Shown here piece by piece: positions 1-64,000 of a stretch of DNA of 64,000 nucleotides. Source of the stretch: Kushneria indalinina DSM 14324 (GTDB lineage: Bacteria > Pseudomonadota > Gammaproteobacteria > Pseudomonadales > Halomonadaceae). The position numbers and the translations under genes were made by a program. A model generated the notes under the pieces. It was not told the origin of the DNA. It was given only the letters and a program-made list of their open reading frames with translations, and made no database searches. Numbering within the stretch: the first letter of the stretch is position 1; every line of letters begins with the position of its first letter. The stretch covers positions 1 through 64,000 of the forward strand of contig NZ_QRDJ01000007.1 of assembly GCF_003385845.1 (NCBI RefSeq). Direction: 5' to 3'.

Positions 1-143
1 AAGTCAACCTCTTTTTTTCGATGCGGAAGTCAGCGGCTGGATCTGAAATCCTGATTGAGCGACCAAAACCCTAGTCAAAACAATCACCTGCTTGCCTTCC
101 CCGCTGCCTCGTCGCCGTGTGCTCCGTGGCAGCGGATGCGTAC

Positions 144-170
144 TTTATAGATCAGCTCCGGGTCGTGCAA
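144..170 (-). promoter_or_regulatory. Possible stable-RNA-type promoter reading out of the left edge
   Basis: On the minus strand there is TTGCAC, a 15-base spacer, TATAAA, then a GC-rich discriminator (GTACGCATCC). Further towards position 1 comes an A-tract and AGAGGTTGACTT, which looks like a second -35 whose -10 would lie outside the window. The arrangement resembles tandem promoters of rRNA or tRNA operons, but the spacer is short and the transcribed gene is not in view. The rest of 1-191 holds nothing else I can recognise. Confidence 0.3.
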
Positions 171-191
171 CCCCTTATTTCGGAAAAGTTC

Positions 192-1142
192 CTACTTTCT
201 TTCATCGGGATTTTCGGATGTTTCTGAAGATCCCGTCACCTCTGACTCATCAGCAGCGACTGATGTTTCAGAAGCATCGGCAGTACCTGCCTCCATCTCT
301 TCCTCGGTCGTTGCGATACCACTATGAATGGGTTTGGCATACCCGGTACGACGCATGATGGCCAGTATCGGACCGGAAGCCGCATAGCTGCCGAACAGCA
401 GCAAAAGCATGACGGCCGGTTCCAGCGAAATAAGAACGAAGGCCAGAACGATGGCCAGCAGTGCCACGAAAGGCACCGGACTCTTCAGGTCCACTTCCTT
501 GAAGCTGTAGTAACGGATATTGCTGACCATCAGGATGCCTACCGCAGCCACGATAATGGCCATCAACACCTTGAAGCCGAAAGCAGTGGCCTCGAAGCTG
601 TGAAAGGTCCAGACAAAGCCGGCCACCACGGCAGCCGCCGATGGGCTGGGCAATCCTATAAACCACTTCTTGTCGGTGCTGCCAATCTGAACATTGAAGC
701 GCGCAAGACGCAGTGCGGCGCCGGCCACATAGACAAAGGCCGCTATCCAGCCAAGATTGCCAACATCCTGAAGAATCCAGGCAAAGGCCACGATGGCAGG
801 CGCCACGCCGAAGGAAAGCATGTCGGCAAGGCTGTCATATTCTTCACCAAACGCGCTTTGCGTATTGGTCATGCGGGCTACCCGGCCATCAAAGCCATCA
901 AGCACCATGGAAACAAAAATAGCGATGGCCGCAGAACCGAAATTGCCGTTGAGCGCTGCCACGACAGAGAAAAACCCTGAAAACAGTGCCGCCGTGGTAA
1001 AGAGGTTGGGGAGCAGATAGATGCCGCGTCGGCGTATACGCTCACCGTTTTGCACGATGTCTTCCACCACTTCCGTGTCATCCTTGAATTCGGAGAAGGG
1101 ATCGCGCGGCGGTCGATTGTTCGGTGGGGGCGTCTGCGTCAT
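192..1142 (-). CDS. pssA: CDP-diacylglycerol--serine O-phosphatidyltransferase
   Basis: Makes phosphatidylserine from CDP-diacylglycerol and serine in the inner membrane, the first step towards phosphatidylethanolamine. The 316-residue product carries the CDP-alcohol phosphatidyltransferase signature (LDGFDGRVAR, then GEEYDSLAD) in a chain of hydrophobic segments, so it is the integral-membrane type and not the PLD-like E. coli enzyme. An N-terminal cytosolic stretch with many Pro and Asp and an acidic Glu/Ser-rich tail of about 45 residues flank the membrane part. I chose the ATG at 1142 because AAAGGA lies ten bases upstream; an in-frame start at 1205 has no such site. It sits next to ilvC, as in Pseudomonas. 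Confidence 0.93.
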   Translation of the reverse strand: MTQTPPPNNRPPRDPFSEFKDDTEVVEDIVQNGERIRRRGIYLLPNLFTTAALFSGFFSVVAALNGNFGSAAIAIFVSMVLDGFDGRVARMTNTQSAFGEEYDSLADMLSFGVAPAIVAFAWILQDVGNLGWIAAFVYVAGAALRLARFNVQIGSTDKKWFIGLPSPSAAAVVAGFVWTFHSFEATAFGFKVLMAIIVAAVGILMVSNIRYYSFKEVDLKSPVPFVALLAIVLAFVLISLEPAVMLLLLFGSYAASGPILAIMRRTGYAKPIHSGIATTEEEMEAGTADASETSVAADESEVTGSSETSENPDERK

Positions 1143-1214
1143 GACAATAATGTCCTTTGGGAAGATACGACCATCAAAGCATAGAAGACGACCAGGTGTT
1201 AACACGGATAGACA

Positions 1215-1739
1215 ATGGAAAGTTTAAGAAACCTCATGACACAGTTTCCCCATATCGGCCGTCTTGAGTGGTTGAGCCGACGCCCGCAACGTCACCATGA
1301 CATCGATGTCATGGACGCCTTGACCCTGATCGAGGGTCAGGGCATTGAAGGTGATCATTACAGCGCCCGAGGCGGTAAACGTGAAGTCACGCTTTTTCAG
1401 GCCGAGCATTTACCCGTCGTTGCTGCCTTTTGCGGCATAACGGAACTTCCCCCCGAACAGCTCAGACGCAACCTGCTGGTGTCGGGACTTAATCTGTTGG
1501 CCTGTCGACAACAGCAGCTGGCCATTGGCTGCGATGCCATCATTGAGATTACCGGGCCCTGCGCGCCCTGCAGCCGCATGGAACAGACGCTGGGACCCGG
1601 CGGCTACAATGCCCTGCGAGGCCATGGCGGCATGACGGCCCGCATCGTGCGAAGCGGCATCATTATGCGTGGCGATAGTGTCACGGTAATTCCCCGGGCT
1701 ACCGAGTCCATGCAGGGGCAGCTCTTTCAAACGCCGTGA
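1215..1739 (+). CDS. MOSC domain-containing protein
   Basis: The 174-residue protein is a stand-alone MOSC domain (the C-terminal domain of molybdenum-cofactor sulfurases; compare YiiM/YuaD-type proteins). Visible family features are GIEGDHYSARGGKREVTLFQ near residue 40, RRNLLVSGLNL, and the Cys-bearing GPCAPCSRMEQ region followed by LRGHGGMTARIV. Such proteins are thought to handle Moco-bound or activated sulfur; the actual substrate here is unknown. It is divergent from pssA and convergent with ilvC, sharing a terminator. The start is uncertain: ATG 1215 or ATG 1236, neither with a strong ribosome site. Confidence 0.85.
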   Translation: MESLRNLMTQFPHIGRLEWLSRRPQRHHDIDVMDALTLIEGQGIEGDHYSARGGKREVTLFQAEHLPVVAAFCGITELPPEQLRRNLLVSGLNLLACRQQQLAIGCDAIIEITGPCAPCSRMEQTLGPGGYNALRGHGGMTARIVRSGIIMRGDSVTVIPRATESMQGQLFQTP

Positions 1740-1753
1740 ACGAAAGGCATAAA

Positions 1754-1783
1754 AAAACGGATGCGAATCATCGCATCCGTTTT
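1754..1783. terminator. Bidirectional rho-independent terminator between MOSC gene and ilvC
   Basis: Perfect 10-bp stem ACGGATGCGA/TCGCATCCGT with a four-base loop, flanked by A-tract and T-tract so that it can work in both directions. It lies between the two convergent stop codons. Confidence 0.85.
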
Positions 1784-1802
1784 CCTCGAAGGCCGCTGTG
1801 GA

Positions 1803-2831
<1,029 letters not shown>

Positions 2832-2883
2832 TTAATGGACGGCAGCGCCATCGGTTGACATAAACATTGTATAAATCCGGGTA

Positions 2884-3375
2884 TCAGAGGCTCAGCACCT
2901 TGTCACCACGTGCAATCCCGGACACACCGGTACGCGCCACTTCCAGCACACCCAGCGGCGTTACCGCCTGCAGGAAGGCATCCATCTTGGTGGCGTCGCC
3001 GGTAATCTGCACGGTATACACGCTAGGCGTGACATCCACGATCTGGGCACGAAAGATATCCGCCGTACGCTTGACCTCATCACGAGCACTCCCCTGCGCC
3101 TTGACCTTGACCAGCATCAGCTCGCGTTCGATGTGTGCGCCTTCGGTCAGATCCACCAGCTTGACCACATCGATCAGACGATTGAGGTGCTTGGTGATCT
3201 GCTCGATGATGCGTTCATCACCATGGGTCGTCACCGTCAGACGCGACAGCGTCGGATCATCGGTCGGGGCAACATTGAGCGTTTCGATATTGAAATTGCG
3301 CTGGGAAAAGAGCCCTACCACACGTGACAGCGCGCCCGGCTCGTTTTCAAGCAGCATCGATATGATATGGCGCAT
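2884..3375 (-). CDS. ilvN: Acetolactate synthase small (regulatory) subunit
   Basis: Regulatory subunit that activates the large subunit and confers valine feedback inhibition. The 163 residues start with an ACT domain (MRHIISMLLENEPGALSRVVGLFSQR) with the usual valine-binding turn, followed by the C-terminal ACT-like domain (TAKDxF-type region, here VYTVQITGDATKMDAF). Its ATG overlaps the stop codon of the large-subunit gene by one base (TGATG), so the two subunits are translationally coupled and made in balance. Also called ilvH in many genomes. Confidence 0.95.
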   Translation of the reverse strand: MRHIISMLLENEPGALSRVVGLFSQRNFNIETLNVAPTDDPTLSRLTVTTHGDERIIEQITKHLNRLIDVVKLVDLTEGAHIERELMLVKVKAQGSARDEVKRTADIFRAQIVDVTPSVYTVQITGDATKMDAFLQAVTPLGVLEVARTGVSGIARGDKVLSL

Positions 3376-5096
3376 CAGGTTCGCTCCGTCTTCGACAGCA
3401 GCATGTCACACATGGCCCCCTGCGGAACCTGCATCGGATAGACGTGCTCGCGCGGGTCAACATGAATATCGAGAAACACCAGCTCATCCTTCGAGCGGAA
3501 AGCCTCTTCCAGTGCCGGCTCCAGCTGCTCGGCCGTACTTACCGTGATCGCCTTGAAACCATAGGCTTCAATCAGCTTTTCAAAGTCAGGCAGGGACTCC
3601 ATATAGGAGTGGGCGTGACGGGACTTGTAATTCAGGTCCTGCCACTGGCGCACCATGCCCAGCGAGGCATTGTTGAGATTGACGATCTTGACCGGAATGC
3701 CGAACTGCTTACAGGTCGACAGCTCCTGCATCATCATCTGGAAGCTGCCCTCCCCCGTGAAGAGCACGACATGCTCATCGGGATAATTGAGCTTGATGCC
3801 CATGGCCGCCGGCAGGCCGTAGCCCATCGTTCCCAGCCCGCTCGAAGAGACCCAGCGGTTGGGCTGATTGAACTTGTAATACTGGGCGGCAAACATCTGA
3901 TGCTGACCCACATCGGTCACGACATAGGCATCGCCATGGGTGGCCCGATGGACGGCCTCGACCACCTGCTGGGGTTTGAGCGGCTCACCGGCGGCGGCAG
4001 GTTCATAGAGCTTGCCACGACGCTCGTCACGCCAGGCGTTGATCGTCTCCCACCACTCATCGAGTGGCTCCTGCGCCTCTGTACGCTGACCGATCTGGTT
4101 GAGCATTTCATTGAGCACGTGATCGGCAGCCCCGACGATGGGCACATCGGCATGCACGGTCTTGGAGATGGAGCTGGGATCGACGTCAATGTGCACGATG
4201 CGGGCATCAGGGCAGAATCGATTGACGTTATTGGTCACGCGATCGTCAAAGCGTACGCCCACACCCAGCACCAGATCACTGTGGTGCATGGCCATATTGG
4301 ACTCGTAGGAGCCGTGCATGCCCGGCCAGCCCAGCGACTGCGGATCATTCTGCGGAAAGGCACCAAGGCCCATCAGCGAGGTAATCACCGGGATATTGAG
4401 TCGATGCGCCAGCGCCGTCAGCGCCTCGGAGGCGCGACCGGTAATGACACCGCCACCGGCAAAGATGACGGGACGCCGGGCACTCATCATCAGATCGACC
4501 GCCTTGCGAATCTGACCGGTATGGCCGCGTGACACGGGGTTGTACGAGCGCAGCTTCACCTTGCGCGGATAGACGTACTCATAGCGCTCGGTCGGTGCGG
4601 TCATGTCCTTGGGGATATCGATAACGACCGGCCCCGGACGCCCGGAAGACGCAATGTAGAAGGCCTTCTTGAGTACGGTGGGTATATCGGAAGGATGGCG
4701 AATCGAAAAACTGTGCTTCACGATCGGGCGCGTGACCCCGACAATGTCGGTTTCCTGAAAGGCATCTTCACCAATCAGGTGGCTGGCGACCTGACCACAC
4801 AGCACGACCATCGGTATGGAATCCATATAGGCCGTGGCGATACCGGTGACCGCATTGGTCGCGCCGGGACCCGAGGTGACCAGCACGACGCCGGGTTTGC
4901 CGGACGCACGAGCATAGCCATCGGCCATATGGGTTGCCGCCTGTTCGTGGCGAACAAGAATATGTTTGACATCATCCTGGCGGAAAAGCGCATCATAGAT
5001 GTGTAGCGCTGCCCCGCCCGGGTAGCCGTAGATATATTCAACGCCCTCATCCTTGAGGAAGCGGGCGATCATATCGGCTCCGGAAAGCAATTCCAC
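3375..5096 (-). CDS. ilvI: Acetolactate synthase large (catalytic) subunit
   Basis: Thiamine-diphosphate enzyme that condenses two pyruvates, or pyruvate and 2-oxobutyrate, at the start of branched-chain amino acid synthesis. The 573 residues show the three domains in order: pyrimidine-binding (RHEQAATHMADGYARASG, with the catalytic Glu), the FAD-binding middle domain (SLMGLGAFPQ, GVGVRFDDRVT) and the pyrophosphate-binding domain (GEGSFQMMMQELST ... LNNASLGMVRQWQ). The start is a GTG with AGGGGA nine bases upstream. It is the first gene of ilvI-ilvN-ilvC and has a long untranslated region of several hundred bases in front. Confidence 0.95.
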   Translation of the reverse strand: MELLSGADMIARFLKDEGVEYIYGYPGGAALHIYDALFRQDDVKHILVRHEQAATHMADGYARASGKPGVVLVTSGPGATNAVTGIATAYMDSIPMVVLCGQVASHLIGEDAFQETDIVGVTRPIVKHSFSIRHPSDIPTVLKKAFYIASSGRPGPVVIDIPKDMTAPTERYEYVYPRKVKLRSYNPVSRGHTGQIRKAVDLMMSARRPVIFAGGGVITGRASEALTALAHRLNIPVITSLMGLGAFPQNDPQSLGWPGMHGSYESNMAMHHSDLVLGVGVRFDDRVTNNVNRFCPDARIVHIDVDPSSISKTVHADVPIVGAADHVLNEMLNQIGQRTEAQEPLDEWWETINAWRDERRGKLYEPAAAGEPLKPQQVVEAVHRATHGDAYVVTDVGQHQMFAAQYYKFNQPNRWVSSSGLGTMGYGLPAAMGIKLNYPDEHVVLFTGEGSFQMMMQELSTCKQFGIPVKIVNLNNASLGMVRQWQDLNYKSRHAHSYMESLPDFEKLIEAYGFKAITVSTAEQLEPALEEAFRSKDELVFLDIHVDPREHVYPMQVPQGAMCDMLLSKTERT

Positions 5097-5696
5097 GTTT
5101 GAGTTCCCCTATAAGGTCTCGAGTGCGTTCACGATGCCATACGCATCGGCGTTCGAGGACGGCTGTGCCGCCTGCCGCGGCCCGGGGCCAGCGACACCTG
5201 ATGCTGCAGACTGATAATGGGTTGCAGCGAGGACCTGCTCAATCTCATGTCGGGTCGACATATAGGGGCGTTGATCAGGCAGGAGATTGGCCCGCCTGTT
5301 CAGGTCCTTGGGCAGGCAGGCAGCCGCCGCGCGACTGTCCTCCATGATCCCGGGGATCGCCCGGGGAATTCATGCCTGCGATCAGGAATCTTCAAGACTC
5401 TATCAGTGATGCTCCGGTGTCAACTGATGCATGCGCATTTATAGCGCTCAGACCTTGAAAAGGCGTGACATATTGCACGATATCAGTGCATGGGAGCACA
5501 ACAGTTTCGATTAGTGTCTGCCGTTATTGTGTGTACCAGGGGAAAGACGTTTGGATGAACTATCCTGCGTTAACACCGGTCATCATGACAGGACGCATTG
5601 CGTACCGCAGGCGTCCCGAAACTGCCAGGACAATGCCATTCTCACCTGCCAGTCACGATCGGGCAGAAACGCACTTTATTGTTTCAGGAATTTGCC
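5097..5696. other. 600-base divergent intergenic region between ilvI and trehalase
   Basis: The ilvI side has a possible -35 (TTGACA, minus strand near 5418-5423) followed by a weak TAGAGT, then a 78-codon open frame (5345 to 5109, minus) that stops just before the ilvI ribosome site. It has no Shine-Dalgarno and no run of branched-chain codons, so I do not call it a gene. The trehalase side has a small inverted repeat TGCAC-N7-GTGCA at 5474-5490, a possible operator. No terminator-like attenuator hairpin with a U-tract is evident. Confidence 0.4.
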
Positions 5697-7313
5697 ATGA
5701 CCATGACCGCTGCCGCCTCGGCACCTTCGATGCCGGACACGCCGGAAGTTGCAGAACTTCCGCCATTGCCCGAGCACCTCTGGGGCACGCTGTTTCATGA
5801 TGTGCAGAGCCGCGGTCTGTTCAGTGACAGCAAGACCTTTGTTGACATGATTCCGACCAAGTCGGTCGAAGAGATCATGGCCGACTATGCCCGGCTCTGC
5901 GAGCGCTATTCAAACTGTTCTGCTGCGCCCTGCGTCAGCAACGACGCCCTGCGGATGTTTGTCGAAGAGCGTTTCGAACGTATCGAAACCCAGGCAAACG
6001 TTCAGCCGCCCGAGCGCCAGAGCAACGCGCGTGATCATATTGATGCCCTCTGGAACGTGCTGACACGACAGCCGAGGCCACGCTATAACCCGAACTCCTC
6101 GCGCCTGCCGCTGCCTCATGCCTACGTGGTACCCGGCGGTCGCTTCAACGAGATCTATTACTGGGACAGCTATTTCACCATGCTGGGGCTGCGAGAAAGC
6201 GGCCGCATCGATCTGATGCGAGACATGGTCAATAACGCTGCCTTTCTCATCAATGCCTATGGTCACGTCCCCAACGGCAATCGTACCTACTATCTGTCAC
6301 GCTCCCAGCCGCCCTTTTTCTGCGGCATGGTAGGCCAGCTCGCCCAGCATGACGGCGAAGGCGTCTATGAGCACTATCTGCCCCAGATGGAGCGTGAATA
6401 TACCTACTGGATGGATGGCGCCGAGGCACTGCACCACTGCGAAGCCTACCGTCGCTGCGTCAAGATCTCCGAAGGCGCGCTGCTCAATCGCCACTGGGAC
6501 GACCTGAATACGCCGCGCGAGGAGTCCTTCCGTGAGGACATGGAAACGGCCTGTCACTCGAGTCGCGACCATATCGAGGTATGGCGCAACATCCGCGCCG
6601 GCGCAGAAAGCGGCTGGGATTTCAGCTCGCGCTGGCTGACCGATCCCCACGATCTGTCCACCATCCGTACCGTGGACATATTGCCGCTGGATCTCAATTG
6701 CCTGCTGTATCACATGGAGTCCATTCTGGCCTCGACGCATCGAAGGATCGGGCACTATCAGCGCGCCGACCTTTTCCAGAGTGCGGCCAACTCACGGCTG
6801 GATGCGCTGCGCCGTCTGTTCTGGTCGCAGGAAGAGAAGCGTTTCGGAGACTATCTCTGGCATGAAAATGAACTGACCGACAGCATTAACGCCTCCATCG
6901 TCTTTACCCTCTATTTTGGGGTGGCGACCGAGGAACAGGCCACTCATGTGGCCAATACACTGGAACATCAGCTCCTCCAGCCCGGCGGGCTGATGACGTC
7001 TACCATCGACACCGTTCAGCAGTGGGACGCCCCCAATGGCTGGGCGCCGCTTCAATGGATGGCCATCAAGGGCCTCAAGCGTTACGGCCATGACCGACTG
7101 GCGGACACCATTGCCAGGCGCTGGATGTACAACAACTTCTACCGCTTCGAGAAGGATCACAAGCTGTTGGAAAAGTACAACGTCATGGATCTCGACGGCG
7201 CCCCTGATGGCGGTGAATATCCGGCTCAGGATGGCTTTGGATGGACCAATGGCGTTCTGCGCGCCCTGCTCGCCCTCTATCCGCAGGCCACGCTGGAAAA
7301 CACGGCGCTCTGA
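5697..7313 (+). CDS. treF: Alpha,alpha-trehalase, cytosolic type (GH37)
   Basis: Hydrolyses trehalose to two glucoses. The 538-residue product carries both trehalase signatures, PGGRFNEIYYWDSYF (~residue 145) and QWDAPNGWAPLQ (~441). The inverting catalytic pair is visible as Asp308 in ESGWDFSSRW and Glu507 in GGEYPAQDGFGW. There is no signal peptide, so it should be cytosolic like E. coli TreF (549 residues) and not periplasmic TreA. ATG 5697 has AGGAA seven bases upstream; longer in-frame starts lack a site. In a salt-tolerant host the likely role is recycling of trehalose taken up or stored as an osmolyte. It stands alone, with no trehalose PTS or TreR next to it. Confidence 0.92.
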   Translation: MTMTAAASAPSMPDTPEVAELPPLPEHLWGTLFHDVQSRGLFSDSKTFVDMIPTKSVEEIMADYARLCERYSNCSAAPCVSNDALRMFVEERFERIETQANVQPPERQSNARDHIDALWNVLTRQPRPRYNPNSSRLPLPHAYVVPGGRFNEIYYWDSYFTMLGLRESGRIDLMRDMVNNAAFLINAYGHVPNGNRTYYLSRSQPPFFCGMVGQLAQHDGEGVYEHYLPQMEREYTYWMDGAEALHHCEAYRRCVKISEGALLNRHWDDLNTPREESFREDMETACHSSRDHIEVWRNIRAGAESGWDFSSRWLTDPHDLSTIRTVDILPLDLNCLLYHMESILASTHRRIGHYQRADLFQSAANSRLDALRRLFWSQEEKRFGDYLWHENELTDSINASIVFTLYFGVATEEQATHVANTLEHQLLQPGGLMTSTIDTVQQWDAPNGWAPLQWMAIKGLKRYGHDRLADTIARRWMYNNFYRFEKDHKLLEKYNVMDLDGAPDGGEYPAQDGFGWTNGVLRALLALYPQATLENTAL

Positions 7314-7345
7314 TCCACCCGATTCAGGTTTCGTCACTTGTCCAT

Positions 7346-7380
7346 AAAAAGGGCGGCTACCCAGGGTAGCCGCCCTTTTA
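7346..7380. terminator. Bidirectional terminator between trehalase and clpB
   Basis: Long GC-rich hairpin: AAAAGGGCGGCTACC pairs with GGTAGCCGCCCTTTT. A-tract on one side and T-tract on the other allow use by both convergent genes. Confidence 0.88.
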
Positions 7381-7400
7381 TCATTTCAGACCGATAACGT

Positions 7401-9995
7401 TCAGGCCTGTTCCCGGGCCTCGAAAACCAGCTCACCGTCGCGGGCATCGATACGGACCGTATCGCCCGGCGCATAGCGACCGGCCAGCAGTGCCTGAGCC
7501 AGCGGGTTTTCGATGCGGCTCTGGATGGCCCGACGCAGCGGCCGCGCCCCATAGACCGGATCGAAGCCCGCCTCGGCCAGCTGTGTCATGGCCGCCTCAC
7601 TGATGGCCAGCGACACATCACGATCGGCCAGACGCCGGCGCAGCTGATCGAGCTGGATATTGGCAATCGCCTGGATCTGCGTCTGCCCCAGCGCGTGGAA
7701 CACCACCACCTCGTCAATGCGATTGATCAGCTCGGGGCGGAAATGATTGCTGACCTCATCCATGACCGCCGCACGCATGCGTTCATAACCCGCCTCATCC
7801 TGTTCGCTGGCGTAATTCTGGATAATGCTGGAGCCCAGATTCGAGGTCATTACGATCACAGTGTTACGAAAGTCCACCGTACGCCCCTGGCCGTCGGTCA
7901 GGCGACCATCTTCCAGTACCTGCAAAAGAATGTTGAAGACATCCGGATGGGCCTTTTCCACCTCGTCCAGCAGCAGCACCGAATAGGGCTTGCGCCGCAC
8001 GGCCTCGGTCAGATAACCACCCTGCTCATAGCCGACATAGCCCGGAGGCGCGCCGATCAGGCGGGCCACGGAGTGCTTCTCCATGAACTCCGACATGTCG
8101 ATGCGCACCATCGCCTCCTGGGTATCGAACAAAAACCCGGCCAGCGACTTGCACAGCTCGGTCTTGCCCACCCCGGTCGGCCCCAGAAACAGGAAGGAGC
8201 CGTTGGGGCGGTTGGGGTCACTGATGCCGGCCCGTGAACGACGTACCGCGTTGGACACGGCGGTCACGGCCTCATCCTGGCCGATCACCCGCTCATGCAG
8301 CGCCTCTTCCATGCGCAGCAGCTTGTCACGTTCACCCTCGAGCATTTTTGACACCGGAATGCCGGTCCAGCGCGAGACCACCTCGGCGATCTCCTCTTCG
8401 GTCACGATCGAGCGCAGCAGCTTGAGCGGCGTGCTTTCAGCCTCGCCGGCCTCGCTGATCTTGCGCTCCAGATCCGGAATCAGACCGTACTGGATTTCCG
8501 ACATGCATCCCAGATCGCCCTGCCGACGTGCGGCTTCCAGGTCGGTACGCGCCTGTTCGAGCTCGGCCTTGTACTGCGCCGCGCCCTGCAGGCTGGCCTT
8601 TTCGGCCTTCCAGACCTCTTCGAGATCGGCAAATTCGCGCGACATGGTCTCGATCTGCCCTTCCAGCAGCTCGAGACGCTTGCGGGTCGCCTCGTCCGTC
8701 TCTTTCTTGAGGGCCTCGCGCTCGATCTTGAGCTGAATCAGTCGCCGCTCGAGACGGTCCATCTCCTCGGGCTTGGAGTCCATCTCCATACGGATACGTG
8801 AGGCCGCCTCATCGATCAGATCAATCGCCTTGTCCGGCAGTTGACGATCGGTGATGTAGCGGGTGGACAGTCGCGCCGCGGCGATGATCGCCGGGTCAGT
8901 AATATCGACCCCGTGATGGACTTCGTAACGCTCCTTGAGCCCGCGCAGGATGGCGATGGTGTCCTCCTCGGAAGGCTCATCGACCAGCACCTTCTGGAAG
9001 CGGCGCTCAAGGGCGGCATCCTTCTCGATATCCTGACGATACTCGTCAAGCGTTGTCGCCCCCACACAGTGCAGCTCGCCGCGGGCCAGGGCGGGCTTGA
9101 GCATGTTGCCGGCATCCATCGAGCCTTCGGTCTTGCCGGCGCCCACCATGGTATGCAGCTCGTCAATGAAGAGAATGACGCGCCCCTCTTCCTTTGCCAG
9201 CTCGTTGAGCACGCCCTTGAGCCGCTCTTCAAAGTCGCCGCGATACTTGGCGCCCGCCAGCAGTGCCCCGAGATCCAGCGCCAGCACCCGCTTGTCCTTG
9301 AGGCTTTCGGGCACCTCGCCGTTGACGATGCGCTGAGCCAGCCCTTCCACAATGGCGGTCTTGCCCACGCCGGGCTCGCCGATCAGCACCGGATTGTTCT
9401 TGGTCCGGCGCTGCAGCACCTGAATGGTGCGGCGAATTTCATCATCGCGGCCGATCACCGGATCCAGCTTGCCGCTGGCGGCACGCTCGGTCAGATCGGT
9501 GGTGTACTTGTCCAGCGCCTCGCGCTTCTCTTCGGCTTCGGCATCATTAACGTTGTCACCGCCGCGCAGCTCATCGATCGCGCGCCGTACGCTCTGCTCG
9601 GTGAGACCGGTACCGCTCAGGGCACGGCTGATGGCCGATTTCGTCTGCAGTGCTGACAGCAGCACCAGCTCGGTGGCGATGAACTGATCACCGCGCTTTT
9701 GTGCTTCGCGATCGGCCAGATTAAAGAGCTGCCCCAGCTCCTGACCCATGGTGACGTTGCCATCAAACTGGCTGACCGTGGGCAGGTCATCCACATGTTT
9801 GACCAGCGCATCGCGCACACGACCCGGCTCGCCGCCGGCCTTCTGGATCAACCCCTTGAAACCGGAGTCACGGCTATCAAGCAGTGACAGCAATACATGG
9901 CCCGGCTGAAGCTGATTGTGGCCACGCCCTGACGCCAGTGACTGGGCATCGGCCAGGGCAGCCTGCAACTTGCTGGTGAGTTTGTCGATTCGCAT
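7401..9995 (-). CDS. clpB: ATP-dependent disaggregase ClpB (Hsp100)
   Basis: Hexameric AAA+ chaperone that pulls proteins out of aggregates together with DnaK. The 864-residue chain has the N-terminal Clp repeat domain (~1-145), first AAA+ module with Walker A GEPGVGKT (~205) and Walker B, a coiled-coil middle domain (~400-520, rich in Glu/Arg/Leu) typical of ClpB and absent from ClpA/ClpC, then the second AAA+ module with GPTGVGKTE (~605) and the D2 C-terminal region. The length is that of the family (E. coli 857). It is the only gene in its unit and is preceded by a very good sigma-32 promoter. Confidence 0.97.
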
Positions 9996-10089
9996 CCCTG
10001 TTCCTCTCTATCCGGCGCCCTGCCCGGCCATGGCCGCACAGCGGCAGAACCGGCATTTCAAGGCGCGTTTATCGGTATCTTGCCAACAA

Positions 10090-10117
10090 AGATGGGGGCG
10101 CCGACAATCGTTTCAAG
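10090..10117 (-). promoter_or_regulatory. Sigma-32 (RpoH) heat-shock promoter of clpB
   Basis: Minus-strand CTTGAAA (10117-10111), a 13-base spacer, then CCCCATCT (10097-10090) matches the RpoH consensus (CTTGAAA-N13-CCCCATNT) at essentially every position. It lies about 95 bases upstream of the clpB start, the right distance and orientation. Confidence 0.9.
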
Positions 10118-10176
10118 CAGACAGGAAAAAATATTATGTTAAATAAAAGAGCCCGAACCAGAGCGCTGGCCGCGCC

Positions 10177-10932
10177 CTAGCGAAGCCAGATGACGCTGCT
10201 CATGCGCCCGGTCACACCATTGTCGCGACGATAGGAATAAAAGCGTGCATCGGAGGCCGTACAGAAATGGCCGCCGCTGATGTCGGTCACTCCCAGTGCC
10301 TCCAGACGCAGGCGCGCCAGACGGTAGAGATCACACATGAAGTAACCCAGCCGATAAGGGCTCGCCTCGAAGGCGGCCGAGGCTTCGGGCTGCACATTGA
10401 CGAAGGCGTCATGCACTTCGCGCCCGATTTCATACTGCATATTGGAAATCGCCGGTCCCAGCCAGGCCATGACCTCCTCCGGGGCACAGCCAAACGCCGC
10501 CACGGTGGCTTCCAGCACCCCACTGGCCAGACCGCGCCAGCCGGCATGAGCTGCGGCCACCCGGGTACCTCGCCGGTCACAGAACAGCACCGGCAGGCAG
10601 TCGGCGGTCTGGACCACGCAGGCATACTGCTGATCGCACGCGATGGCAGCATCGGCCTGTGGCGGCGGCGTCTGGAAGGACTGCTGTACGCGGGCGCCGT
10701 GAACCTGATCAAGCCATAACAGCGGGCGATGATCGCCGATTCTTGCCCCCAGCAGCTGACGCAGCCAGGCGACCGTTTCAGGGTCATCTCCCACATGCGA
10801 GGCCGCATTGAAGGCGGCATACGGGCCCTGGCTGGGCCCCGTTTCGCGCGTGGTCACAAAGGCGCCTACCGACCCCGGTGCCACCCAGTCCGGCACGATC
10901 AGCGTGGGTTGATCATGATTGTCCTGAGTCAT
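10177..10932 (-). CDS. pgeF: Peptidoglycan editing factor / purine nucleoside phosphorylase-like (YfiH, DUF152)
   Basis: Member of the multicopper-oxidase-like laccase-domain family formerly called polyphenol oxidase. In E. coli YfiH/PgeF prevents misincorporation into peptidoglycan precursors; other members act on purine nucleosides. The 251 residues contain the family's metal-site motifs: QVHGARV (~80), QTADCLPVLF, AAHAGWRGLASG and GPAISNMQYEIG. The gene start overlaps the rluD stop (ATGA), so it is the second gene of an rluD-pgeF operon, the same pair as in Pseudomonas and E. coli. The clpB gene follows on the same strand but has its own promoter. Confidence 0.92.
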   Translation of the reverse strand: MTQDNHDQPTLIVPDWVAPGSVGAFVTTRETGPSQGPYAAFNAASHVGDDPETVAWLRQLLGARIGDHRPLLWLDQVHGARVQQSFQTPPPQADAAIACDQQYACVVQTADCLPVLFCDRRGTRVAAAHAGWRGLASGVLEATVAAFGCAPEEVMAWLGPAISNMQYEIGREVHDAFVNVQPEASAAFEASPYRLGYFMCDLYRLARLRLEALGVTDISGGHFCTASDARFYSYRRDNGVTGRMSSVIWLR

Positions 10933-11888
10933 GTGTCCGCCTGATCGTCGCGCAGGATGTCGAGCAGCATGAACATGTCATCCGGCAGTTCCATGCCGAA
11001 TTCAACGGTGTCATGGCTCGTGGGATGGATAAACGCCAGTCGGCGCGCGTGCAGGGCCTGGCGTGAAAAGTGACGCAGCGTCTCCTTGAGATCTTCAGAG
11101 GCACCGGCCGGCAGCTTGAGCCGTCCACCGTAGACCGGATCCCCTACCAGCGGAAACCGCTGATGCGCCATGTGGACGCGAATCTGATGGGTACGCCCGG
11201 TTTCCAGCCGGCAGCGAATATGGGTGTGTCCGCGAAAGCGCTCGACCACCCGGTAGTGTGTCACCGCCGGCTTGCCGCCGTGGGCCACGACCGCCTGACG
11301 CTTGCGATCCACCGGATGCCGGCCGATAGGCGCATCGACCTTGCCGCCGGCAATCATGGCCCCGGCGACAATGGCATCATATTCGCGCTTGACCCGGCGC
11401 GCCTGCAGCTGCTCAACCAGAGAAGTCTGCGCGGCCAGCGTCCTGGCCACCACCATCAGTCCGCTGGTGTCCTTGTCCAGACGATGGACAATGCCGGCGC
11501 GCGGCAGGGTCGAAAGCTCGGGAGCGTGATGTAGCAGCGCGTTGAGCAGCGTGCCGCTCTGGTTGCCCGCGGCCGGATGCACTACCAGTCCCACCGGCTT
11601 GTTGATGACCAGCACGTCGTCATCTTCATGCACGATGTCCAGCGCGATCGGCTCGGCCTCCCAGACCCGGTTCTCCTCAAGCACGGCATTGAGTGCCAGC
11701 ATGGCGCCCGACATGACCGGCGCGCGGGGGCGCATTTGCTGGCCGTCCACGGTCAGGGCGCCCTCCTTGATCCAGCTCTTGAGGCGCTCGCGGGAAAACT
11801 CGTCAAAGAGTTCTGCGGCCGCCTGATCCAGACGCAGACCGGTCATGGCGTCGGGGACAATGCGTGTTTGTTCGATGGTCTGTGACAT
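10929..11888 (-). CDS. rluD: 23S rRNA pseudouridine(1911/1915/1917) synthase
   Basis: Modifies helix 69 of 23S rRNA, at the intersubunit bridge. The 319 residues start with an S4 RNA-binding domain (RLDQAAAELFDEFSRERLKSWIKEG), then the RluA-type catalytic domain with the invariant Asp in the HRLDKDTSGLM motif and the QIRVHMAHQRFPLVGDP element near the C-terminus. The ATG at 11888 is preferred over an in-frame start at 11927 because the protein then begins as family members do. It overlaps pgeF by four bases and is divergent from bamD. Confidence 0.94.
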   Translation of the reverse strand: MSQTIEQTRIVPDAMTGLRLDQAAAELFDEFSRERLKSWIKEGALTVDGQQMRPRAPVMSGAMLALNAVLEENRVWEAEPIALDIVHEDDDVLVINKPVGLVVHPAAGNQSGTLLNALLHHAPELSTLPRAGIVHRLDKDTSGLMVVARTLAAQTSLVEQLQARRVKREYDAIVAGAMIAGGKVDAPIGRHPVDRKRQAVVAHGGKPAVTHYRVVERFRGHTHIRCRLETGRTHQIRVHMAHQRFPLVGDPVYGGRLKLPAGASEDLKETLRHFSRQALHARRLAFIHPTSHDTVEFGMELPDDMFMLLDILRDDQADT

Positions 11889-12092
11889 GCAATTCTCTGC
11901 AGGAGCATGGGCCGAGCATTTCGCCACGGCTTTACAATGCTTTATAGTGCGGGCTCATTGGTACCGGGTACAGGCAGCGCGTCATTCGCGTAATGCGCTG
12001 CCGGTCCGTATAGTAGGCCCCACACACTTCATTCAGTAGCTGTTGGGCGGATTCTATCATGCCGCCACGGTTTGTTTGAGACGAGGACGACA

Positions 12093-12899
12093 ATGCGCGC
12101 CATTTCCCTGAGCGCCCTTGCGCTGGCTGCCGTCATGCTGGCCGGTTGCGCCAGCAGTCAGAGCCAGGAGCAGGATAACGAGCTCACCGAGCAGCAGCTC
12201 TATCAAAACATTCAGCAGGCGCTCGACAATGGCCGCTACTCCGCTGCCGTCACTCAGCTTGAAACGCTTGATAACCGCTTTCCGTTCGGTGAATACGCCC
12301 AGCAGGCGCAGCTCGAGCTGATCTACGGCTACTATCAGGTCGGCAACTGGGAAGCCTCCCGCGCTGCCGCCAGCCGCTTTATTCGGCTCCACCCCGATCA
12401 TCCGCAGGTCGACTACGCCTACTACATGCGTGGCATGGCCGCCTGGGAATCGGGGCGTTTCAGTCTGGAAAGCCTGGATCTGATCGATATCTCCAAGCGT
12501 GACCTGGGCGCCACACGGGATGCCTATGTGGACTTCGGCGAGGTCGTGCGCCGCTTCCCCGACAGCGCCTACGCCCCCGATGCCCGTCAGCGTATTGTTT
12601 TCCTGCGCAACGTGCTGGCCCGTCACGAGCTTCATATCGGCGACTTTTACCTGCGCAAGCAGGCCTACCTGGCTGCCGTCAACCGGGGCCGCTGGGTACT
12701 GGAGCACTATCCGCAGACCCCGGCCACCCGTGACGCTCTGGCCGTCATGGTGGAAGGCTACATGGGTCTGGACATGCAAAAGGAAGCCCGTCAGGCACTG
12801 GCCGAGCTGATTCACAATGATCCGGACAATGCGCGCCTGAATGGAGAGACCTTCAATCCGCGCTATCTGCGCGGCTCGCTGCGCCTTGAAGACAGCTGA
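12093..12899 (+). CDS. bamD: Outer membrane assembly lipoprotein BamD (ComL/YfiO)
   Basis: Essential lipoprotein of the BAM complex that inserts beta-barrels into the outer membrane. The 268-residue precursor has a lipoprotein signal peptide ending in the lipobox LAGC (Cys at ~19), followed by tetratricopeptide-type repeats (ALDNGRYSAAVTQLETLDNRFPFG and later units). ATG 12093 has an AGGA site; an upstream TTG in frame would add seven residues before the signal peptide and is rejected. Divergent from rluD, as in Pseudomonas. Two weak TATAGT -10 elements (around 11942 and 12009) could serve it. Confidence 0.95.
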   Translation: MRAISLSALALAAVMLAGCASSQSQEQDNELTEQQLYQNIQQALDNGRYSAAVTQLETLDNRFPFGEYAQQAQLELIYGYYQVGNWEASRAAASRFIRLHPDHPQVDYAYYMRGMAAWESGRFSLESLDLIDISKRDLGATRDAYVDFGEVVRRFPDSAYAPDARQRIVFLRNVLARHELHIGDFYLRKQAYLAAVNRGRWVLEHYPQTPATRDALAVMVEGYMGLDMQKEARQALAELIHNDPDNARLNGETFNPRYLRGSLRLEDS

Positions 12900-12923
12900 T
12901 TCGCCACGGCGAATATCGATGCC

Positions 12924-12954
12924 AAAAGCGCCCTACCCTTCGGTGGGGCGCTTT
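12924..12954 (+). terminator. Rho-independent terminator of bamD
   Basis: AAAGCGCCC-T-ACC pairs with GGT-G-GGGCGCTTT around a CTTC loop, 25 bases after the bamD stop. The U-tract is short. Confidence 0.7.
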
Positions 12955-12975
12955 GGTGTCGGGCCCGGCGCAACG

Positions 12976-13004
12976 TTGGCCCCCTCATGATACTCTTTTA
13001 CACT
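12976..13004 (+). promoter_or_regulatory. Candidate sigma-70 promoter for the PP0621-family gene
   Basis: TTGGCC, a 17-base spacer and TACACT lie between the bamD terminator and the next gene, about 115 bases ahead of its start. Confidence 0.4.
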
Positions 13005-13118
13005 GCAGCGCCCTGGTAGTCCCGCTACCATGGCGTAACGTCGCAAGCCCTGCCCGCAGGCACATCACCTGCACCGGACAGGGCCCACTGCCTGCTTTTC
13101 AGGAGTCCGAATCATTCC

Positions 13119-13403
13119 ATGGCCCGACTGATCATTCTGGCCGCCCTGTTCTGGCTGGGGTGGCTTTTCTATCGACGCCTGAAGCGTCAGCGAAAGCCTC
13201 ATCCGCCGACCCCGGCTTCCGGAGAAGCGATGGTGCGCTGCGCCTACTGCCATGTTCATGTGCCACGTCATGAGGCGCTGGAAGATCCTCACGTCAATGA
13301 AGTCTCGCGACACCTGCCGGGCGAAAGGCACTGGTTTTGCTGTCAGGATCATCAGGCACGCTTTATCAGCAACGGCCCACAACCACGACGGCGATCATCC
13401 TGA
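13119..13403 (+). CDS. PP0621 family small membrane-anchored protein
   Basis: The 94-residue protein has one N-terminal membrane helix (LIILAALFWLGWLFY), a basic linker (RRLKRQRKPH) and a small cysteine domain: RCAYCHVHVPRHEAL near residue 41 and a CCQDHQ motif near residue 75, which could bind zinc or another metal. This matches the PP0621 family found next to bamD/ComL in Pseudomonas; the function is unknown. In Pseudomonas the pilS-pilR pair lies near this spot and is absent here. Its last nine bases overlap the end of the convergent thiO gene. Confidence 0.8.
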   Translation: MARLIILAALFWLGWLFYRRLKRQRKPHPPTPASGEAMVRCAYCHVHVPRHEALEDPHVNEVSRHLPGERHWFCCQDHQARFISNGPQPRRRSS

Positions 13404-14519
13404 GCGGGGCACGGCGTAAGGCGCCGGCTCCACCGGCGGTGGCGTGCCGGCGATGTGAGCACACAGAAGATCTGCTGTCGCCGGTGACAGCACCACCCCA
13501 TTGCCGCCATGCCCGGCATTGACGTAAAGCCCCTCAGGATCTTTCACCGCGCCGACAAAGGGAATACTGTCGGGTGAACCCGGCCGCAGCCCGGCCCAGT
13601 GATGGGTCACCTCGACCTCCTTGAGCGCCGGCAGCATCTCCAGTGCCCGGGCATGAATCTGCTCGTAACCTTCCGCGGTCGTAGCGCGGTCAAAGCCTGC
13701 ATCTTCAAAGGTACTGCCGGCCAGGATGTGATGATCGCGCCGGGGAATCAGATAAAAGCCGTTCATCAGCATCACCGCCTGTAGCAGTGCGCGCTCGGCC
13801 CTGAACAGCAACATCTGTCCACGAACGGGGGAGATTGGCAGCTGAACATGACGGACCAGGAGCTGGCGCGTCCAGGGCCCACCGGCCATGACCACACGTG
13901 GCGCCAGATATTTCCCCTGTGGGCCCTCCACCCCCTCGACCCGCCCCTGCGTGGTCAGCAGGGCAGTGACTTCAAAGTGCTCCACAAGCGTTGCGCGCGG
14001 ATGATCCACCAGCCACTGTCGCAGCGCCTGACCCAACCGTGGCGTTCTGATACTGCCACGACCCGGTATCCAGAAGGCAGGCGCCAGTGAGGAAGTGACA
14101 GACCGGCCCAGAAGCTCGTGCGCCCGGGATGAGGAGAGTGGCGTGAGCATGTCATGATGGCGCGCTGACCACGCTTGAGCCTTGTGGGCATCCTCGACCC
14201 GGACATGCATGATGCCATGGGGCGTATACTGCGGATCGATGCCGGTAGTGGCCGCCAGCCTGTCGGCAAGATCAAGCCACTGGGGTGCTGCCAGGGCATC
14301 AAGCCGGGCAATGGGGTCAGCGTAGCGCCAGGGATACAGCGGTATCAATATCCCTCCACCGGCCCAGGACGCCTCCCGCGCGCACTGACCACGCTCAAGG
14401 AGCGTGACATGAAAGCCTTTTTGTATCAGTTTGAAGGCGCTCATCATGCCATTGATGCCGCCCCCTACCACGATCACATCGCTCGTTTTCACATGCCCCC
14501 TCATTGCTGTGTGTGTCAT
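13395..14519 (-). CDS. thiO: Glycine oxidase ThiO (FAD-dependent)
   Basis: FAD enzyme that oxidises glycine to iminoglyoxylate for the thiazole ring of thiamine. The 374 residues begin with the dinucleotide-binding motif VIVVGGGINGMMSAFKL and the Glu of the second strand (LLERG), and end with the DAO-family GLRPGSPDSIPFVG and NAGHGGNGVVLSP segments that hold the flavin. The start is uncertain: ATG 14519 (weak site), ATG 14504, or GTG 14492 just behind an AGGGGG. No other thiamine gene is nearby, but thiO next to minor pilin genes is the Pseudomonas order. Confidence 0.88.
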   Translation of the reverse strand: MTHTAMRGHVKTSDVIVVGGGINGMMSAFKLIQKGFHVTLLERGQCAREASWAGGGILIPLYPWRYADPIARLDALAAPQWLDLADRLAATTGIDPQYTPHGIMHVRVEDAHKAQAWSARHHDMLTPLSSSRAHELLGRSVTSSLAPAFWIPGRGSIRTPRLGQALRQWLVDHPRATLVEHFEVTALLTTQGRVEGVEGPQGKYLAPRVVMAGGPWTRQLLVRHVQLPISPVRGQMLLFRAERALLQAVMLMNGFYLIPRRDHHILAGSTFEDAGFDRATTAEGYEQIHARALEMLPALKEVEVTHHWAGLRPGSPDSIPFVGAVKDPEGLYVNAGHGGNGVVLSPATADLLCAHIAGTPPPVEPAPYAVPRSG

Positions 14520-14617
14520 GTGTTGATCAGCCTGCGCACATATTAAATAAGTAAAATATAAATAAAGGCATCCCTCAGGCCGTTAAATGATAAGAGTTCC
14601 TCGAAAAGGATAGTGTC

Positions 14618-15091
14618 TTGCGCTCTCAGCAGGGGATTACTCTACTGGATGCCATGGTGGCGCTGGTCATCATGACGATCATGATTGGCTGGGTCATTCC
14701 GTTCACGCAACGGTGGCATGCCAACCGTCTGCTGGATGCTCAGATGCGTGATGTACAGGGGCTGATGCAGCAGGCACAGATGGCCAGTCTGGACCATGGC
14801 AGGCCCTGGACGCTGTGTGGCAGTCATGATGGACTGCGCTGCGACGGTCAATGGCGGCATCTACTGGTGCTGGACGCCGAGGGACAGGTTCGTTATCACG
14901 CCAAACGACATGACCCCCTGACCCTGCGCTGGAAGGGGCTGTCATCGGCGCTTGTTTTCCACCCACATCTTTCGAGCAGCATGCTCAACGGCACCTTTCA
15001 TATCTGCCACGCTCAAAAAACGCGGCAGTTGATCGTTAACCGCCTGGGACGCATGCGCTTTCAGACCACTGAGACCGAAGGGGATTGTTGA
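14618..15091 (+). CDS. fimT: FimT/GspH-family type IV minor pseudopilin
   Basis: A 157-residue prepilin-like protein. A short basic leader ends in QQG, followed by the hydrophobic N-terminal helix (ITLLDAMVALVIMTIMIGWVIPF) and a small C-terminal globular domain with one pair of cysteines (LCGSHDGLRC). Prepilin peptidase should cleave after the Gly. Mature residue 1 is Ile rather than Phe, and residue 5 is Asp rather than the near-universal Glu. The start is a TTG with AAGGA eight bases upstream. It lies between thiO (divergent) and the GGDEF/EAL gene (convergent). It matches fimT of Pseudomonas by position; whether it acts in pilus priming or DNA uptake is not visible. Confidence 0.78.
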   Translation: MRSQQGITLLDAMVALVIMTIMIGWVIPFTQRWHANRLLDAQMRDVQGLMQQAQMASLDHGRPWTLCGSHDGLRCDGQWRHLLVLDAEGQVRYHAKRHDPLTLRWKGLSSALVFHPHLSSSMLNGTFHICHAQKTRQLIVNRLGRMRFQTTETEGDC

Positions 15092-15100
15092 TTCACGTGG

Positions 15101-18070
15101 TCACTCGAGCCAGAGCCTTTCAAGCGGCATCGGCCGGTGCAGGTAATAGCCCTGCGCGTAATCGATCCCCATTCTGACAAGCCTCTGCGCACTGGCGTCA
15201 TCCTCGATGAACTCGGCCACGGTCAGTGCCCCCAGCCGATGGGCGATCTGATTGATGGCATCCACGATTACCTGATCGAGTGCATTGTCATTGACGTGAC
15301 GGATGAAGCCGCCATCAATCTTGATGATATCGACCACGAAATTGCGCAGATAGCTGAAAGAGCTCAACCCGCTGCCAAAATCATCCAGAGCGACACGACA
15401 CCCGGCCTCGCGCAGGGCATCGATGACGTCGCATGCCAGGGCGAGCTGGTTCATGAGCGCCGTTTCCGTGATTTCAAATATCAACGCCTGCGGCGAGAGA
15501 GGAGACACCGACATGGTTTCTAAAAGCCAGGGCAGAAATCCAGCATCATTGAGAGAGTTGGCCGAGAGATTGATACTCAGCGAACAGCCATCGAGTACCT
15601 GTTTCAATCGCTCGCCGTCATGGACAAGGGCATGCTCGATCACCCAGCGGTCCACGGCAGCCATGATGCCATAGCGCTCGGCCACCGGAATAAAGGCTCC
15701 GGGCGCCACTATCTCGCCTTCCCGGCCCAGCATTCTGACCAGTATTTCCAGATAGTCACGGCCCTCGCCCTGCAGCGGCACAATACGCTGACAAAACAGG
15801 ACAAAGCGATCATTATCGATGGCTTCACGCAGCCCGGCCGCCATGAAGATATCGCGATGGTACTGCTCGATATCCTCCTGTCCCGGATGATAGATGGTCA
15901 CCCGGTTGCGTCCATACTGTCTGGAGGCATAGCAGGCCACATTGACACGACTGATCAGGGTACTGAAGGTTCCGGCATCACTGTCCACCGGAATCAGTCC
16001 GGCACTGACGCTTACCTCATGGATCCGCCCGGCCCATGAAAACCGCAGGGCGCCGATGGCCTCGATCACGGTTTCCACCCATACCGCTGACGTCTCGATA
16101 TCACGGTCATGAAGCAGCAGGGCGAATTCATCGCCGCCCAGACGGGCCAGCACATCTCGACTACCGAGATGCTGCTCGATCAGACGTGCGATCTCGATCA
16201 GCAGGGCATCGCCGGCCAGATGGCCTGCCGAATCATTGATGACCCTGAAATGATCCAGGTTCAGAACCACCAGAATGGCCGGCGTCTCGCCACCGTGACT
16301 GATGGCATTGTCGACCTCCTGCTCGAAGAAATGGCGGTTATACAAGCCGGTTAGCGCATCATGACTGGCCGTAAAGGTCAGACGACGCTGAAGTTCACGC
16401 GACCGGGACAGATCCTGAAAGACCAGAATGGCGCCCATGGTCCTGCCACCCAACGCCCGCACCGGTGCCGCGGTTGCCTTGACCTCACGAGTCTCCTGAT
16501 GCCTGTTGATCAGTACCGAATCGTCACCGCTCATGCAGACGTCATTACGTGACAGGCAGGTCTCGATCAGCTCGAGCGACTGCGGCGTCATGTCCGGACC
16601 ATGCAGAGGAAATACCTCTGCAAGTGCACATGTCCTGGCGCGCGAGAGCGTCCAGCCCGTAATCTCTTCTGCCACGGGGTTCATGAACACCACATGGCCG
16701 CCCATATCCGTGGCGATGACCCCATCACCAATCGAGTTGAGCGTGACCTGTAACCGCTCCTTTTCCTCCTGCAGATCGCGGGCCAGCTGCTCACGTTCGA
16801 ACTCGGCCTGACGGGCGGCATGGATATCGATCAGCGTACCGATCATCTGCAGCGGCCTGCCCCGCTCATCGAACTGCATGACCTTGCCGCGCGATTGATA
16901 CCAGCGATAGCTACCGTCTTTCTGACGTACGCGGTACTCCGCCACATACAGTGGCACCTGACCCGTCACATGCGCTTCAAGCGCTTTTTCCACGTAGGCC
17001 ACATCGTCAGGATGCGTTTGCTCACGCCAGTGCGTCATCGAGCAGACAGCAAGTTCGCTCTCCCCCAGCAATCGGCGCGTTTCCAGAGACGCCCTGATCT
17101 GATGGCGCACCAGATCGATCTCCCAGACCCCCTGACCACTTCCTTCCAGCGCAGACTTCCAGCGCTGCTCGCTTTGTAACAGCTGCGCCTGTTCCCGGCG
17201 AAAGCTCTGTAACGCCATGCCCAGCAGCAGCGCCGGCAATACCGTCAGGGCGATGGAGATATAGTGGAAAAGGCTGAAATGAAGCATTTCCCACTGCTGG
17301 AAAAGATAAATCAGCACCACCAGCGAGATAACGCTGACCACATTGAGCAGGGTGCTCCGAAAGAAATCAAACAGCAGCGCCCCCAGCAACAGGGCCACGA
17401 TACTCCAGACAATTTCATCCGGGAAAAACAGTATGATGACGGCGTTGGCCAGCATCGTCAGGGCCAGCATGGCGTTGAATTTTGTCAGGGCTCCCTGAGA
17501 CAACAGGGTACGCCAGCGACGGATAGAGCTGTTGAGGGCCACGGGCAGCATGACAAGCATTCCCAGCGCGCCGGAGACATAGCGGCCCCACCATAGATGC
17601 AGAGATCCCGAAACCTCCCAGAGCTGCGTCAATGCCAGCAGCAGCGAGCCGATCAGCGGTATCACGAGGACACTGACCAGCAGCACGCTCACAAACGATG
17701 AGACGCTGGCCATCCCCAGGGCGCCGCCATGACGCCAGCGCAGCCAAAGGGCACCGGCCAGGATTTCAATCGTGTTGATGATGGTATATTGAGGAATACC
17801 GTGGGGCGCATGGCAAATGTAGTGCGCCAGCATATCGGCCAGCGCAATACCCAGAAGCGGGATGCCCCAGTCACGCGGTGACAGCCGCACCAGTGCGCCG
17901 ATGGCCATGGGGCCGGCAAGCCATGGCGGCACCACGGCCACATCAACCCGTGACAGCAGCATGGCACCCAGTGCCAGCAGCAGATAGGCCAGCATGAACA
18001 GCAGCAACCGCAGCCAGCGGGCCATGCGTCGATCGCCGCTCCCAAAGATCTGCTCGTAGAGTCCCAGCAT
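15101..18070 (-). CDS. MASE1-PAS-PAS-GGDEF-EAL membrane c-di-GMP enzyme
   Basis: The 989-residue protein has about eight hydrophobic segments in the first ~300 residues (MASE1-like sensor), two PAS modules (~310-430 with PAC motif DGSYRWYQSRGK, and ~440-560), a GGDEF domain with the intact motif LGGDEF at 645-649, and an EAL domain. The I-site Arg is missing (GSRD precedes VLARL), so product inhibition is probably weak. The EAL motif reads EIL (775-777), while later phosphodiesterase elements (INLSAN, FEITET, LDDFGSG, IIKIDG) are kept, so both activities could exist. The layout resembles E. coli DgcE. ATG 18070 has AGGGGA upstream. It is the last gene of the pilVWXY1 operon, 83 bases after pilY1. 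Confidence 0.9.
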   Translation of the reverse strand: MLGLYEQIFGSGDRRMARWLRLLLFMLAYLLLALGAMLLSRVDVAVVPPWLAGPMAIGALVRLSPRDWGIPLLGIALADMLAHYICHAPHGIPQYTIINTIEILAGALWLRWRHGGALGMASVSSFVSVLLVSVLVIPLIGSLLLALTQLWEVSGSLHLWWGRYVSGALGMLVMLPVALNSSIRRWRTLLSQGALTKFNAMLALTMLANAVIILFFPDEIVWSIVALLLGALLFDFFRSTLLNVVSVISLVVLIYLFQQWEMLHFSLFHYISIALTVLPALLLGMALQSFRREQAQLLQSEQRWKSALEGSGQGVWEIDLVRHQIRASLETRRLLGESELAVCSMTHWREQTHPDDVAYVEKALEAHVTGQVPLYVAEYRVRQKDGSYRWYQSRGKVMQFDERGRPLQMIGTLIDIHAARQAEFEREQLARDLQEEKERLQVTLNSIGDGVIATDMGGHVVFMNPVAEEITGWTLSRARTCALAEVFPLHGPDMTPQSLELIETCLSRNDVCMSGDDSVLINRHQETREVKATAAPVRALGGRTMGAILVFQDLSRSRELQRRLTFTASHDALTGLYNRHFFEQEVDNAISHGGETPAILVVLNLDHFRVINDSAGHLAGDALLIEIARLIEQHLGSRDVLARLGGDEFALLLHDRDIETSAVWVETVIEAIGALRFSWAGRIHEVSVSAGLIPVDSDAGTFSTLISRVNVACYASRQYGRNRVTIYHPGQEDIEQYHRDIFMAAGLREAIDNDRFVLFCQRIVPLQGEGRDYLEILVRMLGREGEIVAPGAFIPVAERYGIMAAVDRWVIEHALVHDGERLKQVLDGCSLSINLSANSLNDAGFLPWLLETMSVSPLSPQALIFEITETALMNQLALACDVIDALREAGCRVALDDFGSGLSSFSYLRNFVVDIIKIDGGFIRHVNDNALDQVIVDAINQIAHRLGALTVAEFIEDDASAQRLVRMGIDYAQGYYLHRPMPLERLWLE

Positions 18071-18153
18071 TCGTCCCCTGCACTCAGCCCTTTGGGCCAT
18101 TATTATGTTATTACGCAACGGTCCCTTGCTGTAACGCACAATGCGCGCAGCGA

Positions 18154-21100
18154 TTACTGCTGATACCACCACAACGGCGCGGTCACCAGGCACTCGCGAA
18201 AGGCGCCGTCGACGACGTCATACTGACCGCAGCTATCGTCATCGTTCGCATTGGGTTCTTTTCTGTCATCCTTTAGCACGTCTGCCACCAGGTCTGCCCG
18301 ATTGCTGTCCAGTACACGAGTGCGCAATCCTTCTATCAAAAAGGCAGGTGTTTCCTGCAGATAGCGCCCCATGTCGGCACTCTTGACCGTGGCGGCCCGC
18401 TGCTCGTGCCGGTGGCCATTATCACGCCAGACCGGCAGGGAAAAGCCATACAGACGTGAAGCACCGCGCGCGGCCATGCACATATCCAGGGGCACTTCGG
18501 GGTGATAGGTCGTGAAAAGCGTATTGCCTGCGATGGTGGAAGCATCAGACAACACCTTCATGCCGGCAGGCAACATCAACCGCCATCCACGAAAGGCCTG
18601 CATGTCCAGATAGCCTTCACGATCCACCGGAGCGCCAAGCGTGTAGGTCGACGCCTGCACTGGCGCCTCGACAAGATCGTTATTGTTGAGTATGGCGGGC
18701 GTTTTGCCATTGTGGGACCCATCAAGCCACCGGCTGACCTCAAGAATATAAAAGGCGTCCCGGCTGTCGCTGATCAGCGGATTGGCACGATCGCCGCTGC
18801 CCAGCATCAAAAGATCCACGGGGTTTTGATCCAGATAGGTACGTACCAGATTGGCGCGGTTGAAAAAGGCACGGTCAATACGTTCCTGATCATGACGCCC
18901 CAGCGCTGCCACCTGATGAAGCTGCCAGTCTGCCGGCGTTCTTTTTTTATTCCTGCCGTCATCGCCCAGACGCAGATCGGCAAACCAGACATTGCCGCCG
19001 GTATCCCCGAAAAAGGCGCCATCCACCGTCCCGTCAAAGTCTCGATCCACCGGTGTGATGGTGGCCGGCACGCTGTCAGCGGGTCCCTTGAGTGAGGCAA
19101 TGATGGTTCCTCTTTGGGCATCAATTACCACCATGCCTGTTCCAAAGCGGGCCGGCCCCCGGTTGGCCCCGCTGCCGGCCGTAATGTCATGGCCCATGCC
19201 TGCCAGAAAAGCGGGACGGCCATCGGCCAGCGTGACCGCCACCGGGGTGGACCAGCTCTGTCCCCATTCCGATTCAAGGACGTGCCAGGCCGGTTTCGGC
19301 TCGTCGGGATTGATGACATTCAATCCATAATAGCCACGGCCACCGCGACCGAACCCGAACGCCAGCACCGCATTTTCAAGCGTTACGCGACGCTGACCCG
19401 CGGCATCCAGCGTCGTGTTGTAGGCAAGCCAGGCCCCGGGGGAGCCATCCACCCCGTAATGGGTGGACTGGGAAAGATATTCCAGCCCGCCCTCCTTTTT
19501 GGGCCAGGGGTATTCAGGACGGGTATTGAGCATGCGATACACGGCCATGCCCGCCGTCTCGCGCGGCCAGAAGGCCCATCGCTCCGCACCACTGGTATCA
19601 TCAATGGCGTGAAGCAGCCCCTCGTTGGTGCCCACGAAGATGCGAATGCGCTGATCACCTGTCGGGCAGTCTGATCGCGACTCAGCACAACCATAATTGA
19701 TGGCCAGCGGCTGTGAATGCACGATATCGCCCATTACCCAGGGCCTGATGTCGGTCTCGCTGTCGTTGGTAACATCAAGCCCGTACACCCAGTCCGCCAA
19801 CTGGCGAGGGGTATAGCGGGTCTGCTCGAGCACGCCCAGGGCGCGGCCATCGATGCCGTCAGTGTCAAGATCCTGCCGAGCGCCGGGCCGAGCCAATGAG
19901 GTAAAAACGGCGCCCTTGCCGATATCGGTATAAATCTGCCTGCCGGTACGGACCTGCTCTCGAATCCGGGCCCCCGCGCCTCCCTGCTCGACGGCATCCG
20001 GTGCGGCAATCTCCGTGATCCCCCGACTCCAGAAATCCCGTTTTATCGGGTTGCTGGGCTGGCTTTTATCCACGGCGAACTTTTTCAGATTGCCGGTCCA
20101 GGGCACATAGCCACGAGGCAGAAATCCGGGGGAATACACCTGCCCCAGGTTCTCGGTGCCCTCGATGTTGGTGGCCGTACTGAAACGTTGCGTCTGGATC
20201 TCGTTTTCAATGATGCTGCCCAGGATTCGACTGAAGGCCAGGTCCAGTCCATCGCGATCGTTGGCCTCATAGTAGCCCTGCGAGATCCCTGGCGGGGGCT
20301 GGGCAGCATCTTCGAGAAGACTCTGCTGCGTGGTAAAGCCGATGGTAAAGGTATAGGCGCGCTGGGTGCCGGCCAGGTCAGGACGCTTGTCCCGCCCATC
20401 TCCCAGATCGTGTTCTGCCATGAAGCGTGTCAGCTGCGGCAGGCAGTTTTTGACGGATTCCATGTTATCGGTATTGGGCACGGCCGCGTCATAGAACCTG
20501 CAGGACTTGCCGGTCAGCTTTTCTATAAAGTCGTTGGCCTGGGTATCCATCAGCGGCTGCCCATCCGTCATATAGATGACGTAGACCTGCTCGCAGGGAC
20601 GCATGGGTGACCGATAGGTGCCATTACCTGTTTCGATCCCTGTATCCCGTACCGGCCTGGCCCTGGTATTTTCCTTGCCATACAGCACTTGTGACCCGGT
20701 AAAGTACCGATAGACCTCGCTCATGGTTTCACAAAGCGGCGTCGTGGTATTGGCTGCTATCCTGCTGTTAATGGTCGTCAGCAGAGCGTTACGGGCATCA
20801 CCGCTCTGTCGCGGCTCGAAGGGAAACCCCTGAATGACACGCCCCCCATTTTCACCAAGATTATCGTAGGCATCCTTGCGGCCGACCCAGTTGTTGTCGT
20901 TGAACACTGCGATCGAAAAATTGATGCCCGGATGCTGGCGAACAAGGCTACTCAGCACCTCCCGGGTTATGCCTATGCGGGTCTTGTTGGATCCAGGCAG
21001 GGTGGTATTCATGCTGGCCGAGGTATCAATGATCAGCATGACCTGGGGCTGCCCGCCTCCGCCGCTGGCCTGATAGGCAGGCAGATAGATGTCCACGTCG

Positions 21101-21192
21101 TCGGCTCGAATCACGCTTGAAACCATCAGACACGCCGCCAGAACGGCCAGTGACAGCCGCCGCTGCCAGCGTTTGCACGCGCAGATATCCAT
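18154..21192 (-). CDS. pilY1: Type IV pilus tip adhesin / calcium-binding protein PilY1
   Basis: Large secreted tip protein that primes type IV pili with the minor pilins, aids adhesion and takes part in mechanosensing in Pseudomonas. The 1012-residue chain starts with a signal peptide (RRLSLAVLAACLMVSSVIRA), then a von Willebrand A domain with a MIDAS motif DTSASMN (~residue 56), and ends with the PilY1 beta-propeller. A calcium loop DRDFDGTVD lies at 716-724, followed by GAFFGDTGGNVW. It is somewhat shorter than P. aeruginosa PilY1, which has a longer N-terminal region. The start codon overlaps the pilX stop (TAATG), so the two are coupled. No pilY2 follows. Confidence 0.93.
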   Translation of the reverse strand: MDICACKRWQRRLSLAVLAACLMVSSVIRADDVDIYLPAYQASGGGGQPQVMLIIDTSASMNTTLPGSNKTRIGITREVLSSLVRQHPGINFSIAVFNDNNWVGRKDAYDNLGENGGRVIQGFPFEPRQSGDARNALLTTINSRIAANTTTPLCETMSEVYRYFTGSQVLYGKENTRARPVRDTGIETGNGTYRSPMRPCEQVYVIYMTDGQPLMDTQANDFIEKLTGKSCRFYDAAVPNTDNMESVKNCLPQLTRFMAEHDLGDGRDKRPDLAGTQRAYTFTIGFTTQQSLLEDAAQPPPGISQGYYEANDRDGLDLAFSRILGSIIENEIQTQRFSTATNIEGTENLGQVYSPGFLPRGYVPWTGNLKKFAVDKSQPSNPIKRDFWSRGITEIAAPDAVEQGGAGARIREQVRTGRQIYTDIGKGAVFTSLARPGARQDLDTDGIDGRALGVLEQTRYTPRQLADWVYGLDVTNDSETDIRPWVMGDIVHSQPLAINYGCAESRSDCPTGDQRIRIFVGTNEGLLHAIDDTSGAERWAFWPRETAGMAVYRMLNTRPEYPWPKKEGGLEYLSQSTHYGVDGSPGAWLAYNTTLDAAGQRRVTLENAVLAFGFGRGGRGYYGLNVINPDEPKPAWHVLESEWGQSWSTPVAVTLADGRPAFLAGMGHDITAGSGANRGPARFGTGMVVIDAQRGTIIASLKGPADSVPATITPVDRDFDGTVDGAFFGDTGGNVWFADLRLGDDGRNKKRTPADWQLHQVAALGRHDQERIDRAFFNRANLVRTYLDQNPVDLLMLGSGDRANPLISDSRDAFYILEVSRWLDGSHNGKTPAILNNNDLVEAPVQASTYTLGAPVDREGYLDMQAFRGWRLMLPAGMKVLSDASTIAGNTLFTTYHPEVPLDMCMAARGASRLYGFSLPVWRDNGHRHEQRAATVKSADMGRYLQETPAFLIEGLRTRVLDSNRADLVADVLKDDRKEPNANDDDSCGQYDVVDGAFRECLVTAPLWWYQQ

Positions 21193-21689
21193 TATTCTCC
21201 GCCTCCCGTGCCCAGCGTGACCACACCCTGATAAATCCCCTGCTTCTGATCCCGGGAAGCATCAAAACCTTCAGGCACGATGCGCAGATTGAAATAGCGA
21301 TAATGTTTCAGCGCCTGATTACCGGCGGCGGCAAAGCTGGTGGCATGGCGACGCTCGAGTTGTTCACGTATAGCGTTTGAAAGCCCCGCCTGTTCATCAC
21401 TCAGGCACAGCCGCTGCACACTCAGTTGCGTGCCGGTAGCAGGTGCCACAACGCTTTCGCTGCACGGCTGCGCCAGATAGGCCGGCATGAGTGTGTCGAG
21501 CTGCGCCAGCTGCGTCTCGATCTCCCCATCCTGCTGCTGAAAGCGCTGGACGCCGGTTTCGGCATAGTGGGCAAGCCGGGTATCCAGCAGGCCACGCTGG
21601 GCCAGCGACACGGCCAGCAGTGTCATGGCAGCCAGCAGTACCAATCCGATGACCAGCGTAAAGCCGCCCTGGCGGTGGCTAGAGGCCAT
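21192..21689 (-). CDS. pilX: Type IV pilus minor pilin assembly protein PilX
   Basis: A 165-residue protein with the PilX N-terminal pattern: short leader ending in GG, then FTLVIGLVLLAAMTLLAVSLAQ, lacking the Glu5 of normal pilins as is usual for PilX. The remainder is a soluble domain with Cys residues around 73 and 93. It overlaps pilW by eleven bases and pilY1 by one base. PilX is thought to sit in the priming complex and connect PilY1 to the pilus. Confidence 0.85.
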   Translation of the reverse strand: MASSHRQGGFTLVIGLVLLAAMTLLAVSLAQRGLLDTRLAHYAETGVQRFQQQDGEIETQLAQLDTLMPAYLAQPCSESVVAPATGTQLSVQRLCLSDEQAGLSNAIREQLERRHATSFAAAGNQALKHYRYFNLRIVPEGFDASRDQKQGIYQGVVTLGTGGGE

Positions 21690-22596
21690 AGGCCCCCCCG
21701 AGACGACTGTTGCGCAACGTCGCCGTGGTCACGAACAGGCGTCGCTGATAGTGATCGGCCTCGAAGGCAAGCGTGCGTCCGGCCACCAGAAACTCGCGGG
21801 CCGGCATCGGCAGCGCCATCTTCTCGCTACGCATCACGATGTAGAGCCGTGCTGCCATGACACGGTCCCAGTCCGCTATCTGCCAGTGGGCCACGGCTTC
21901 GCTGTTGTAAAAGCGATTGATGCTGCCATCTCCGGTCTCGTCGCGACCCCACTCCACCTCAAAGGCCTCGACATGGCGCACGATTTCGCTGCTGGAATAG
22001 CTCCCCGAGGCACTGCGCTGATTGACATAAAGCGCCGGCACACTTTCTCCGCTGTACTCGTCATCGACCATACGCAGGTAATAGATTCCGTCGCGGTAGC
22101 GCCAGTTGCCCTGACATGACTCGCCAAGAGTGAGCGCTCGATCCTGATCGAGTGTCAGGCAGGTGCCGTTGCCGTGGTCGACGTAACGCACGGCCACCAC
22201 GGCAGCCGGCCGTGAAGCAGGAGCATCGGATTTCAAGGCACTTTTTGGCACAAGACCAAGCGTTTTGGCATGCTCTGCCGTGCCGCCCCAGACAGGCAGG
22301 GCACACTCGATCCTGATGGCTTTGCTCATGTCGCTGCAGCTATCGCTACGGGCCGGCGGCATGATTTCCCCCCAGAAACCGGTGCGACGCAGCTCCTCGC
22401 CCAGCAGCTGCGTGGCCATTCTCCCCCGGACCTGAAGGTCGGCCATGGCGTGCTGCTGATGAAAGGTACGCGCGGTCTGCGTGTAGAGCACAATCACGGC
22501 AGAGAGCACCATTAGCCCCAGCGCCATGGCGATCATCATTTCCAGCAGGGTGACGCCTCGCTGGGCTTGCTCGGAGGAGGATATGAAAGTCATCAA
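21679..22596 (-). CDS. pilW: Type IV pilus minor pilin PilW
   Basis: The 305-residue product has a class III signal: leader ending in QRG, then VTLLEMMIAMALGLMVLSAVIVLYTQ with Glu at mature position 5. A central PilW domain follows, with ALPVWGG and a Cys pair (LTLDQDRALTLGESCQGNWRYR). The start ATG overlaps the pilV stop by four bases (ATGA) and the end overlaps pilX by eleven bases. It belongs to the PilVWX-PilY1 priming complex. Confidence 0.9.
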   Translation of the reverse strand: MMTFISSSEQAQRGVTLLEMMIAMALGLMVLSAVIVLYTQTARTFHQQHAMADLQVRGRMATQLLGEELRRTGFWGEIMPPARSDSCSDMSKAIRIECALPVWGGTAEHAKTLGLVPKSALKSDAPASRPAAVVAVRYVDHGNGTCLTLDQDRALTLGESCQGNWRYRDGIYYLRMVDDEYSGESVPALYVNQRSASGSYSSSEIVRHVEAFEVEWGRDETGDGSINRFYNSEAVAHWQIADWDRVMAARLYIVMRSEKMALPMPAREFLVAGRTLAFEADHYQRRLFVTTATLRNSRLGGAYGL

Positions 22597-23171
22597 CCGC
22601 GAACCGGGTGATAGCGACTGCTGGCACGGACGCTCTGACGAGCGCTGGTAATGTCATCACTGGCACAGGGAGTGTTTTCCGAGCTGCCACCCTGTCCAGT
22701 ACCTCGCCAGGCCAGGGTAACGGTGACATCAAAACGCTGCGCCCGGGGCATGACCGTGATACAGGCATGGGCCTGTGGCAGGCCGTCAAGGCGGTGATGC
22801 TCGCCCTGCGCCTGCATGATCTGTTGTTCCCAGTCGGCGAGATCAAAGCGGGCCAGTGCCTGACTGTCGCAAAGCGCCTGCCGGCAATCACCACCACGTT
22901 GCTGCTGTTGCCCCCCGATGGGGGCATGAGCGCTTTCCCCCACGTTGTAGACGGACATCGCCTCGCGGGTAGTATTGGCGCGTAGCCGTTCCAGCATATC
23001 GTTGACCAGCAGTGTAGCGCGGCCGCGTTGCAGGGCCTGTTCGTTAGCCTGCTGGGCGTGCAGCACCAGACCCATGACGCCCATGGCGCCAAGGCTCAAC
23101 ACCACCATGGCGACCAGTACTTCCAGCAGGGTAAAGCCCCGCTGGGCGGGAATACGCGTATGAATCATCAT
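22593..23171 (-). CDS. pilV: Type IV pilus minor pilin / modification protein PilV
   Basis: The 192-residue prepilin has leader RIPAQRG and mature start FTLLEVLVAMVVLSLGAMGVMGLVLHAQQ, a perfect class III pilin N-terminus with Glu5. The C-terminal part is Cys- and Gln-rich and variable. It is the first gene of the operon; pilW, pilX and pilY1 follow with overlaps. In Pseudomonas fimU precedes it and pilY2-pilE end the operon; none of those is seen here. Confidence 0.9.
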   Translation of the reverse strand: MMIHTRIPAQRGFTLLEVLVAMVVLSLGAMGVMGLVLHAQQANEQALQRGRATLLVNDMLERLRANTTREAMSVYNVGESAHAPIGGQQQQRGGDCRQALCDSQALARFDLADWEQQIMQAQGEHHRLDGLPQAHACITVMPRAQRFDVTVTLAWRGTGQGGSSENTPCASDDITSARQSVRASSRYHPVRG

Positions 23172-23281
23172 GTCGAATCCGGGCGCTGAACAGCGCTCCT
23201 ATCGGCATGATGGGGTCATAACTTGAGAAGGCAGGCGCCTGCATCACGGGAAGGAGATGGGAAGCAGACGAAGTGGAGATA

Positions 23282-23755
23282 TCAGGAGCGTCGACGCTCG
23301 GCCAGTTCACGCTTCAGACGATTGATGGGTCTGGTGACCAGAAAGCCAAAGGAGACGGCGCCCTCCTTCGTTTCCACCGCGTGGTGCATGCGATGCGCCT
23401 GAATGCGCTTTTTCCAGAAGCGCTGCTGGCGGTTGAACGGTACCGGAAAGCGCCGATGTACCAGCCCATCATGAAACATGAAATAGACCAGACCGTAGGC
23501 GGCAATACCCAGCCCCACCGCCAGTTCAAGAGGATGGCCGTTGAGTCCTCTATAGATCAACACAACGGAGGGCAGCGCAAAGAAGACAGCGAACAGATCG
23601 TTAAGCTCGAAAAGCCCATGCCGCTCACTGTGGTGTGAGCGATGCCAGCACCACAGGAAGCCGTGCATGATATAACGATGCGTAAACCAGGCCATGAACT
23701 CCATGCCGGCAAACGCCAGCAAAAACAGCATCCCCCAGAGCAGCAGATCTCCCAT
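23282..23755 (-). CDS. crtZ: Beta-carotene hydroxylase-like fatty acid hydroxylase family protein
   Basis: The 157-residue membrane protein has the four histidine boxes of non-heme di-iron hydroxylases in CrtZ spacing: HRYIMHG (~26), HRSHH (~39), HDGLVH (~94) and HRMHH (~116). CrtZ adds hydroxyl groups to the beta-ionone rings of beta-carotene to give zeaxanthin. Length and motif spacing match CrtZ better than sterol desaturases. No crtE, crtB, crtI or crtY is in the window, so the substrate is uncertain. It lies between pilV and ispH, where Pseudomonas has the end of the pil operon. Confidence 0.75.
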   Translation of the reverse strand: MGDLLLWGMLFLLAFAGMEFMAWFTHRYIMHGFLWCWHRSHHSERHGLFELNDLFAVFFALPSVVLIYRGLNGHPLELAVGLGIAAYGLVYFMFHDGLVHRRFPVPFNRQQRFWKKRIQAHRMHHAVETKEGAVSFGFLVTRPINRLKRELAERRRS

Positions 23756-23774
23756 ACAGGCCTCCCGATGGTTG

Positions 23775-24728
23775 CTAGGCGCTGACGATCACCTTCTCGC
23801 GCAGCTCCTTCGGCATGGAGAAGGTAATGGTCTCCTCACGTCCTTCAAGCTCTTCCGGCTCGTGTCCCCCCAGCGCCTTGAGACGATCAATCACGCCCTT
23901 GACCAACACCTCGGGGGCACTGGCGCCGGCGGTCACGCCGACAATCCCGCAGCCTTCAAACCACTCGCCCTGCATCGACTGAGCGTCATCAATCAGCCAT
24001 GCCGGCGTACCCATCCGCTCGGCAAGTTCTGCCAGGCGATTGGAGTTCGAGCTGTTGGCGCTTCCGACCACCAGCAGCACATCGCACTGCTCGGCCAGTT
24101 CACGCACGGCGTCCTGACGATTTTGCGTGGCGTAGCAGATGTCATCCTTGCGCGGCCCCTGAATGGCCGGAAAGGTCTCGCGCAGAGCATCGATGACCCT
24201 TGAAGTGTCATCCATCGACAGCGTGGTCTGGGTCACAAAGGAGAGGTTTTCGGGATCCCGGACCTTCAGCGCCCGCGCATCCGCCTCGTCTTCGACGAGA
24301 TAAATGGCGCCGCCGTAACTGTCGTCATAGCGTCCCATGGTCCCTTCGACTTCCGGGTGCCCGGCATGGCCGATCAGAATGCACTCACGCCCGCGCCTGG
24401 CATAGCGCAGCACTTCCATATGGACCTTGGTCACCAGCGGACAGGTCGCATCGAAGATGCGCAGCCCGCGGCGCTCGGCTTCCTGCTGCACGGCGCGCGA
24501 GACGCCATGCGCCGAGAAGATGACGATGTTGTCGTCAGGAATCTCGTCGAGTTCTTCGACGAAGATGGCACCGCGCTCGCGCAATGTTTCCACCACGTAG
24601 CGGTTGTGAACCACTTCATGGCGAACATAGATTGGCGCACCGAAGACATCGAGTGCCCGGTTGACGATATCAATGGCGCGATCAACGCCTGCACAAAAAC
24701 CACGTGGATTGGCCAGCCTGATCTGCAT
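23775..24728 (-). CDS. ispH: 4-hydroxy-3-methylbut-2-enyl diphosphate reductase
   Basis: Last enzyme of the MEP pathway; a 4Fe-4S (3Fe-4S-bound) enzyme that reduces HMBPP to IPP and DMAPP. The 317 residues have the three cluster cysteines in [11 protein letters not shown] (~12), [11 protein letters not shown] (~95) and [10 protein letters not shown] (~197), plus the SNSNRL substrate loop. It closes the ribF-ileS-lspA-fkpB-ispH cluster, the order known from E. coli and Pseudomonas, 96 bases after fkpB. Confidence 0.96.
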
Positions 24729-24824
24729 GGGCCACCTCGCTGTTGAATAATGGTGTCAGTGTCGCACATCAGGCTCTGATGGGCGAACGGCGACGGGGCC
24801 GACCGGCCCCATCGTGAAATGCTG

Positions 24825-25310
24825 TCAGTGGGTAGTGGCAGGCGTGAGGCTGAGTACCTCAACCTCGAAGGTCAGCGTACGTCCGGCCAGCGGATGATTG
24901 AAGTCAACCTCCACCTGACGCTCATCCACCGATTTGATGACGCCGGGCAGCTCACCGCCGCCGGTCGGATCGGCAAAGGACATGACCACGCCCGCCTCCA
25001 GCGCCTCCTGATCCTCAAAATCGGCACGCTTGAGCATCTGTACGTTCTGAGGGTTCCAGGGGCCAAAAGCGTGCTCCGGTGCCACGTCGCTCACGCGCGT
25101 TTCGCCGACCCGCATGCCTCTGATCGGCTTTTCAAAACCGGGTGGCAGATTGCCGTCACCGAAAACGAACTCGGCCTGACGCTTGTCACGGGTCGTATCC
25201 ACCTCGGTGCCATCTTCCAGCCGCAGGGTAAAATGGATGGCGATCGTCATATTATCGTCGGCCGCAAGACCTGCGTCATTGCCGTGTTGATCGCAGGATT
25301 TATCCGTCAT
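24825..25310 (-). CDS. fkpB: FKBP-type peptidyl-prolyl cis-trans isomerase (SlpA/FkpB)
   Basis: The 161-residue protein is a SlyD-like FKBP with an inserted IF chaperone domain: FTLRLEDGTEVDTTRD at the start, the FVFGDGNLPPGFEKPIRGMRVGE core, then the flap (EHAFGPWNPQNVQMLKRADF) and the closing VDFNHPLAGRTLTFEVEV. The ATG at 25310 is preferred since GGAG lies seven bases upstream; an internal ATG at 25250 has no site. It starts inside the last codons of lspA, so the two are coupled. Confidence 0.92.
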   Translation of the reverse strand: MTDKSCDQHGNDAGLAADDNMTIAIHFTLRLEDGTEVDTTRDKRQAEFVFGDGNLPPGFEKPIRGMRVGETRVSDVAPEHAFGPWNPQNVQMLKRADFEDQEALEAGVVMSFADPTGGGELPGVIKSVDERQVEVDFNHPLAGRTLTFEVEVLSLTPATTH

Positions 25311-25827
25311 GATGGCGCTCCGGCTGTGAAATGTCGCTTTTGTCACGCTTGAACGAGGCGATGATGATACCCACCGCGCCCAGCGTGATGGCCGTATCGG
25401 CCAGGTTAAAGGCCGGGTAGTACCAGCCCTGCCAGTGAAAGGATAGAAAATCCACCACATAGCCGTGAACCAGGCGGTCAAACAGATTGCCAATGGCCCC
25501 GCCGATGATCAGCGTGATCGACACCTGATTGAGCCGGTCATCGCGATGCAGCCGGGCCAGCCAGATGCTTAGCGCAATGACGGCGCCCACGGCGATCAGG
25601 GCAAAGAACCAGCGCTGCCAGCCCGCGTGTTCGGACAGAAAGCTGAAGGCCGCCCCGGTATTGTGCAGGAGTGTCAGGTTGAAAAACGGCAGCACCTCGA
25701 CCGGGCGCGCATAGGCAAGCGCCATGCTGGCCCATGCCTTGGTGCCCAGATCCAGTACGATGACGGCCAGCGACATCCACCACCAGCGCAGCGTATAGCG
25801 TGCGTGCGCGTATTGCCCCTTAGGCAT
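25300..25827 (-). CDS. lspA: Lipoprotein signal peptidase (signal peptidase II)
   Basis: Integral-membrane aspartyl protease that cleaves lipoprotein signal peptides after lipidation. The 175 residues have four hydrophobic segments and the catalytic motifs [18 protein letters not shown] and FNLADTAI, each with its Asp. The start at 25827 overlaps the 3' end of ileS by eight bases. An in-frame start at 25953 would lie deep inside ileS and adds a non-homologous N-terminus. Within the window its likely substrates include BamD. Confidence 0.95.
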
Positions 25828-28654
25828 AGCGGCGTACCTCACCGGGCCCATCCGGCAGATTGGCAATCGAGCGTGCCGACAGCGTCGGATAGTCCGGATT
25901 GGCGCCCACGTCGGCGCGACGCTCCCAGCTGCGCTCATCCTTGTCAAACTCACTCAGGCGGATGTCCACTTTCAGACCGTCAAGCTCGGTAGCTCGGGCC
26001 TCGCCGCCCTCACCCAGCGGCGCCAGCGTCGCCTCGGAGGTGATCAGCACAAAGCGCAGCTCATCCTCGAAGCGTGCCAGCAGTGCATGAAGCTCGTCAT
26101 CCACATACAGGGTAACTTCACTGTCCAGTGCGCCCTTGATGACGCCTTCATTGCGCGCATCCTCGAGCTGCTTGTTGACCGCCTGCTTGACCTCGATCAC
26201 ACGATCCCAGAACGCACGCCCCATGGTGGCGTCTTCCGGCAGTGTGGCAAGGCCCTCATACCAGGTCTCCAGCAGTACGCTGTCGCCGCGCTCGCCGGGG
26301 ATATGCTCAAAGATCTCTTCGGCGGTAAACGACAGAATCGGTGCAATCCAGCGCGACAGCGCCTCGATCACGTGATAGAGCGCGCTCTGACAGCTGCGTC
26401 GTGCCAGTGAGTCGGCCTGGGTGGTGTACTGGCGATCCTTGATGATATCCAGGTAAAAGCCGCCCAGATCGCGGGCGCAGAAGTCATGCACCTGCTGGTA
26501 GACGTCGCGGAAACGATACTCCTCAAAGGCCTTCTGGATACGCGTCTGCAACAGCGCGGCGCGATCGATGACCCAGCGATCCAGCGCGATCATGTCCTCA
26601 AGGGCCACCATGTCACGCTCGGGATCAAAACCGTTCAGGTTGCTCAGCAAAAAGCGCGAGGTATTGCGAATGCGGCGATAGACGTCGGCAGTGCGCTTGA
26701 GGATCTCGTCAGAGACTGCCATCTCGCCCGAATAGTCGGTCGAGGATACCCAGAGGCGCAGAATATCGGCGCCCAGCTTGTCCATGACTTCCTGCGGGGC
26801 GACCACATTCCCCAGCGACTTCGACTGCTTGCGCCCGTGGGCGTCCACCGTGAAGCCGTGGGTCAGAAGCTGGCGATACGGCGCGTGGCCGTCAATGGCC
26901 GAGCCGGTCAGAAGCGAGGAGTGAAACCAGCCGCGGTGCTGATCCGACCCTTCCAGATAAAGATCGGCCAGCGGGCCGCTGTCATGCCCCTGAGGATGCG
27001 AGCCGCGCAGCACATGACGGTGGGTGGTGCCGGAGTCAAACCAGACATCCAGGGTATCCATCACCTTGTCATAGTCACCGGCTTCCGCCCCCAGAAGTGT
27101 TTCGGGGTCGAGGCGGAACCAGGCATCGATCCCCTCTTTTTCCACGCGCTGGGCGACTTCTTCCAGCAGCTCGACGGTACGCGGATGCAGCTCGCCGGTC
27201 TGCTTGTGGAGAAAGAACGGAATCGGTACGCCCCAGTTACGCTGACGCGAGATGCACCAGTCCGGGCGGTTGGCGATCATGCTGTGCAGGCGTGCCTTGC
27301 CCCAGGCCGGTGTGAACTGCGTGGCCTCAACGCCGTCGAGCGCCCGCTCGCGAAGCGTTTTGCCATCATGGCCCTGAATGTCCATGCCCACAAACCACTG
27401 CGCCGTGGCGCGATAGATCACGGGAGACTTGTGGCGCCAGCAGTGCATGTAGCTGTGGGTGATGGGCTTGTGTGCCATCAGGGCGCCCGCTTCCGCGAGC
27501 TTTTCAACGATGTTCGGGTTGGCCTTCCAGATCATCTGGCCGCCAAACAGCGGCAGATCATCGGTATAAACCCCGTTGCCCTGCACCGGATTGAGCATCT
27601 CGTCAAAGCTCATGCCATGGACGCGGCAGGTGTTGAAGTCGTCCACACCATAGGACGGCGCCGAGTGCACGATGCCGGTACTGCCGATTTCGGATTCGAC
27701 GTAGTCGGCCAAATAGACCGGCGACAGGCGGTCATAAAAGGGATGACGGAAGTTGATCAGATCCAGCGCCCTGCCCGCAGTGGTGGCGATGACCTCACCG
27801 CTCAGGCCAAAGCGTTCCAGAGAGCTCTCGACCAGCTCTTCGGCCAGCACCAGCAGGCGCTCGCCGATATCCACCAGCGCATAGGTGAAGTCCGGATGGA
27901 CGTTGAGCGCCTGGTTGGCCGGAATGGTCCAGGGCGTGGTGGTCCAGATCACCACCGCAGCAGGTTTTGCCAGCGTCTTAAGACCGAAGGCCTCGGCCAG
28001 CCTGTCGGCGTCCTCTACCGGGAAGGCGACATCGATGGCATCGGACTGCTTGTCCTGATACTCCACCTCGGCCTCAGCCAGCGCCGAACCACAGTCAAAG
28101 CACCAGTTGACCGGCTTGAGCCCCTTGAAGACGAATCCTGCCTCGACCATGTCGGCCAGTGCCCGAATCTCGCCGGCTTCATTGACGTAGTCCATGGTGC
28201 GATAAGGGTGATCCCAGTCGCCGATCACACCCAGCCGTACGAAATCGGCCAGCTGGGTCTCGATCTGGGCGCCAGCATATTCGCGACACAGGGCACGGGC
28301 CTTTTCAGGCTCCAGATGCTTGCCATGTGTGGTTTCCACGCGGTGCTCGATGGGCAGACCGTGACAGTCCCAGCCTGGCACATAGGGCGCATCAAAGCCG
28401 GCCAGATTCTTCGACTTGACGATGATGTCCTTCAAAATCTTGTTGAGCGCATGCCCGATGTGGATGCTGCCGTTGGCATAGGGAGGGCCATCATGCAGCA
28501 CGAACAGAGGGGCACCTGCGCGTGCTTCGCGCAGGCGCTGGTACAGATTCATGTCCTGCCATTGCGAAACCCGGCCCGGCTCCTGCTTGGGCAGCATGCC
28601 GCGCATGGGGAAGTCGGTATGGGGCAGATTCAACGTATGCTTATAGTCGCTCAT
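25820..28654 (-). CDS. ileS: Isoleucyl-tRNA synthetase with degenerate zinc knuckle
   Basis: Charges tRNA-Ile. The 944 residues contain the class I motifs HIGH ([13 protein letters not shown], ~65) and KMSKS in the form KQSKS (~610), an editing CP1 domain, and the anticodon-binding domain. In E. coli the C-terminal end folds around zinc held by CX2C-X16-CX2C. Here the same segment is recognisable with identical spacing, but the four ligands are Asp906, Ser909, Ser926 and Ser929, so zinc cannot be bound in the usual way. The ATG at 28654 ([11 protein letters not shown]) matches the family start; a GTG at 28675 overlaps the ribF stop. Confidence 0.96.
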
Positions 28655-28671
28655 AACCTGATGGTCAGCCG

Positions 28672-29733
28672 TCACTGTTCATGTTTGCTGCGTTCCGCCG
28701 CCAGTGGCGCCGAGGCCATGGGATAGCGGGAGGAAGGCAATGATGCATCCACCCCTTCTGCGTCGGGCAAGGCGCCCGCGGCGTCAGAAGCGTGCTGCTG
28801 GAAAGCGTGTTGCTGGAAATAGTCGCGCGCCTGGTCGATATCCAGATGAATGCGGCGCTTGAGTTCATCGATGGAAGCAAACGTCTCTTCGCCTCGCAGC
28901 CTGGCGCAGGGCATGACGACCAGACGCTGTCCGTAAAGGGACTCATCAAGGTCAAAAAGATGCACTTCCAGAACCGGTCGATCCGCCCCGACCGTGGGTC
29001 GCCAGCCGACATTGAGCACCCCGGGCACTTCACGACCATCCTCGAGCCGGGTGATCGCCGCCAGGACGCCGCGCAATATCAGCGGGCCCGGCACCAGCGG
29101 CAGATTGGCAGTAGGTACGCCAATGGTCCGCCCCAGCTGACGATCCCTGACCACACGCCCCTCCAGGCTGAAGGGGCGCCCCAGCAGCTGCTCGGACTGC
29201 TCGAAGTTGCCCGACGCCAGCAGGGTGCGCACACGGGTACTGGAAACCCGCTCACCCCCGACCTGAAAGGTGCGCGTGTGCTCGACCGAAAAGCCGACCT
29301 CTTCACCTACCGTTTTGAGCAGATCAAAGTCACCGGCACGATCGCAGCCGAAACGAAAGTCATCCCCCACCACCAGGTGGCGAACGCCCAGTCCCTGAAT
29401 CAGGACGCGGTCGATAAATTCGCGGGCCGAGAGCTCGCGCAGGCGGCGGTTAAACGGCAGGCACAGCACTCGATCAGCGCCATAGCGGCCCAGCAGGCGC
29501 ACCTTGTCGCTGAGGCGCGTCAGCCGGGGCGGGGCCTGATCGCCGGCGAAATACTCGCGCGGCTGGGGCTCAAATACCACGACCACGGCCGGCAGATCGT
29601 GCGCTCGGGCATGGGTCTTCAACTGATCCAGAATGGCCTGATGGCCAAGGTGGACCCCGTCAAAGTTGCCGATGGTGACAACACTGCCCCGATGCCGGGG
29701 GCGTAGATTATGTAACCCTCTGATCAGTTCCAT
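28672..29733 (-). CDS. ribF: Bifunctional riboflavin kinase / FAD synthetase
   Basis: Makes FMN and then FAD from riboflavin. The 353 residues have the N-terminal nucleotidyltransferase domain ([16 protein letters not shown] with the HxGH motif, ~21-36) and the C-terminal riboflavin kinase domain ([11 protein letters not shown] ... [19 protein letters not shown]). The protein runs about 45 residues beyond the usual end in an Ala/Ser/Pro-rich tail, which includes a 15-base tandem duplication at 28790-28819 giving FQQHA twice. The ATG at 29733 fits the family N-terminus ([12 protein letters not shown]). First gene of ribF-ileS-lspA-fkpB-ispH. Confidence 0.94.
28790..28819. repeat. 15-bp tandem duplication in the ribF 3' end
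   Basis: GCGTGCTGCTGGAAA followed directly by GCGTGTTGCTGGAAA (one mismatch). In frame it encodes [10 protein letters not shown] in the non-conserved tail of RibF. Confidence 0.85.
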
Positions 29734-29797
29734 GCCGACTGCTGCCCGCCGTGATAAACCTTCGATTATAGCGCTGTACACCGCCAACGGACAGGCA

Positions 29798-31363
29798 TCA
29801 GCCGCGCAGTTTGAAATGACGTACGCGCACCCCGGCAAGTCCCAGCCAGGCGAAATAGACCACCATGGCCGCAATGATCAGGCCCAGCAGCACGGCAAGG
29901 CGCTGCTCGATCCCCCATGAGAGCCACTGATGCCAGTCGGGGGTAAACCACCAGAGCCCACCGGCGAGCAACACACAGCCCACCAGAAGCTGCAGGGAGA
30001 GCCGGCCCCAGCCGGGCTGAAAATGCAAAACGTCACGTTTCAAGAGACCGCGCCCCAACAGCAGCGCATTGAGCCAGGCCGACATCGCCGTGGCCAGCGC
30101 AAGACCTGCATGGGCCAGCGGCCACATCAGCATCAGGTTGAAGGCCATGTTGGCCACCATCGCGATGATGCCGATCTTCACCGGCGTTTTGGTGTCCTGA
30201 CGCGCGTAGTAGCCGGGCGCCAGCACCTTGATCAGCATGAAGGCCACCAGCCCAATGGCGTAGGCCCGCAGGCTCTGGGAGGCCATCACGATATCGTGAT
30301 CGGTCATCGCCCCATAATGAAAGAGTGTGATCAGAAGCGGCTCGGCCAGCACGATCAGCGCCAGCGCCGCCGGTAGCCCGATCAGCAGCACCGCACGAAT
30401 GCCCCAGTCGATCATGCGGGCAAAATGCTTTGGATCATCGCTGGCATGCTGACGCGACAGGGCCGGCAGGATCACGGTGCCGATCGCAATGCCAAACACC
30501 CCGAGCGGCAGTTCGACCAGACGATCGGAATAATAAAGCCAGGAGACGCTGCCGCCGACCAGTATCGAGGCCAGCACGGTGTCGAGCAGCAGATTGATCT
30601 GGGACACCGACACCCCGAACATGGCCGGCCCCATCAGGCGTAGAATGCGGAGCACACCGGTGTGGCGAAAGTTGGGACGCAGGCGCGGCAACAGCCCCAG
30701 ACGCATCAAAAATGGAATCTGAAACAAAAGCTGCGCAACGCCGGCAATCAACACGCCCCACGCCAGCGCCATGACCGGGACTTCCAGCAGCGGCGCCAGC
30801 CACAGCGCCGCCCCGATCATCGACAGGTTCAACAGCACCGGCGTAAAGGCCGGCACGGCAAAGCGGCCGTAACTGTTAAGCACGCTGCCCGAGAAGGCCG
30901 TCAGCGAAATCAGCAGCAGATAGGGGAAGGTCAGGCGCAGCATCTCGGCGGTCAGCGCCAGCTTGCCGTGCCCGTCATCATGGAAGCCGGGGGCGAAGAC
31001 CCAGACCAGCCAAGGAGAACACAGTACCGCCAGAACCGTAATGCCCAGCAGCACCACGGCCAGCGTGCCCGCCGTGGCATCCAGAAGCTCCCTCACCTCC
31101 TTGCGCTCGCGCTGGGAGGCGTACTCCGACAGCACCGGCACAAAGGCCTGATTGAAGGCGCCCTCCGCGAACAGGCGGCGCAGGAAGTTGGGAATTCTAA
31201 AGGCGATGAAAAAGGCATCGGCCCCGCTGCCGGCACCAAAGAACGTGGCCACCACCACATCGCGCGCCAGCCCCAGCACCCGTGACAACATCGTCATGAC
31301 ACCCACGACCATGCCCGAACGCAGTAGCCCGGCGCCCTTCGTCCCGCTCACTTCAGCACTCAC
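29798..31363 (-). CDS. murJ: Lipid II flippase MurJ
   Basis: Moves lipid II across the inner membrane for peptidoglycan synthesis. The 521-residue polytopic protein (about 14 membrane segments) belongs to the MOP superfamily; family landmarks are SRVLGLARDVVVATFFGAGSGADAFFIAFRIPNFLRRLFAEGAFNQAFVPV-type sequence at the N-terminus with conserved basic residues lining the cavity. The start is GTG with GGGAG ten bases upstream. It is followed by ribF 64 bases on, with no terminator between, so it may be co-transcribed. Confidence 0.95.
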   Translation of the reverse strand: MSAEVSGTKGAGLLRSGMVVGVMTMLSRVLGLARDVVVATFFGAGSGADAFFIAFRIPNFLRRLFAEGAFNQAFVPVLSEYASQRERKEVRELLDATAGTLAVVLLGITVLAVLCSPWLVWVFAPGFHDDGHGKLALTAEMLRLTFPYLLLISLTAFSGSVLNSYGRFAVPAFTPVLLNLSMIGAALWLAPLLEVPVMALAWGVLIAGVAQLLFQIPFLMRLGLLPRLRPNFRHTGVLRILRLMGPAMFGVSVSQINLLLDTVLASILVGGSVSWLYYSDRLVELPLGVFGIAIGTVILPALSRQHASDDPKHFARMIDWGIRAVLLIGLPAALALIVLAEPLLITLFHYGAMTDHDIVMASQSLRAYAIGLVAFMLIKVLAPGYYARQDTKTPVKIGIIAMVANMAFNLMLMWPLAHAGLALATAMSAWLNALLLGRGLLKRDVLHFQPGWGRLSLQLLVGCVLLAGGLWWFTPDWHQWLSWGIEQRLAVLLGLIIAAMVVYFAWLGLAGVRVRHFKLRG

Positions 31364-31435
31364 GAGATATGATCTCCCAACCTGAAAAGGGTCACATGAT
31401 GATCCCTGTCTTTCATCGTGGCATTGCCCGGATAC

Positions 31436-31465
31436 GCAAAAAACCGGCCGAAGCCGGTTTTTTGC
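31436..31465. terminator. Rho-independent terminator after rpsT
   Basis: GCAAAAAACCGGC / GCCGGTTTTTTGC with a CGAA loop and A/T-tracts on both sides, 37 bases after the rpsT stop. Confidence 0.88.
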
Positions 31466-31501
31466 AGGTACTGCTGTCTACAACAGGGCGTTGCCCTGTT
31501 A

Positions 31502-31768
31502 TCAGGCAGCCAGCGCCTTGATACGCGCGTTCAGACGGCTCTTGGTACGAGCTGCGCGGTTCTTGTCATAGGCGTGCTTGTCAGCGATGCGGTCGATCAC
31601 ACGCTGGGCAACCCTGAACTCGGCCATGGCAGCACTGTGATCGCCAGTGTTGATCGCCTTGATGACGCGCTTGATATGGGTGCGCACCATGGAACGCTGG
31701 CTGGCATTTTTCTGGCGGCGGCGCTCGGCCTGGACGGCGCGCTTGCGAGCCTGACGGGTATTGGCCAT
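31502..31768 (-). CDS. rpsT: 30S ribosomal protein S20
   Basis: The 88-residue, very basic protein (MANTRQARKRAVQAERRRQKN...) is S20, which binds 16S rRNA early in assembly. Length and the three-helix pattern match the family. GGGAG precedes the ATG. It is flanked by its own terminator and lies upstream of murJ, the usual gammaproteobacterial order. Confidence 0.96.
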   Translation of the reverse strand: MANTRQARKRAVQAERRRQKNASQRSMVRTHIKRVIKAINTGDHSAAMAEFRVAQRVIDRIADKHAYDKNRAARTKSRLNARIKALAA

Positions 31769-31885
31769 CGTCTACTCCCTGGAGTGTTGACGTTGATGAA
31801 TTTTGATAAAAGCGCCTCTTGGGCGGGCACCTTCACAAGAGAGGCGGCATTCTAGCAGCGCCCATAAGGCAATACCAGTCCCGCA

Positions 31886-33034
31886 TCAGGGGTCGCGAAG
31901 AATCACCATGTTGTCACGATGAATCAGCTCGGGCGCCTCGATATAGCCCAGATGCGCGACAATGTCATGGGTCGGCACGCCCAGAATCCGCCCCGTGTCC
32001 TGAGCATCGTAATTGGCCAGCCCCTTGGCAATTGGCTCGCCATCGCCATCCACACACAGCACCATATCGCCGCGGCGAAAGCTGCCCTCCACGGCCGTCA
32101 CGCCGACCGGCAGCAGACTCGACCCGCGCTGGCACACGCGCGCCACGGCGCCCTGATCCAGGGTCAGCGTGCCACGCACCTGCAGCTGCCCGGCCAGCCA
32201 GCGCTTGCGCGCCGTCATCGGCGCATGCTCGGGCACCAGCAGCGTACCGATGTTCTCGCCATCAAGCAGACGCGACAGCACCTGCGGCTGGCGGCCGCTG
32301 GCAATCAGCGTCAGCGCCCCGGAACGCGCAGCGAGTCGGGCGGCGCGAATCTTGGTCGCCATGCCGCCCCGACCCAGCTTGCCGCCGTCACCGGCCACGG
32401 CCACCCAGCGCGGGTCATCCGCCTTGCCCTCGCTGATCAGCTGCGCATCGGCATCCTTGCGAGGATCGGCATTATAAAGGCCTTCCTGATCGGTCAGGAT
32501 GATCAGGGCATCGGCCTCCAGCAGATTGACCACCAGCGCGCCCAGGGTGTCGTTGTCACCAAAGCGAATCTCGTCGGTCACGACCGTGTCGTTTTCATTG
32601 ACGATCGCCACCACGTTTAGATCGATCAGGGTGCGCAGGGCCGAGCGGGCATTAAGGTAGCGCTTGCGGTTGGACAGATCATCGTGCGTCAAAAGGATCT
32701 GCGCGGTACGAATGTCATAGCGGGCGAAATGATCCTCATAGCTGCGCACCAGCCCGGTCTGCCCCACGGCCGCGGCGGCCTGCAGATCATGCAGTGCACT
32801 CGGTCGCACCTGCCAGCCCAGTCGAACCATGCCCTCGGCCACGGCGCCGGAGGAGACCAGCACCACTTCAACGCCGCGTCGATGCAGCTCGGCGAGCTGA
32901 TCCACCCAGGCGCCAATGGCCGCCTCATCCAGCCCGCGCCCGTCGTTGGTCAGAAGTGCACTGCCGATCTTGACCACCACACGACGTAGCCGTGTAACCT
33001 GACTGCGACTCCCCGCTACCGCCTGCTCCATCAT
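31886..33034 (-). CDS. proB: Glutamate 5-kinase
   Basis: First step of proline synthesis, relevant also to osmoprotection. The 382 residues have the amino acid kinase fold ([48 protein letters not shown], the ATP loop [19 protein letters not shown]) and a C-terminal PUA domain (~285-375). I chose ATG 33034 since CCGGAGAG lies just upstream; an ATG at 33058 would add eight residues. It follows obg by 36 bases on the same strand, as in Pseudomonas. Confidence 0.94.
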
Positions 33035-33070
33035 CGCGCTCTCCGGATCCGGTCTCATGCCCGGCAGGAC

Positions 33071-34273
33071 TCAGGGCTTGTATTCCACTTCGACATCGAA
33101 ATCATCGTCGTCGAAGTCGTCGTCATCACTGCTTTCCACATCGCGGCGCTTGCGACCGGCCATGAAGGCCATGCGCGCCTCGGTCCGTGCCACGGCCTCG
33201 GCTTCCATGCGCTCGCGAATGGCCCGCGTGCGCGCGGCGAAATCTTCATCTTCCTGCTCAAGTCGGCGCTGCTCGACAAGCCAGCGATGCACGGCCTGAA
33301 CCAGCTCATCCGTACCCTGCCCGGCAATGGCGGAGATACGAAAGATCGGGCCATCCCAGTTCAGGCGCTCGACGATGCGCTCCAGCATGGCTTCGCGCGT
33401 CTCATCATCGACCAGATCACACTTGTTGAGCACCAGCCAGCGCGGGCTTTCGGCCAGCGTCGGCGAATACTGCTCAAGCTCGTGGATGATCTTTTCGGCC
33501 GAATCGACCGGATCGCTTTCATCAAAGGGCGCCACATCGATGACGTGCAGCAACAGGCGCGTGCGGGTCAGGTGCTTGAGAAAGCGAAGCCCGAGCCCGG
33601 CACCGTCGGCGGCGCCCTCGATCAGCCCCGGCACATCGGCCATGACAAAGTGTTCGTGCAGCCCCAGCTTCACGACACCGAGATTGGGCACCAGCGTGGT
33701 AAACGGATAGTCCGCCACCTTGGGACGCGCCGCCGACACGGAGCGGATCAGTGTCGATTTGCCGGCGTTGGGCATACCCAGCAGACCGACGTCGGCCATC
33801 AGCTTGAGCTCAAGGCGCAGCTCACGACGCTCGCCCTCGCCCGAAGGCACGCTCTGACGCGGCGTACGGTTGGTCGAGGACTTGAAATGCACGTTGCCCA
33901 GACCACGACGCCCGCCCTGCGCCACCTTGAGCTCCTGGCCCACGGCCGTGATGTCCCCGATGACCTCAAGGGTTTCGACATCGATCACGGTGGTGCCCAC
34001 CGGCACCTGCACGAACAGGTCCTCGCCCTTGCGGCCGTTCATCTGACTGCCGCGGCCGGGCTGGCCGTTGGGCGCCTTGTGAAAACGCTGAAACTTGAAA
34101 TCGATCAGCGTATTGAGCGACTCATCACCGACCAGAATGACGCTGCCGCCGTGACCGCCATCACCACCGTCCGGCCCGCCACGCGGTACGTACTTTTCAC
34201 GGCGAAAGCTGACGCAGCCACTGCCCCCGTTACCGGCGGCCACCGTGATCGAGGCTTCATCGACGAACTGCAT
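33071..34273 (-). CDS. obg: Obg-family GTPase CgtA/ObgE
   Basis: Essential GTPase in 50S ribosome maturation and stress response. The 400 residues start with the glycine-rich Obg fold ([26 protein letters not shown] ..., about 158 residues), then the G domain with Walker [23 protein letters not shown] and SAI motifs. The tail is strongly acidic (repeated Asp, ending VEVEYKP), typical of the proteobacterial proteins. ATG 34273 has GGGAG upstream. Downstream of rplU-rpmA, after a terminator, and followed by proB. Confidence 0.96.
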
Positions 34274-34426
34274 GCCACTACTCCCGGCGACTCGTCGCCC
34301 TGTATACAAAACCGATTATCGAAAAATAAAGGACTGTCGTTCGAATGTGTACCGAGGCTGAGCATATTACGCCCGGCACAACACGAGAGCCCATGGGCCT
34401 GCCCTGTTGCGGACCCACATGATAAA

Positions 34427-34454
34427 AAAAAGCCCCGCCTGAGCGGGGCTTTTT
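34427..34454. terminator. Terminator of the rplU-rpmA operon
   Basis: GCCCCGC-CTGA-GCGGGGC hairpin with long A-tract before and T-tract after, 16 bases past the rpmA stop on the minus strand. Confidence 0.9.
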
Positions 34455-34469
34455 CAGCAGTCAGCAATC

Positions 34470-34727
34470 TCAGGCAGAGACGATGCTGACGTGCTTGCGC
34501 TTTTTGGGACCCTTGGTCTCGAACTTCACCTGACCTTCGCGGAGCGCGAACAGGGTAAAGTCACGACCAACGCCGACGCCTTCACCGGCGTGGAAACGAG
34601 TGCCACGCTGGCGAACGATGATGCTGCCGGCAGAGGCTTCCTGACCACCGAAGAGCTTGACGCCGAGACGTTTTGACTCGGAATCGCGACCGTTACGGGT
34701 ACTACCTGCGGCCTTCTTGTGAGCCAT
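34470..34727 (-). CDS. rpmA: 50S ribosomal protein L27
   Basis: The 85-residue protein begins [24 protein letters not shown] and contains [22 protein letters not shown], the L27 signature; the N-terminal tail reaches the peptidyl-transferase centre. Follows rplU by 32 bases in the conserved two-gene operon. Confidence 0.97.
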
Positions 34728-34759
34728 GAGTATGACCTCCTGAAAATGCGGAAAAATGC

Positions 34760-35068
34760 TTACGCAGTAATCCCGGTGATTTTGACTTCAGTGTACCACT
34801 GACGGTGGCCCTGACGCTTCATGCTGTGCTTGCGGCGACGGAACTTGAGGATATGAACCTTCTCGCCGCGGCCGTGAGAGACGACCTCTGCCTTGACAAC
34901 AGCGCCCGACACCAGCGGTGCACCGATCTTGACGTCGTCACCGCCGACCAGTAGCACCTGATCGAAATCAATGCTGTCACCAGTGGCCACATCCAGCTTT
35001 TCCAGCTTGAGGCGCTGGCCTTCCTGGACGCGATACTGCTTGCCGCCGCTCTTGATTACTGCGTACAT
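34760..35068 (-). CDS. rplU: 50S ribosomal protein L21
   Basis: The 102-residue protein starts [25 protein letters not shown] and ends with the basic [22 protein letters not shown] stretch typical of L21, which binds 23S rRNA. A longer in-frame reading to 35137 adds non-homologous sequence and is rejected. First gene of rplU-rpmA, behind a strong promoter. Confidence 0.97.
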
Positions 35069-35190
35069 GGAATTCTCCAATTGACTCATCCGGTTGGCTG
35101 CTTCATCGACCTGTGGCAAGTGGCCCAAAACCCGCATTCAACAAGGAGTACGAGCCATCTTACAGGGAGCACGATGAGTTAAGGGCGCGA

Positions 35191-35219
35191 ATTATAACCG
35201 CGTGCGCAAGGCAACTCAA
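35191..35219 (-). promoter_or_regulatory. Sigma-70 promoter of rplU-rpmA
   Basis: On the minus strand TTGAGT, a 17-base spacer and a perfect TATAAT, followed by a TCGCGCCC discriminator. It lies about 120 bases upstream of rplU in the divergent rplU/ispB region (35069-35391). Confidence 0.75.
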
Positions 35220-35391
35220 GGCCCGGCATGATGCATCTTGACGCCCATGAAGGGGTTACCTAGCATACCGGGCATCCATGTCGCTTCGACGCCCAAAGGG
35301 CCTTCGAGAAGACTGCCCGGCAAACCCAAGCCCCCTGTTGTCCTGCCGGCCCGGGCCCATGCCTGCAGGGAATAGAAGCCCGAGGTTCACT

Positions 35392-36381
35392 GTGAACAGC
35401 CAAGTCGTTTCACCCAGCGTCTCCAGGACCCATGAACCCGTCATGGAAGACTTTGCAGCTGTTGACCGCACCATTCGCGCGCAGCTTGCCTCACACGTTC
35501 CCCTGATCGAAACGATCGGCAACTACATCATTGAAAGCGGTGGCAAGCGCGTTCGCCCGCTGCTGGCCCTTCTATCGGCCAGAGCACTGGGTTATGAAGG
35601 TCATCAGCACATTACGCTGGCTGCGCTGATCGAGTTCATGCACACCTCGACGCTTTTGCATGACGATGTCGTCGACGAGTCCCACCTGCGACGCGGCCGT
35701 GCCACGGCCAACGATACCTGGGGCAACGCGCCCTCGGTACTGGTGGGCGATTTTCTCTACTCGCGCTCGTTTGAAATGATGGTCGAAGTCGGCTCGATGC
35801 CGATCATGGCCGTTTTGTCCAATGCCACCTCCATCATTGCCGAAGGTGAAGTCCTGCAGTTGACCAATATCGGCAACGCCGACATTGATGAAGCCGCCTA
35901 CTTCGATACCATTCAGGGCAAGACGGCCATGCTGTTCGAGGCCGCCTCCCATACCGGCGCCATGGTGGCCGGTGGCAGCGAGGCCCAGATCGAGGCGCTC
36001 AAGCTCTATGGGCGCTATCTGGGGCTTGCCTTTCAGCTTATCGACGATCTGCTGGACTATCAGGGCAACGCCACCGAAATGGGCAAGAACGTGGGCGATG
36101 ATCTGGCCGAGGGCAAGCCGACCCTGCCCCTGATTCGTGCCATGGCCGTGGGCAGTCCGGCGCAGGCCAACGTGGTGCGCCGGGCCATCGGCGAAGGCGG
36201 TCTTTCCTATCTCGACGAAGTGCTGACCATCGTGCGCGATACCGGCGCGCTGGAATATACCCGAGCGCGTGCCCATGAGATGGTGGATCGCGCGCTTGAG
36301 CAGCTCACGCTGCTGCCGCCCTCCCCCTATCGCGAAAGCCTGGAACTGCTGGTGCGCCAGGCCGTGGATCGTCATGCCTGA
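35392..36381 (+). CDS. ispB: Octaprenyl/polyprenyl diphosphate synthase
   Basis: Elongates farnesyl diphosphate with IPP to make the quinone side chain. The 329 residues have the two Asp-rich motifs: LLHDDVVDESHLRRGR (~78) and LIDDLLDYQG (~210), with GGKRVRPLL near the N-terminus. Several starts are possible; the GTG at 35392 has GAGG six bases upstream and gives an N-terminus like that of E. coli IspB (323 residues). The ATG at 35443 is the main alternative. Divergent from rplU, the conserved Pseudomonas/E. coli arrangement. Confidence 0.94.
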   Translation: MNSQVVSPSVSRTHEPVMEDFAAVDRTIRAQLASHVPLIETIGNYIIESGGKRVRPLLALLSARALGYEGHQHITLAALIEFMHTSTLLHDDVVDESHLRRGRATANDTWGNAPSVLVGDFLYSRSFEMMVEVGSMPIMAVLSNATSIIAEGEVLQLTNIGNADIDEAAYFDTIQGKTAMLFEAASHTGAMVAGGSEAQIEALKLYGRYLGLAFQLIDDLLDYQGNATEMGKNVGDDLAEGKPTLPLIRAMAVGSPAQANVVRRAIGEGGLSYLDEVLTIVRDTGALEYTRARAHEMVDRALEQLTLLPPSPYRESLELLVRQAVDRHA

Positions 36382-36388
36382 CAGGGGC

Positions 36389-36416
36389 TTGCATTCACGG
36401 AAACACGCAGTATAAT
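36389..36416 (+). promoter_or_regulatory. Sigma-70 promoter of tRNA-Pro
   Basis: TTGCAT, a 16-base spacer and TATAAT followed by GCGCACC, a GC-rich discriminator typical of stringently controlled stable RNA genes. It ends 29 bases before the tRNA. Confidence 0.8.
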
Positions 36417-36445
36417 GCGCACCGTCATGATGAACTCGTGACACT

Positions 36446-36522
36446 CGGAATATAGCTCAGCTTGGTAGAGCGCTGCCTTCGGGAGGCAGAGGTCGTAGGT
36501 TCGAATCCTGCTATTCCGACCA
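36446..36522 (+). tRNA. tRNA-Pro, anticodon CGG
   Basis: A 77-nt cloverleaf: acceptor stem CGGAATA/TATTCCG, D-arm with GCTCAGCTTGGTAGAGC, anticodon stem CTGCC/GGCAG around loop TTCGGGA (anticodon CGG), T-arm GTAGGTTCGAATCCTGC, discriminator A and encoded CCA. Reads the CCG proline codon. C1-G72 is the proline-tRNA identity pair. Confidence 0.96.
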
Positions 36523-36532
36523 AGTATTCAAG

Positions 36533-36563
36533 GCGCCTGTCTTCACCGACAGGCGCTTTTTTT
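36533..36563 (+). terminator. Rho-independent terminator of tRNA-Pro
   Basis: GCGCCTGTC-TTCACC-GACAGGCGC stem followed by seven T, beginning eleven bases after the tRNA. Confidence 0.9.
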
Positions 36564-36670
36564 ATGTCCGGATATCGGCCTGCTCCAGCCGAGCGCCTGG
36601 ACACCGGGGGCTGGCGATCTCCCTGCGAGGCGCTATGCTGGCCCCATCGACATTCATGACTGGAGGTCCC

Positions 36671-37549
36671 GTGAGCGATAGCCTGTTTCCCGATCAGCAG
36701 CCTGCCAATGTTTATCACCTGCGTGTCGGCGAGGTCGTCGTCACAACGCTGATGGATGCGTACATGCAGGGATCACTGGAGCTGATTCAGCACATTGACG
36801 CCTCGCGCGCCGAAGCCCTTCAGACGCAGAGCCTGCGCCCCACTCCGCCGCGTATCACGCTTAACGCCTATCTGCTGCACATCGGCGATCAGCGCGTACT
36901 GGTGGATACCGGCTTCGGTGCCCTGGCCGATGAAGAAGGCGCCCGTCTGTCGCAGGGGCTGGCCGATATCGGCGTACTGCCTGAGGCCATCGATATCGTA
37001 CTGGTCACGCATCTGCATCCGGACCATATCGGCGGACTGATAACGTCAGATGATCAACCGGCGTTTGCCAATGCGCGCATTCTGGTGCCGGGCGAGGAGC
37101 TGGATTTCTGGCAGCAGCAGGCGCCGGCTGAGGCCTCCGACATGTTTGCCCAGCAGTTTGATGTCGCTCACCGCGTACTCGAGATCAATCGTGACCGCAT
37201 CGAGCGCCTCGACAGTGATCAGGTGATGGACGGCTTGACCCGCGTGGCGCTGCCGGGGCATACGCCCGGCCACAGCGGCTATCTGGTCGAATCTGCCGGT
37301 GAGCGACTGCTGCTGTGGGGCGACATCGTGCATCTGCCGCAGATCCAGCTGCCCGAACCCGATGCCGGCGTCCTGTTTGATGTTGACGGCGAACAGGCCG
37401 TCAGCACGCGCAGGGAGATTCTTGAGCGCGTCGCCCGGGAGAAGCTCATGGTGGCCGGCCATCACCTGGACTTCCCCGGCATCGGCCATATCGTGGAAGA
37501 CACGCAGGGCTATCGTTTCCTGCCCCATGTGTGGTCGCCCACGCCCTGA
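36671..37549 (+). CDS. MBL-fold metallo-hydrolase
   Basis: The 292-residue protein is a metallo-beta-lactamase-fold hydrolase with the metal motif HLHPDH (~113), the second-site region LPGHTPGHSGY (~195), WGDIVH and a final GHHLDFPG. This subgroup includes quorum-quenching lactonases, but nothing here fixes a substrate. The N-terminus (VYHLRVGEVVVTTLMDA) has no signal peptide. The start is GTG 36671 with GGAGG six bases upstream. Stands alone behind the tRNA-Pro terminator and convergent with the GAF gene. Confidence 0.87.
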   Translation: MSDSLFPDQQPANVYHLRVGEVVVTTLMDAYMQGSLELIQHIDASRAEALQTQSLRPTPPRITLNAYLLHIGDQRVLVDTGFGALADEEGARLSQGLADIGVLPEAIDIVLVTHLHPDHIGGLITSDDQPAFANARILVPGEELDFWQQQAPAEASDMFAQQFDVAHRVLEINRDRIERLDSDQVMDGLTRVALPGHTPGHSGYLVESAGERLLLWGDIVHLPQIQLPEPDAGVLFDVDGEQAVSTRREILERVAREKLMVAGHHLDFPGIGHIVEDTQGYRFLPHVWSPTP

Positions 37550-37558
37550 TGGGCGCCA

Positions 37559-37584
37559 CACGCCCCGGCCATGGCCGGGGCGTG
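37559..37584. terminator. GC-rich hairpin between convergent MBL and GAF genes
   Basis: CACGCCCCGGCC pairs with GGCCGGGGCGTG around an almost loop-free centre. There is no U-tract on either side, so terminator function is possible but not certain. Confidence 0.45.
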
Positions 37585-37585
37585 C

Positions 37586-38122
37586 TCATCGGTTTCTTTC
37601 AAGCGCCCCCTGCAACGGCGCTTTTGTGACACCTGCCATCTCACGGCCCACATGGGCGGCAAAGTCGATCAGCTGACCCCGGTCGCGATAGCTCATTCTG
37701 CGCGGCGTGTGGTCGATAATACAGACCGCACCGAGCGGCTCTCGCTGTGGCGAATGAATTACGGCACCGGCATAAAACCGCAGCGCCATCTCGCCGGTCA
37801 CCAGCGGGCTGTCGCGAAAACGCTCATCCCGGGTGGCATCCTCGACCACCATGATGCGTGACGCCCTGATCGCCTGACTGCAGAAGGTCACCTCGCGGGA
37901 TACCGCCTCGATGCCTTCCAGACCGACTTCCGATTTGAACCAGACTCGCGTGTCATCCACCAGTGAGATCATCGAAATCGGCACGTCAAAATCACGCGCC
38001 AGAAGTCGCGTAATGGCGTCAAAGCGCTCCTCACGTGGCGTATCCAGCACGCCAAGTCCTTTCAGTACGGCCAGCCGCCTTTCTTCCTGTCTCCGTTTCC
38101 AACGCCTGTATCCATCCGGCAC
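37586..38122 (-). CDS. Stand-alone GAF domain protein
   Basis: A 178-residue soluble protein consisting of one GAF domain: ERRLAVLKGLGVLDTPREERFDAITRLLARDFDVPISMISLVDD, then FCSQAIRASRIMVVEDATRDERFRDSPLVTGEMALRFYAGA and LGAVCIIDHTPRR. This subtype usually precedes PAS, GGDEF or kinase domains; here the output domain is absent. The ligand is unknown. The start is GTG with GGAG eight bases upstream. Convergent with the MBL gene. Confidence 0.82.
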   Translation of the reverse strand: MPDGYRRWKRRQEERRLAVLKGLGVLDTPREERFDAITRLLARDFDVPISMISLVDDTRVWFKSEVGLEGIEAVSREVTFCSQAIRASRIMVVEDATRDERFRDSPLVTGEMALRFYAGAVIHSPQREPLGAVCIIDHTPRRMSYRDRGQLIDFAAHVGREMAGVTKAPLQGALERNR

Positions 38123-38256
38123 GTCAACGCTCCTTCAGAGCAGCGCCCCCGGCCTTCAGCCCTCCGGCGCCCTGTTATCGTTACCCCACACCCTGTGGCG
38201 TCTCTATCGACCGAACCGGACGTAACTGAATCCGCCACGAGACTTTCAGGACACGT

Positions 38257-39132
38257 TCAGGCCTGCCCCTGCCCGGCATCCAGCGATTGAAGACTTGCGT
38301 CGATATAAAGCCGGCGCAGGGCCCTGGAGATCTCCCCCGGCCAGCCCTCGCCTACAGGGCGCTGATCGATCGATACCACCGGGTACACCAGCGACGTCGC
38401 CGAGGTGACAAAGGCTTCCCGGGCGTTTTGCGCCTCCTTGATGGTGAAGCCACGCTCTTCAACCTTCATGTCATGCTGTTGAGCAAGCTGCATGATGGTC
38501 CGACGCGTGATGCCATGTAAAAGCGAGCGGGAAAGCTCGCGGGTGATCAGCGTGTTGTCATGATCCACAATCCAGGCATTGCTGGAGGACGCCTCGGTCA
38601 CCAGCCCCGACTCCACCAGCCAGGCATCATCGGCGCCGCGCTTTTTGGCCTCCATTTTGGCCATGGACGGATAAAGCAGCTGCACGGTCTTGATATCGCG
38701 TCGCCCCCAGCGCATGTCCGGCAGCGAGATGACTTTCAGGCCCCGATCCGCCAGCGGGCTATCAATGATGGCCTTTTGCTGGGTGAACGCCACCAGCGTG
38801 ACCGGTGTTTGCGCATCGGGATAGGCAAAGTCACGATCGGCAACGCCACGGGTCACCTGCAGATAGACCAGCCCCTCCTGCAGATCGTTTTTATCGATGA
38901 GCTGGCGATGAATGTCGCGCAGGGCGTTATCGTTGAGCGAGAGATGCATGTTCAGCTCATTGAGCGAGCGATGCAGGCGCGCCACGTGCCCCTCGAAATC
39001 CACCAGCCTGCCGTTGAGCACGGCAGTCACTTCATAGATGCCATCGGCAAACAGAAAGCCGCGGTCAAATACCGAGACGCTGGCTTCGCTTTCCGGTACA
39101 TACCGGCCGTTGACGTAGACTGTTCGAGACAT
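38257..39132 (-). CDS. dat: D-amino acid aminotransferase (class IV PLP enzyme)
   Basis: A fold-type IV PLP aminotransferase of 291 residues. It begins YVNGRYVPESEASVSVFDRGFLFADGIYEV, has the PLP lysine in RDIKTVQLL (~145), the EASSSNAWIV phosphate-cup segment (~176) and the LLHGITRR motif. The sequence fits D-alanine/D-amino acid transaminases better than branched-chain ones. Role: D-alanine/D-glutamate interconversion for peptidoglycan or catabolism of D-amino acids. ATG 39132 has GGAAGGG upstream; longer in-frame starts do not. Divergent from trhO. Confidence 0.88.
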   Translation of the reverse strand: MSRTVYVNGRYVPESEASVSVFDRGFLFADGIYEVTAVLNGRLVDFEGHVARLHRSLNELNMHLSLNDNALRDIHRQLIDKNDLQEGLVYLQVTRGVADRDFAYPDAQTPVTLVAFTQQKAIIDSPLADRGLKVISLPDMRWGRRDIKTVQLLYPSMAKMEAKKRGADDAWLVESGLVTEASSSNAWIVDHDNTLITRELSRSLLHGITRRTIMQLAQQHDMKVEERGFTIKEAQNAREAFVTSATSLVYPVVSIDQRPVGEGWPGEISRALRRLYIDASLQSLDAGQGQA

Positions 39133-39404
39133 GAGCCCTTCCGCTGTACGTTGTCCTGCGCCATGAGGTCGCAGGTGTTGCATTGTGTTCAGGCCATGGC
39201 CACGACCCGGTGGTCTGATCATATCAGTGCCGCCGGGGCGCTGCGCGATGAGACGAAGCCTCCGCCGTCGTGCCGACCATAACCTTCATGGAGGCGAACG
39301 GGTGCAACCGACAGGCTGGATGCGTAAAATACGCGCCGCAGCCCGGCCGGGCCTGCAACAACCCCTGGTCCGCCCCTTGCGAGGGCGACTGCCTGGAGAA
39401 CAGC

Positions 39405-40364
39405 ATGACCCCTCATGACACCCCCGGTGATGGCCCCATCGTGGTGGCCGCCCTCTACAAGTTCGTCTCCCTGCCCGATTATGAGGCCCTGCGGGAACCG
39501 CTGCTCGACGCCATGCGCCGCCATGACGTCAAGGGCACGCTGCTGCTGGCCGAGGAAGGCGTCAACGGCACCGTATCCGGCACACGCGACGCCATTGACG
39601 CCCTGCTGGGCTGGCTCAGGAGCGATCCGCGTCTTGCAGACCTCGAGCACAAGGAATCCCGGGCGCAGGCGCAGCCGTTTTACCGCACCAAGGTCAAGCT
39701 CAAGCGCGAGATCGTGACCCTGGGGGTAGATGGCGTTGACCCCAACCGCCGCGTCGGCACCTACGTCGAACCCGAGCAGTGGAATGACCTGATCAGCGAC
39801 CCGGAAGTACTGCTGATCGACACGCGCAACGACTATGAGGTCGAGATCGGCACCTTTGAAGGCGCCGTGGACCCGAAAACCCGCTCGTTTCGCGAGTTTC
39901 CCGAATACGTACAGGCGCATTACGACCCGGCAAAACACAAGAAGGTCGCCATGTTCTGCACCGGCGGCATTCGCTGCGAGAAGGCGTCCAGCTACATGCT
40001 GGAGCAGGGCTTTGAGGAGGTGTACCACCTCAAGGGCGGCATTCTGAAATATCTGGAAACGGTGCCCGAGCAGGCGTCCCGCTGGCGCGGCGACTGCTTT
40101 GTCTTTGATAACCGGGTGACCGTGCGTCATGACCTGAGCGAGGGCGACTTTGATCAGTGTCACGCCTGCCGGCGGCCCATCTCTGCCGAGGATCAGCGCT
40201 CCCCCTGCTACGAGCCGGGCATCAGCTGCCCCCACTGCTGGGACAATCTGCCCGAGAAAACCCGCGCCGGCGCCCGCGAACGCCAGCGTCAGATCGAACT
40301 GGCGAAAGCGCGCGGGGAAGCCCATCCCATCGGACGGGACCCGCGTACCGGCCAGAACGGCTGA
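39405..40364 (+). CDS. trhO: tRNA uridine-34 hydroxylase TrhO (rhodanese-like, YceA)
   Basis: Oxygen-dependent hydroxylase that forms 5-hydroxyuridine at tRNA position 34. The 319 residues have an N-terminal acylphosphatase-like domain ([21 protein letters not shown]), a rhodanese domain with the active Cys in [13 protein letters not shown] (~188), and a C-terminal Cys cluster (CHACRRPIS ... [13 protein letters not shown]) usual in this family. ATG 39405 has GGAG seven bases upstream. Confidence 0.92.
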
Positions 40365-40665
40365 CGCCCGCGCAATCGATGCTTTCAGGCCGCCCAACTC
40401 CGGGCGGCCCATGCTGACCCGCCTTCTCGTAGCTACGCCCCTCCCTGCCGCGCCCTCTCTGTCCGGCCTCTCCTCGTTACGGCCTTCGCCACCTGCCGCG
40501 ATGAGCGCAACAGACCAGGCCCGAACCCTGCCCCCCGAACTCAAACTCGACCCGACATTAAAAAAATATTAAAATAAACGTTAGCAGGTTAATTTTCCTG
40601 CCGTATCCGCCTTTTTCTTTCCCGACACTGCCCTGCGCAATGCAGATTCGGTATCAGGATGCATC
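40365..40665. other. 301-base intergenic region between trhO and the kinase gene
   Basis: The first part has a hairpin GGCCGCCC-AACTCC-GGGCGGCC (40388-40409), probably the trhO terminator although it lacks a U-tract. The second part (40555-40615) is unusually AT-rich (runs of A and T, TTAAAATAAA), followed by a small inverted repeat GCAGG/CCTGC; it probably holds the promoter of the next gene. I see no other element. Confidence 0.5.
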
Positions 40666-41463
40666 ATGGTATTTCACTACGCTTCCCCATCTCGACAGAC
40701 GCTCCCTGTCGAAGACGCCACGCCGGACCATCAGGTACACACGCCCTCTCCTGCCAGCGAGCAGACCATCGAGACATCAGACACGGCCGCCAACGATCCC
40801 TGGCGCTGCACTGAGCGATCATCGCGGTCTGATGCTGCCGGTCGGGAGGTCACACTGCAAAGGGCCGGCGGCCTTCTCAAGGCCGACGTGGCACTGACCA
40901 CGCATCAGGGAGAAACGGTCGTACGCAAGGATTACCGTCTCTGGCAGCGCACGGCCCTGGCGCCACTGGCGCGCTATCTGATGAAGCGTGAAGCGCGCAT
41001 GCTCCAGCGTCTCAGCGGCTGGGCCCATACGCCGGAGTTCAAGGGGACTGACGGGCGCTACGCCTTCTACATGTCGCGTATTGACGGGATGGATCTGGGC
41101 GAGGCCCGACGACGCAGCGTGCCGGTCCGCTACAGCGAGATTCAGCGCATGGTGGGCGAACTGCACCGCTTTCATGTCACGCACAACGATCTTCGCTGGA
41201 CCAATATTCTGGTCACTCCCGAAGGCCGCCTCGTCCTGATCGATTTTGCCTCGGCCTTCCATGCGGCCCCACGCAGCCCGCTACGCCCCATCATGAACCG
41301 GCTGCGCCGTGCCGATATGGCCGGCACCCTCAAGTTCAAGCAAAAGCTGACCGGGCGTGGCCTGACGCCTACCGAGCAGCGCCTGAAAACCGCGCCCCGC
41401 TGGCTTTCAATGGTGCGCCGGGGCTGGAAACACCAGATGCTACCGCGGCTCAAAAGACACTGA
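40666..41463 (+). CDS. WaaP/Kdo-kinase-like protein kinase fold protein
   Basis: The 265-residue protein has a kinase fold of the lipopolysaccharide/RIO-like type: the ATP lysine region VVRKDYRLW (~85), the helix-C Glu in KREARML (~107), a catalytic loop HNDLRWTNILV (~167) with Asp and Asn, and DFASAF in place of DFG. All catalytic positions appear present, so it may phosphorylate LPS core sugar or a protein. About 75 residues at the N-terminus are Ser/Thr/Pro-rich and look disordered. It is not inside an LPS gene cluster. Convergent with glnE. Confidence 0.7.
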   Translation: MVFHYASPSRQTLPVEDATPDHQVHTPSPASEQTIETSDTAANDPWRCTERSSRSDAAGREVTLQRAGGLLKADVALTTHQGETVVRKDYRLWQRTALAPLARYLMKREARMLQRLSGWAHTPEFKGTDGRYAFYMSRIDGMDLGEARRRSVPVRYSEIQRMVGELHRFHVTHNDLRWTNILVTPEGRLVLIDFASAFHAAPRSPLRPIMNRLRRADMAGTLKFKQKLTGRGLTPTEQRLKTAPRWLSMVRRGWKHQMLPRLKRH

Positions 41464-41477
41464 GCCAGCGCGGTCGC

Positions 41478-44423
41478 TCACTGATCGGCAGAAGCCTGCG
41501 TCCCCTCGGATGCCTCATTCTCGGATTCAAGATAGCGCTGCCAGAGGGCTCTGACGGCTTCACGGTGCTCCACAAACCCGGCTTCCGGCACCAGTGACCC
41601 GGAACGGGTGAGTGCGGCGCGATGGCTGGCATCCCGATAGGCAAGCCAGGCCTTGCGCAGCTGTTCGGCACCGTCAAACGGCAGATGGCCGGACGACTCC
41701 AGTGTTTCCAGAATGCGCATGTTGTCGGTGTAGGTCAGCAGCGCTTTCTCCCGGTGCCCCATGGCCAGTACCGCAAACTGATTCATGAACTCGATGTCGA
41801 CCATGCCACCCGGGTCCTGCTTGAGATGAAACCAGCCGGCGGTACGCGACTGCGCACTGCTGCCCAGGTGCTGGCGCATCTTCTCGCGCATGGCCACCAC
41901 TTCGTGCTTGAGCGTTGTCACCTCCGATTCCCGTGACAGCGTCTCGCGTCGAATCTCGCCAAAGCGCTTCGCCAGTGCCGGGCTGCCGGCCACCGCGCGG
42001 GCACGCACCAGCGCCTGATGCTCCCATACCCAGGCCTCGCGACGCTGATAGTCGGCAAAGGCCTCAAGAGACGACACCAGCAGCCCCGAATTGCCCGACG
42101 GGCGCAGGCGCATGTCCACCTCATACAGCACGCCGGCCGGCGTCGTGGTCGTCAGCATGTGAATGATGCGCTGGCCCATGCGCGCATAGAAGACCGGGTT
42201 GTCGAGACTGCGCGGCCCGTTGGTACTGCCGCGCGGGTCGGCGTCGTGCAGAAATACCAGATCCAGATCGGAACCATAGCCCAGCTCGAGACCGCCGAGC
42301 TTGCCGTAGCCCACGACCAGAAAATCGACATCCTCGGCACCGGCATGACTGCCATCACGCCGGCGAGGGTAACCATAGCGCGCCGTCAGCCCCTGCCAGG
42401 CCAGATGGACCACAGCTTCCAGCACCACCTCGGCAATCATGGTCAGATGATCGCTGACCACCATCAGCGGGCGCGCACCGGCGATATCGGCCGCGGCCAC
42501 GTTAAGCACGCGGGCATGACGAAACAGTCGCAGCGCCTCGAGCTGGCTCTCCTCGTCACCGGGCGGCAAACGCGACAGGGTCTGGCGCAGCTCGTCTTCC
42601 AGCTCGCTGCGCTCGGGGGGCGTGTAGAGATTGCGCGGGTCGAGCAGCTCGTCGAGCAGCACCGGATAGCGCGCCAGCTGCTCACTGATCCAGGCGCTGG
42701 CACTGCACAGACGCACGAACTGCGTCAGCGCGTCGGGATTTTCCTTGAGCAGCGACAGATAGGCCGTGCGGCGCAGCACGGCCTCCACCAGTGCCAGCAC
42801 ACGCTCCAGCGTGATATCCGGCATCTCCGTGGTGGCCACATTGGACAACAGCACCGGCATCAGCGCCTCCAGACGCTCGAAGCCGATGCGCTGCATGCCG
42901 GTCACGGCGCGTCCGTGGCGCAGCTTGAGCAGACGCTCGCGGGCCCGGGGCGGGTCACGAAAGCCGGCCTCGGACAGCAGGGCAATCGCGGCCTCGTCAT
43001 CAAAGGCCTCCTGCCAGAGCGCCCGCCACTCCTCCAGCGCGCCGGCCTCGATCAACTCATGATCTTCCTCTTCCGGCGGGGCGATGACCTCATCGAAACG
43101 CTCGCGCACCCGGCGCCGTACCTCGTCGAGATTCGCCACCAGCCCTTCCCAGTGCTCATGGCCCATGGCAAAGGCGATCCGGGCCCGAGGAAGATCCTCC
43201 TCGGGCAGCGACTGGGTCTGGCGATCTTCCAGCCCCTGCAGGGCATGCTCAAGGTCGCGCAGAAACACATAGTCGGCCTGCAGGGCACGCACGTCATGGC
43301 GCGACATGATCTCAAGGCGCTCAAGCTCGGCCAGCGCCCGCTTGAGCGACGGCGTTTGCAGCTCGGTCACGCGCCCGCCGCGAATCAGCTGAAAGGCCTG
43401 CACCACGAACTCCACTTCCCGGATGCCGCCGGCACCCAGCTTGATATCGTCCTCGCGCCCGCGACGCCTGACCTCACGGTTGATCAACGCCTTCATCTCG
43501 CGCAGCGATTCGATCGCGCCAAAGTCGATGTACTTGCGATAGACGAAGGGTCTGAGATCCCCCAGAAGACGCTGGCCCGCCTCAAGATCACCGGCCACCG
43601 GACGCGCCTTGAGCATGGCGTAGCGCTCCCACTCGCGCCCCTGGCTCTGGTAATAGGACAGAAGGCTGGCAAAGCTGCCGGTCAGCGGCCCGCCATCCCC
43701 CAGGGGTCGCAGGCGCATGTCCACGCGAAAGACAAAGCCGTCTGCCGTGATGGCATCGAGAGCAGAGATGACCTTCTGACCCAGCCGGGTGAAGTACTCC
43801 TGATGCTCCAGGGTGCGCTCGCCGCCCTGGGTCTGACCCTTTTCGGAGTAGGCGAAGATCAGATCGATGTCGGAGGAGAGATTGAGCTCGCCAGCCCCCA
43901 GCTTGCCCATGCCCAGCACCACCATGCGCTGAGGGCGTCCTTCGCTGTCCGGTGACGGCGCACCGTAGCGCGCGGCCATCGCTTTTTCATGCCAGCGCAG
44001 GGCCGCCTCCATGCAGACCTCGGCCAGTCGTGACACGGCCGCCGCGATCGCCCAGGCATCGGCGTGATCGTTACGGTCACGCCAGATGATCGCCACCATG
44101 CGTTCACGGCGAAACCGGCGCAGCACCTGCTGCATGTCCGCCTCGGTGGCCGCCCCTTCAAGCGCGCTGTCGAGCCAGTGCTCGAGCGTCTCTCGTCCCG
44201 GGGCGGCGACCAGCTCTTCATGCGAGAGCAGTCGATCAAGCATGACGCCGTCATGGGAAAGGGCCCGGGCGACAAAATCGCTGGCGGTAACGGTCGTGAC
44301 CAGTTCACGCAGGCGCTCTTCGCCCAGACGCGCCAGCAGCGCCTCATCAAACGTCTCGAGGATACAACGTGCCTGGGACTGCAGTGCTTCGGGCAGGCCC
44401 GTCAGGGCGGCTTGCAGTGACAT
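41478..44423 (-). CDS. glnE: Bifunctional glutamine synthetase adenylyltransferase / adenylyl-removing enzyme
   Basis: Switches glutamine synthetase off and on by adenylylation and phosphorolytic deadenylylation under PII control. The 981 residues contain two nucleotidyltransferase domains: the N-terminal removase with NLSSDIDLIFAYSE (~181) and the C-terminal transferase with GYGSDLDLVFLHD (~715), each followed by a GlnD-like helical domain. ATG 44423 (MSLQAALTGLPEAL) has GAGAGG upstream; an in-frame start at 44540 is far from the family N-terminus. Stands alone on the minus strand. Confidence 0.95.
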   Translation of the reverse strand: MSLQAALTGLPEALQSQARCILETFDEALLARLGEERLRELVTTVTASDFVARALSHDGVMLDRLLSHEELVAAPGRETLEHWLDSALEGAATEADMQQVLRRFRRERMVAIIWRDRNDHADAWAIAAAVSRLAEVCMEAALRWHEKAMAARYGAPSPDSEGRPQRMVVLGMGKLGAGELNLSSDIDLIFAYSEKGQTQGGERTLEHQEYFTRLGQKVISALDAITADGFVFRVDMRLRPLGDGGPLTGSFASLLSYYQSQGREWERYAMLKARPVAGDLEAGQRLLGDLRPFVYRKYIDFGAIESLREMKALINREVRRRGREDDIKLGAGGIREVEFVVQAFQLIRGGRVTELQTPSLKRALAELERLEIMSRHDVRALQADYVFLRDLEHALQGLEDRQTQSLPEEDLPRARIAFAMGHEHWEGLVANLDEVRRRVRERFDEVIAPPEEEDHELIEAGALEEWRALWQEAFDDEAAIALLSEAGFRDPPRARERLLKLRHGRAVTGMQRIGFERLEALMPVLLSNVATTEMPDITLERVLALVEAVLRRTAYLSLLKENPDALTQFVRLCSASAWISEQLARYPVLLDELLDPRNLYTPPERSELEDELRQTLSRLPPGDEESQLEALRLFRHARVLNVAAADIAGARPLMVVSDHLTMIAEVVLEAVVHLAWQGLTARYGYPRRRDGSHAGAEDVDFLVVGYGKLGGLELGYGSDLDLVFLHDADPRGSTNGPRSLDNPVFYARMGQRIIHMLTTTTPAGVLYEVDMRLRPSGNSGLLVSSLEAFADYQRREAWVWEHQALVRARAVAGSPALAKRFGEIRRETLSRESEVTTLKHEVVAMREKMRQHLGSSAQSRTAGWFHLKQDPGGMVDIEFMNQFAVLAMGHREKALLTYTDNMRILETLESSGHLPFDGAEQLRKAWLAYRDASHRAALTRSGSLVPEAGFVEHREAVRALWQRYLESENEASEGTQASADQ

Positions 44424-44560
44424 GGAAGGGCCTCTCTTTGATCCGTTGTCTGTCAGCATAACGAAGATTGCAGTCCGAGCCATCACCCCGCATGCTTGTC
44501 GGGTCTGTCCGGGACACGAAACGCGCTGTCTCGCGATCACTGGATGATCAAGGAGTTGCC

Positions 44561-45379
44561 ATGGCTGAGGTTATTCCCTTCAACGGACATTACCGACACG
44601 ACCATCGTGAGCCGCACGGCTGCTTCGATGCGCACCTGCATATCATCGACCCCCGCTTTGCGCTGATCGACAATCAGGGCTATCGCCCCGAACCCTTCAC
44701 CGTCGAGAATTACCGCAAGGCCACCCGCGGGCTGGATATCCGGGGCGGTGCCATTGTCTCCGGCTCCTTTCAGGGCGCGGACCAGAACTATCTGCTCGCG
44801 GCGCTGGACACGCTGGGCGGAGATTTCGTCGGCGTGACCCAGCTGCCCGATGAGGTGAGTGACGAGCGCCTGCTCGAGCTCGATGAGGCCGGCGTGCGGG
44901 CCATCCGGTTCAACCTCAGGCGGGGCGTTGAAACGGACATTGACGCCATGGCCCGTCAGGCACAGCGTGTCTTCAATGTGGTCGGCTGGCACTGCGAGAT
45001 CTACGCCGATGCCAGTGATCTCACACCGCATCTGGCGCTGTTGCGCACGCTGCCTTCCATCGTCATCGACCATCTGGGGCTGTCGCAGGAAGGCCTGCCG
45101 ACCCTGCTGGCACTGGTGGAGGCAGGCGCCCGCGTCAAGGCCACAGGCTTCGGACGCGTCTCGCTGGACGTGCCGGCAACGCTTGCCGCCATTGCCGATA
45201 TCAACCCGCATGCGCTGCTGTTTGGCACCGATTTGCCGGGCACGCGCGCGCCGCGCCCCTTCAGCGAAGGCGATATCGAGCTTTTACACAACACCCTGGG
45301 CGATACCCACGCCATGCTGGCCCTGCATGACAATGCTGTCGCCCTGTACCGACCGCGCGGCAGCAACAGCGTGGCCTGA
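44561..45379 (+). CDS. Amidohydrolase family 2 metal-dependent hydrolase
   Basis: A 272-residue TIM-barrel amidohydrolase with the N-terminal metal motif CFDAHLHIID (~22), a mid-chain HCEIYAD, IDHLGLSQEG (~173) and the C-terminal Asp in LLFGTDLPGTRAP. It belongs to the group that includes 2-pyrone-4,6-dicarboxylate lactonase and related decarboxylases/lactonases; the substrate is unknown. AAGGAG precedes the ATG. Followed by a membrane protein gene after 59 bases, so an operon is possible. Confidence 0.82.
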   Translation: MAEVIPFNGHYRHDHREPHGCFDAHLHIIDPRFALIDNQGYRPEPFTVENYRKATRGLDIRGGAIVSGSFQGADQNYLLAALDTLGGDFVGVTQLPDEVSDERLLELDEAGVRAIRFNLRRGVETDIDAMARQAQRVFNVVGWHCEIYADASDLTPHLALLRTLPSIVIDHLGLSQEGLPTLLALVEAGARVKATGFGRVSLDVPATLAAIADINPHALLFGTDLPGTRAPRPFSEGDIELLHNTLGDTHAMLALHDNAVALYRPRGSNSVA

Positions 45380-45438
45380 TACGGTATCATTGCGACACCG
45401 TTGATGACCCCTTTGTTCGCTGCTGGAGCCTGACCACC

Positions 45439-46518
45439 TTGCTCGCCGATCGCCTGCCTGCTTCCCTGCTGCTTCGCTGGATCCTGCTGTTAAGCGCCTG
45501 TGCCCTGGCAAGCTTTCTGCTGCAGCTGGTGCACATGCCGGCCGGCGCCCTGATCGGCCCCATGGCGGTCTCGGTGGTCTTTGGCGTCACCGTCGGCGGG
45601 CTAAAACTGCCGCGGGTGCTGTTCAAGTCGGGTCAGGGGGTCATCGGGCTATTGATTGCCCAGGCGATGACGCTGACGGTCCTCTCCACCATCGCCGAAA
45701 GCTGGCCGGCGATGGTGCTGGCCACTGTGGTCACGCTGGTGCTGAGCACCGTGGTGGGCATTTTGCTGGTGCGCTACGGCGGCCTTCCCGGCACCACCGC
45801 GGCCTGGGGCACCACACCGGGGGCGGCAGCGGCGATGGTGGCGATGTCGGAACAGGCCAACGCTGACCCCAGAATCGTTGCCACCATGCAGTATGTGCGC
45901 GTGCTGTGCGTGATCATGGCCGGCGCGCTGGTCAGTCACTTTCTGGGCGTGTCGGAGGCCGAGCACACACCCTCTCACACCATGACGTGGGATATTCACG
46001 GTCTGCTGTCGCTTGCGGTCTCGATCGCGCTGATTGCCGTGGGCATCGTCGTCTGTGATCGCCTGCTGCCGGCCGGCGCCCTGCTGGGGCCGATGCTGCT
46101 GGGCACCGTGGTACAGGTCTCGGGCGTCATCGATATCGAGCTGCCGCTGCCACTGCTGGAGGCGGCCTACGCCTGCATCGGCATTTACGTCGGGCTGCGT
46201 TTTGACCGCCAGGCCGTGCGCAGCGTCATGCATGCCTTCAAGTGGATGCTGCTGGCCTCCATCATGCTGATTGCCTTCTGTGCGCTGTCGGCGCTGATGC
46301 TGGTGCCGATGATGCACAGCGACTTTCTGACGCTCTATCTGGCCACCAGCCCCGGCGGGCTGGACTCGATGACCATCATCGCACTCGACACTCATGCCGA
46401 TGTGGCGATCGTGGCCGCCCTGCAGGCCCTGCGACTCTTTACCGTGGTGCTCATCGGCCCGTCCATGGCACGCTTTATTGCCCGCTTTGCCCGTGAGCCG
46501 TCCAGTCATCCAGGCTGA
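45439..46518 (+). CDS. AbrB family membrane protein (putative transporter/regulator)
   Basis: The 359-residue protein has about ten hydrophobic segments in two homologous halves. GALIGPMAVSVVFG (~36) and GALLGPMLLGTVVQVSG (~213) are the repeated motifs of the AbrB/ammonia-monooxygenase-like family; ATSPGGLDSMTIIAL (~302) is the other hallmark. The family name does not prove a function; these are inner-membrane proteins of unknown substrate. The start is a TTG with GGAG eleven bases upstream. Confidence 0.82.
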   Translation: MLADRLPASLLLRWILLLSACALASFLLQLVHMPAGALIGPMAVSVVFGVTVGGLKLPRVLFKSGQGVIGLLIAQAMTLTVLSTIAESWPAMVLATVVTLVLSTVVGILLVRYGGLPGTTAAWGTTPGAAAAMVAMSEQANADPRIVATMQYVRVLCVIMAGALVSHFLGVSEAEHTPSHTMTWDIHGLLSLAVSIALIAVGIVVCDRLLPAGALLGPMLLGTVVQVSGVIDIELPLPLLEAAYACIGIYVGLRFDRQAVRSVMHAFKWMLLASIMLIAFCALSALMLVPMMHSDFLTLYLATSPGGLDSMTIIALDTHADVAIVAALQALRLFTVVLIGPSMARFIARFAREPSSHPG

Positions 46519-46595
46519 GTGCTCTATTCTCTAAATGGCCCGCCATAAAGGGCCAACGCGAGCACTCTCTCTTACATCGATACTGGAGCCTTTCC

Positions 46596-46994
46596 ATGAC
46601 CTCAACGCATATTGTGGCCGGCTGTCTGCTGGATACCGCCCGGCGGCTGCTGGTGGTCAAACCCACTCACCAGTCCCTGTTCACGCTACCCGGTGGCGCG
46701 CCTTCCGCCCAGCACGGCGAAACACCGCTGGCGACCCTGTCGCGCTGCTGTAAACCCTACCTGGGACAGGGGCTCGAGGATGAAAAATGCATCATGCTGG
46801 GGCGCTTTCGCAGCCAGGAGGGGGACACACAGACCGATGCCGACGTCTTTGTGATCGAGGATTTCGAGGGCGACGCAACCCCGGGCGGCGAGATCGAGAC
46901 GCTGCACTGGATGGCACTCGATGACGACACGCTCTCGCTTTCGCCCCTGCTCGGCGATGACGTTCTGCCGGCACTGCGCAAACGGTTTGGCTGA
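46596..46994 (+). CDS. Degenerate Nudix-fold protein 1
   Basis: The 132-residue protein has a Nudix fold pattern: HIVAGCLLDTARRLLVVKP as the first strands, LPGGAPSAQHGETPLATLSR at the position of the Nudix box and a C-terminal ETLHWMALDD. The box should read GX5EX7REUXEEXGU, but the REXXEE part is RCCKPYLG, so the metal-binding glutamates are missing and pyrophosphohydrolase activity is unlikely. It may bind a nucleotide or act as a structural partner of the next gene, which starts one base after its stop. Confidence 0.72.
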   Translation: MTSTHIVAGCLLDTARRLLVVKPTHQSLFTLPGGAPSAQHGETPLATLSRCCKPYLGQGLEDEKCIMLGRFRSQEGDTQTDADVFVIEDFEGDATPGGEIETLHWMALDDDTLSLSPLLGDDVLPALRKRFG

Positions 46995-46995
46995 C

Positions 46996-47460
46996 ATGGG
47001 CGATATCGACTCCTCTGACACCGTCGAACGCCGCGCGCCGCAGCGCCATGTGGCACTCGCCCTGCTCAGCGTCCGCGACGAGGTGCTGCTGATACGCCAG
47101 GCGCCTCAGAGCCGCTACGGCCTGCCCGAAAGCACCGTCGACCGTGATGCGGACGACGACACCCTGACACACGCCGTGGCAGCGCTTCAGGCCGCCGTGC
47201 TCGCCGAGGGTTCAACGATGCCGGAAAGCGCCTGGCTGGGGCGCTTCGCCGCCCCCGATGAAAATGGCCGGCTCGACATGCTGGAAGTCTACCTGGCCCG
47301 GCTGGGCGAGGCCCGGCTGCATCCGGATGTCGACTTCGAGCGCGCCTGGGCGCCGCTTTTGTCGCCGCCGCCCGACAACATGATCGACCCGGCCATCGAG
47401 CTGCAGGTCATGCCGGCGCTGGCGCTTTTGATCGACCCGCAAGCGCCCACCTCGCGCTGA
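46996..47460 (+). CDS. Degenerate Nudix-fold protein 2
   Basis: A 154-residue protein that again starts with a Nudix-like strand pattern (RHVALALLSVRDEVLLIRQAP, then RYGLPESTV). The Nudix box region reads LPESTVDRDADDDTLTHAV with no REXXEE. It follows the first Nudix gene with a one-base gap, so they are translationally linked and perhaps form a heterodimer. The annotation as Nudix rests on the strand pattern only and is moderate. Cyanase follows after 76 bases. Confidence 0.6.
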   Translation: MGDIDSSDTVERRAPQRHVALALLSVRDEVLLIRQAPQSRYGLPESTVDRDADDDTLTHAVAALQAAVLAEGSTMPESAWLGRFAAPDENGRLDMLEVYLARLGEARLHPDVDFERAWAPLLSPPPDNMIDPAIELQVMPALALLIDPQAPTSR

Positions 47461-47536
47461 CACACCGCTGGCCCTGACCGGCATGCAGTGTTATAGCTGT
47501 GACGTGACTTCCAACAATCGACAAAAGGGTCATGTC

Positions 47537-47980
47537 ATGGACAAGATTGAAATGCACCACACCCTGATGGCCGCCCGGGCGCGTCAGAAGATGAGCTGGG
47601 ACGATCTGGGCGAGGCCGTGGGCCGGTCTCCGGTCTGGGTGGCGTCTGTCTGCTACGGCATGAACAGCGCCCCGCCCGAGATGGCCAAAGCAATCGCCGA
47701 CGCCCTGAGCCTTGACGATGACGCGTTCATCGAAGCGCTGAAGGCCTACCCGACCAAGACCTGGGATGGCGCCATCCCGCAGGATCCGCTGATCTATCGC
47801 CTTTACGAGGTGGTCGGGGTTTACGGGCCGACGCTCAAGGACGTCATTCAGGAAAAGTTCGGGGATGGCATCATGAGCGCTATCGACTTTTCGATGGACG
47901 TCGAACGCGAGGAAGACCCGAAGGGTGATCGGGTCAGGATCACCATGAATGGCAAGTTTTTGCCCTACAAGAGCTGGTAA
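47537..47980 (+). CDS. cynS: Cyanate hydratase (cyanase)
   Basis: Converts cyanate and bicarbonate to ammonia and CO2 as a decamer. The 147 residues have the N-terminal helix-turn-helix-like domain (MSWDDLGEAVGRSPVWVASVCYGMNSAP) and the C-terminal catalytic domain with Arg and Glu in YRLYEVVGVYG (~95-105) and the Ser in GIMSAIDF (~122), all in place. ATG 47537 has AAGGG upstream. No cynT carbonic anhydrase or cynABD transporter is beside it. Convergent with the LysR gene. Confidence 0.95.
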   Translation: MDKIEMHHTLMAARARQKMSWDDLGEAVGRSPVWVASVCYGMNSAPPEMAKAIADALSLDDDAFIEALKAYPTKTWDGAIPQDPLIYRLYEVVGVYGPTLKDVIQEKFGDGIMSAIDFSMDVEREEDPKGDRVRITMNGKFLPYKSW

Positions 47981-48020
47981 TCGCTTTTTGGTTCAGGCCG
48001 CGTCGATGAGTTCGGCGTGG

Positions 48021-48956
48021 TCAGTGTCTGCCCGGGGGCGTGTCGTCGCCCCGTGACATCAGCCATTGTCTAAACAGGCCGGCCGCGCGCGTTTCCTGCG
48101 ACTGTCCGGGCCTCAACAGCGACAATCGCCCGCGACTTTCAATGCGGGTATCGAGAGCCTCCACCAGAAACCCCCGCTGCAGTTCGTGTTCCAGAAGCCG
48201 CGTCCAGCCCAGCGTCACGCCCTGGCCGGCAAGTGCTGCATTCATCAAAAGCTGGTAGCTGTTGGCAGAGAGCGTGCGCGCAGGCTCCCGCCATATCTCC
48301 CCCAGCGTCTCGCACCAGCGCTGCCAGGTCAGCCAGTCATGGTAGTGATCCTCGACCACCATCAGCACGTGACGTGCCAGCAGCGCCTCGACGCTGTCAG
48401 GTCGGCCCTCGCGGGCCAGATAGGTCGGCGAGCAGAGCACGGCGACCGCCTCGTGATCGAAAATCGCCTGCGCCGTCATGCCGGGCGGGTCGATTTCGTC
48501 GGGCAGGTGGTAGTAGATGCCCAGGTCGCACTCGCCCGGCTCCAGCCGATTGGGGTCCTCGATGATCAGCATGCGGATGCTGATGTCCGGATGGCGGGCC
48601 TGAAAGCCGCTCAGCTGACGCGACAGCCAGAAGGAGGCAATGGTGGGTGACGAGGCGATGGTCAGGCTCTGCTCGTTCGGACGGCGGCGAATCTCGGCGC
48701 TCGCCTCGCTCAGCTCCCGCAGGATGCGCTGGACAACTCGATAGTAGCGCTCGCCGGCCTCGGTCAGCACCAGTCCGGTCAGCGCTCGCTCAAACAACGG
48801 CTTCCCCAGATCACTTTCCAGCCGCTGGATCTGACGGCTGACGGCGCTCTGGGTCAGGGCCAGCTCGTGACTGGCCCGGGTGATACTGGCAAGGCGTGCC
48901 GCCGCCTCGAAGGCACGCAGACAGTTCAGGGGCGGCAACGCATGACGTGCAGACAT
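48021..48956 (-). CDS. LysR family transcriptional regulator (GcvA-like)
   Basis: A 311-residue LysR regulator. The N-terminal winged helix-turn-helix reads LPPLNCLRAFEAAARLASITRASHELALTQSAVSRQIQRLESDLGKPLF, close to GcvA-type regulators, followed by the two-lobe effector domain (SLTIASSPTIASFWLSRQL ... CDLGIYYHLPDE). ATG 48956 has AGGAG eight bases upstream; the upstream in-frame extension is not homologous. It lies 67 bases behind the CocE-type hydrolase gene on the same strand and probably controls the BCCT-hydrolase genes. Confidence 0.88.
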   Translation of the reverse strand: MSARHALPPLNCLRAFEAAARLASITRASHELALTQSAVSRQIQRLESDLGKPLFERALTGLVLTEAGERYYRVVQRILRELSEASAEIRRRPNEQSLTIASSPTIASFWLSRQLSGFQARHPDISIRMLIIEDPNRLEPGECDLGIYYHLPDEIDPPGMTAQAIFDHEAVAVLCSPTYLAREGRPDSVEALLARHVLMVVEDHYHDWLTWQRWCETLGEIWREPARTLSANSYQLLMNAALAGQGVTLGWTRLLEHELQRGFLVEALDTRIESRGRLSLLRPGQSQETRAAGLFRQWLMSRGDDTPPGRH

Positions 48957-49023
48957 GAAAACACTCCTGCCGGCCGGGGCGGGCCAGCATAGCATGCCCG
49001 CCCCGGTCGACAGATGAACCGCC

Positions 49024-51048
49024 TCAGATCGCCCGGCGTGCGATGGTGCTTGCCCACTGACGATCGCTGACGATCCGATCCCCCTCACGCGCCACCTGCG
49101 TGGCGCTGAGATAGAAGTTCGCCTCGTCGCAGCGAAGCCGATAGCCGCTTTCGACCACGACCGAGAACTGACCGTCCCCCTCGTCGCGACTCGCCCGGTA
49201 GGTCCACTGGATCTCGGCGCGGGTTTTCGTGGCATCCTCGGGGTGGCTGGTATAGACCTCACGCGCGCGCTGATCGACTCTCAATCCGTGATCGAGAAAG
49301 CGCACGTCGCCCATGTCATCTTCCACGGTCACGGTGACTTCGCCGCTGCCCACATCCTCGCTAATGGTGCGTTTTGGCGCCCCTGGGCGCAGCGTCTCCA
49401 GCCGACACGGCGTTGCCGCCTCGGGCGGTTCAAACGGCATGTCGATATGGGCCGCCCTGGAGACCGGCAGTTCCAGACGCGGCGTACCGGCCAGCAGGGT
49501 CAGATCCGAGCGTTTTTTCGGCGACCAGACCAGCGGAAAGCTGGCACTCGATAGCGCCACGCGCAGTCGATGGCCTTTCGGCAGGCGATAGCCGATCAGA
49601 TCCATCGCCAGGCGAATCTGCAGGGGCGCTCCCGGCACGGGCGGTTCGATCACGCCCGGATCGTTACGCAGGTTCAGGTTGAGCGTGCCATAGGTGATCA
49701 GCGCGCTTTCGCCGTCGGGTGAGACGTCACAAAGGCGCACATTGAGCTGGCCGCCATCGGTGTCACTGGCCAATGACACCTCAATGGTCGGTTGGCCCAG
49801 CAGTTCAAGCCCCGCCGCCCACGGCTCGGAGTCAAAGGTCAGCGCCAGGCCGTCATCGCGGCGCTGGTCGGGCGGGAAATCGGCGCCGTACCAGAGCCCG
49901 ATGTATTCGCCCTGCAGCGACCCGGCCGTCAGCGGCGAGGTAATTCGCCGTGATTCGCTCAGTTCCCCGTGCGCCATCAGCCCATGATCGCCCAGCACCA
50001 GGGTGGTCGTCTCGATCTCATCATCGGGTGCCGGCCAGCCATGCGTGCGCACCCACTGCCCCGGGCGCACGTCATATTTCGGCGCCGGTTTCAGGCCGTC
50101 CTGCAGATAAAAGGTGCACTCGGGCTCGGCCATGATTCCGGTGTCGATATCCTTCAACCAGTAGTCCCACCAGCGCAGCGCTTCCTGAAGAAAGCCGATG
50201 GCCGGGTCGGGAATCGCAAAGTGCGGGTACTTGTGAATCCACGGGCCCACCAGCGCCTTTTTGGGGCAGGTGAGCTGCTTCATCATGCGCGGGATCGCGT
50301 TCATGTAGGCATCGCCCCAGCCGCTGATGGCATAGACCGCCGCCTCGATATCGCCGTAGTTTTCGCACACCGAGCCGTGTCGCCAGTAGTCATCACGATG
50401 CTGGTGAGACAGCCAGGTTTCCGCCAGCAGCGGCATGTTCTCGAGTCGGTTGAGCCACATCTCGCGCCAGCGCTCCCCTACCAGCTGCGGGTCCGGTACG
50501 GCGGCTGAAAAGCTCAGCATGGTCGCCGCCCAGCCGAGATTTTCCAGCAGCATGTTGCCGCCCTTGTAGTGGATATCATCGGCGTAGCGGTCATCGGTGG
50601 CGCACAGCGTGATGATCGCCTTGAGCGGCTCGGGGCGCAGCGCGGCCAGCTGCAGACCGTTAAAGCCGCCCCACGAGATGCCCATCATGCCGAGCTTGCC
50701 GGTACACCAGGGCTGCGCGGCAATCCAGTCGATCACCTCAAGCCCGTCAGCCTGTTCCTGCGGGGCGTACTCGTCATGCATCAGCCCATCGGATTCGCCG
50801 TTGCCGCGCATATCGACCCGCACACAGGCGTAGCCGTGCCCGGCCAGATACGGATGGGTCAGCTCATCGCGTACCGCCGTGCCGTCACGCTTGCGATAGG
50901 GCAGATACTCAAGGATCGCCGGTACCGGATGCTGCTCGGCGTCTTCCGGCAGCCAGATGCGCGCGGCCAGCCGGGTGCCGTCAGAAAGCGTGATCCAGGC
51001 GTTGTCGATATGACGCACGCGATGAGGGAAGTCATCCCTGATCTTCAT
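49024..51048 (-). CDS. CocE/NonD family serine hydrolase
   Basis: The 674-residue protein is an X-Pro dipeptidyl-peptidase (S15)-type alpha/beta hydrolase with C-terminal jelly-roll domain. Visible are LSDGTRLAARIWLPEDAEQHPVPAILEYLPYRKRDGTA (~20-60), the nucleophile elbow GISWGGFNG (~123), and the beta-rich C-terminal half (VSLASDTDGGQLNVRLCDVSPDGES ...) usual in cocaine esterase-like enzymes. It has no signal peptide and should be cytosolic. Its ATG overlaps the stop of the BCCT gene (ATGA). Family members cleave esters or acyl-amides; the substrate here is unknown but is probably what the transporter imports. Confidence 0.88.
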   Translation of the reverse strand: MKIRDDFPHRVRHIDNAWITLSDGTRLAARIWLPEDAEQHPVPAILEYLPYRKRDGTAVRDELTHPYLAGHGYACVRVDMRGNGESDGLMHDEYAPQEQADGLEVIDWIAAQPWCTGKLGMMGISWGGFNGLQLAALRPEPLKAIITLCATDDRYADDIHYKGGNMLLENLGWAATMLSFSAAVPDPQLVGERWREMWLNRLENMPLLAETWLSHQHRDDYWRHGSVCENYGDIEAAVYAISGWGDAYMNAIPRMMKQLTCPKKALVGPWIHKYPHFAIPDPAIGFLQEALRWWDYWLKDIDTGIMAEPECTFYLQDGLKPAPKYDVRPGQWVRTHGWPAPDDEIETTTLVLGDHGLMAHGELSESRRITSPLTAGSLQGEYIGLWYGADFPPDQRRDDGLALTFDSEPWAAGLELLGQPTIEVSLASDTDGGQLNVRLCDVSPDGESALITYGTLNLNLRNDPGVIEPPVPGAPLQIRLAMDLIGYRLPKGHRLRVALSSASFPLVWSPKKRSDLTLLAGTPRLELPVSRAAHIDMPFEPPEAATPCRLETLRPGAPKRTISEDVGSGEVTVTVEDDMGDVRFLDHGLRVDQRAREVYTSHPEDATKTRAEIQWTYRASRDEGDGQFSVVVESGYRLRCDEANFYLSATQVAREGDRIVSDRQWASTIARRAI

Positions 51049-52739
51049 GGTTTCGCGCCCCGTTCGGTCGTGGAGGTGGGTTCAGTCGTCGTGGCGTGGC
51101 GCCCCGTGGTCTCCTCTTCCGTGCTGTCCGACGACGCATTTTCCGACGGCCCGTTATCCGAGAGCACGTTTTCCGACAGAACGTTTTCCGACAAATAGTC
51201 GGCCGTCTGCTCGAAAAGCGGTGGCTCATTGATGCGGGAGGGATCACCGATCCAGCGCCAGACCGAGACACTGGCCAGCAGAATCATCAGCATCGCCGGC
51301 AGCCCGCCCAGATTGGAGAGCATTTTCACCCCCTCAATGCCGACAAAGCTGGTCATCACCCAGGAGACCGTGCCGATGATCAGGCCCCACACCACCTTCA
51401 TGAGCAGCGAACTGCTCATGTCGGAATCTGCCGTCAGTCCGCGGGTACACAGATTGCCGATGGCATCGGTATTGGAGTCCGCCGCCGTGACATAGGAGAT
51501 AAAGGCGATAAACAGCAAAAGCGGCACGGTAATGACGGCCAGCGGCAGCTCGCCAAAGAAGCTGTAGAGCACCTGTTCGATACCGCTGTCGTTGAGCAGG
51601 GCATAGAGCTTCGAGTTTTCGGCCATGTCCAGATGCAGCGCGCTGGTCGAGAAGATGATGATCCAGACCATCGAGCACAGGGCCGGGAAGATCAGATTGA
51701 TATTGAGAAATTCGCGCACCGTATAGCCGCGCGAGATGCGGCCCAGAAACAGCGAGGTCACCGGCGCCCAGGCAAACCACACCGCCCAGTAAAAGATGCT
51801 CCACGACTGCGCCCAGCTGTCCTCGGCCGCCGTGCCGGTATAGAGGCTTTTCACGAAGAAGTCGTCAAGATAGGTGCCGATCGACTCGACCCCCAGACCC
51901 AGCATGTAGAGCGTTGGCCCCGTGATCAGGACAAAAACGGCAACCACCAGCAACAAGAACGCATTAAGCGAGGAAAGTCTGGCGATACCGCGCTGCAGAC
52001 CGGTGGCCGCCGAGATCACGAAGGTGGTCACGATCAGTGCCGTCACAATGCCCAGCTTCCAGGGATTGGTCTCTCCGCCGACATAGCCGTTGAGTCCGCC
52101 GGTGATGGTCAACGTACCGGTGCCCAGCGACGAGGCCATGCCGGCCACCAGTGCATAAAGTGCTACGGCATCGATCAGTCCACCGACCCGGCGAACCCTC
52201 GCACGACCAAACAGCGGCTCGAAAAAGCTGGCGATCGAAAAGCGCTGGCGGCGGTTATAAAACACCAGCGCAAAGACCAGTGCCGGTACGGCATAGATCG
52301 CATACGGAGTGAACGTCCAGTGCAGAAACATGCTGGAGATGGCAAAGCGCGCGGCCTCGGAGGACTCGGGTGCGATGCCAAGCCCCGGTGCCGGACCGTG
52401 GAAGTGATACAGCGGCTCGGAGGTTGTCCAGAAGATAATGCCGACGGCAATCGTGGTGCACAGCGTGATCGAAAACCAGCGCAGTCTTGACAGCAGCGGC
52501 GTGGCACTTTCACCGCCGATTCGGATACGCCCCAGCGGGGAAGCATAGATGATGATACCCAGCACCAGCAGGTAGAAACTGCCCAGGCTGAACAGCCATG
52601 AAAAGTGACTCAGCACGAACGTGTTGAGCGAGCCGGCAACGCTGACAAAGCCGTCCAGATTAATGAAGCTGGTGACAACGGCGGCCAGCAGCACCAGAAA
52701 TACGGGCCAGAAAACCCATGTTCGAATGGAGTGTGTCAT
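51045..52739 (-). CDS. BCCT family betaine/carnitine/choline-type transporter
   Basis: The 564-residue secondary transporter has twelve predicted membrane segments. The BCCT signature lies in WSIFYWAVWFAWAPV followed by LGRISRGYTVREF, and aromatic residues that cage quaternary ammonium groups are in place. The first helix begins at MTHSIRTWVFWPVF; ATG 52739 is chosen over an in-frame start at 52838 which adds a non-family segment. The cytosolic C-terminal tail of about 50 residues is Ser/Glu/Thr-rich with a five-residue repeat. Coupled by ATGA overlap to a CocE-type hydrolase, so it may take up an ester or amide of a zwitterion and not free betaine. Confidence 0.9.
   Translation of the reverse strand: MTHSIRTWVFWPVFLVLLAAVVTSFINLDGFVSVAGSLNTFVLSHFSWLFSLGSFYLLVLGIIIYASPLGRIRIGGESATPLLSRLRWFSITLCTTIAVGIIFWTTSEPLYHFHGPAPGLGIAPESSEAARFAISSMFLHWTFTPYAIYAVPALVFALVFYNRRQRFSIASFFEPLFGRARVRRVGGLIDAVALYALVAGMASSLGTGTLTITGGLNGYVGGETNPWKLGIVTALIVTTFVISAATGLQRGIARLSSLNAFLLLVVAVFVLITGPTLYMLGLGVESIGTYLDDFFVKSLYTGTAAEDSWAQSWSIFYWAVWFAWAPVTSLFLGRISRGYTVREFLNINLIFPALCSMVWIIIFSTSALHLDMAENSKLYALLNDSGIEQVLYSFFGELPLAVITVPLLLFIAFISYVTAADSNTDAIGNLCTRGLTADSDMSSSLLMKVVWGLIIGTVSWVMTSFVGIEGVKMLSNLGGLPAMLMILLASVSVWRWIGDPSRINEPPLFEQTADYLSENVLSENVLSDNGPSENASSDSTEEETTGRHATTTEPTSTTERGAKP
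51120..51194. repeat. 15-bp tandem repeat in the BCCT gene 3' end
   Basis: About five imperfect 15-base units in frame, encoding LSENV, LSENV, LSDNG, PSENA and SSDST at the hydrophilic C-terminal end. The third base of codons varies little between units, so the array looks recent. Confidence 0.8.
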
Positions 52740-52953
52740 CGCGGTTTTCCCGTAATTTATCGTTATGTGTCCTGCATGACCGAAATATTCCGGAAGGCAT
52801 TTTGCGTCATCGCTGACGCGATATGATCGCCATGCCACACCGGAATACCCTTTCTATCCAAAGCCTTTGGGACAGGCCTTGCAATCGATAAATGAACATA
52901 AGGTCATGATCTGAGTGCATGGCAGGTCGTTTTTCCACCAGAAACCGCTCATG

Positions 52954-52986
52954 AAAAACGGCCCGAAGCGCACTGCTTCGGGCCGT
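52954..52986 (-). terminator. Rho-independent terminator of dgkA
   Basis: ACGGCCCGAAGC pairs with GCTTCGGGCCGT around a five-base loop, with five T following on the minus strand, 33 bases past the dgkA stop. Confidence 0.88.
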
Positions 52987-53018
52987 CATTCTGAAAGGGA
53001 AAGCGGGAAAGCCACAGG

Positions 53019-53387
53019 TCAAACCAGTCGCACCACCAGCAGGCTGCCCCAGACCAGAAAGGCAAATAAAACGCAGAGAAAGACGGCGGCCGAGCCCAGA
53101 TCCTTGGCGCGCCCGGAGAGTTCGTGGTGCTCGACGCCAATGCGGTCCACCACGGTTTCGACAGCGGAATTGAGCAGCTCCACCGCCATGACCAGCACCG
53201 CACTACCCATCAGCAAGAGCCACTCCACCAGCGACTGACCCAGCCAGAAGGTGGCCGGCAAAAGCACCACGGTCACAATCAGCTCCTGGCGAAAGGCTGC
53301 CTCATTGTGCCAGGCCGCCGACAGCCCCTTCCAGGAGTAGCGTGTGGAATGAAATAGCCGCTTGATACCGGTATGCGCGGGCTTCAT
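53019..53387 (-). CDS. dgkA: Diacylglycerol kinase (prokaryotic, DgkA)
   Basis: A 122-residue trimeric membrane kinase that recycles diacylglycerol to phosphatidic acid, mainly from membrane-derived oligosaccharide synthesis. It has the amphipathic start (GIKRLFHSTRYSWKGLSAAWHNEAAFRQE), three membrane helices and the signature EAAFRQE and ELLNSAVETVVDRIG, carrying the catalytic and metal-binding Glu residues. AGGA lies upstream of the ATG. Single-gene unit with its own terminator. Confidence 0.95.
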   Translation of the reverse strand: MKPAHTGIKRLFHSTRYSWKGLSAAWHNEAAFRQELIVTVVLLPATFWLGQSLVEWLLLMGSAVLVMAVELLNSAVETVVDRIGVEHHELSGRAKDLGSAAVFLCVLFAFLVWGSLLVVRLV

Positions 53388-53598
53388 GCAGAGGGTTCCT
53401 GTCCATGGATCACAGGTGTCGCAGGCAACCTGCCATCTTTAAGGGGAAGGAAGCATCCTACCAAAGCAGTGTGCCGGGGGGCCACGACCAGCACCGGCCC
53501 GGACACCAAAAGATACCGTTAAACCTGGCGAATGTTATGGCATCCATCCCGCCTGACCCGCCAGGCTGTTGGCAAGCCCATCAAAGGGAGGCGCCACC

Positions 53599-54420
53599 AT
53601 GGTCGACAACCCACTGCATGACAAGCATCTACCGCTGACCTCCGTCAGCAGCGGCAAGGGGGAGGAAGTCCTGCCGGATGTGTACTGTTATCCGGTCCAG
53701 ATCGTGAATGTGTATCTTGTGGGACATCCGGACCAGGGAAACTGGGTACTCGTTGATGCCGGCATGCCACGCTGTGAAGACGACATCATCAAGGAAGCCG
53801 CCGAACGCTTTGGCAGGGACGTCCCCCCTCGCGCCATCATCCTGACCCACGGTCACTTTGATCACGTGGGCGCCGTGGTAGAGCTGGCCGAGCACTGGGA
53901 TGTCCCGGTTTACGCGCATTCGCTTGAACTGCCCTACCTCACCGGTCAGGCCCGCTATGCCCCGCCCGACACGGATGCCGGCGGAGGCGTCATCCCCTCT
54001 CTTGCCGGCGTTTTCCCCCGTGAGCCGGTCGATCTTGGTGAACGCATTCGGCCACTGCCTGAGGACGGCAGCATTCCCTGTCTTGCCGACTGGCGATGGC
54101 TGCATACGCCGGGCCACACGCCGGGGCATGTCTCGCTTTTCCGCGATGAGGACAGCGCCCTGCTGACCGGCGACGCCTTCGTCACCGTCAAACAGGAGTC
54201 GCTCTATCAGGTGTTCACTCAGCACTGCGAGATCAGCGGGCCGCCGCGCTATTTCACGCCGGACTGGGAAGCGGCGCATCGCTCGGTCCAGACCCTGGCC
54301 GAACTGGCGCCGCAGGTGGCCATGACCGGTCATGGTCAGGCCATGTCGGGAGAGGCACTGCGGGACGGACTGCGCTGTCTGCTCAACAACTTCGAGGAAA
54401 AGGCCATGCCCGACCGATAA
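53599..54420 (+). CDS. MBL-fold metallo-hydrolase (second copy type)
   Basis: The 273-residue protein has the full binuclear zinc set: THGHFDHVG (~84), HTPGHTPGH (~173), GDAF with the bridging Asp (~190), and a terminal MTGHGQAM (~246). The N-terminus (LPDVYCYPVQIVNVYLVG ... WVLVDAGMP) resembles glyoxalase II-like or RNase-J-unrelated small-molecule hydrolases; substrate unknown. GGGAGG lies seven bases before ATG 53599. It is unrelated in detail to the MBL protein at 36.7 kb. Convergent with dacB, with the terminator hairpin overlapping its last codons. Confidence 0.88.
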   Translation: MVDNPLHDKHLPLTSVSSGKGEEVLPDVYCYPVQIVNVYLVGHPDQGNWVLVDAGMPRCEDDIIKEAAERFGRDVPPRAIILTHGHFDHVGAVVELAEHWDVPVYAHSLELPYLTGQARYAPPDTDAGGGVIPSLAGVFPREPVDLGERIRPLPEDGSIPCLADWRWLHTPGHTPGHVSLFRDEDSALLTGDAFVTVKQESLYQVFTQHCEISGPPRYFTPDWEAAHRSVQTLAELAPQVAMTGHGQAMSGEALRDGLRCLLNNFEEKAMPDR

Positions 54421-54436
54421 ACCGGTCGGGCATGGC
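54403..54436 (-). terminator. Shared hairpin terminator inside the MBL gene 3' end, used by dacB
   Basis: A perfect 14-bp stem GCCATGCCCGACCG/CGGTCGGGCATGGC with a six-base loop. Read on the minus strand it is followed by CCTTTTCC, so it terminates dacB. The left arm is coding sequence for the last residues of the MBL protein. Confidence 0.75.
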
Positions 54437-54437
54437 A

Positions 54438-55925
54438 TCAATGACTGGCGATCATGACATCGATATCACTGGCGACTGCCTCAAGGGTGGTCGTCCAGTT
54501 GATATAGGGTGTGGGTGCCCGACCATTAACCATGACCGTAAAGGCCCCCCAGCGCCCGGACTGCGTTCGAAAATAGCCCGCCACGGCGCGTACCGGTACC
54601 GGCTCGTTGAGGGTGCCGGTCTTGAGCATGACACTTTGCTGAAAACGCTGGCTTCCGCGACGGATGAAGTTCATCGGCCCGTTGACCGGGGTCTGCATGC
54701 CCGCCACGAAGACCGGAAAGAGCGCGGGCTGATGGTACATGTGATCAAGCAGCGCGGTGACACCGCGGGCGCTGGTCTGACTTTCAGGCGTCAGACCGCT
54801 ACCCGAGCGCATATCGACCGGACCATGACCAGGAATACCGGTGGCAAAGGCATCCAGCGCCGCACCGGCACTGGCCATGGAGGGGGTACCGCTTGCCAGA
54901 TCCAGTGCCAGTACATCGGCCATGAAATTGTTGGAGTAGTTGAGCATCCGCAGCAGCTGCTCCTGCAGCGGCTTGCCCTCGACCGCCGAGAGCACCTGCG
55001 TCGTTTCGGCGGGACGACTCGAGGTGGCGGCGAAACCGCCCGTGACCGCAATGCCGGCATCACTCATGAGCGACTCGAGTGTCTTGAGCGTCTGTGCCGC
55101 CGGATCGGCGCTGGAGCGATAGACACTTGTGGGCGCACTGCCAAGCTGGATCTGACCGGAGAGCACCATGGTGTCTTCATCATTGACGGTGGTGCGCTCG
55201 GCGCTGATGCCGGTACTGCCCTGCGATACGGTGGTGACGCGATTGTCGACCCGCGTCAGCGTCGCAGGCCCTGCGCAGCTGCTGATCCGGGCCGGCACGC
55301 CTTCAGCAGCGCCCGGCATCACGCGCATGCACCAGGTGGCAAAGTCCACCGCCGTGGAGGTGAGCTGAGCATCGAAGGCATGGCGGGTACGTGTGCGGGC
55401 ATCGCACCGATCCGTGGTAATACAGTTCACCGGCCCAAAGCGCCACTGGCTGGCCAACACTCGGCCATCGATACGACGGATGCCGCGGCTTGCCAGCCCC
55501 TGCACCAAAAGCCAGTAGTCCTCGCTGGTCATGCCCGGGTCGCCACCGCCATCCAGGAACAGATCCCCCTTGAGGACACCGTCCACGATGACACCATCAC
55601 TGCGAAGCTCGGTGGTAAACCGCTTTTGCGGTCCCCACTGTTTCAAGGCCGCCGCTGCCGTATAGAGTTTTGACACCGATGCCGGCGTCATCTGCTGATC
55701 GGGGGCGATGCTGCCCAGTGACTCACCGCTATCCAGAAGCCGGGCCTGGGCACCGACCACAAACCCCTTGTCCGCCAGCGCTGCCGTGGCAGGAAAGCCG
55801 TCGGCGCGCGCCTCGACAGGCAGCGCCAGTCCGACCATCAATATCACTGGAGAACACAACAGACAGGACAAAAGACGTAATACAGTTAAGCGCTTATCGC
55901 CTACGACGGTAGACCTTACAGGCAT
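54438..55925 (-). CDS. dacB: D-alanyl-D-alanine carboxypeptidase/endopeptidase (PBP4)
   Basis: Periplasmic low-molecular-weight class C penicillin-binding protein that trims peptidoglycan cross-links. The 495-residue precursor has a signal peptide (LRLLSCLLCSPVILMVGLALPVEARA), the nucleophile motif SVSKLYTAAAAL (~85), the SxN motif YSNNFMADVL (~330) and KTGTLNEP (~440), which with the large inserted domain defines PBP4. The ATG at 55925 has GGGAAA upstream. Confidence 0.93.
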   Translation of the reverse strand: MPVRSTVVGDKRLTVLRLLSCLLCSPVILMVGLALPVEARADGFPATAALADKGFVVGAQARLLDSGESLGSIAPDQQMTPASVSKLYTAAAALKQWGPQKRFTTELRSDGVIVDGVLKGDLFLDGGGDPGMTSEDYWLLVQGLASRGIRRIDGRVLASQWRFGPVNCITTDRCDARTRTRHAFDAQLTSTAVDFATWCMRVMPGAAEGVPARISSCAGPATLTRVDNRVTTVSQGSTGISAERTTVNDEDTMVLSGQIQLGSAPTSVYRSSADPAAQTLKTLESLMSDAGIAVTGGFAATSSRPAETTQVLSAVEGKPLQEQLLRMLNYSNNFMADVLALDLASGTPSMASAGAALDAFATGIPGHGPVDMRSGSGLTPESQTSARGVTALLDHMYHQPALFPVFVAGMQTPVNGPMNFIRRGSQRFQQSVMLKTGTLNEPVPVRAVAGYFRTQSGRWGAFTVMVNGRAPTPYINWTTTLEAVASDIDVMIASH

Positions 55926-56030
55926 GAAGGATTTCCCTGTTTAACGGGCAGATTATTTAATCCTCAGAGTAATGGGCATGCCTGTGCCGTGGCAATGCAC
56001 TACATCAGCATCCACGGTGCCTTTAAATAT

Positions 56031-56369
56031 TTATTGCGCGTTCATCTTCGAAAAGAACTGCAGAACCACCACACCCGCCACGATGAGCGCGATGCCCAGA
56101 AGCGCCGGCGCATCGGGTCGCTCGCCAAAGACGACCATGGCCACCAGCAGCGTTAGTACCATGCCAAGACCGGCCCAGATGGCGTAGGCCACGCCCACCG
56201 GCATACTCTTGAGCACCATCGACAGCAGATAAAACGCCAGCGCATAGCCTACAACCGTGATCAGGCTGGGGCCCGGTCGGGTAAAGGTGTTGGAGGCCTT
56301 GAGTGCGTTGGTGGCAATAACTTCGGCACAAATGGCCAGTATCAAATAGAGATAGGTCAGCCAGGGCAT
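56031..56369 (-). CDS. Small multidrug resistance (SMR) family exporter
   Basis: The 112-residue protein has four membrane helices and the SMR essential Glu in helix 1 (ILAICAEVIATNALKAS, residue ~16), the GYALAFYLLS helix and the VGVAYAIWAGLGMVL signature. This fits the EmrE/QacE branch more than the Gdx/SugE branch, but the distinction cannot be settled by eye. Proton-coupled export of cationic compounds is the family role. Minus strand, between the divergently spaced dacB start and trmB-like gene. Confidence 0.9.
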   Translation of the reverse strand: MPWLTYLYLILAICAEVIATNALKASNTFTRPGPSLITVVGYALAFYLLSMVLKSMPVGVAYAIWAGLGMVLTLLVAMVVFGERPDAPALLGIALIVAGVVVLQFFSKMNAQ

Positions 56370-56403
56370 GACGTTTTCCTTCCATGGTGGGTCGCGGCGC
56401 GGA

Positions 56404-57102
56404 TCAAGCGTAGTCGATATCGATGGAAGTCAACGCACACTCGAGCTGCCACAGGGTATGTCCGCTGTCGAAGTACTTGCGCTCGAAGGCGCTGATGAAA
56501 TCGCTTTCCGGCGTCAGCGACAGCGCCTCCACATGCGACCGTCGACCCGTGGCCAGATTGATGGCGCAGGCGAACTCATCGACGTAGACCTGCCAGTTGC
56601 TGCGCAGTGTCAGCACCCCGCCCAGTGCCATCACCACCGGGAATACGGGATGGGCATGCCAACGCCTTTTGAGCTGGGACGCCTTGGGGTAGGGGTTGGG
56701 ATAGAGCAAAAAATGGCGTACCGGCTGCCAGCCGGCCGAGTACGCCAGTCGCCAGAAATCGACCAGATCGGCACGCACCAGCAGGGCATTGTCGGGGAAA
56801 GCCCCCAGTTCCCGGGTATAATCCCGAGAGAGGCGATCGGCACTGCGATCGATCCCCAGCACACAGGCCTCCGGATGATATCGAGCCAGCTGACGGGTCG
56901 AGCGCCCCGTGCCACAGCCGGCATCCAGAATCAGCGGACCACCGTGCGCCTGATAGAACTGCTGCGCCGTCTCAAAGGCGGCGCAGGTATGGTCGGCAAT
57001 CGGACGCTGCCACTGACTGTCGAGCGCGCGCTGGACATGATGGGCAAGATCGGGATGCAGGCCTGCCTGCGTGGAGTGGACCGGCGTGGAGTTGGCGAAC
57101 AT
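56404..57102 (-). CDS. TrmB-like SAM-dependent methyltransferase
   Basis: A 232-residue class I methyltransferase with motif I LDAGCGTGRSTRQLA (~72), GIDRSADRL and, in place of the canonical TrmB FPDPWPKxRHNKRR, the variant LLYPNPYPKASQLKRRW. The end (EALSLTPESDFISAFERKYFDSGHTLWQLE) follows the TrmB pattern. TrmB makes m7G46 in tRNA; this divergent form may do the same or be a paralogue. Start: ATG 57102 chosen; a GTG at 57141 in frame is possible. Neither has a strong ribosome site. Divergent from dedA. Confidence 0.72.
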   Translation of the reverse strand: MFANSTPVHSTQAGLHPDLAHHVQRALDSQWQRPIADHTCAAFETAQQFYQAHGGPLILDAGCGTGRSTRQLARYHPEACVLGIDRSADRLSRDYTRELGAFPDNALLVRADLVDFWRLAYSAGWQPVRHFLLYPNPYPKASQLKRRWHAHPVFPVVMALGGVLTLRSNWQVYVDEFACAINLATGRRSHVEALSLTPESDFISAFERKYFDSGHTLWQLECALTSIDIDYA

Positions 57103-57180
57103 GGCAACATTTAACAATACTGAAGGAACTATTATTGGCACCGCCTGGCGCCAACCCCTGACTTACGGATTTCGAAACAC

Positions 57181-57780
57181 ATGCAGGCATGGCTTCAGCA
57201 GCTTCTGGATACGCACGGCTATACGGCCATCACGCTGCTGACAGTCATCATCAACGCCTTCCCGCCACTGCCGGCCGAATCGACGCTACCCGTTCTGGCA
57301 CACATGATGTCCTCTGCCAACATGGCCCTGGCGCCGGCCGTCTTGGCGGCCACCCTGGGGCTGGTGCTGGGCACGCTGCCGCTCTATCTGCTGGGACGGT
57401 GGCTCGACGAGCGTCAGTGCATGCGCTTTCTGGCCCGCCATGGCCACTGGCTGGCGCTGACGCCGAGCGATATCGAGCGTTCGGGCAGGCAGTTCGGACG
57501 CTATGGCTACCTAGTCGTACTGTTCGGACGCCTGGTACCGGGCATGCGGTCGCTGGTATCGATCCCGGCGGGCTTTCACCGCATGCCGCTGCTGCCCTAT
57601 CTGCTCTACACCACGCTGGGATCTTCCCTGTGGGCATGCTGCCTGGTCGGCGGCAGCCACTGGCTTTTACAGCATACGGCGCTCTCGGGCAGCCTGTGGG
57701 TCGTCATGGCAGTGCTGCTGGCCGTCGCCCTGCTGTATGTGGTGCGTCTCTGGCGTCATCATCGACACGCCGACAGGTAA
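57181..57780 (+). CDS. DedA family membrane protein
   Basis: A 199-residue inner-membrane protein of the DedA/VTT (SNARE-associated) superfamily. Landmarks are the re-entrant acidic motif NAFPPLPAESTLPVL (~27) and the basic FGRLVPGMRSLVSIPAGFHRM (~118). Members recycle undecaprenyl phosphate or phosphatidylethanolamine carriers and affect envelope homeostasis and drug tolerance. The exact subgroup is not clear. Confidence 0.88.
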   Translation: MQAWLQQLLDTHGYTAITLLTVIINAFPPLPAESTLPVLAHMMSSANMALAPAVLAATLGLVLGTLPLYLLGRWLDERQCMRFLARHGHWLALTPSDIERSGRQFGRYGYLVVLFGRLVPGMRSLVSIPAGFHRMPLLPYLLYTTLGSSLWACCLVGGSHWLLQHTALSGSLWVVMAVLLAVALLYVVRLWRHHRHADR

Positions 57781-58021
57781 TCATGGCGACACGCCTGGGA
57801 TGCCGCTGTTTTTTAGCCAGCATGCTCAACATCCTGCCACTTTGATATGACAACTCGTTGACCGGCCCACATGACGTCCTGCCCAGGGCGATGCTATCAT
57901 GATTGCCCTGTTTCGGCGGAGCCATCACGGCATGTGGTGGAGACAAATCGCCATCCTTTCAGCGACGCGGTCGCCATGGCTTTATCGCTTCCTTTATAGG
58001 CATCAACACGAGGGTTTCGGC

Positions 58022-59908
58022 TTGTCACAGTTACCGGTGATCGTCGGCATGGGCGGTATCAATCCCGCTGGCAGAACGTCCGGTCATCAGTCCTTTTACC
58101 GGACCGTGATCGATGCGCTGCCGGAAAAGACCCGACAGTATACCCTCTCGGGGATTGCCCGTCTGATGGGACAACACGGGACGGCTGATCACGGCGACAC
58201 CCCTGATGACGCCACTCTGGCAGACCGCCACGAAGCGCATGTGCTTCGTCATACCCTGATTCGTCGTATCGAGGACGAGCGCTTTGCCGACGCCGGTATC
58301 CCGGCCAACCGTCAGGCCAGTCTGACGCTCGATGCCCCTCTCAGGGTCAGTCTCAGCCGCCGTCAGTTACCCGAAAATCCGCCGACGCACTGGCAGATCG
58401 AAGCGATCGACGAGCGTCGTGTCAGCGTGACCGTACCGGCCGGCGAGTTTAACGTGCTGCTGCCGGAGCGGCGCGAGGCGCTGGTCAAGAGTGCCGGCCA
58501 GCTGCCGACCGGCTTTGATCCGGCCCGTTTCTATCGCAGCGTGCACCACCCGCGTGCCCTGTCGATGACCATCTTTGCGGCTTCTGACTGCCTGGGCCAG
58601 AGCGGTTACGAATGGGACGAGCTGAGCCAGAAGCTCGACCCCGATCAGATCGCCGTCTATGCCGGCAACTCGATCGGACAGCTCGATGCTCAGGGCTGGG
58701 GCGGCCTTCTCAACAGTTTCGTGACCGGTCAGCGCACCACCTCCAAGCAGATGCCGCTGGGCTACGGGCAGATGCCGGCCGACTTCCTCAATGCCTACGT
58801 GCTGGGCAGCGTGGGCGCCACCGGGGCCATGCAGGGTGCCTGTGCGACCTTTTTGTACAACCTGCGCCTGGGCGTGGATGACATTCGCATGGGCCGGCGC
58901 CGTCTGGTCATGGTCGGTACGGCAGATGCGCCCATCACGCCGGAAATCGTGGAAGGCTTTCGCGTCATGAGCGCACTGGCCGATGATGCCAGCGTCAAGG
59001 CGCTCGATGCGCTGGAGCTTCTGACCGACGAGGACTATCAGCGCGTCTGCCGACCGTTTGCGCGCAACTGCGGTTTTACCATCGCCGAGTCCGCCCAGTT
59101 TGTCATGCTCATGGATGACAGCCTGGCCCTCGAGCTGGGCGCCGATATCCTGGGCGCCGTGCCGGAAGTCTTCATCAATGCCGACGGCTACAAGCGCTCC
59201 ATCTCGGCGCCCGGCATCGGCAACTACATCACCCTGGGCAAGAGCGTGGCGCTGGCCAGCAGCATTCTGGGCGAAAAGGCCGTTCGCGAGCGCAGCTATA
59301 TCCATTCCCATGGCACCAGCACGCCCAAGAATCGCATTACCGAATCGCATGTGCTCGACAGCGTGGCGCGCGCCAACGGCATCGAGCACTGGCCGGTGGC
59401 GGCCGTCAAGGCCTACCTGGGGCACTCCCAGGGCAGTGCGGCCGGCGATCAGCTGATGAGTGCGCTGGGCAGCTTCAGGACCGATCTGCTGCCGGGCATC
59501 TTTACTCTGGACGCCGTGGCGGACGACGTTCATGGTGAGCGACTGGACATCTTCAGCGAGCACCGCGAGTTTCGCGCCGATGTCAGCTTCATCAACGCCA
59601 AGGGCTTTGGCGGCAACAACGCCACCGCCCCGCTGCTCTCACCCGAAGTCACCGAACGGCTGTTGACCCAGCGCCATGGCGAAGCGGCCATGACCCAGTG
59701 GCGTCGGCGTCGTGAACAGGTACAGGAGCGCCAGGCACAGTTCGAGGCGCAGTCACAAAAGGGCGAATTCTCGCCGATCTACCGGTTTGGTGAGGGCGTG
59801 CTGGAAGGCCCCGAACTTGAGGTCGGTGCCCGGGACATTCGCATCCCCGGCTACCACAAGCCGATATCGCTTGATGTTGACAACCCGTTCGGAACGCTCG
59901 ATCAATAG
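58022..59908 (+). CDS. fabY: Beta-ketoacyl-ACP synthase FabY-type (fatty acid initiation)
   Basis: The 628-residue protein is close in layout to Pseudomonas FabY (PA5174), which starts fatty acid synthesis with acetyl-CoA and malonyl-ACP in place of FabH. It begins SQLPVIVGMGGINPAGRTSGHQSF. The thiolase-fold catalytic triad is Cys274 (GACATFLYN), His430 (SHGTSTPKN) and His468 (LGHSQGSAAG), with KxFGGNNA-like NAKGFGGNNATAP at ~530. The start is TTG 58022 with GAGGG seven bases upstream; the in-frame ATG at 57899 adds 41 non-homologous residues. Stands alone on the plus strand before coaD. Confidence 0.85.
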   Translation: MSQLPVIVGMGGINPAGRTSGHQSFYRTVIDALPEKTRQYTLSGIARLMGQHGTADHGDTPDDATLADRHEAHVLRHTLIRRIEDERFADAGIPANRQASLTLDAPLRVSLSRRQLPENPPTHWQIEAIDERRVSVTVPAGEFNVLLPERREALVKSAGQLPTGFDPARFYRSVHHPRALSMTIFAASDCLGQSGYEWDELSQKLDPDQIAVYAGNSIGQLDAQGWGGLLNSFVTGQRTTSKQMPLGYGQMPADFLNAYVLGSVGATGAMQGACATFLYNLRLGVDDIRMGRRRLVMVGTADAPITPEIVEGFRVMSALADDASVKALDALELLTDEDYQRVCRPFARNCGFTIAESAQFVMLMDDSLALELGADILGAVPEVFINADGYKRSISAPGIGNYITLGKSVALASSILGEKAVRERSYIHSHGTSTPKNRITESHVLDSVARANGIEHWPVAAVKAYLGHSQGSAAGDQLMSALGSFRTDLLPGIFTLDAVADDVHGERLDIFSEHREFRADVSFINAKGFGGNNATAPLLSPEVTERLLTQRHGEAAMTQWRRRREQVQERQAQFEAQSQKGEFSPIYRFGEGVLEGPELEVGARDIRIPGYHKPISLDVDNPFGTLDQ

Positions 59909-60052
59909 ACCGGGAAGAACCATTGTGCCGGTCCGGCAGCCGAATTTGTCGTTCATGGCGCTTTACAGTAGTCTCCCGGCCCCGGCATGTCCGGGCCGCC
60001 CGACCATCTGTCGGGCGCAGGACGGTATCATCAAGGGCGATTACCGGCGTAA

Positions 60053-60571
<519 letters not shown>

Positions 60572-60621
60572 TTCGGCAGACGGCCGCGGGCCGGCGGATG
60601 ACAGCCGCGCAGCGCTCATGA

Positions 60622-60903
<282 letters not shown>

Positions 60904-60943
60904 CACCCCGGTACCATCGATGGCTCCAAAAGGATCGATCCAA

Positions 60944-60973
60944 AAAAAGGGCGGCCCGCGGGCCGCCCTTTTT
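60944..60973. terminator. Bidirectional terminator between ferredoxin and porin genes
   Basis: Near-perfect palindrome AAAAAGGGCGGCCC-GC-GGGCCGCCCTTTTT between two convergent genes. Confidence 0.9.
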
Positions 60974-60987
60974 GCATGGCCGAGAGA

Positions 60988-62394
60988 TCAGAAGGTATAG
61001 GTGGCAAACAGCTCAAAAAGCTGGGAGGTATTGTCATTGCCGCCAAAGCGCGAACGAGCGCCATCGCCCGGGAAGGCGACCGCGTATACCCCTGACAGGG
61101 TCACCTGCTCACTGATATTCCAGTCAGCATAGAGATTGACCTCTTTGGCAAAGTCGGAATCGCTGGCGCCGACGGCCTGCGGGTCATCGAGGCGGAAGCG
61201 ATAGCCAATGATGCCGGTCTCGAGATCATCGCGCGGGGATACCGACGCACGCAGCATGTCGATTTTCATGTTGGTGTTGAACAGCATGTATTCGCCGGTG
61301 ATCTCGCCCATGAACCAGTTGCCCCAGCCGCCGGCAAATTCGTAAAACAGGGTGTCGTAGTTTTCACTGAAGCGGGCATGGCGATAGGCGATTTCAGGTG
61401 ACCAGGGGGCGTCCTGAAAGGTATAGGTGGCCTGAACATACCAGCCATCATCATCGATATCGGCGTCCCGATTTTTCTGGCTGACATACTGCCCGCCCAG
61501 TGCCAGTCCGGGCACGCTGGCCAGCGGCTTGCCCTTGAGACGCACGTTCCAGACATCCATGCCGTCGCGTCCGGCAATATCGCTGTCGTAGGTATGAAAC
61601 CAGGCGCCACCGACCTTGGCACGATCGGTAAAGGTATATTCAGCGTTGACGCCGTTGGCCGAGGTTTCCTCATCGGGCCCGCCCTGCACGTACTGATCCT
61701 GCTCCAGGTGAAACAGGTCGCCGTGCCAGCCGTGGCTGTCGATCGAGGCGACAGCCGCGTTCTTGAAGCCTTGACTCGGGCCGTTCCAGTAACCGCCGTA
61801 CTTGCCGGTATCGGTATATCCGTCACCGACCAGAAAGCCCTCGCCGAACATGAACTGCTGTCGTCCGAACGAGAAGGTCAGCGCATCCTCACCCAGCGAA
61901 TCGGCCAGCAGCGAGCCGCTGCGCCAGCCGATGTAGGCCTGATCAACACGCGTGTCCTCCGGGTGATCAGGCGTGGCACCCGAGGCATCGCCGTAGGCAC
62001 TGCCGCGCGTCATGCTGCCCACGCCCACGACGCCGGCAAAAACCACGCTTTGACCGGCATCGATCTCGCCGCGCAGCGTGGGGGTGGCCGACAGCTCCCA
62101 CCAGCTCGGATGCTTGCCGGTCGGCGTCGCGCCATCGATCCCGCTGGATGAGCCAAAATTGACGTTACGGGTCGTGGCACCGTAGCCGTAAAAGGTCAGT
62201 CCACCGCTGAGACGAATACCGTTGTCGCGATCGTTATAAAGTTCGTGCCGGGCCGTGGGCTGCTGAATACCGGGGTCGATATAGTCCAGGTCAGTGACCG
62301 CCTCGGCCCGGGCCGAGGCAGTCCCCATGACCGTACCCAACAGGGCCAGCGTAAGCGCACACCTGCGTGGCGGCATGTATCCTTGAAAGTTCAT
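60988..62394 (-). CDS. Outer membrane beta-barrel porin (alginate-export/Alg-like family)
   Basis: The 468-residue precursor has a signal peptide (CALTLALLGTVMGTASARA) followed by a series of amphipathic beta-strands (SGGLTFYGYGAT, WELSATPTLRGEIDAG, FSFGRQQFMFGEGFL, KVGGAWFHTYDSD) and a C-terminal Phe (LFATYTF) recognised by BAM. The pattern and length fit the AlgE/alginate-export-type porins. The true substrate is unknown. ATG 62394 has GGGAAA upstream. Divergent from the MATE gene. Confidence 0.62.
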   Translation of the reverse strand: MNFQGYMPPRRCALTLALLGTVMGTASARAEAVTDLDYIDPGIQQPTARHELYNDRDNGIRLSGGLTFYGYGATTRNVNFGSSSGIDGATPTGKHPSWWELSATPTLRGEIDAGQSVVFAGVVGVGSMTRGSAYGDASGATPDHPEDTRVDQAYIGWRSGSLLADSLGEDALTFSFGRQQFMFGEGFLVGDGYTDTGKYGGYWNGPSQGFKNAAVASIDSHGWHGDLFHLEQDQYVQGGPDEETSANGVNAEYTFTDRAKVGGAWFHTYDSDIAGRDGMDVWNVRLKGKPLASVPGLALGGQYVSQKNRDADIDDDGWYVQATYTFQDAPWSPEIAYRHARFSENYDTLFYEFAGGWGNWFMGEITGEYMLFNTNMKIDMLRASVSPRDDLETGIIGYRFRLDDPQAVGASDSDFAKEVNLYADWNISEQVTLSGVYAVAFPGDGARSRFGGNDNTSQLFELFATYTF

Positions 62395-62689
62395 GGCGTT
62401 TCCCGAATGTCGATCCCTTGAGAGGTCGGTGGTGATCCTGCACCGCCCTGCCGAATCGAGCTTGTTATGATGAGAGGCTCGCATGCAGGCATCTGCAGGC
62501 GCATGGCGCCTGTTTGCCCCCCTGCGGCAGTCACGGGATTTTGAAACCCTGTTCTGAAACAGGGGTTACCTTAGGCAAATATCCCCATGCTTTAAAGGGT
62601 CAATGCCATTTTTCCTGATACCTGACAGTTTACTGACGCCACGACGTCATTGTGGCAAGCTCCAGGGGCACAAACCGGCTGGTATTCTC
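62395..62689. other. Divergent porin/MATE intergenic region with an inverted repeat
   Basis: About 295 bases. It holds an imperfect palindrome AACCCTGTT-CTGA-AACAGGGGTT at 62545-62567, which may be an operator for the porin or MATE promoter or a hairpin. No obvious -10/-35 pair on either strand. Confidence 0.4.
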
Positions 62690-64000
62690 ATGTCCCCTGC
62701 TCGATCTCTCACCTTTCCACGGCGCCTGCACGACGTCTGGCAACTCTCATGGCCCATCATCATCTCCAATGCCAGCGTGCCGCTGCTGGGGCTGGTGGAT
62801 ACGGCGGTGATCGGCCATTTGCCTCACGCGCGCTACCTGGCCGCCGTGACCCTGGGCAGCACGCTGTTCAGCTTTCTGTTCTGGGGATTTGGCTTTCTGC
62901 GCATGGGTACCACCGGCCTGACCTCGCAGGCCGCCGGGCGCGGCGAGGATCAGACCATGCGCAATCTGCTCGGGCAGTCCCTGCTCATTGGTGTGATCAT
63001 CGGGCTTGCCCTGATCGCACTGTCGGCGCCGCTGATCAACTTTGGCCTCTGGCTTTTGCAGCCTGACAGCGAGGCGACCGCGCGGCTGGCCGCCGATTAC
63101 GCCCATGTTCGTATCTTCTCCGCCCCCGCGGTGTTGATGAATTACGCCATCATCGGCTGGTTTCTGGGGCGTCAGAATGCCCGCGTCACCCTGCTTTTGA
63201 TGCTGATCACCAACAGCGTCAACATCGTGCTGGATATTGTGCTGGTGGTGGGTCTCGACATGAACGTCAAGGGCGTGGCCACCGCCTCGCTGATCGGTGA
63301 TTACACGGCGCTGGCCTTCGGACTGTGGCTGGTACGACGGGAACTGAAAACCCTGAGTGGTCGGTTCGACAGCACACCGCTCAAGCGTCTCAAGGCCTAC
63401 GGTGAGCTCTTTCGCGTCAATCGTCACCTGTTCGTACGCACTCTGTGTCTGCTGTTTGCGATGGCCTTTTTTACCTCCCAGGGCGCGCAGCTGGGCGATC
63501 AGACACTGGCTGCCAATGCCATCCTGATGCAGCTGGTCATGATGGTGTCCTACGGCCTGGACGGGTTTGCCAACGCCGCCGAAGCCCTGACCGGCAAGGC
63601 GGCCGGCAGACGCGACTGGCACGAATTTGCGCTGTCGGTGCGCGCCTGTGCGGTGTTCTCACTGTTCACGGCGGTCGTGGCAGCGCTGGCCTTCAGCGCT
63701 GGCGGCCCCTGGCTGATCGCGCGTCTGACCGATATCGAGGCCATTCGTCAGCTGGCCGGGCACTACCTGCCATGGCTGGTCGTCATGCCGCTGATTGCCG
63801 TGTGGAGCTATCTGCTCGATGGCGTATTCATTGGCACCACGGACACCCGGGCCATGCGCGACACCATCATTTTGGCCCTGCTGGTCTACCTGCCCGTCTG
63901 GTGGCTGACCCAGCCACTGGGCAATCACGGGCTGTGGCTGGCCTTTACCACATTCACTCTGGTGCGCTCGCTGGGGCTGGGTCTGATGTATCTGATCAGA
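62690..64000 (+). CDS. MATE family efflux transporter (3' end outside window)
   Basis: The reading frame continues to the window edge with no stop; 437 residues are visible, so only a few remain. It is a 12-helix MATE protein of the DinF branch: LSWPIIISNASVPLLGLVDTAVIGHLP at the N-terminus, GFGFLRMGTTGLTSQAAGRGE after helix 2, and a homologous second half (LDGFANAAEALTGKAAG, YLLDGVFIGTTDTRAMRD). These export organic cations or metabolites with Na+ or H+. The ATG at 62690 has only a weak ribosome site. Confidence 0.88.
   Translation, partial: MSPARSLTFPRRLHDVWQLSWPIIISNASVPLLGLVDTAVIGHLPHARYLAAVTLGSTLFSFLFWGFGFLRMGTTGLTSQAAGRGEDQTMRNLLGQSLLIGVIIGLALIALSAPLINFGLWLLQPDSEATARLAADYAHVRIFSAPAVLMNYAIIGWFLGRQNARVTLLLMLITNSVNIVLDIVLVVGLDMNVKGVATASLIGDYTALAFGLWLVRRELKTLSGRFDSTPLKRLKAYGELFRVNRHLFVRTLCLLFAMAFFTSQGAQLGDQTLAANAILMQLVMMVSYGLDGFANAAEALTGKAAGRRDWHEFALSVRACAVFSLFTAVVAALAFSAGGPWLIARLTDIEAIRQLAGHYLPWLVVMPLIAVWSYLLDGVFIGTTDTRAMRDTIILALLVYLPVWWLTQPLGNHGLWLAFTTFTLVRSLGLGLMYLIR

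Follow-up and report, generated by a model that had tools for sequence, protein, structure and literature searches.

A predicted membrane c-di-GMP phosphodiesterase gene follows pilY1 in the minor pilin locus of Kushneria and its sister genus

Introduction

The route from PilY1 to c-di-GMP has been argued mainly from one genus, and there the enzyme is unlinked, Pseudomonas sadC not lying with pilY1. SadC is an inner-membrane diguanylate cyclase of P. aeruginosa (PMC9210963, in part), and a PilO–SadC cascade has been described in the same species (PMC8806160, in part). In E. coli, PdeA and PdeF are MASE1-GGDEFdeg-EAL phosphodiesterases, an established layout, and DgcE (YegE) is the master diguanylate cyclase (PMC6510439, in part). 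RbdA (PA0861) is a biofilm-dispersal phosphodiesterase of P. aeruginosa, and the residues discussed for its EAL domain in excerpts of PMC11372557 are E585, R589, N646, E678, D708, D709, E765, F766 and E768.

Here we describe a gene for a c-di-GMP enzyme that adjoins pilY1 in the window, a stretch of 64,000 nucleotides from Kushneria indalinina DSM 14324 (contig NZ_QRDJ01000007.1). We compared ten genomes of the genus (the window and G119–G127) and three of the sister genus (G128–G130).

Results

Organization of the minor pilin locus

The locus comprises the following features.

23775..24728, minus strand: ispH, marker of synteny on the upstream side of the locus (ORF, neighbourhood comparison)
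23282..23755, minus strand: fatty-acid-hydroxylase-like gene, upstream of pilV (Pfam scan)
22593..23171, minus strand: pilV, minor pilin (ORF; TIGR02523 PilV 70.3 bits, cut-off 52.2)
21679..22596, minus strand: pilW, minor pilin (ORF; PF16074 PilW 69.2 bits)
21192..21689, minus strand: pilX, minor pilin (ORF; PF14341 PilX_N 28.3 bits)
18154..21192, minus strand: pilY1, pilus tip adhesin (ORF; PF05567 T4P_PilY1 37.5 bits, cut-off 28.1)
18071..18153, minus strand: spacer of 83 bases, pilY1 stop to enzyme start
15101..18070, minus strand: MASE1-PAS-PAS-GGDEF-EAL enzyme gene, predicted membrane c-di-GMP phosphodiesterase, 989 aa (ORF, profiles, alignments)
14618..15091, plus strand: convergent GspH/FimT-type minor pilin gene (PF12019 37.2 bits), 9 bases from the enzyme gene end

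The preliminary description had pilV, pilW, pilX and pilY1 overlapping end to start, with the enzyme gene 83 bases behind on the same strand, and both points held: the overlaps are 4, 11 and 1 bases, and the spacer follows when the ATG at 18070 is taken as the enzyme start. The ORF as called begins at a GTG (18193), but the ATG is the start that aligns across relatives; starts at 18100 or 18193 were rejected, indels in the spacer between relatives putting such an extension out of frame. N_methyl was among the Pfam matches at the minor pilin genes. A DTSASM motif near the PilY1 N-terminus presumably resembles a vWA metal site, and the Pfam scan of the window proteins gave no vWA match for PilY1. 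In the neighbourhoods of relatives, the convergent pilin gene is a conserved neighbour of the locus; among family loci, the fatty-acid-hydroxylase-like gene was matched only in Kushneria and the sister genus. The genome itself encodes three T2SSE-type motor ATPases, and PilO is present in all 10 genus genomes.

Domain layout of the enzyme

The domains and the key GGDEF codon are placed as follows.

17309..18007, minus strand: MASE1 membrane domain (19.7 bits, below the cut-off of 29.8; orthologues above)
16835..17083, minus strand: PAS 1 (PAS_3, Pfam 71.3 bits)
16412..16759, minus strand: PAS 2 (Pfam 53.1 bits)
15902..16369, minus strand: GGDEF domain, motif present, first metal Asp replaced by Asn604 (Pfam 118.8 bits)
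16259..16261, minus strand: Asn604 codon, Asp in RbdA, E. coli DgcE, G124, G126 and G128–G130
15131..15832, minus strand: EAL domain (Pfam 210.8 bits)

The MASE1-PAS-PAS-GGDEF-EAL layout read earlier from the letters is borne out, with PAS_3, PAS, GGDEF and EAL matched by Pfam and MASE1 assigned by homology. For MASE1 we looked for a profile match together with a multi-transmembrane N-terminus of about 300 residues. Two orthologues from the deep branch, G124 and G126 (both scanned), reach 49.4 and 44.9 bits; a false match in the window protein was therefore dismissed and MASE1 accepted through these orthologues. A simple scan found six hydrophobic segments in the N-terminus and eight in that of E. 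coli DgcE, against the eight to ten described for MASE1 proteins (PMC6510439, in part). The sister-genus enzymes lack MASE1.

Among solved structures the closest relative is RbdA, with 400 bits over PAS-GGDEF-EAL (208 for the next) and 187–189 bits over EAL alone (129 for the next best). The two share the PAS-GGDEF-EAL core, the EAL active-site residues and a membrane location; however, RbdA has two transmembrane segments and a periplasmic domain, according to excerpts of PMC11372557, where the Kushneria enzyme has MASE1 and an extra PAS domain, and RbdA has kept its GGDEF Asp. In the gene tree the Kushneria proteins are not grouped with RbdA, which falls with other Halomonadaceae proteins, but are sister to E. 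coli DgcE (support 0.992); the sister-genus proteins join them with weak support (0.393). The tree left out own_C2_64, the L115 and L166 proteins and the G122 and G127 fragments except the C-terminal piece of G122, and own_C1_202 gave no ORF row in the residue and tree set.

DgcE has the same order of MASE1, PAS, GGDEF and EAL and matches the whole enzyme at 351 bits (phmmer), the N-termini alone giving 23% identity and 6 bits. The best NCBIfam model for the enzyme, the DgcE-like diguanylate cyclase PRK09776, falls short of its cut-off of 1135 at 787 bits, and the domain decay is reversed: the cyclase DgcE carries a degenerate EAL (PMC6510439, in part), whereas here EAL is intact and GGDEF decayed. 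The dgcE gene adjoins alkA and udk rather than pilus genes. PdeA and PdeF, compared by description only, resemble the enzyme in MASE1, degenerate GGDEF and EAL, and differ in being described without PAS domains in the same excerpts of PMC6510439.

The EAL domain is complete and the GGDEF domain decayed

Aligned to RbdA, the window EAL domain has identical counterparts of all nine residues discussed in the excerpts (E775, R779, N834, E866, D896, D897, E953, F954 and E956). These are conserved across the ten tabulated orthologues, except that the position of RbdA F766 is Tyr in G128–G130. K917 and Q973, which we take to have a role in EAL domains, are also retained. By these residues the enzyme fits a predicted EAL-type c-di-GMP phosphodiesterase at both metal and substrate sites.

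The GGDEF motif itself is intact in the window protein (GSDEF in G120, G123 and G128), but the first metal-binding Asp, a role that we assume from PleD, is Asn in all 7 main-clade Kushneria genomes. The window protein thus departs from an active cyclase at Asn604, and such an activity was rejected for it, the Asp being gone and EAL complete and better conserved. Asp and a GG(D/E)EF motif are both present in G124, G126, G129 and G130.

In 9/9 unbroken orthologues EAL has greater identity to the window protein than GGDEF does, with 63–64% versus 44–47% in G124 and G126 and 48–50% versus 32–36% in the sister genus; for E. coli DgcE the order is reversed (GGDEF 46%, EAL 27%). Three main-clade pairs gave dN/dS values of 0.06–0.11 for EAL and 0.09–0.21 for GGDEF. 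In the G124–G126 pair GGDEF is the more constrained (0.064 versus 0.108) and, since Asp and motif are also retained, these deep-branching species may have bifunctional enzymes. The whole enzyme gene is under purifying selection (dN/dS 0.11–0.16, five pairs), and pilY1 is similar (0.14–0.15). Because EAL rather than GGDEF is complete and best conserved, the predicted effect of the enzyme is less c-di-GMP; the SadC-like cyclase raising c-di-GMP, which the preliminary description implied by analogy, was not supported.

The arrangement is confined to two sister genera

The preliminary description staked its link between PilY1 and the enzyme on the neighbourhood being kept in relatives, which proved to be so in Kushneria and the sister genus. 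The enzyme gene lies behind pilY1 in 9/10 genus genomes (the window and G120–G127) and in 3/3 of the sister genus, which makes the arrangement more than chance. These 12, all in two sister genera, are the only cases among the 73 family neighbourhoods read (L001–L004, the same genomes as L012, L014, L007 and L010, were counted once, and L005, of the Comamonadaceae, was excluded).

Two of the 12 copies are broken, by a frameshift in G122 and a stop in G127, and G119 has no enzyme gene while keeping pilVWXY1. A tree of the linked ispH, fatty acid hydroxylase, pilV, pilW and pilY1 nests G119 within Kushneria (support 1.00), and beyond the convergent pilin gene its flank differs from other genus loci, so that loss is likelier than the gene never having been there; G119 had too few markers to enter a second tree. 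With 2/9 genus copies broken and one genome of ten without the gene, the pilus locus does not require the enzyme.

In many relatives the slot behind pilY1 holds pilE. A pilE query found it there in G162 (the query source), G155, G173 and G175; the 13 Kushneria and sister-genus genomes all lacked a match at that slot.

The spacer and a possibly independent enzyme gene

18071..18113, minus strand: the spacer half nearer the enzyme gene, first AT-rich and then RBS-like, conserved in a five-genome alignment

A consensus scan, covering sigma-70 only for promoters, found no terminator or promoter match on the minus strand of the spacer; a sigma-70 or sigma-54 promoter there was rejected, the scan giving none for sigma-70 and inspection by eye none that convinced. 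The scan marked a weak terminator-like stem inside the end of pilY1 (18358-18344). The enzyme-proximal half is invariant at 23/45 columns in 5 genomes and the other half at 0/40; the four-fold sites of pilY1, for comparison, are invariant at 82/316. This conserved half is a candidate promoter or leader of the enzyme gene's own, and could mean that the gene is expressed separately from pilVWXY1; a single transcription unit, as in the preliminary description, is one possibility.

It is possible, if doubtful, that the enzyme gene is a bystander without a tie to the pilus, a phosphodiesterase gene under a promoter of its own and answering to its own stimulus, which merely happened to end up between pilY1 and the convergent pilin gene. 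The conserved element immediately upstream would fit, as would loss or breakage in 3/10 genus genomes where pilVWXY1 persists, and order can survive without function under tight convergent packing; yet the genes share a strand, the gap is small and free of terminators by the scan, and the order has been retained in two genera despite a changed N-terminus, spacer and MASE1.

c-di-GMP genes near pilY1 outside the family

An EAL or GGDEF gene adjoins pilE in the same orientation in 4/60 order-level regions (L114, L115 and L166 from one family and L157 from a second); in L128, also at order level, a c-di-GMP gene lies behind an opposite-strand gene. None was found near pilY1 in the 40 class-level regions, and a repeat with two spiked controls recovered both. 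The 100 regions came from the top-scoring PF05567 matches among those listed, with usually a single region for each genus or family; weak PilY1 proteins like that of the window were therefore under-sampled, and nine regions were shorter than 9 kb owing to contig ends. With few order-level cases and none at class level, a general rule of c-di-GMP genes beside pilY1 was rejected. Among the literature matches listed, no title or abstract opening tells of a c-di-GMP enzyme encoded beside pilY1.

L115 has a FimX homologue (FimX 4j40, 244 bits) after pilY1-pilY2-pilE, and the corresponding position in L166 and L114 is taken by an EAL gene; c-di-GMP genes have thus joined the pilY1 operon elsewhere too. 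These cases suggest that the Kushneria protein could be a FimX-like regulator of pilus assembly, whose EAL domain would be a c-di-GMP receptor acting on the pilus motor, with catalysis secondary. We consider this quite unlikely: the EAL domains of L115 and L166, which are degenerate in the same kind of residues, have lost catalytic residues that the Kushneria EAL keeps, and the N-terminus of the enzyme is a MASE1 membrane anchor, unlike that of FimX.

Discussion

A SadC-like membrane cyclase that PilY1 activates, in a self-contained module where surface contact raises c-di-GMP, is very improbable despite the GGDEF motif in the window protein, the PRK09776 match, the grouping with DgcE and the Asp retained in G124 and G126, as the Asp is lost in 7/7 main-clade genomes, the motif has become GSDEF in G120, G123 and G128, and EAL, degenerate in DgcE, is here complete and best conserved.

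We think it probable, though by no means certain, that the enzyme is a DgcE/RbdA-group membrane c-di-GMP phosphodiesterase with a MASE1 sensor, recruited to the minor pilin locus. The gene would have entered that locus before Kushneria and the sister genus diverged, replacing pilE. MASE1 and the PAS domains would receive the input, the EAL domain is predicted to hydrolyse c-di-GMP, and the GGDEF domain, apparently not a competent cyclase in most Kushneria, would regulate EAL as the cyclase domain of RbdA does. We infer catalytic activity, co-expression and a link to PilY1 or the pilus machine from the observed gene order, conservation, residues, relative constraint and homology. If expressed together with the tip proteins, the enzyme would lower c-di-GMP at the place and time of tip-complex formation, and this would oppose attachment, or favour pilus motility and detachment. 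Since the gene order is real, conserved and limited to one lineage, it is fair to suppose that the membrane enzyme and the pilus tip locus are functionally tied.

Compared with the P. aeruginosa PilY1–PilO–SadC pathway, Kushneria likewise has PilY1, PilO and a membrane c-di-GMP enzyme, but this enzyme is linked to pilY1 and predicted to hydrolyse. An unlikely further step is that a minor pilin gene was swapped for a phosphodiesterase to give a built-in c-di-GMP sink, gated by PilY1 or the alignment complex, so that contact with a surface, or assembly of the tip, lowers c-di-GMP; if true, its sign would be opposite to that of the Pseudomonas PilY1–SadC pathway.

In this DgcE-type protein it is the cyclase half that has decayed, the reverse of E. 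coli DgcE, where the phosphodiesterase half did. The gene linkage conserved in Kushneria and its sister genus suggests a signalling link between pili and c-di-GMP, which may run from PilY1. A lineage with a predicted c-di-GMP-degrading enzyme beside pilY1 makes the link between PilY1 and c-di-GMP directly testable, and raises the question of whether surface contact can be sensed with a reversed sign.

Organization of the pilY1 locus

ORF calling on the minus strand of the window showed that pilV, pilW, pilX and pilY1 each overlap the next, end to start, and that the enzyme gene starts on the same strand 83 bases past the end of pilY1. Profile search resolved its product (989 residues) into a membrane N-terminus, two PAS domains, a GGDEF domain and an EAL domain, so that ORFs and domain matches together confirmed the arrangement first proposed, pilVWXY1 followed by a MASE1-PAS-PAS-GGDEF-EAL gene.

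14618-15091, convergent: GspH/FimT-type pilin gene, 9 bases from the end of the enzyme gene
15101-18070, minus: enzyme gene, predicted membrane c-di-GMP phosphodiesterase
18154-21192, minus: pilY1
23282-23755, minus: fatty-acid-hydroxylase-like gene between ispH and pilV

The last of these is found in Kushneria and its sister genus; the other 60 family loci gave no match to it. Elsewhere in the 3.75-Mb genome, a gene for a 979-residue PAS-GGDEF protein starts just past the window end (G000:C2:64114-67053, locus L228), and a second small set, resembling fimT-pilV-pilW by eye and without pilY1, lies at G000:C2:436945-437965 (L230, L233). Since PF00437 identified only three motor ATPases in this genome, the second set may not belong to type II secretion.

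Against MASE1, the window enzyme scored 19.7 bits, below the Pfam cut-off of 29.8. Its N-terminus could be aligned along that of the Escherichia coli cyclase DgcE at 23% identity, and the two N-termini compared alone gave 6 bits. Because the orthologues of two deep-branching Kushneria species, G124 and G126, matched MASE1 at 49.4 and 44.9 bits, we accepted MASE1 in the window enzyme as well. The sister-genus enzymes are 734-761 aa long, and the two scanned (G128 and G130) had no MASE1 match and one N-terminal hydrophobic segment each.

Conservation in the Halomonadaceae

PF05567 matched in 72 of 275 family genomes, and the G124 PilY1, missed by this profile, was recovered by phmmer; all 73 pilY1 neighbourhoods (the window and loci L006-L077) were read. 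A GGDEF/EAL gene lay behind pilY1 in 12 of them (the window, G120-G127 of Kushneria and G128-G130 of the sister genus), two of the 12 being broken. None of the remaining 61 had a GGDEF/EAL gene adjoining pilY1, and three (L038, L041, L073) had an EAL gene several kilobases off. The window PilY1 matched four Kushneria loci at 74-86% identity. This conservation of gene order across the two genera is new information. The preliminary description is judged right in connecting a c-di-GMP enzyme with the pilus tip genes.

In many relatives, the small pilin gene pilE sits directly behind pilY1. A loose pattern detected a prepilin-like ORF there in 38 of 60 loci outside both genera (21 without, one not anchorable), and a stricter prepilin pattern, read by eye, in 22 of 60; genus g23 had such an ORF in none of its 17 anchored loci. 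A pilE query from G162 found pilE in this position in G162, G155, G173 and G175 and had no match there in the 13 genomes of Kushneria and the sister genus, where its hits were confined to pilins at other sites and covered no more than residues 3-100 of 141. From this lack of a match we read the enzyme gene as occupying the place of pilE in both genera, pilE itself having seemingly been lost; alternatively, a diverged pilE may lie elsewhere in these genomes.

Phosphodiesterase or cyclase

The closest solved relative over PAS-GGDEF-EAL was RbdA (PA0861) of Pseudomonas aeruginosa (400 bits; the next, 208), in which, according to PMC11372557, the phosphodiesterase is dominant and restrained by the linked cyclase domain. 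All nine EAL metal and substrate residues discussed there for RbdA are kept in the window enzyme. At residue 604, the first metal position of the GGDEF domain, the window enzyme has Asn, common to all seven main-clade Kushneria genomes, versus Asp in RbdA, DgcE, G124, G126 and the sister genus; eight tabulated paralogues of the same genome have Asp (seven) or Ser (one). The motif reads GSDEF instead of GGDEF in G120, G123 and G128. In each of the nine unbroken orthologues EAL was more similar to the window enzyme by identity than GGDEF was, whereas the pattern was reversed for E. coli DgcE. The dN/dS ratios (EAL 0.06-0.11 and GGDEF 0.09-0.21 in main-clade pairs; 0.108 and 0.064 for the G124-G126 pair, which keeps Asp; MASE1 0.15-0.26 across all four pairs and highest of five domains in three) are indications, not tests, given branches common to several pairs and dS values of 0.6-1.4. 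In the GGDEF-EAL core tree, the Kushneria clade joined DgcE (0.992), not RbdA. We read the enzyme as a probable phosphodiesterase in which constraint on the cyclase half was relaxed in the main clade, while the cyclase half of G124 and G126 may still work. The earlier expectation that it raises c-di-GMP, as SadC does, most likely has the sign wrong, the EAL residues being intact and the GGDEF Asp replaced by Asn in the main clade.

Origin and decay of the enzyme gene

G128-G130 grouped with Kushneria in an ispH, bamD and rluD tree (support 1.00) and in a linked-gene tree with three outgroups (0.95). G119 has no enzyme gene and a different flank: pilY1 abuts a convergent pilin gene (L006:8103-11747), and the thiO-bamD-rluD flank usual elsewhere was not matched at this locus. 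As G119 is nested within the genus (linked-gene tree, 1.00), it probably lost the gene. A frameshift interrupts the gene in G122 (L009) and a stop codon in G127 (L014), and pilVWXY1 is still open in both. These data are most simply explained by a single entry ahead of the split between the two genera, a later change of the N-terminus in one, and repeated decay. Because the core tree grouped the two genera with a support of only 0.393, the apparent single ancestry is supported mainly by synteny and less by the gene tree.

Transcription across the gap

Consensus scanning of the minus-strand gap between pilY1 and the enzyme gene found no terminator-like or promoter-like site; within pilY1, at 18358-18344, there is a weak stem of five pairs with a T-run. 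The scan as a whole called 4 promoters versus 5.0 in shuffles and 12 terminators versus 7.0. The gap was aligned for seven genomes and invariant columns counted on five (the window, L007, L008, L010, L012): 0 of 40 after pilY1 and 23 of 45 before the enzyme gene, the latter versus 82 of 316 pilY1 four-fold sites (Fisher p = 0.0013). Within the conserved block before the enzyme gene are an AT-rich run and a stretch resembling a ribosome-binding site; the block may act as a promoter or a leader, or simply be a strong start region. The enzyme gene may accordingly be transcribed together with pilY1 or separately.

Wider context

PilY1 was present in 276 of 391 order-level genomes, and in 4 of 60 regions read the gene directly following pilE, in the same orientation, encoded a GGDEF or EAL protein. 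Three come from one family, from which no further regions were read; there the order is pilY1, a pilY2-like gene, pilE and then the EAL gene.

L115:5699-7411, minus: EAL gene behind pilE, FimX homologue (4j40, 244 bits), EAL residues degenerate
L166:5539-7194, plus: EAL gene behind pilE, EAL residues degenerate
L114:2-907, minus: EAL gene behind pilE
L157:5211-7013, plus: 7TMR-DISM-GGDEF membrane protein gene, about 180 bases behind pilE, the fourth case

A FimX gene placed among those for the pilus tip would make a neat functional link. At class level, PilY1 was present in 233 of 370 genomes, and none of 40 regions read had a GGDEF or EAL gene in this position. The window's own genome has 22 GGDEF/EAL matches, the enzyme gene included, and the chance expectation at one neighbour position is roughly 0.4 in 60 (3400 genes assumed); measured against this, the four order-level cases indicate that c-di-GMP genes enter the pilY1 operon now and then. 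The Kushneria case is, as predicted from its residues, of the intact phosphodiesterase type. In E. coli a GTPase partner acts on the MASE1 domain of DgcE (PMC6510439), which offers one model for how PilY1, PilO or another partner might gate the Kushneria enzyme through MASE1. In cells that assemble tip complexes, such a phosphodiesterase would bring c-di-GMP down.
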